From a virus: a stretch of 21,197 nucleotides of DNA. The notes under the pieces are model-generated. The model was not told the origin of the DNA. It searched no databases and saw only the letters and a program-made list of their open reading frames with translations. A program made the translations under genes and the position numbers. Each line of letters begins with the position of its first letter. The stretch's first letter is position 1. The stretch covers positions 1 to 21,197 of IMG/VR virus record IMGVR_UViG_3300045973_000525; one strand, given 5' to 3'. Shown piece after piece: positions 1 through 21,197 of this stretch.

Positions 1-3000
1 CTCGGCGCAGGCAGCGTCAGGGCTGCATTGATGCCGATATAGATACTCGCATTCAGGTTATTCAATGAGCCAATAGAGCCACGCGCAACAGGCGTAGCAA
101 CGTCAACACCATTGGACATCAGACGGAAATTCGTGCCGTCATAACCAGCCAGCACGTTGAGGTAGTCGCCGGTTAGAAGCGCAGCAGTGCTGGTGATGGT
201 CAGGCTGTTCGTGCCGTCAGATACCAGCATGTTCAACTTGCCAGCGGTATCAACAAATAAGCTAAAGTACGCGCCTGAGTATGCCCCAGCAGTGAAATAA
301 GCACGCTCGATGAGCGTTTCGTTCGCGGTCGGTGTTGCAGTGATGAACACCTCTTTGTTGATGTAAAACGCGGCAGCTCCATACTCAAAGTTTGCCGCTG
401 TTGATGTATCAACTACACCATAGTTCGACGTTGAAAATCCAGAATAGGCAACGAGTTGAGCGCCAGAGGCCACCGCAGTTCGGTTTAACGTGCCGACAAT
501 TCGCATATACCCATTTTTTGCAGGTTCAGCGGGATATTTTGAAGCGAGATTCGCGGAAACCTCTTTGACTGAGAAATTGTTAAATGAAGCCGTTGCACCT
601 GCCGCAGTAGTTTGGTACATCGCGCCTACATACAAAGTTCCAGTGATAGGCGATACAAAATTAAAGTCCTCACCAATCACGGTGTTTACTTGAGGGTAGG
701 CAACCAGTACGTCAAACGAACCAGCGTACGTTCCGATACCAAACCCGCGATAGGTTGCTGTTGCTGAGAACGATACAAAATCACCTTGTAAGCTGTAACT
801 CTGCCCCTTAACCACGCTGATTGGCGCGTATACCCCACACGTTCCAGCGGCAGTTGTCACTACGTTAAGAGTCCCACCTGTGGTATTAATGGTGGAAATG
901 GCCGGGTTTATTGGAAGCCAGCCGACGTTTCCACCCGCGAAATTCACGGTAGGGCATTTTTCTGTCGCGGTGACGCTCGCAGAAAGCGTGTCATTCATCC
1001 ACGCGCCAAATGTAGAACCAAAAATCCAGCCTGAGCACGCGGCAGTATTCGCGAGACACAGCAGAGAGTTATTCGGAACTGCGGAGTTGTAGATCATATG
1101 CTGGATAGCATATGACGAGGAAAGCGCCTTTAACGAGCCAGCGCCGTAGTTCGCTTGTTTTATTGCGTCGTCAAATTGAAACTGCACAATCCCCGCTGTA
1201 GTGATATTGTTGATTTTTACAGATTGCGGAATGCTGTTATATACGTTCCATACAATTGTGTCGCCAGTCTGAGTAATCGCTGCATTTCGGTAATGGGAAC
1301 ATGGCACAGCCGCGATTGTAGTTACGGTATTCGTGGTCAGCCTTAAAAGTTGAATATTACCGCATCCAAAAACAACGCTAGGCACTGGTAAGCCAGTAAC
1401 GCTATCAGACGGAGTTGCAGGCTCAATGACAAGCAGCGCAGAGACAAAAGTATTATCGTAGGACGGGCTGGCGTTTGTCAGCGTCCACACGCCTGTTTCA
1501 CCGCTCGCCAACGACCCGCTGAAGGTGTAAACGCCGGTGCTATTCACCTTCTCGGCTTTATCCTTGGTGAAATCCAGCAAGGTCAATTGTCCGGCCTGAG
1601 AAACGATAACTATGCCCTGTTTCGCGCACACTGAGTATGGCGTGCCAGTGCCGAGACAATAATTCGCACCAAATGGCAAAACCTTCCACACAGGGATGCT
1701 GGAGTCGATTAAATCCCAGATTGCCAGAAAGTTCGCGTGCAGGCTTAGACCGAGGATGTCCGGCATTTCTTGACGCGAACCACGATAAACAGTTGCTGTT
1801 CCGCTACCCGCGCTCAAGCTTTTGAACAGGCCAGCAGTTGTATCGAAATAGCAGTCGCCAGTTGTCGCGCCAGATATTGCCCGAGCCGCTGTTTCATTTG
1901 CAGCATAGCCCAAGTTTTTACCCGTCGCCGTTGTTGCTTCCGTGCGCCACTTCGCACTCAGCGTGCGAGAGCGCCAGCCGCCTTCGTCTGTGTCGGTTTT
2001 TAGGTCATAAGTGTATGAATCGACAGCGGCCAATGGGCTGATAGTTTTGCTGGTGACTGGGACTACCGCAGTTTGCGATGCGATTGCGGCGAGCGCATTG
2101 CTGTATTGTTGGGATGTTCCCGCACTAGTATTTGCCTGCGTTGCTGATGCAGCGGATTGCGTCGCTGAATTAGCCGCTGCAAGCTGTGCCGCCAGTGCGG
2201 CTACAGCATACATGCCAGCTTGCTGCTGGAACGAATTGGCTGATGATGCGCTGCCTGCTGCGGCGATTGCAGACAAAGCTGCATTGGTCATATCAAGCAA
2301 GGCGGCTGCATCCGGATTCGCCCATCCGCTCGCGGTGTAAACGCGTATCGTATTGCTGACTGTATTGAAGCATTCCGCACCAACTGATAGCGCGTTACCG
2401 TTACCATCAAGTAACGGATCAGTAGCAAAGCTTCCTATCCATTTACTTCTAAAGCTTGCTAAGGCTGCATTAATCGCCGCCGCAATCCCCGTGGCATCAG
2501 TCGCCGCCGCCGATGCAACCGTAGCCAACCCTTGCGTTGTTGCCACGTCCTCATGAGTCAAGACGACATCGGTATGCGTTAAAACAACGTCCGAATGCGT
2601 GAGCACTACATCCGCGTGAGTTGATGTGACATCCTGTGCCGTCAGAGCAGCCTTCTCCGTGGCAATGGCGGCCTCTGCCGTCGCGATATTTGCTTGATCC
2701 AAAGCCGCCGCAACATCCGCATCAATCTGCGCGATATAGGCCGTCAGCGCCGTGACGATCTGAGGCGTAACCGGAAGCCCTGATGTCTTGAATTGCAGCC
2801 ATGTGAGCGGTGTTGATCCAGACGGAACACCAGCGCTGAAACTGGTCGCACCTGGATAATTGATCGTACAAACGTATTGGCTGGCGATACTTCCCCTGTC
2901 GTTCGGCCATAGCGCCGCACTAAACAGGCCGTTGGCGTCCGTCACGACTGATACGCTGCCGACGACACGTTCACCGGTTACCGCGTCAAATACGTCGCAC

Positions 3001-3113
3001 GGCGCACCCGACATTGATGACAGCAGGAACGATACCTGCATGAAGGCCAGCGGCGTGCCATCTGGCCTGGTGAGTGGAGATCCGGTATTGCTGATGATTC
3101 TGGTTGTGGTCAC
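1..3113 (-). CDS. Tail fibre protein (3' end outside window)
   Basis: Starts with GTG at 3113, with AAAAAGG 7 nt upstream, and I read it open for 1037 codons to base 1, so the C-terminus is missing. Residues 1 to about 125 form a beta-rich head (TTTRIISNTGSPLTRPDGTPLAFMQVSFLL, then DANGLFSAALWPND), a pattern seen in proteins that bind the tail tip. Residues about 140-260 are helical with heptad repeats (160-194) and Ala/Ser-rich coiled coil, probably a trimer stalk; a second Ala-rich stretch follows at about 275-345. Residues about 730-850 resemble a carbohydrate-binding-type beta sandwich ending FNNFSVKEV. From about 875 on, a LamG/concanavalin-like segment (FEYGAAAFYINKEVF, LNVLAGYDGTNFRLMSNGVDVATPVARG) runs to the edge. 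Likely binds surface glycans. No enzymatic motif seen. Confidence 0.88.
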   Translation of the reverse strand, partial: MTTTRIISNTGSPLTRPDGTPLAFMQVSFLLSSMSGAPCDVFDAVTGERVVGSVSVVTDANGLFSAALWPNDRGSIASQYVCTINYPGATSFSAGVPSGSTPLTWLQFKTSGLPVTPQIVTALTAYIAQIDADVAAALDQANIATAEAAIATEKAALTAQDVTSTHADVVLTHSDVVLTHTDVVLTHEDVATTQGLATVASAAATDATGIAAAINAALASFRSKWIGSFATDPLLDGNGNALSVGAECFNTVSNTIRVYTASGWANPDAAALLDMTNAALSAIAAAGSASSANSFQQQAGMYAVAALAAQLAAANSATQSAASATQANTSAGTSQQYSNALAAIASQTAVVPVTSKTISPLAAVDSYTYDLKTDTDEGGWRSRTLSAKWRTEATTATGKNLGYAANETAARAISGATTGDCYFDTTAGLFKSLSAGSGTATVYRGSRQEMPDILGLSLHANFLAIWDLIDSSIPVWKVLPFGANYCLGTGTPYSVCAKQGIVIVSQAGQLTLLDFTKDKAEKVNSTGVYTFSGSLASGETGVWTLTNASPSYDNTFVSALLVIEPATPSDSVTGLPVPSVVFGCGNIQLLRLTTNTVTTIAAVPCSHYRNAAITQTGDTIVWNVYNSIPQSVKINNITTAGIVQFQFDDAIKQANYGAGSLKALSSSYAIQHMIYNSAVPNNSLLCLANTAACSGWIFGSTFGAWMNDTLSASVTATEKCPTVNFAGGNVGWLPINPAISTINTTGGTLNVVTTAAGTCGVYAPISVVKGQSYSLQGDFVSFSATATYRGFGIGTYAGSFDVLVAYPQVNTVIGEDFNFVSPITGTLYVGAMYQTTAAGATASFNNFSVKEVSANLASKYPAEPAKNGYMRIVGTLNRTAVASGAQLVAYSGFSTSNYGVVDTSTAANFEYGAAAFYINKEVFITATPTANETLIERAYFTAGAYSGAYFSLFVDTAGKLNMLVSDGTNSLTITSTAALLTGDYLNVLAGYDGTNFRLMSNGVDVATPVARGSIGSLNNLNASIYIGINAALTLPAP
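2532..2636 (-). repeat. Five heptapeptide (21-bp) repeats in tail fibre
   Basis: Five consecutive units read QDVTSTH, ADVVLTH, SDVVLTH, TDVVLTH, EDVATTQ. The middle three differ only at the first residue. The codons differ between units (GTG CTC ACG CAT, GTT TTA ACG CAT, GTC TTG ACT CAT), so the protein repeat is kept while the DNA has drifted. Heptads of this kind fit a coiled-coil stalk of a trimeric fibre. Confidence 0.85.
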
Positions 3114-3164
3114 GGTATATCCTTTTTGCACTACGCTATTTGGCGGTTTGAAAATGTCAATGAA

Positions 3165-3437
3165 TCAAGGGAGGATTTGCGCGTTGCTCCACGCTAAATC
3201 TGATGTGACGAAGTTGAGCAAGTTGTCGGCATAGATTGGTGACCAATCAGGAAGCGGAACATCAACTATGGACTTTGCAGATGACGTCGTGCGAGTACGT
3301 GCAGCATCTTCAGTCTCGTACGACTCAACGATGATCTGCATATGGTTGGTCTGCATATCAAGGTGAAACTCAGTCGGGACGTGAAACTCGACTGACCGGC
3401 CATCCGGTAGCGTTTTGATTACCTGTAGGATGCTCAT
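3165..3437 (-). CDS. Small protein between J and tail fibre, function unknown
   Basis: 90 residues. The start overlaps the J stop by 4 nt (ATGA), so it is probably translated by ribosomes finishing J. The sequence is acidic and without signal peptide or membrane segment: MSILQVIKTLPDGRSVEFHV (beta-hairpin pattern), FHLDMQTNHMQIIVESYETEDAA, a Ser/Thr-rich linker, and DWSPIYADNLLNFVTSDLAWSNAQ. I do not recognise the family. Its position between two receptor-contact genes allows a tail-fibre attachment or assembly role, but nothing in the sequence proves that. A 51-nt gap separates it from the fibre gene. Confidence 0.8.
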   Translation of the reverse strand: MSILQVIKTLPDGRSVEFHVPTEFHLDMQTNHMQIIVESYETEDAARTRTTSSAKSIVDVPLPDWSPIYADNLLNFVTSDLAWSNAQILP

Positions 3438-6400
3438 ATTTGCACCAACCCTTTAGTTGCTTGTGAGGCGTTGAATGCAGTTATTCTCGCCATGAAGTCG
3501 CTGAATTCTTGTCTTAGCACAACTCCGTTTGGGTTGAAAAATTCTACAATCGCCTTGCCTGGTGAGCCGTTTCCACCAATGCCTCTGCCACCGCCACCAC
3601 CGCCGCCACCGCCAGCTCCAAATCCAGATGCGCTAACTCCAGAGGATCCGACCCCACCATTACCACCTGTCCCATAAGTAGAATTGCCGCCTTTCCCACC
3701 GATCGAAGTGCTGGGCGCAGTTGCTCCACCGATGCTTCCGCCAACTCCTCTACCTGCACCTGTGAACGGCCCACCTCCACCGACTCCTCCTGAGACAGTA
3801 ATGAGCCCTGCGATACCGGTATTCCCTCCGTTTGCACCTGTTGAATTTGTATTACCTCCATACCCCGGTGCAAATGGGTAATCTACATATGACGCATTAC
3901 CTGCCCCATAGTTACCAACGACAAGTGTGTAGGTCGTCCCGGCAATTAGCCCGTTAAAAACTGCCGTAATGTCCTGCCCGGCACCGCCTCCGCCAGCTGC
4001 GCCTGTTCGCGTAATGTCTGACCCCGCACCGCCGCCGCCACCACCTGCCACTAACGTAAGTCGTAATGAGGTAAATCCAACAGGTACAGTAATTGTGTAA
4101 GTTCCTGGTGAAAAAACTTGAGTTGCATAAACGACGCTACTCAACGTCCCCGCAGTTAACATCCCTGCAAACGTGCCGGTTGCGCCGGTGATGTCAGCAC
4201 CCGATAGAGAGCCACTTACTGATAAATTCGTCCCATCAATCTTGTCAGCAGTCAGCGTTTTTGCAGCAACACTCCGCCCGATAAATGAGCCATCAATGAT
4301 CATATTTCCGCTCAAGCCGACCGTTGCAACGCCATTCACATTTCCTGCCTGGAAGTTTGCACCGAGTGCTGGGCTGAGTTGAGCAACATCTATCGCATTA
4401 CCCAGCTGCGTCATCAGCGCCGACGGATCCGCGCTTGGCGATGCCGCAATACCACCGGTAGCCAATAGCGGATCCCAGGGCGATGCATTTCCTGACGTAT
4501 CAATGACGCGGATCCAGTAAAAACAGGATTGCCCTGGCATGAGTGCGACATGTAAATATTCAGCCGATGGGAAGGGAACTTGCGCAATACGGGTCGCCCC
4601 GGCTCTATCATCGACCGATGACCACCAGACCTCTGTATTAAAAATATCAGTTCGGGCATCACCGAAATTCCACGTTAGTCGAACTGAAAATAGTCCACCG
4701 ACAGCCGTGCAAACTGGTGCCGCAGGCGCTGCAGCGGGCGGAACTGCTGCGGCATAAGAACTGCTAGCCGTGCCTAATATGGTCGTTGTTCCGCCACCAG
4801 AAAGACCTGCCACACCTAGCGAATTGATTGCGGATATTTTCACCTCAACCAATCCCAATGGGATATTCATGATATCGACGGTCGTAACTGACGTGGTAGG
4901 CAAATCAGTGAAATTCCCAGGAACAGGACGCCAGCTAACCCGGTACTGCGCAGCGTACTGCACCGCATCCCAACCTACCTGCAAGCTACTATGCGCGACC
5001 CCCAAATTTAGAACAACATTTTCTGTTAAGACGATATTAGCGGGGATGGCCGGCGCCGATGGTATTGCCATCGTCGGCAGAATTTGCAGCGACGTGCCCA
5101 GTTCGATCGCGTTAAACTTACTGGGATTATGTGCAACAGCAGTAACGGTATATTCATTTTTGGCAGATTCTGACACTGAGATCACGCGCCAGAGCGTCGG
5201 CGACAAATCAGAAGCGGTCAGCACCCACATCGCATTAGCAACCGGAACGGAAAGCAAGGCTGTGGCCAGTGAGATTGTAATGATATTCGTTGAGCCAACA
5301 GCATTGGTCACAGCGCCCTTGCCGATAGTGCCATCGGGCAATACGACAGAGATGCTGTAGGTTTTGCCTGCTTCGATCGTGACAGAAGCATCTAAAGTGA
5401 GAGTGGTGAGCGTATTTCCGGCGCTGGCCAGACGGCCTCCCATTCTTTTACCCACCCGATGCGCGTCCTGTACACTGATAATTTGTCCAGGGCGCAGGTA
5501 AGCACTATCCAGAGATGATTTAAAATTGATGACTTCCTGCTCAAGCTTTTCAGAATAAAGCAGCCATTGGCCAAAGCGGTGAGCCTGCCCGCGCGACGTG
5601 CAACCGACTGCGGCCACCTGTGTCTGAATCACACCATAGATTGCAATCGCCGCCGGATCATCGACATATTCAATCGCAGGCTGAAACTTGTTATTCGGAT
5701 CGTTCCACTGCACTAATGCAACGGTATGCATGGCTTTGCGAGAGGCCCCGGAATAGGCAAATACGCCATCAATTACATTGGCCGCACTGAATAACGCGAC
5801 CGGATCGGCAGGCGCATCCTGTATGGCCGAGATCGATCCGGATGACCAATACACCATCCCGCGAAATGCACTGGCGATCTGATTAATTACAGTGAACGCC
5901 TCGGATCGGGTAGAGATATAGCAGTTGAGCGTAAAACGCGGCTCTGTTCCACCGAATCCGTCAGGCACCATGCCGTCGCAATACTGGCTGATGGCATATA
6001 AACCCCACTTATCAACCGATGCGGCACTAATATAACCACCTAGCCCATATCGGCTATTTGTCACCAAATCATAAAAACACCAGGCCGGATTATTCGTCCA
6101 GGCTAACTTAAATGTTCCATCCCACAATCCGGCATAGGTACGATTAACAGGGTCATAATTAGTGGGAACTCGTACGATCAAGCCTTTAATGCGATAGGTT
6201 CGCGTCGGGATGCTTTGGAAGGCCCGTGCATCAGCGGCGATCGCAACCAGTGCTGTATTTGGGTAGGCGAGCTTTTGACTGATAATGGCAGTGATAGCAT
6301 CGAACCATAATTCATTCTGTAAAAGCGAGCTGGTAGAGTCTGCAGTAAGACGGGTGATGCGTACATCCCACGGCCCGGTACCGGTCAGAGGCAGTCGATA

Positions 6401-6946
6401 AGTGCGATCGTATTTGCTGGTCGTCTTTCCAGACATGGAGTCGCTGATTGCTGTTTGCCAGCCTCCCCCATTAGTATTAATGTCGATCGTATAGCTGATG
6501 GCCGTAGCCAGAATATCGCCCTGTGTATTGGCTAGTGACAGGGATGGCGTTGAAACACGCACATCGATCGTATCAACGGTAAGATCTGCAACGCGGCGAA
6601 TTACGGGGGTTGCATATGGCACTTTGATACTAATGGACACTTCTGACCGTACATCACTGGAGACGGCATTCATCAAAGCGCCACTGACACCTGCTTGCGT
6701 ACCATTAGACATCGCGAGCTGCATGTTGAGGAAATTGAAACTACCATTGGCGTTTTGAATCGGCGTATCGTTGAGATAGACTGATTTCAATCCATTAACC
6801 AGTCCGTAAATCTCCCCTTCGCATAAAGCGTCCAAGACAACAACGCTATCGCGACTATGTAAAGTATTAGGCTGCTCGACAGGCGTATGACCACCGCCGC
6901 CGCCCTTGCCACCACCGCCACCCGCACCAATAATATATTCGATCAT
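3434..6946 (-). CDS. Tail tip / host specificity protein J-like with glycine-rich C-terminus
   Basis: 1170 residues from ATG 6946 (MIEYIIGAGGGGGKGGGGG), placed 1 nt after the I stop; the ATG at 7024 lies within I and is not used in relatives. N-terminal J signature: HTPVEQPNTLHSRDSVVVLDALCEGEIYGLVNGLKSVYLNDTPI. The body follows J through AFRGMVYWSSGSISAIQDAP, RKAMHTVALVQWNDPNN and LRPGQIISVQDAHRVGKRMGGRL, then two fibronectin-III-like domains (about residues 690-880, e.g. SLQVGWDAVQYAAQYRVSW). A short 'GADITGATGTFAGMLTAGTL' linker leads to residues 945-1134, which are rich in glycine with many GG.GG steps; this is unlike lambda J. The last 36 residues are non-repetitive and may form a tip or cap. 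J sits at the tail end and contacts the receptor. Confidence 0.96.
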   Translation of the reverse strand: MIEYIIGAGGGGGKGGGGGHTPVEQPNTLHSRDSVVVLDALCEGEIYGLVNGLKSVYLNDTPIQNANGSFNFLNMQLAMSNGTQAGVSGALMNAVSSDVRSEVSISIKVPYATPVIRRVADLTVDTIDVRVSTPSLSLANTQGDILATAISYTIDINTNGGGWQTAISDSMSGKTTSKYDRTYRLPLTGTGPWDVRITRLTADSTSSLLQNELWFDAITAIISQKLAYPNTALVAIAADARAFQSIPTRTYRIKGLIVRVPTNYDPVNRTYAGLWDGTFKLAWTNNPAWCFYDLVTNSRYGLGGYISAASVDKWGLYAISQYCDGMVPDGFGGTEPRFTLNCYISTRSEAFTVINQIASAFRGMVYWSSGSISAIQDAPADPVALFSAANVIDGVFAYSGASRKAMHTVALVQWNDPNNKFQPAIEYVDDPAAIAIYGVIQTQVAAVGCTSRGQAHRFGQWLLYSEKLEQEVINFKSSLDSAYLRPGQIISVQDAHRVGKRMGGRLASAGNTLTTLTLDASVTIEAGKTYSISVVLPDGTIGKGAVTNAVGSTNIITISLATALLSVPVANAMWVLTASDLSPTLWRVISVSESAKNEYTVTAVAHNPSKFNAIELGTSLQILPTMAIPSAPAIPANIVLTENVVLNLGVAHSSLQVGWDAVQYAAQYRVSWRPVPGNFTDLPTTSVTTVDIMNIPLGLVEVKISAINSLGVAGLSGGGTTTILGTASSSYAAAVPPAAAPAAPVCTAVGGLFSVRLTWNFGDARTDIFNTEVWWSSVDDRAGATRIAQVPFPSAEYLHVALMPGQSCFYWIRVIDTSGNASPWDPLLATGGIAASPSADPSALMTQLGNAIDVAQLSPALGANFQAGNVNGVATVGLSGNMIIDGSFIGRSVAAKTLTADKIDGTNLSVSGSLSGADITGATGTFAGMLTAGTLSSVVYATQVFSPGTYTITVPVGFTSLRLTLVAGGGGGGAGSDITRTGAAGGGGAGQDITAVFNGLIAGTTYTLVVGNYGAGNASYVDYPFAPGYGGNTNSTGANGGNTGIAGLITVSGGVGGGGPFTGAGRGVGGSIGGATAPSTSIGGKGGNSTYGTGGNGGVGSSGVSASGFGAGGGGGGGGGRGIGGNGSPGKAIVEFFNPNGVVLRQEFSDFMARITAFNASQATKGLVQI
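3545..4114 (-). repeat. Glycine-rich domain coding region in J
   Basis: Encodes J residues 945-1134. It opens with a beta-type segment (FSPGTYTITVPVGFTSLRLTLVAGG) typical of phage glycine-rich domains and continues with irregular Gly-rich units (GGVGGGGPF, GRGVGGSIGG, GGKGGNSTYGTGGNGG) and a run of nine glycines near the end. Similar domains occur in phage tail adhesins, where stacked polyglycine helices support receptor-binding loops. The DNA is a degenerate GGN repeat, which is why long proline-rich frames appear on the opposite strand. Confidence 0.85.
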
Positions 6947-6947
6947 G

Positions 6948-7592
6948 TTAATGAGCCGCGCTAGGTAAGTAGATGCTGGTATCCCCTGCGGCATAGCCTG
7001 AATACGGCATTTGTACCGCCTCAATACCCGCAGAGATGACCTGCGACCCGACTAGCATTTCGCCGTAACATATCGGGATCGCGTTGCCCTGAGCCGTGGT
7101 ATTTACCGCCCCAGAAAATAGTAAATTGGATACGTTACTGGCGGCGGAAGTAGGTTTCGGTGGTGAGGCTAACATCTGTGCAATACCACCCAAAATAAGC
7201 GACATACCTAAGCTGGTTGCCATTGTAGTTACCGTGGCCGCAGCACCTGCACCCATTCCCATCCCAGCTAAATATGGCGCCATATAAGGCGCCGCTATAA
7301 GCAGTGCTGCCCCGAGAATAATTCCTACACCGCCGCTCTTGGCGCCAGATATAACCGGCACAATCCGTATCGGATTAACCCCGGTTCGACGGTCGAGCGA
7401 TTCGGCGTCGAGCAGCTGCTCACGATCGACCCAGACCTTGAAGCCCTGGGAGTGAGTGAGAACAGCTTTTTCAAAGCCGGGTAGCTGGATACAGAGCGCG
7501 CGGATCGCTTCACGCGGGCTGGCCACGGACAAATCGAACCGCTTGCCGAACTGGCGGGCCAGAAATCCGGACAGAATAATGGGGACTAGCAT
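6948..7592 (-). CDS. Tail assembly protein I-like
   Basis: 214 residues, close to lambda gpI (223). Three parts: residues 1 to about 80, a beta-grasp (ubiquitin-like) region (VPIILSGFLARQFGKRFDLSVASPREAIRALCIQLPGFEK, RIVPVISGAKSGG); residues about 89-140, a Gly/Ala/Met-rich hydrophobic stretch resembling two membrane helices (VGIILGAALLIAAPYMAPYLAG and VTTMATSLGMSLILGGIAQML); and residues about 141-214, a C-terminal domain (NLLFSGAVNTTAQGNAIPICYGEMLVGSQVISAGIEA), in which 'FSG..N....G..IP..YG....GS..IS.G' is the clear gpI signature. It works with J at the first step of tip assembly. A Gly87-Gly88 ends the ubiquitin-like part. The start overlaps the K stop (ATGCTAG). Confidence 0.93.
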   Translation of the reverse strand: MLVPIILSGFLARQFGKRFDLSVASPREAIRALCIQLPGFEKAVLTHSQGFKVWVDREQLLDAESLDRRTGVNPIRIVPVISGAKSGGVGIILGAALLIAAPYMAPYLAGMGMGAGAAATVTTMATSLGMSLILGGIAQMLASPPKPTSAASNVSNLLFSGAVNTTAQGNAIPICYGEMLVGSQVISAGIEAVQMPYSGYAAGDTSIYLPSAAH

Positions 7593-8296
7593 GCCGCCCC
7601 CTGATAGCGCAGAAATTTAACGGTATGCTTTTGCCAATATCCGCCGAATACTTCCCGACGCGATAGCTGCCCCATAATGTGATGCAGCATGATGTTGTCG
7701 CCCAGATACACAGCTAAGTGATTAGCAACTGGCGATTCAACTTGCATCAGGATCAGATCGTTGGGTTCCGGCGTTTCAACACTGACAAAACCGCATTCAG
7801 CGAAGCGTTCTGCGTACAAATCCTCACCCTGTTTCCACCATCCCCAACGGTCATCGCGTGGGTAGTGTTTTAACGTAATACCCAGTTCGCGCTGATAAAA
7901 ATCCAGCACCAGGGAATAGCAGTCATGCACGCCATAAACAAAAGGACGACCAATAAGTTCTGCCTGATAACCCTCAGGCTCAAAGCTGACCTGTTCGCCC
8001 GTTTGGGGATTGACGATCAACCACGGCAAGCCAGATATCTCACAGGCTGCACGATCCGCCGGTGATGGCTGTGGATTCGCGTAAGGATGTGAGTGGACGA
8101 TAATCATAATTTCACCCAATTCCTCAGCCGTAACCCAATCTTCCGGACAGATAGAAAACTGTTCGCAAGGAGACTCTGATACGTTCCGGCAAGGGACATA
8201 TTGATCAGCCACAATTAGTCCGCAGCATTCACGCGGACTTTCCGAGATCGCATGCTCCATGATGGCCGATATGATTTTTTCGGTATATTCGCTCAT
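7586..8296 (-). CDS. Tail tip protein K-like: JAMM peptidase plus NlpC/P60 domain
   Basis: 236 residues from the ATG at 8296, which overlaps the L stop (ATGA) and begins MSEYTEKI; an upstream in-frame ATG at 8380 lies deep in gpL and is not likely used. Residues 1 to about 115 form a JAMM/Mov34 metallopeptidase: Glu23, His68 and His70 in HSHP, Ser78, Asp81. Residues about 118-236 form an NlpC/P60 cysteine peptidase: Cys126 in YGVHDCYSLVLDFY, His193 in NHLAVYLGD, and HH at 205-206 in LHHIMGQLSRREV. Both sets of catalytic residues look intact. In lambda-type phages this protein is needed for tail assembly; the NlpC domain may cut peptidoglycan on entry, and the JAMM domain is proposed to process gpI. 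Overlaps the I start. Confidence 0.95.
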   Translation of the reverse strand: MSEYTEKIISAIMEHAISESPRECCGLIVADQYVPCRNVSESPCEQFSICPEDWVTAEELGEIMIIVHSHPYANPQPSPADRAACEISGLPWLIVNPQTGEQVSFEPEGYQAELIGRPFVYGVHDCYSLVLDFYQRELGITLKHYPRDDRWGWWKQGEDLYAERFAECGFVSVETPEPNDLILMQVESPVANHLAVYLGDNIMLHHIMGQLSRREVFGGYWQKHTVKFLRYQGAAC

Positions 8297-8982
8297 CGCA
8301 TCAATCCTGATCCGGGGAAGCCGCCAAACGGCAAAATGGTAAAGCCGCGTAACTTGCAGCCGGATATTTTTCTGCTGCATACATCCAGGCTCATTAACGA
8401 GACGGGATTGTCATTAGCATCAGCAACGGGGCCGCCTGCGTAACTGCATTCGGGACTCCGATACTGAGAGGGGCAGATATTTGAGATGTACTGGCGTCCG
8501 GGTAACATAACACCCGGCAGGTCAAAGGCAGAGGCCAGTTCAAACTCAATGTAAACCGGATTTTCATTAGCTTTACGGTCGATAAAATAAACTTCATCCG
8601 GGTATGCCTGGCTTGCGTCTGCTGTAGGGTTACCCGCCGTAAAATTTGCCGCATCAAGAAATTTAGCCAGTGTTTTACGGCGAGTAACTTTTGCCCCCAG
8701 CAGGCCGGCATATTGATAGATCAATCCCCCCATTGCACCGTCTGCATTGGCTACACGGAGCTTTGGGCGGGGAAGCTGACCTTTTCCGTTCCATTCAAAG
8801 CCTGTCGCCTCAAGGGGAAAAGGCTGATAAGACATGCCCTGCCAAATGACCGGAATACCCAGCTCGTTCGTACCCGCATGAAAATATAGAAGGCCGGTTG
8901 CGCCCAGGCGAGTGGCATCTAACTCAAATAGCTCAATAACGGCTGATGCAGCCAGCGACTGAATATCGGCGCGAATCGTCAT
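8293..8982 (-). CDS. Minor tail protein L-like, probable iron-sulfur tail-tip protein
   Basis: 229 residues, matching lambda gpL (232). Signatures: ADIQSLAASAVIELFELDATRLGATGLLYFHAG near the start, 'W.G..Y.PFPLEA.GFEWNGKGQLPRPKLRVAN', 'Y.DRK...N..YIEFELAS.FDLPGV.LPGR', and the C-terminal cysteine domain with Cys170, Cys179, Cys202 and Cys209. gpL relatives are known to hold an iron-sulfur cluster with four such cysteines, and all four are present here. The domain ends in KLRGFTILPFGGFPG. gpL joins J, I and K in the tail tip. It overlaps M and K by 4 nt each (ATGA). Confidence 0.95.
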   Translation of the reverse strand: MTIRADIQSLAASAVIELFELDATRLGATGLLYFHAGTNELGIPVIWQGMSYQPFPLEATGFEWNGKGQLPRPKLRVANADGAMGGLIYQYAGLLGAKVTRRKTLAKFLDAANFTAGNPTADASQAYPDEVYFIDRKANENPVYIEFELASAFDLPGVMLPGRQYISNICPSQYRSPECSYAGGPVADANDNPVSLMSLDVCSRKISGCKLRGFTILPFGGFPGSGLMR

Positions 8983-9320
8983 GCCGGAACCTCTTCAAAG
9001 GTACCGCTGATGTTAGACATTCCGAATGACGTCTGCACCCTGCGCCATTTTTTACAAACAAAAAGCGCTGTTCGACCGAATGGCGTAGCCCACTGAAATG
9101 CAGTCACGCCAGCCTGCGCGCGTAAAAATGCCTCCATGGGTGCTGCCTCTGTTGCGTCTTTTAACGCATTAGCCTGGATGCTCCATACTTCGAGCATCGT
9201 GTTAATGCCATTGCCAGCACGCTGTCTATAACCATCACCAAACTTGGCTTCTAGAATCGCCGGGCTCATATCCATCTGGCTGGCGAAGGAAACAGGATAA
9301 GTAAATACAGGATTTGCCAT
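8979..9320 (-). CDS. Minor tail protein M-like
   Basis: 113 residues, the normal size for lambda gpM (109). Signatures: PVSFASQMDMSPAILEAKFGDGYRQRAGNGINTMLEVWSIQANAL, then MEAFLRAQAGVTAFQWATPFG and WRRVQTSFGMSNISGTFEEV. 'FGDGY.QR...GIN' and 'F.W..P.G' are hallmarks of the Phage_min_tail family. In lambda gpM is added to the growing tail tip complex after J, I, L, K, G/T and H, and caps the tip where the tube starts. The gene starts 3 nt after the tape measure stop, and its TGA overlaps the L start (ATGA). Confidence 0.95.
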   Translation of the reverse strand: MANPVFTYPVSFASQMDMSPAILEAKFGDGYRQRAGNGINTMLEVWSIQANALKDATEAAPMEAFLRAQAGVTAFQWATPFGRTALFVCKKWRRVQTSFGMSNISGTFEEVPA

Positions 9321-9323
9321 GTT

Positions 9324-11570
9324 TTACGCTGCGAGCAGCCCTCCAGGACGTTTTTCCTGCACCATAACGTCTCGTATAACATTGCCGATCTGATTTGCAA
9401 GTTGAGTCATGCTGGCAGTATCAGTGCCTGATCCACCTTGTGACTGAGTGCTAACCTGCCCTGTCTGCGGACTGATCATGACATTCACCACAACCGATCC
9501 ACCGGATCCAGCCTTCGTACCGCCCGACATCGTGACCGGGATGCTTTTCCCATCAGGCAACGGGACAAACGCTTCCGGCGTACGGCCCTCGCCAAATAAC
9601 GCAACTTGCGGGGAGTTCGCAATACCGCCAGTGGCATAGGCATTCAGCGGCATGGGGCCTGCACTGGTCATGATTCCGCCATCTGCAAAACCGAACATAC
9701 TGGCGACCGAGCTCATCATGCCGGCACCCTGCCCGCCTTGCATCATCTGAGCCAATGGCTTCATGATATTTTGCTGGACTTGGATCCGGATCAAATCCGT
9801 GATGATGCTCTCAGCCATTGAGCGGAAATTAAGCTGACCGGTCTTAACGAAATTGACCAGCCCATCTTCCATGCCCTTAAACGCATCATTGAATAACTTC
9901 TGCGATGAAGTGGCCGCATTGGTAACCGAGTCGAGATAGGTATTGATGGCATTTTTTGCGCCTTGGCCCCAGGAGCGAGTCACTTCTGATCGCGCTGTTA
10001 ACTCGACATTCGCACCCGCTTTAGTCGCGTCTGCCGCCTTTTTTGCACCTTCAACCGCATCGTTATAGGCAGAATTTACGGCTGGATTACTATCGCGATC
10101 CTTAAATTTTGCATTGTCTTTGAGGGCCAGCAATTCTTTTTCCAGGGCGACATCAACACGCCGGTTCTCCGTGGCAATCTGGATCTCAAGCGCATTTTTG
10201 CCGATCATGGAATTTTCAAACTGGAGTTGAGCCGTATATTCCGATGAGGCCGCCATTGCCTTCTCAACGATCTTGGATGACTCTTCCTGCGCCTGCGCGC
10301 CCTTCATCGCATCAAAGCTGGCGGTGTAGCGCTCAACTAATGGCGCGGCAGCTGTCAATTGGTCTATCGTCGCGCCAGCGATCGCCATTTGCGAGAATAA
10401 AATCTGCGCGGCATTCGCCCCTACAGACTCCATTTGTTTTTTGAATGACTCTTCAGTCAGCTTTTTAAGCATCTCGTCGAGCTGGGCCTGCAACTTGTCT
10501 TTTTTCAGCCCTTTAGCAATTCCCCTTGCATATCCATCAGCAGAGGTCTTGCCGGACTGCTCAGCCGCATCCGCCGTCTTTGGTGCTGTGTCATCCCATA
10601 GTTTGACAATGCTTTCAAGATCAGACTGAACAGACGTCACCATATCTTGGTGTGCAGTTGAAATAGCATTCCCGGCCGCCTTAAAATCGCCTTCCAACGC
10701 TAAGCCGATTGCAGCAGCGGCAGATCCGATCGTCGTTCCTACTGTTTCAAACACTGACTTAACAATAATGCCAGAGCTTACGATAAGCTTCAGCGCGGTA
10801 TCTAGCACACTGATTTTTGAATGGAGAGTATCGGTGTTTGTCGCGCTATCGACCATTGCCTGAGAAATCTTATCAAAGGTCGGCAGCATGGCTTGCATCG
10901 CGTGATTGACCAGCCCTTCATTCGCCATTTTCATGATGGTGAATCGGTCGTTGACGTCTTGTGCTGCCTGCGATGTTGGGCCGCTCAGCGTGAGTCCCAG
11001 CTTGTCAGAAAGGTCGGCGAACTTATTCATCTCAGCAGAGCCTCCATTCAGCATTGGAATCAAAGCCTTGCCTGTTTTCCCAAAAATATCCATGGCCAAC
11101 GCAGTTTTTCCTGCGCCGTCCTCCATTTTGGAAAACCTGTCGGCGACTTCAGACATGATCTGATCATTGCTTTTTAGATGGCCGTTTGAGTCTTTTACGC
11201 TGATATTGAGAAATTCAAATGCGCTTTTTGCAGCACCGGTGCCAGCGGCTGCGTCAATGGCATTTTTAGACAGCTTACCCATCGCGCCGGCCAGCGTCTC
11301 CATATCGATATCAGATAGACGGGCCGATACCGACATACGCGATAGCGCCTCTGTTGAGACGCCGACGCTTTGCGCCATCTTTCCCAGCTTATCGGCGGAC
11401 TCCATGGAGGATTTGATGAACTCACCCATAATCCCAACACCAACGGCCTCGGCGAGGTGCAACAGGTTTTTATGCAGATCCGTGGCGGACTGCTTAACGG
11501 AGTTAAACGCGCCTTGAGTATTATCTTTCGCCTCAATAACAATTTGCGCTACATTCACCGCCACAATCAC
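9324..11570 (-). CDS. Tape measure protein, gpH-like
   Basis: 748 residues, somewhat shorter than lambda gpH (853); tail length follows this length. Parts seen: an N-terminal helical segment (AQIVIEAKDNTQGAFNSVKQSATDLHKNLLHLAEAVGVGIMGEFIKSSMESADKLGKMAQSVGVSTEAL), the conserved FGKTGKALIPMLNGG motif around residue 165, a hydrophobic stretch (LKLIVSSGIIVKSVFETVGTTIGSAAAAIG), long charged helices, and a lambda-type tape measure C-terminus (NTYLDSVTNAATSSQKLFNDAFKGMEDGLVNFVKTGQ) followed by the GGI...G.....VALFGEGRTPEAFVPLPDG segment. There is no ATG near the N-terminus: the frame begins with GTG at 11570, and GTG at 11564 is better spaced (7 nt) from AAGGGGG. The start lies inside the end of the gpT frame. 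Confidence 0.95.
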   Translation of the reverse strand: MIVAVNVAQIVIEAKDNTQGAFNSVKQSATDLHKNLLHLAEAVGVGIMGEFIKSSMESADKLGKMAQSVGVSTEALSRMSVSARLSDIDMETLAGAMGKLSKNAIDAAAGTGAAKSAFEFLNISVKDSNGHLKSNDQIMSEVADRFSKMEDGAGKTALAMDIFGKTGKALIPMLNGGSAEMNKFADLSDKLGLTLSGPTSQAAQDVNDRFTIMKMANEGLVNHAMQAMLPTFDKISQAMVDSATNTDTLHSKISVLDTALKLIVSSGIIVKSVFETVGTTIGSAAAAIGLALEGDFKAAGNAISTAHQDMVTSVQSDLESIVKLWDDTAPKTADAAEQSGKTSADGYARGIAKGLKKDKLQAQLDEMLKKLTEESFKKQMESVGANAAQILFSQMAIAGATIDQLTAAAPLVERYTASFDAMKGAQAQEESSKIVEKAMAASSEYTAQLQFENSMIGKNALEIQIATENRRVDVALEKELLALKDNAKFKDRDSNPAVNSAYNDAVEGAKKAADATKAGANVELTARSEVTRSWGQGAKNAINTYLDSVTNAATSSQKLFNDAFKGMEDGLVNFVKTGQLNFRSMAESIITDLIRIQVQQNIMKPLAQMMQGGQGAGMMSSVASMFGFADGGIMTSAGPMPLNAYATGGIANSPQVALFGEGRTPEAFVPLPDGKSIPVTMSGGTKAGSGGSVVVNVMISPQTGQVSTQSQGGSGTDTASMTQLANQIGNVIRDVMVQEKRPGGLLAA

Positions 11571-11926
11571 GCCCCCTTATTGAATTCTGACAATGCCGCG
11601 TATTCCATATCGCGGATGTCATTAAATAATTTCGCCTGGTCAGTCAAACCCTGCATTCGCATTACCGCCTCGACCTCGGTGTACTTAAGACCCAGTGCTT
11701 TCCCGTTAAATCCGCCGCGATTCCATTGCGTTTGGCAACTCAAAAATAGATTCAAACTTTCAAGGTTTTCCGGCCAGATATCGAATTCATCCGGGCCATC
11801 TGGCAAGGTACTCATCAGCCACTCAATCGGGATGCTGTAACGCTTTGCATCCTCTTCAAACTGAGCGATCTGCTCTGCCCTGCTTGCCCGGCCACCTGTC
11901 GCCCAATGACGGGCAGCCGCTGTTAG
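11567..11926 (-). CDS. gpT-like extension, expressed as gpGT by -1 frameshift
   Basis: This is the open frame that continues after a -1 shift at the end of the gpG-like gene. The first codon read after the shift is CTA (11926-11924) and the frame adds 119 residues to the 108 of gpG: LTAAARHWATGG..., through WLMSTLPDGPDEFDIWPENLESLNLFLSCQTQWNRGGFNGKALGLKYTEVEAVMRMQGL, to the end ALSEFNKGA. The pattern 'D.WPEN..A..LFL..QTQWR.G..G..GL.Y..V..V.R..G' is that of the DUF1799 / gpT-like family, which recruits the tube protein. The ATG at 11815 lies mid-domain and has no clear ribosome binding site, so I treat it as internal. The end overlaps the tape measure start. Confidence 0.88.
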   Translation of the reverse strand, partial: LTAAARHWATGGRASRAEQIAQFEEDAKRYSIPIEWLMSTLPDGPDEFDIWPENLESLNLFLSCQTQWNRGGFNGKALGLKYTEVEAVMRMQGLTDQAKLFNDIRDMEYAALSEFNKGA

Positions 11927-12249
11927 TTTTTTGAGCGTGAACCTGCCAAACTCACTAAAAACGCTTCGGCAATACAGCGTGCTAACGGGAAAATATTCAG
12001 GACGTCATCGAGTGCTGTGATCGAGAATTGGATATCACCATCGTTATCCTGTATCCCCTTCCAGCCTACGACGACATGACGGCAGATATCCGCATCAGTT
12101 AAATCACCAGCCTTGACCTTTTGCATCAATGCATCGATTTCATCCTGTGCCATCCGCTTGAATTCACAGTCGAAGGTTTGCTTTGTAGCGCCTGGAATCT
12201 GTACATCAACAGGAGCAAAATAGCTGGGGTTTATTGCGACTTTAAACAT
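11923..12249 (-). CDS. Tail assembly chaperone, gpG-like
   Basis: 108 residues. Seen: an N-terminal beta segment (FAPVDVQIPGATKQTFDCEFKRM), a helical middle (AQDEIDALMQKVKAGDLTDADICRHVVVGWKGIQDNDG) and a helical end (PLARCIAEAFLVSLAGSRSKN). The 'GW.G..D.DG..I.F....L...L.I.P' pattern and the place between tube and tape measure genes are those of the tail assembly chaperones, which coat the tape measure protein before tube assembly. The last codons are TCA AAA AAC TAA, containing the slippery heptamer A AAA AAC right before the stop, so a fraction of ribosomes should shift -1 and make the 227-residue gpGT form. Confidence 0.9.
   Translation of the reverse strand: MFKVAINPSYFAPVDVQIPGATKQTFDCEFKRMAQDEIDALMQKVKAGDLTDADICRHVVVGWKGIQDNDGDIQFSITALDDVLNIFPLARCIAEAFLVSLAGSRSKN
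11926..11932 (-). promoter_or_regulatory. Slippery heptamer A AAA AAC for -1 frameshift
   Basis: On the minus strand the gpG frame reads TCA AAA AAC TAA, so the heptamer A AAA AAC is correctly phased for tandem -1 slippage and is followed at once by the stop codon. Ten bases further on, TGCCCG (11915-11910) can pair with CGGGCA (11890-11885), with an alternative GCCC/GGGC stem inside, which could act as a stimulator. The -1 frame is open for 119 codons and encodes a gpT-like domain. Lambda G/T uses G GGA AAG at the corresponding place. Confidence 0.9.
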
Positions 12250-12251
12250 GG

Positions 12252-13181
12252 TTATTGCACCGTAATTGTGAGTTCGTCATTGCCAGAGTTAGGCTGTAGA
12301 TCCATTGCCATATCCAGCATTTCGATATTGTCTTGAGAGGTAATAGTGGGCGCTGTCAGCTGTACAACCGGCGCGCCAATAATGACTTTATTACCCGCCG
12401 TAGTGCCGTGGGTCAGGGAAAATGCACCTACCGTCGCGTTGTTAACAATCGTCCAAAAATCTTTCGTCGCGATCGCTACGTTTTCCATCACCAGCTTGCC
12501 TGCCGGGTTGCGATCCGTGAACACAACCGACTCTGAGCCGACCAGCGGCCGGTAGACGTTGGTGTTCGCGATATCTAAAGAGATATCGGAGAATGCGCCG
12601 GCAAAGCCCTGCACGGTCACCGGTGTCGTGTTTTGAGGGCTCACGACTAGCGGCTTCTGGAAGGCGGTCAGCGTAGGCGTTGGCAGTACAGTATCTGTGA
12701 CTGGCGAATAAAGACCGATGAACTTGAAGCTCATGACCGGCACGGCCTTCTGGGTGAACTTCATGCTGAAGCTGCCACGCGCGCCCAGCATCTTGTATTG
12801 CAGGCCGTTCACGTTGAAATACATGGTCAACGACTGCTCACCGGAACTCACCGGTGCGTAGAGTGTAGAGACGCCGGCGGTAATCGTTTCCGACATCGCG
12901 CAGCCTTTCAATAGCGTGCCCCATGCGGGTGCCGTACCAGCTGCGCCGGAGCCAGCAATTTCCACATCAAAACTTAATTCGCCATGGCGTGCGCCCATGA
13001 TCTTGCCATCGTTGCTCAGATAAGGGCGGATCACCTTACGCGCAACGACATCTTGCATCATGGGATTAATTTTGACGTTCGCTGCCAGAATGGCATTCGC
13101 GCCACCAATGGGTACCGCATCTGTACCATAGGTCGTTTCGACCTTAGCCAGCAAAACTGAAAGTAGCGACTTAAACGACAT
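12252..13181 (-). CDS. Major tail tube protein, gpV-like role
   Basis: 309 residues. It polymerises around the tape measure protein to form the tail tube. The N-terminus (SLLSVLLAKVETTYGTDAVP) is the typical opening of this tube family ('K.ETTYGT...P'), followed by the beta-rich body: RPYLSNDGKIMGARHGELSFDVEIAG, LYAPVSSGEQSLTMYFNVNGLQYKMLGARGSFSMKF, and a C-terminal segment ending AMDLQPNSGNDELTITVQ, where PN.GNDE..I is typical. It is longer than lambda gpV (246 residues) but in the same place, just before the tail assembly chaperones. The start overlaps the preceding small gene by 11 nt. Confidence 0.88.
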   Translation of the reverse strand: MSFKSLLSVLLAKVETTYGTDAVPIGGANAILAANVKINPMMQDVVARKVIRPYLSNDGKIMGARHGELSFDVEIAGSGAAGTAPAWGTLLKGCAMSETITAGVSTLYAPVSSGEQSLTMYFNVNGLQYKMLGARGSFSMKFTQKAVPVMSFKFIGLYSPVTDTVLPTPTLTAFQKPLVVSPQNTTPVTVQGFAGAFSDISLDIANTNVYRPLVGSESVVFTDRNPAGKLVMENVAIATKDFWTIVNNATVGAFSLTHGTTAGNKVIIGAPVVQLTAPTITSQDNIEMLDMAMDLQPNSGNDELTITVQ

Positions 13182-13344
13182 GGCTTACCTCTTCGATTAA
13201 TGTTTTAGTTTCCGCTGACGCATCACCTGCTACAGGCGCAGGTTCTGCTGATGCGGACTCATCGATACGTGTTCGTTTTCCGGTGGCTGGGTCAAACAGA
13301 TAACTACCACCTACCCCGTCAAACTCATCATTAAATTTGCCCAT
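13171..13344 (-). CDS. Small conserved-type protein before the tail tube gene
   Basis: 57 residues from the ATG at 13344; an adjacent ATG at 13347 would give 58. The sequence AAGGAG precedes the 13344 start by 5 nt, a strong ribosome binding site. The protein begins MGKFNDEFDGVGGSYLFDPATGKRTRIDE and continues with an Ala/Glu-rich acidic tail. The 'GGSY..DP.TG.R' pattern is one I associate with small proteins at this place in related prophages, but no function is known to me. Its stop (TAA at 13173-13171) lies 11 nt inside the tail tube gene, so the two are probably translationally coupled. It fills what would otherwise be a 172-nt gap. Confidence 0.75.
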   Translation of the reverse strand: MGKFNDEFDGVGGSYLFDPATGKRTRIDESASAEPAPVAGDASAETKTLIEEVSHVV

Positions 13345-13353
13345 CATTTCTCC

Positions 13354-13815
13354 TTAAGCGCGCATATCCGGCGCGGTATTACTTACCCAGGTATCAAATT
13401 CCCAAACCATATCGGCAATCCCAAGCAGCCTATCCAATGTTGAATCCAGCTCGTAGACCGTACTCATCAATCGCGCATCGTCTGTCAGGCCGCCCATAAA
13501 AATATCGCTATTGATGGCCTTCTCTACTTCGAGACAGATCTGATCAAGAATGTCATCCGGGTTGGCATTGGCCTTAACCGTTGCGCGGATTTTGTAGCTG
13601 ATTGTCCGCTGCTCATTTCTTGCATGCGGGGCTGCCTGACTACCAATCGCTCGCGCAGAAATCGCATCCGTATCATTCATAAGCAGCAGCGCCGGTAGTT
13701 CTGCATCGGATAAAACCTCAACACGATTACCAAAAACATTGCTGCCAGTCGTGGCCAAATTGGTCAGTCGCGCTTTCAATGCATCGCGAATCTGTCTACG
13801 AATATGGTTAGCCAT
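13354..13815 (-). CDS. Tail terminator/completion protein (gpU/gpZ position)
   Basis: 153 residues. Begins HIRRQIRDALKARLTNLATTGSNVFGNRVEVLSDAELPALLLM, a pattern typical of phage tail terminator or minor tail proteins that act on the head-proximal end of the tube: an N-terminal helix, a strand pair around RV..L....LPAL.V, and a C-terminal segment ending in a conserved W.F.T (VWEFDTWVSN). Lambda has two genes here, Z and U; this window has only this one plus a 57-residue protein, so it may serve both roles. The predicted role is to stop tail polymerisation at the right length and bind the FII-like protein. Exact family not certain. Confidence 0.65.
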   Translation of the reverse strand: MANHIRRQIRDALKARLTNLATTGSNVFGNRVEVLSDAELPALLLMNDTDAISARAIGSQAAPHARNEQRTISYKIRATVKANANPDDILDQICLEVEKAINSDIFMGGLTDDARLMSTVYELDSTLDRLLGIADMVWEFDTWVSNTAPDMRA

Positions 13816-14087
13816 TACGCGAATCTTAGTTGCAGAATTACCATGCCGTTACCGTCCGGTTGAACTTCTCGCACGCCATAGTTAACACTACCGATTTTTA
13901 AAATATCACCATGTTTTACGTTAGTTACAAGAGACTCTTCAACATGTACTTGAGGATTTCGCCCTTCAAATGCGCCGAGTCCGGATACGTACTCATCATC
14001 GTAAATAACTTTGATGGGAATGCCATTGAGCGTGGCATCCTTCGCGATATCTGCGAAATACACACCCAATGGCTCTACGAATTTCAT
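13815..14087 (-). CDS. Head-tail joining protein, gpFII-like
   Basis: 90 residues, shorter than lambda gpFII (117). Pattern seen: FADIAKDATLNGIPIKVIYDDEY, then VHVEESLVTNVKHGDILKIGSVNYGVREVQPDGNGMVILQLR. The run 'G....I.G..Y.V..V.PDG.G...L.L' is characteristic of the FII / Phage_attach group, a small beta-barrel that sits on the filled head and receives the finished tail. Stop and next start overlap (TAATG at 13815). The position between the FI-position gene and the tail terminator agrees with lambda. Confidence 0.8.
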   Translation of the reverse strand: MKFVEPLGVYFADIAKDATLNGIPIKVIYDDEYVSGLGAFEGRNPQVHVEESLVTNVKHGDILKIGSVNYGVREVQPDGNGMVILQLRFA

Positions 14088-14090
14088 GCG

Positions 14091-14288
14091 TTAAGCGGCG
14101 GCCTGATCGGCTGCTGTCTGTTGTGCTGCAAATTGCTTACCGGCTGCTTTCCCCGTCACTGCATCCAGAGATCCGCGACCCGCGCTCAAAATAGCGGCCA
14201 CATCGTTCTCGTTCAAATCCAGCACATCGCCAGGCAGAGCAACTTCACCATTAACCATGACAAGGTCGGTTATATAAATTTTTGGCAT
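14091..14288 (-). CDS. Small protein in gpFI position
   Basis: 65 residues. The N-terminal 40 residues (KIYITDLVMVNGEVALPGDVLDLNENDVAAILSAGRG) form a compact beta-type pattern ending in an AGRG turn, a layout shared by many short phage proteins found next to the head-tail joining gene; the rest is an Ala/Gln-rich tail. The start has GAGGAAATCAAAATG, a good ribosome binding site. Lambda carries FI, a packaging helper, at this place, but I see no convincing sequence relation, so I give only the position. It follows the hairpin after the capsid gene and precedes the FII-like gene by 3 nt. Confidence 0.65.
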   Translation of the reverse strand: MPKIYITDLVMVNGEVALPGDVLDLNENDVAAILSAGRGSLDAVTGKAAGKQFAAQQTAADQAAA

Positions 14289-14308
14289 TTTGATTTCCTC
14301 TAAGTAGT

Positions 14309-14339
14309 AATCTGAGCGGCCGCTTTAGCCGCTCAGATT
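14309..14339 (-). terminator. Hairpin after capsid gene, possible weak terminator or mRNA stabiliser
   Basis: Twelve-base arms AATCTGAGCGGC and GCCGCTCAGATT separated by 7 nt lie just beyond the capsid fusion stop, in the 57-nt gap before the next gene. The stem is GC-rich in its inner half. On the minus strand the following bases are ACTACTTAGAGG, with no U-run, so full termination is unlikely and would cut off the tail genes. A role in partial termination or in protecting the 3' end of the highly expressed capsid message is plausible. It is unrelated in sequence to the two 26-bp palindromes. Confidence 0.6.
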
Positions 14340-14345
14340 GATTGA

Positions 14346-16328
14346 TTACGCTGTCAGTGCGTCTGTAAATGCTGAGAAGCATGCCGGCTGACGAACACCC
14401 ACATCGATGAACTGATTGGCTGTCAGTACAACCTGACCGGAACCAGCCAGACTGTATGGGTCGACAACGATATCGAGGCCACCGAACAGTGCCAGGACAA
14501 AGTTGCTCCAGTCAGAGCCGAAGAACATCGTTGATACGATACCTGCAGAAGAGCCTTTGGTACCGTTGCTTGGCAGATTGTTTGACACAGCTGCGCGATA
14601 GCCATTGAGAGGCTGATCCGGGTTAGTCACATCCCAGAGGTATGGCAGGTAAGTTGCTTTTTGCGTGCCCTTCATCCAGCCGCGAGTCTTCGTATTCACG
14701 ATATATCCGGCCAGTGAATCAGGTTCAGCATTCGAATTCGCACAGGCAGATTCAAGGCCAACAATGTGACTCCAAGCTACTTGCAGACCGTTAGTGCCAC
14801 CGACTACTGCACCGATACCAGTCTGATTGACTAAGCCGCGTGGTGCCGGAGCTGTTCCACTGCCATTCAAAGCCAGATTTTCAATCATGACGGCAATACC
14901 TTGTGCCAGATCGTCACGCAGCATAGATTCGACATCCAGAGATGACTGAATCAGTGATTGCTTGGTGTAAGGGATCTGCGCACCAACACGGTGAGGAGTC
15001 AGTGCGATCTGCGTTGTATTTGGATTCGTTAATGAGAATGCCGTTGTTTCAGCAACATTTTGGATTGTCGATGCGACTGTTTTACGCGGAATCGCAATAT
15101 TACTGGTCAAGCCACCCAGCACGCGGATGCCGAGCTTATTCAGTACCAGTGCATTACGCAGTACATCTATGAATTCGCCGCCTAGTACGTTGGTTTGAAT
15201 CAGATTGCCTGCATTACCAGCTGTCCCTGCATCAAATGCACGGGAACCAGACATTTTCTGGAATGCCTCAACGGGAACAAAAAATCCTTCCGGGCTCATG
15301 CCTGAGCGCTTTGCAACGGCTTCGGATGCAGCACGCTCCAAGCCAGCAGCGCCCCAATTACCGGTGATAGCCGCCTGAATAGCTCGTTGCAGGCTATAAC
15401 GCTGAGTTTCATTTGCGCTTAGGCCAATTTCCAGATCCCGTGCGCTGCTATGTTTTGTCGAAATTTTATCCATCAGCAGGTCTTTAAAGGCCTCGACAGA
15501 TTTTCCGTTACGAATAAATTCAGCTACGAGATCACGAGCACCGAATTGTGCATAGCTATCGGCAACCGCCAATAGATCTTGCGTGCGTTTTTGTTCGGCT
15601 TTTACGCCGTCATTATTTTGGTCTGGCATGGTTATGTTCCTTTGTGAAATAGGCTGAGGGATTTGTATTTGCTGCTCTGTGCTACTCGCCGATTCCACTC
15701 GGCCTGTTGCGGCTTCAGTTCCTGTTGAAGCCCCCCTGCCGATGCCAACCGAGGCATCAGCGGGAATTGATACGATGGAGATTTCAAACGGTGTCCACTT
15801 CGTGACGCGGAACACTGGATCGGTGTCCCCGGCTGCGCGCTGCGCATTACTTGCCGCGCGACTCTGAATTGCTACACCATGCAGTTCGCGCTGTCTGGTT
15901 TCGAACTCATCCCAGGTAAACTTACGAACCTTACGATCTTCACCTTCGCCGTCATCAGCCTCCAGTTCATCAATCAGGTAGCCAACTGATACCAGCGAAC
16001 GAATCCCATCCTGCACATCCTGAAATATTTCATTTGCCATCTGGCCTCGACCAAAACGGACAATTGCACGACCAATTTTGTCTGTATCAATCTGTGCGCT
16101 ATCGATGACGCCGATTTGATCATCCGTGTCGTGGTTGAGTAACAGCGGGTGCCTACCGTCAGCTAATCTCGTCAGATCACATGATCCGGGAGAGTGATCC
16201 AGTATTTCGATACCGAACCAGCGTTCGTAGGGCGCTTCAGATGAAAATGCCAGCGGAACGGTACGCGCAGTGACGTCAATGCTTTCGCCGCGCTGAATCG
16301 TGAATGTCCGTTTGAAATTTCGTTGCAT
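14346..16328 (-). CDS. Prohead protease / major capsid protein fusion
   Basis: 660 residues combining two jobs usually split between genes. Residues 1 to about 195 are an HK97-type (U35) prohead protease: LLNHD with His66, GIRSLVSVGY with Ser114 as probable nucleophile, and the family ending WTPFEISIVSIPADAS. Residues about 196-233 are a Ser/Thr/Gln-rich linker. Residues about 234-660 are scaffold-like helices (to about 330) and an HK97-fold capsid (NLIQTNVLGGEFIDVLRNALVLNKLGIRVLGG; IAIPRKT; EIALNGSG-type loop at LALNGSGTAPAPRGLVNQTGI). The start at 16328 has AAGGAG 6 nt upstream. An internal AAAGGA and in-frame ATG at 15629 could make the capsid part alone (427 residues). Such fusions are known in proteobacterial prophages. 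No separate gpD-type decoration gene follows. Confidence 0.93.
   Translation of the reverse strand: MQRNFKRTFTIQRGESIDVTARTVPLAFSSEAPYERWFGIEILDHSPGSCDLTRLADGRHPLLLNHDTDDQIGVIDSAQIDTDKIGRAIVRFGRGQMANEIFQDVQDGIRSLVSVGYLIDELEADDGEGEDRKVRKFTWDEFETRQRELHGVAIQSRAASNAQRAAGDTDPVFRVTKWTPFEISIVSIPADASVGIGRGASTGTEAATGRVESASSTEQQIQIPQPISQRNITMPDQNNDGVKAEQKRTQDLLAVADSYAQFGARDLVAEFIRNGKSVEAFKDLLMDKISTKHSSARDLEIGLSANETQRYSLQRAIQAAITGNWGAAGLERAASEAVAKRSGMSPEGFFVPVEAFQKMSGSRAFDAGTAGNAGNLIQTNVLGGEFIDVLRNALVLNKLGIRVLGGLTSNIAIPRKTVASTIQNVAETTAFSLTNPNTTQIALTPHRVGAQIPYTKQSLIQSSLDVESMLRDDLAQGIAVMIENLALNGSGTAPAPRGLVNQTGIGAVVGGTNGLQVAWSHIVGLESACANSNAEPDSLAGYIVNTKTRGWMKGTQKATYLPYLWDVTNPDQPLNGYRAAVSNNLPSNGTKGSSAGIVSTMFFGSDWSNFVLALFGGLDIVVDPYSLAGSGQVVLTANQFIDVGVRQPACFSAFTDALTA
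15629..15643 (-). promoter_or_regulatory. Internal ribosome binding site and in-frame start in capsid fusion
   Basis: Reading the minus strand, AAAGGA (15643-15638) is followed by 8 nt and then ATG (15629-15627), which is Met234 of the fusion in the same frame. It falls exactly at the junction between the low-complexity linker and the scaffold/capsid part. The spacing and sequence are as good as those of ordinary gene starts in this operon, so independent initiation of a 427-residue capsid product is likely. It could also be the fossil of an earlier separate capsid gene start. Use in vivo is inference. Confidence 0.65.
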
Positions 16329-16366
16329 GTCCGCTCCTTGTTGAGCGGCATCATGTCAATTTATCT

Positions 16367-16392
16367 GTGAAGTGTTCAGAGGAACACTTCAC
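16367..16392. repeat. 26-bp perfect palindrome, copy 1 (after portal gene)
   Basis: Left arm GTGAAGTGTTC, four-base spacer AGAG, right arm the exact reverse complement GAACACTTCAC. One more pair (T at 16366, A at 16393) extends this copy to 12-bp arms. It lies in the 67-nt gap between the portal stop (16396) and the capsid start (16328). As RNA it would form a stable 11-12 bp hairpin with a CUCU loop. No U-run follows on the minus strand (AGATAAATTGAC), so it does not look like an intrinsic terminator. The same 26 bases occur at 18543-18568. Confidence 0.95.
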
Positions 16393-16395
16393 AAT

Positions 16396-17952
16396 TTACG
16401 CAGCGGGTTTACCTGGTGGATTATTTGATGGGTTACTTCCTGCCGGGGACGGTGGCGGCGCGATCTTGAGCCCCATGGATTCCATCTGCTTTTGCTCAGC
16501 GGCCAATTGCCGCCAGACGGTATCCCGATCTAGGCCCTGCTCGGAGATGATCTGCGTGCGAGATTTGAAGCCATTATTCACGGCCAGCACAGCAGCTTCC
16601 AGATCGGCCTGCGGATCCACCCAGCCCCATCTTCTCCCCTGAAAATTGTGTTGAGAGAATTTATCGAATTTTGTCACTGGAAGTGCAGATCCGCCTTTCT
16701 GTGTGATCGCACCTAACCCTAAGGACATTTGCAGCCAGTCAAGAAACACAGGAGTTAGAAATGCCTCAATCATCCAATCCTGAATCTCCATCCAAGAATC
16801 ACGTTCTTCAAGCGTTCCACTGCGGATACTGCTGAAGCTGACTTCGGTCAGATCATTACCCAGCGCATGAAAGGCAACGCCCAGACCGCTTGCTACCCGA
16901 CGCAGCGCGGCCTTAACGAATTTGTCATACACATCATTCGGATAATTAGATGTGTTCGGCCGGAAGTCATACCCTTCCGGCAAGGTGTCGTAACTCCCTG
17001 GCATAGATACTTCGATCGGTGCGCCGCTCTCATCTGTTAAATCACTCGATGATGGCGGCGCTTCCCCATCCGGGCTGACAAAGAAACCGAGCGTATCAGC
17101 TCCTTTTCTCGCAGCCATCAAGGCGGACTGGTCAAATTCTCCCAGGTGATACATCGATTCAAGTACTGGGGCCATCCATGGCGCACCGCGACGCTGTTCC
17201 GGGCGCAATGGGATATAGATATGGAAAATATCCTCTGCATCGACACGCTCATATAGCGCCATCGTTGCAGTACCAATCGACTCACCGGGGTGTGATTTCA
17301 ATAGCCAATAGGCAACAGGCTTGCCGTAAGTATCCAGTTCAACCCCCATGCGAATCAAATTACCGCTGGGGGCAACTGCATTTTGCATAACTAGGAGTCG
17401 ATCCATATCGAGCAGCTGGAGTGCATAGCCATATTTGTTTAATCCCTTACCCCGTACGCGCCGGATGATCGCCTCGCCATCACAGGCCACGGTCTTGATA
17501 ACCAGGCGACATACGTCTGCAAAGGACATCTGCCCGGTCACCTCGCAGGTGCCGCGACGACTCCAATCTTCAAATGCTGCCTCAATCGCATCATTTGCCA
17601 GGTCATCGGCCTTACCGCTAGGGTCTGTGATCTGGGATTGCAGGGTAAATCCCGTATGGCCGACCACATTGGTAGAAACCATTTTTAAAAACTTTGCTGC
17701 GTAGGGATTATTTTGCGCAAGATTGCGTGACCGTGCGCGTAGCGTTTGCAGCGCGATGCGCAGATCCTGATCAATACTGGTATTGGTTGCCACCCAGTTA
17801 CCAGTTGTACGGCTAGGTGTTCCGGCCACAAAATTGCGTTGTTGCGTCACGCGGCGGCTGATTGACTTTTCCATCTGCCGTTGCTCGTTCCAGCGCTTTA
17901 AAATGACGCTGCCAGACTGAGAAACGCGGTCTTTATCGTACCAATCCGCCAT
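16396..17952 (-). CDS. Portal protein, lambda family (gpB-like)
   Basis: 518 residues, close to lambda gpB (533). It forms the dodecameric ring at one capsid vertex through which DNA enters and leaves, and to which terminase and then the connector proteins dock. Family signatures seen: N-terminal R..LRARSRNLAQNNPYAAKFLKMV, then QLLDMDRLL, IFHIYIPLRPEQRRGAPWMAPVL, and the PGSYDTLPEGYDFRPNTSNYPNDVYDKFVKAALRRVASGLGVAF block, followed by DLTEVSFSSIRSGTLEERD. The C-terminus is proline-rich (PPPSPAGSNPSNNPPGKPAA), as often in this family. Start ATG 17952 overlaps the preceding stop, so the two genes are probably translationally coupled. Three bases beyond its stop lies the second copy of the 26-bp palindrome. 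Confidence 0.96.
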   Translation of the reverse strand: MADWYDKDRVSQSGSVILKRWNEQRQMEKSISRRVTQQRNFVAGTPSRTTGNWVATNTSIDQDLRIALQTLRARSRNLAQNNPYAAKFLKMVSTNVVGHTGFTLQSQITDPSGKADDLANDAIEAAFEDWSRRGTCEVTGQMSFADVCRLVIKTVACDGEAIIRRVRGKGLNKYGYALQLLDMDRLLVMQNAVAPSGNLIRMGVELDTYGKPVAYWLLKSHPGESIGTATMALYERVDAEDIFHIYIPLRPEQRRGAPWMAPVLESMYHLGEFDQSALMAARKGADTLGFFVSPDGEAPPSSSDLTDESGAPIEVSMPGSYDTLPEGYDFRPNTSNYPNDVYDKFVKAALRRVASGLGVAFHALGNDLTEVSFSSIRSGTLEERDSWMEIQDWMIEAFLTPVFLDWLQMSLGLGAITQKGGSALPVTKFDKFSQHNFQGRRWGWVDPQADLEAAVLAVNNGFKSRTQIISEQGLDRDTVWRQLAAEQKQMESMGLKIAPPPSPAGSNPSNNPPGKPAA

Positions 17953-18518
17953 CAGAATCTCACATAAACACGGCGGCGTGATGCCAGACCGCGCTTGATA
18001 TTGGATGCGGCTTCTTCTTTTGCGACTTCCCGCTTCCAGAAATTAACCTCAATGATCCACTCCTGCCGGGTTGAAAATTTGAACTGTCTGTTTGCAACGC
18101 GATATTCCGAAATAAATGCACGGCTTATCACCGCATCCTGATAAGCCGCGATCAAACCATCGTAGATTTGACGCGCAGGACTACGACCATCCATGCCTGC
18201 ATCGGTCACGCCAGCGAGATTCGGTAGTATTTTGATACGACCGTTTGCTATCGTATGTCGATCACCGGATGCATTACTGACATAGGCTTGCCAGTCATAA
18301 TCCCCGGCGGCCCAAGCTTCCGAGACAGATGCTGCAACGGAAATAAAATGATCACTACCGGATGCGCTTCCGGCAATGTCATATTTTCTGGTTGTGTTAA
18401 TGATGCGGTAATTTAAAGTCCACCCGGAATTCGCGGGATAGTCTGCCAGCGAGCGCGTCCACTGAATCGTGTCGCCCGCCGTTACGCTTTGAGGTTCAAT
18501 TGTGGGAATGGATGCCAT
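17952..18518 (-). CDS. Head-tail connector in gpW position
   Basis: 188 residues from the ATG at 18518, which has AGGA 8 nt upstream; the ATG at 18527 is directly abutted by AGG without a usable spacer, so I prefer the internal one (MASIPTIEP). The N-terminal two thirds look beta-rich (TAGDTIQWTRSLADYPANSGW, YDWQAYVSNASGDRHTIANGRI), and the C-terminal part is helical and basic, ending in WKREVAKEEAASNIKRGLASRRRVYVRF. That ending, and the place between terminase and portal, match a protein widely found in lambda-type prophages where lambda carries gpW, the small protein that completes the DNA-filled head. Lambda gpW is only 68 residues, so this would be a gpW-like tail fused to an extra N-terminal beta domain, or an unrelated replacement. 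The TGA stop overlaps the portal ATG (TGATG). Confidence 0.6.
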   Translation of the reverse strand: MASIPTIEPQSVTAGDTIQWTRSLADYPANSGWTLNYRIINTTRKYDIAGSASGSDHFISVAASVSEAWAAGDYDWQAYVSNASGDRHTIANGRIKILPNLAGVTDAGMDGRSPARQIYDGLIAAYQDAVISRAFISEYRVANRQFKFSTRQEWIIEVNFWKREVAKEEAASNIKRGLASRRRVYVRF

Positions 18519-18542
18519 AGAGGGCATCCTGAAGGATAGCGT

Positions 18543-18568
18543 GTGAAGTGTTCAGAGGAACACTTCAC
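18543..18568. repeat. 26-bp perfect palindrome, copy 2 (after mor-like gene)
   Basis: Identical over all 26 bases, including the AGAG spacer, to the copy at 16367-16392. It sits between the Mor-like gene and the gpW-position gene; its last base is also the last base of the Mor-like TAG stop. Downstream on the minus strand is ACGCTATCC, again without a U-run. The two copies enclose exactly the gpW-like and portal genes. Candidate roles are mRNA processing or stability hairpins, a protein-binding operator, or a recombination boundary; the sequence alone does not decide. Confidence 0.95.
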
Positions 18569-18840
18569 TATTTGTCATTGACGATCGTTCTGATCTGCCG
18601 TTCACATACCCCGAATTTCTCAGATAACTCCTTAAAGTTTCGGCCATTAAACTGCTGACGTACAGTTTTATTTCTTTCACTCAGATCATTGATGCTGGAT
18701 TTTTTTGGTATCCGGATCGTATCGCCACCGGCAAGCTTTTGCAGCAGCTCGTAAACATCCTGAGCCAATTGATTCGCATCATGATCTGTATATGCACGCA
18801 TACGGGCAATCTCTCTCACCGCATCCTTGATTATGCTCAT
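18568..18840 (-). CDS. Mor-like DNA-binding protein
   Basis: 90 residues. The C-terminal half, about residues 55-88 (ERNKTVRQQFNGRNFKELSEKFGVCERQIRTIVND), reads as a helix-turn-helix of the Mor/C activator type: 'R...IR..F.G.N..ELA..F.VS.R.VY.I'. The N-terminal half is helical (DAVREIARMRAYTDHDANQLAQDVYELLQKLAGG) and carries the IRIPK segment that commonly precedes the HTH in Mor-family proteins. Mu Mor is a 129-residue dimer that activates the middle promoter, so this is a short member. It is translationally linked to the large terminase (TAATG overlap), and its TAG stop abuts a perfect 26-bp palindrome. Lambda has no such gene between A and W. It could activate a late promoter or regulate a host or helper element; target and direction are unknown. 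Family call is moderately secure; function is inference. Confidence 0.7.
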   Translation of the reverse strand: MSIIKDAVREIARMRAYTDHDANQLAQDVYELLQKLAGGDTIRIPKKSSINDLSERNKTVRQQFNGRNFKELSEKFGVCERQIRTIVNDK

Positions 18841-20798
18841 TAAAACCCGCTCCTTTTCGCGACGGCACGACGGCGGCGGCGTGCAACAGGTACCACAGTC
18901 GCTTCGGGTTCTTTTTTCTCGACCTCAATTTCCTCATCAGATTCAACGGGCTCAATTTGCTTTTCACCTTCCAGCATGACAGCCAAACGCGCCCAGTACT
19001 TTGGATCTGCACGGCCCGTGCGTGTTTTGCCGATATTGATTGATCGATGCTGACCGATTGCCCAGGCATAAACCAGCGTATCGAGCGGTTCGTTACGCTT
19101 GTACTTAATACCTAGGCGCTGCACATAGCGCTTCTTTTCCGGATCGTATGTTTCAGATAACAGCCCATCATAGTAGGTCTCATCCAAACCCTGAGGGAAA
19201 TTGAATATGCGTTCTGATTCGGGGCGTTCGCCGTCTGCAGCCAGATTGGCGAAAATGAAATCCTTACAGTGTTCCGTGCCGACGTTCCAGACGCAATAAC
19301 CGTTTTTAAGCACTTTCCCTGTGCGCGACTTGTTCGGATAACTGCCATATTGCGCGATCGCACGCCCCATGCGTGTCGTGCTCCCCTGCACAGAAAATAT
19401 CCGTACACGCAAGCTGGTACGCATCACAAAATCGGTAACCTGTTGAGTGCGGTGGCCTCGACTGTCGATCCCGGCTGCGAGAATGCGCATCGGCTTCCCA
19501 TAACTATTCACCATAGGCTTATGAAGTTCCGCCTCCATCTCATCCCACACCTGCGGGCTTGCCGTATCACCGGTGATCTGTCCATGATCGATAATCCAAT
19601 GCCGCCCTTCTGCCCCCCAGCCAAGCCGTGTGTATTCCAGCCATTTGTCCTGTGTGTCGATACCCATTGTGATGGTCAGACATCCAGGAGGAATAGTTCC
19701 GCTAATAACCCCGCTCGCGCGTTTAACCAATTCATTAGACTTGAGTTTGTCGGACTGATCTTCCCAGCTTTCGCCCAGATTGGAATTGATGAACGCCTTG
19801 AGCTGCAGTGGGTCTTTATGGATCCGCTTGAACTGGATCATCAACTCAAGCCAGGAAGGTCCAAGTCCGATCGGCGCATACAACGCGCTGATGTGATAAC
19901 TACGTCGATTTTTCACTTCCGGCTTTTCTGGAATCCAAACGCCACCTGCCAGCATCGCCGGCTTGTGATGCTCCTCAATGCAGCAGCCGTTGTGTTCACA
20001 CTGGTACCAGGCTGAGGTCAACATTGCATCAGCCTTGATATTGCTCCAGCGCAATACCAGCCGCTCACCGCAATGTGGACACTGAACGTGATACCGGCGC
20101 ATATCGCCTGACTCAAATTCCCGCTCAATCAGCGATGCGCCTTTCAGCGTTGGAGTGCTGGCCAGCAGGATCTTGTAGCGCGGAAAGGATTTAACGCGAG
20201 ACCGGGCCAGCTCAACTGGATCGCCCTCTTCACCGACTGACATCGGGAAACGATCCAGGTCATCCAGCATAAGGAAGCGAACCGACTTTTGCGCGTAACT
20301 ATTCGGGCTATTGCCGCCAGCAAGAAACAGGATACCGCCGGGATAGTCGATCATATCCTTACTGTTCGCCGCATCACGTGAGCGGATCCCTCCAAGGATA
20401 TCTTTCACACATTGCGTATCAGACAGCAGCGGATTGAGTTTCTGCGCCTTCCAGGTATCGCGAGATTCCAGCGTCGGCATAAGTACCATCGCCGGATAAT
20501 GCGCATGCTCAATGATGTAACCGATCCAGTTCACCGACATCTCGGTGACCCCGACCTGCGAAGACTTCATCACCGCGATTTCCCGAACCGGCGAATGCGC
20601 AGACAGGCAATCCATAATCTCACGCAGCATCGGATTGCGCGAAGTCCGCCAGCGCCCTGTCTCACCCGCCTGTTTGCTGGACAAGATACGATGCTTATCA
20701 GCCCACTGGCTGACGGTCAGACGCTCACGCGGACGTATGGCACGTGCGACAGCCGCTGACATGATCGATTTAGCTGAAAGTGTAATCTGCATACTCAT
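18840..20798 (-). CDS. Terminase large subunit, GpA family
   Basis: 652 residues, the usual size for the lambda gpA family (641 in lambda). It is the ATP-driven motor and endonuclease that cuts concatemers and threads DNA into the prohead through the portal. Visible motifs: a deviant Walker A at about residues 77-86 (MKSSQVGVTE), a Walker B at about 175-185 (FLMLDDLDRFP), a coupling motif ASTPT at about 213-217, and a cysteine cluster at about 240-273 (CPHC, then C-EHNGCC) like the zinc-ribbon insert common in this family. The nuclease half begins around residue 370 with GIDTQDKWLEYTRLGWG, where the Asp fits a metal-binding acidic residue. The C-terminus is basic (ARRRRRAVAKR) after an acidic stretch, which fits contact with the portal. 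The stop overlaps the next ATG by 1 nt (TAATG). The start at 20798 is the first in-frame ATG and overlaps the small subunit. Confidence 0.97.
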   Translation of the reverse strand: MSMQITLSAKSIMSAAVARAIRPRERLTVSQWADKHRILSSKQAGETGRWRTSRNPMLREIMDCLSAHSPVREIAVMKSSQVGVTEMSVNWIGYIIEHAHYPAMVLMPTLESRDTWKAQKLNPLLSDTQCVKDILGGIRSRDAANSKDMIDYPGGILFLAGGNSPNSYAQKSVRFLMLDDLDRFPMSVGEEGDPVELARSRVKSFPRYKILLASTPTLKGASLIEREFESGDMRRYHVQCPHCGERLVLRWSNIKADAMLTSAWYQCEHNGCCIEEHHKPAMLAGGVWIPEKPEVKNRRSYHISALYAPIGLGPSWLELMIQFKRIHKDPLQLKAFINSNLGESWEDQSDKLKSNELVKRASGVISGTIPPGCLTITMGIDTQDKWLEYTRLGWGAEGRHWIIDHGQITGDTASPQVWDEMEAELHKPMVNSYGKPMRILAAGIDSRGHRTQQVTDFVMRTSLRVRIFSVQGSTTRMGRAIAQYGSYPNKSRTGKVLKNGYCVWNVGTEHCKDFIFANLAADGERPESERIFNFPQGLDETYYDGLLSETYDPEKKRYVQRLGIKYKRNEPLDTLVYAWAIGQHRSINIGKTRTGRADPKYWARLAVMLEGEKQIEPVESDEEIEVEKKEPEATVVPVARRRRRAVAKRSGF

Positions 20799-21197
20799 GC
20801 TTTCAACCCGGCCTCAATTTTCAATGACAGATCAAGCAGCAGCTGCTCAAACGCTTCAACCAGTACCGAGCGTACTGACTCTACATCATTCAAGACTACT
20901 AGCTCAGAGGCTACACGATCAGGCAGAATTTCCAGCGCGGCACGGAAGGTTGCGCCCAGATCGGCAGCGAACAGCCTGACCTGCTCAGCATCGACTAAGC
21001 TTCCTCGCATTTTGTCGCGTTCCATTTCCGACATCTCAGCCTTTGCCATCTCATTGCGTGCACGAGCCTCATTAAAATCGGTTCCACGCGCTACAGGAGG
21101 GACAGGATCATCACCAGGCAGTGATGCATCAGATTCAACCTTGCTGGTATAGCCGGGATACGCTGTTGCATCTATCCGCGCCCTACTCGCCTCGACA
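20795..21197 (-). CDS. Terminase small subunit, Nu1-like (5' end outside window)
   Basis: The frame is open from the right edge of the window to the stop at 20795, giving at least 133 residues, so the ATG at 21049 is internal and the true start lies beyond 21197. Visible protein: a proline- and aspartate-containing linker (SLPGDDPVPPVARG), then a charged helix ending in EMSEMERDKMRGSLVDAEQV, then a helical C-terminus. The pattern 'Y..A+AE.E.AKAE..E.E...G.LV.AE.V' is typical of the lambda Nu1 / DUF1441-like small terminases, where this part mediates oligomerisation and contact with the large subunit; the DNA-binding winged helix would lie upstream and is not seen. The protein recognises the packaging site on concatemeric DNA. 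It overlaps the large terminase start by 4 nt (ATG at 20798), as in lambda Nu1-A. Assignment rests on pattern and position. Confidence 0.8.
   Translation of the reverse strand, partial: VEASRARIDATAYPGYTSKVESDASLPGDDPVPPVARGTDFNEARARNEMAKAEMSEMERDKMRGSLVDAEQVRLFAADLGATFRAALEILPDRVASELVVLNDVESVRSVLVEAFEQLLLDLSLKIEAGLKA

Follow-up and report, generated by a model that had tools for sequence, protein, structure and literature searches.

Genes and palindromes of the locus

The window (the whole stretch of DNA that was analysed, 21,197 nt) is a 21-kb virus fragment from IMG/VR. All genes in this part of it are read from the minus strand, and their order on this coding strand is: small terminase, TerL, Mor-like gene, palindrome copy 1, gpW-like gene, portal gene, palindrome copy 2, protease-capsid gene (Table 1). 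The preliminary description of identical 26-bp palindromes that enclose the gpW-like head-tail joining gene and the portal gene is exact: the 26-mer GTGAAGTGTTCAGAGGAACACTTCAC was found unchanged at both sites by a sequence scan of the window, and no further copy was found in the window with up to 3 mismatches allowed. No such 26-bp palindrome pair was found in 100 dinucleotide shuffles of the window, which places the pair far beyond chance. The repeat common to both copies is 32 nt long with one mismatch (AAATWGTGAAGTGTTCCTCTGAACACTTCACA on the coding strand). Copy 1 overlaps the stop codon of the Mor-like gene by one base; copy 2 begins 3 nt past the portal stop. Since transcription is from the minus strand, copy 1 stands upstream of gpW and copy 2 upstream of the capsid gene, an angle that the preliminary description did not use. 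The corresponding genes abut or overlap in reference phages with related modules, which makes the gaps at the two junctions of the window special.

Table 1. Features of the head-gene region of the window. Functions of the promoter-like features are predicted.
Feature	Position	Strand	Basis
Mor-like HTH protein, 90 aa, proposed activator; recognition-helix region CERQIRTIV	18568..18840	-	Pfam Mor E=3.7e-14
Element copy 1, 26-bp dyad GTGAAGTGTTC-CTCT-GAACACTTCAC, before gpW	18543..18568	-	exact match; counterpart at same junction in relatives
-35-like TGAACA inside copy 1, 17 nt before -10	18549..18554	-	sequence; consensus of relatives
-10-like hexamer CAGGAT, copy 1, offset 12-17	18526..18531	-	same offset as nAnnnT peak of relatives
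gpW-like head-tail joining gene	17952..18518	-	PHROG 5774 E=2.4e-26; alignment of starts
Portal gene, lambda family	16396..17952	-	Pfam PF05136 E=3.4e-98
Element copy 2, identical 26-bp dyad, before capsid	16367..16392	-	exact match; counterpart at same junction in relatives
-35-like TGAACA inside copy 2	16373..16378	-	sequence; consensus
-10-like hexamer CATGAT, copy 2, offset 12-17	16350..16355	-	sequence; offset peak in relatives
Capsid Shine-Dalgarno AAGGAG, in short predicted leader	16334..16339	-	sequence; inferred from -10 position
Prohead protease plus major capsid gene	14346..16328	-	Pfam PF05065 and PF04586

The gpW-like start in Table 1 was preferred over 18527 by alignment of starts, and the transcript is predicted to be near-leaderless. 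An inverted repeat, CCGCTC-AACAAG-GAGCGG (16334-16351), surrounds the capsid Shine-Dalgarno sequence and could limit capsid translation; just upstream of it, an out-of-frame ORF of 60 codons begins at 16354. A third hairpin, of unrelated sequence, is found directly past the capsid stop (14309-14339, minus strand; 12-13 bp stem, -21.8 kcal/mol, no U-run). At the matching post-capsid place, a terminator is annotated in Achromobacter phage Mano (L005:6963-6994).

The Mor-like protein

The protein encoded between TerL and copy 1 scores 53.1 bits against the Pfam Mor domain (PF08765; curated cut-off 24.9) and is annotated in PHROG as a late transcriptional activator. A six-sequence family profile matches Mu Mor (1rr7, E=1e-7) and Mu C (9l0x/9vw8, E=1e-6). 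The predicted model ends in a C-terminal helix-turn-helix (helices 69-76 and 80-88), with pLDDT about 84 at these two helices and a modest 70 for the whole model. The protein falls in the Mor/C activator family, and activation itself is predicted from this membership. Entries 9l0x, 9l0y and 9vw8 (Mu C or Mor) contain four activator chains each; a tetramer at the promoter is possible, and these entries bear on the 22-bp arm spacing of the elements described here.

Paired elements in related phages

An ordinary repeat family of the host, which according to the preliminary description would weaken a phage-specific role, was not found: the exact 26-mer with free spacer has no match in IMG/VR or in 84,980 genomes (GTDB), which argues against a common host repeat. 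A shortened core gave one match in IMG/VR (L091, unrelated). A dispersed REP-like repeat was rejected on the lack of any exact match in these collections.

Scans for close relatives with the window portal alone or the Mor protein alone found none, and alignments over too-diverse portals or TerLs gave no usable pattern. The phages with the nearest portals (L011-L015, 52-53%) have no palindromes at these junctions, and by this comparison the palindromes looked private to the window; the Mor-bearing clade showed otherwise. Wider relatives were gathered through a portal alignment and a TerL alignment, the informative set being the phages with a Mor-like gene after TerL. For each gpW+portal locus, the 130 nt before gpW were compared with the sequence that separates the portal stop from the capsid start. 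A matching element pair on the same strand is present at the same two junctions (before gpW, before capsid) in about 30 distinct phages, with pair scores of up to 40 (random shuffles: 13 or less). A de novo scan based solely on dyad, -10 and ATG detected pairs at 18 loci, against none in reversed sequence, and added L112 and L113, whose portals are only 25-26% identical.

The family element is a dyad of 25-32 bp (typically about 26) with inverted arms around a conserved TTTGCCTTAAC-like core. The arms are nearly identical within one phage and different between phages (GTGAA, GGAAAC, GTCAAC, GTCTAGT, TTGCAT and others). The two copies of a phage mismatch at 3% in the outer four arm bases, 6% in the core, 12-13% in the inner parts and 65-75% in the upstream flanks. 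The perfect 11-bp arms of the window are the extreme of the family, most relatives having 5-8 bp and many only 5-6 bp with 14-16 nt between; the window core (CCTCTGAA) deviates from the family consensus. L103 (a Zetaproteobacteria MAG) has another 37-nt sequence immediately before gpW and before capsid, found nowhere else in that 1.9-Mb genome. The same paired pattern, with further sequences, is found in L109, L130 and L144.

Presence of the pair follows presence of the Mor-like gene. Among 49 distinct testable phages, the pair is found in 26/34 with the gene vs 3/15 without it (p=3.6e-4). Of the three Mor-negative carriers, two (L209 and L269) are truncated contigs and the third, L284, encodes a Mor homologue further upstream; in the remaining Mor-negative phages, Pfam detected no Mor anywhere in the records. 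Relatives that keep portal synteny without the palindrome, named in the preliminary description as evidence against a required function, do exist, but most of them also lack the Mor-like gene. Among Mor-bearing phages, L016, L017, L018 and L139 have one copy only, and no element was found in L234 and L266. Ten long contigs (33-39 kb) have two copies each, and three of these (L250, L264, L286) have a third copy, upstream of cell-wall lysis ORFs (GH108 endolysin in two, a weak SLT/lysozyme match in one). Lysis genes are absent from the window itself.

These positions bear on the earlier suggestion that the palindromes bound a gpW-portal cassette which phages exchange, and on the wider reading that they are recombination sites, for morons as well. 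Inserts do adjoin elements in several phages (a PemK-like gene in L016; genes in L103, L144, L154 and L207), and the window TerL is 83% identical to that of L109 whereas gpW and portal are only 45-47% identical. However, the arms differ between phages and hence provide no shared homology for such an exchange. The element also stays with the downstream gene: where extra genes intervene (inserts of 0.7-4.9 kb) it remains at the gpW or capsid start, in 11 phages with genes after portal it lies 0.8-4.9 kb past the portal stop, at the start of the capsid gene, and third copies precede lysis genes. In tyrosine-recombinase core sites the arrangement is the opposite of the one here, where the centre is conserved and the arms vary; such a site was rejected. 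Exchange is therefore considered extremely improbable.

Some loci have further features. In L154, a 2.9-kb insert separates the Mor-like gene from gpW, and two near-identical elements (~9340-9380, 12290-12320) stand on either side of it, not before gpW and capsid. In L016, a PemK/MazF-like gene (L016:1074-1412; Pfam PF02452, E=3e-10) is inserted after the Mor-like gene and ahead of gpW, and an intrinsic terminator follows it. L103 has about 1.6 kb of additional ORFs between the Mor-like gene and gpW, and a 250-aa ORF with a weak D12 methyltransferase match between portal and capsid (L103:6584-7336). In L112, the gene after the second element is an S49 protease-type head gene; the same predicted promoter pair in L112 (9614, 11782) and L113 (6089, 8307) suggests that the regulon crosses head-module families.

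Promoter-like features downstream of the elements

Elements were defined without their downstream sequence, and the alignment was anchored on the element 3' end. A -10-like hexamer is found at offset 12-17 at both junctions independently (A13: 0.69 and 0.66; T17: 0.63 and 0.69). The pattern nAnnnT starts at offset 12 in 20/35 first copies (expected 1.6, p=1.9e-18) and in 15/29 second copies (expected 1.7, p=9e-12), and at any other offset never exceeds 6. The third copies of L250, L264 and L286, which were out of sample, have A13 and T17 in 3/3. The window hexamers are weak; both fit nAnnnT at offset 12. The TTAAC-like part of the core in relatives, or TGAACA in the window, falls at -35 with a 17-nt spacer to -10; in the 35-copy alignment, T reaches 0.83 at -35 and A 0.69 at -33.

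Start codons cluster 21-26 nt after the element, which puts the predicted 5' ends at the start codon or immediately before it, except for the capsid gene of the window with its predicted 14-nt leader. In the window, transcription is expected to start about 24 nt past each dyad, near 18519 and 16343. Elements lie directly after an intrinsic terminator in 3/64 cases vs 8/3840 random windows (p=6e-4), and at these copies transcription must restart; in L016, the terminator behind the PemK-like insert is followed by only about 80 nt that hold the element, then by gpW.

The preliminary description considered intrinsic termination at the palindromes unlikely for want of a U-run, and rightly: no U-run follows on the coding strand. 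A terminator was rejected, the stem having only a weak T stretch, on the antisense strand.

Arm sequence and recognition helix

Arm sequence covaries with the recognition helix of the Mor-like protein, whose gene lies ahead of the first element in these phages. Arm similarity correlates with identity of the Mor HTH (Mantel rho 0.19, p=0.004), a small correlation among phages that are not independent, which makes the p-values optimistic. Arms are not clearly correlated with the Mor N-terminus (p=0.08), portal (0.087) or gpW (0.67). One case is a near-isogenic pair, L249 and L263, with 96.6% identity between the portals and 93% between the Mor-like proteins. The latter differ mostly in the recognition-helix block (GLGRTAL/SLSKQAI), and the arms of both element copies change from TGTTCACC to CGTCAACC, the GTCAAC arm. 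L263 shares its helix type (Q at the third position) with five phages whose portals are only 46-75% identical; all five have GTCAAC arms. GTCAAC arms occur with Q at that position in 6/6 vs 1/28 (p=5e-6). The switch between L249 and L263 points to the Mor-like protein as the reader of the elements; binding by this protein is inferred from such correlations among related phages.

Proposed regulation and alternatives

The palindromes are very probably late promoter/operators activated by the Mor-like protein encoded upstream, driving the head genes. The suggestion of operators for the adjacent Mor-like protein, one of three made at the outset, is well supported by the comparative evidence: paired elements, a -10 at fixed distance and helix covariation. 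Each palindrome would serve as the operator within a late promoter. The Mor-like protein, as a dimer or higher oligomer, would bind the two inverted arms (about -50 to -45 and -29 to -24), which straddle a poor -35 region (TGAACA in the window, TTAAC-like in relatives), and would recruit host RNA polymerase to the weak -10 hexamer 12 nt downstream. Copy 1 would drive gpW and portal; copy 2 would drive capsid and, through read-through, the genes further downstream. The identity of the copies would follow from their being read by a single activator, and a change of the recognition helix would be accompanied by a change of all operator copies. Binding, activation, start sites and late timing are deduced from what is observed: the element, its pairing and conserved position, the -10 hexamer and the covariation with the helix.

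RNA stem-loops that set mRNA processing or stability, also proposed at the outset, or downstream translation, are very improbable. The predicted stem is strong (-14.7 kcal/mol, z=-6) and the palindromes sit just before start codons. Nevertheless, relatives often have arms of only 5-6 bp, the arms within a phage are fixed as sequence with no compensatory drift, and a search with Rfam covariance models gave no match for the palindromes. The dyad would be missing from the mRNA if transcription starts downstream of it, and a hairpin leaves the fixed -10 hexamer and the helix covariation unexplained.

That the Mor-like protein represses from the same operators, or that a different phage protein binds them, is likewise very improbable. 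The dyad overlaps the -35 region, a common repressor place, and the sign of regulation is not fixed by family membership. However, the L249/L263 switch implicates the Mor-like protein, the poor -35 and -10 hexamers are as in activator-dependent promoters, and Mu Mor and C are activators with sites at or over -35 (PMC4390567, PMC4461284). Activation by the Mor-like protein is thus the likely mode, by family membership.

Taken together, the elements probably represent a widespread late-gene regulon that is new to the literature, in which the head operon itself encodes the Mor-like activator of two or three long palindromic promoters. Its recognition code would diverge fast, the helix and every operator copy changing in step, and the capsid and gpW transcripts would be nearly leaderless. 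No earlier description of the element was found in a search of open-access literature. On this reading, many Mor-like proteins outside Mu, from phages whose packaging module is of lambda type, would gain a likely function and likely DNA sites. The natural helix/operator pairs, including the L249/L263 switch, would constitute a readable protein-DNA code, and transcription start sites and activator specificity become directly testable. The repeated dyad with its fixed-distance -10 would make late promoters, hence late operons, findable in uncultured phage contigs.

Comparison with known activator systems

The late promoters of P2 (Ogr/Delta) resemble those proposed here in that a dyad precedes several late promoters and one small phage activator is used. 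They differ in that this activator is an unrelated zinc-binding protein with a site centred near -55.

At Pm of Mu, the Mor site is a pair of 5-bp repeats, 6 bp apart and centred at -43.5 (PMC4390567). The present system shares the protein family (PF08765; profile match to 1rr7) and the general layout: a dyad takes the place of the normal -35 and a -10 hexamer is present. It differs in geometry, with arms about 22 bp apart, an outer length of 26 (25-32), a centre near -37 and a conserved core between the arms. The Mu geometry, including its dyad-to-start spacing, when tested on the sequences, was not that of the elements, whose spacing was given by the -10 peak; they would hence be a variant of the Mu Mor/C-type promoter and not a plain member.

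The Mu C site overlaps the -35 element at Pmom, and the late promoters Plys, PI, PP and Pmom have non-consensus -10 and -35 (PMC4461284). As in Mu, several late promoters, including those of lysis and head genes (here gpW and capsid, and lysis genes in three relatives), would depend on one dimeric phage-encoded activator. Unlike in Mu, the activator gene is found inside the structural operon, between terminase and gpW; the phages have a lambda-type terminase-portal module; transcripts are predicted to be near-leaderless; and the operator arms diverge between phages together with the activator.
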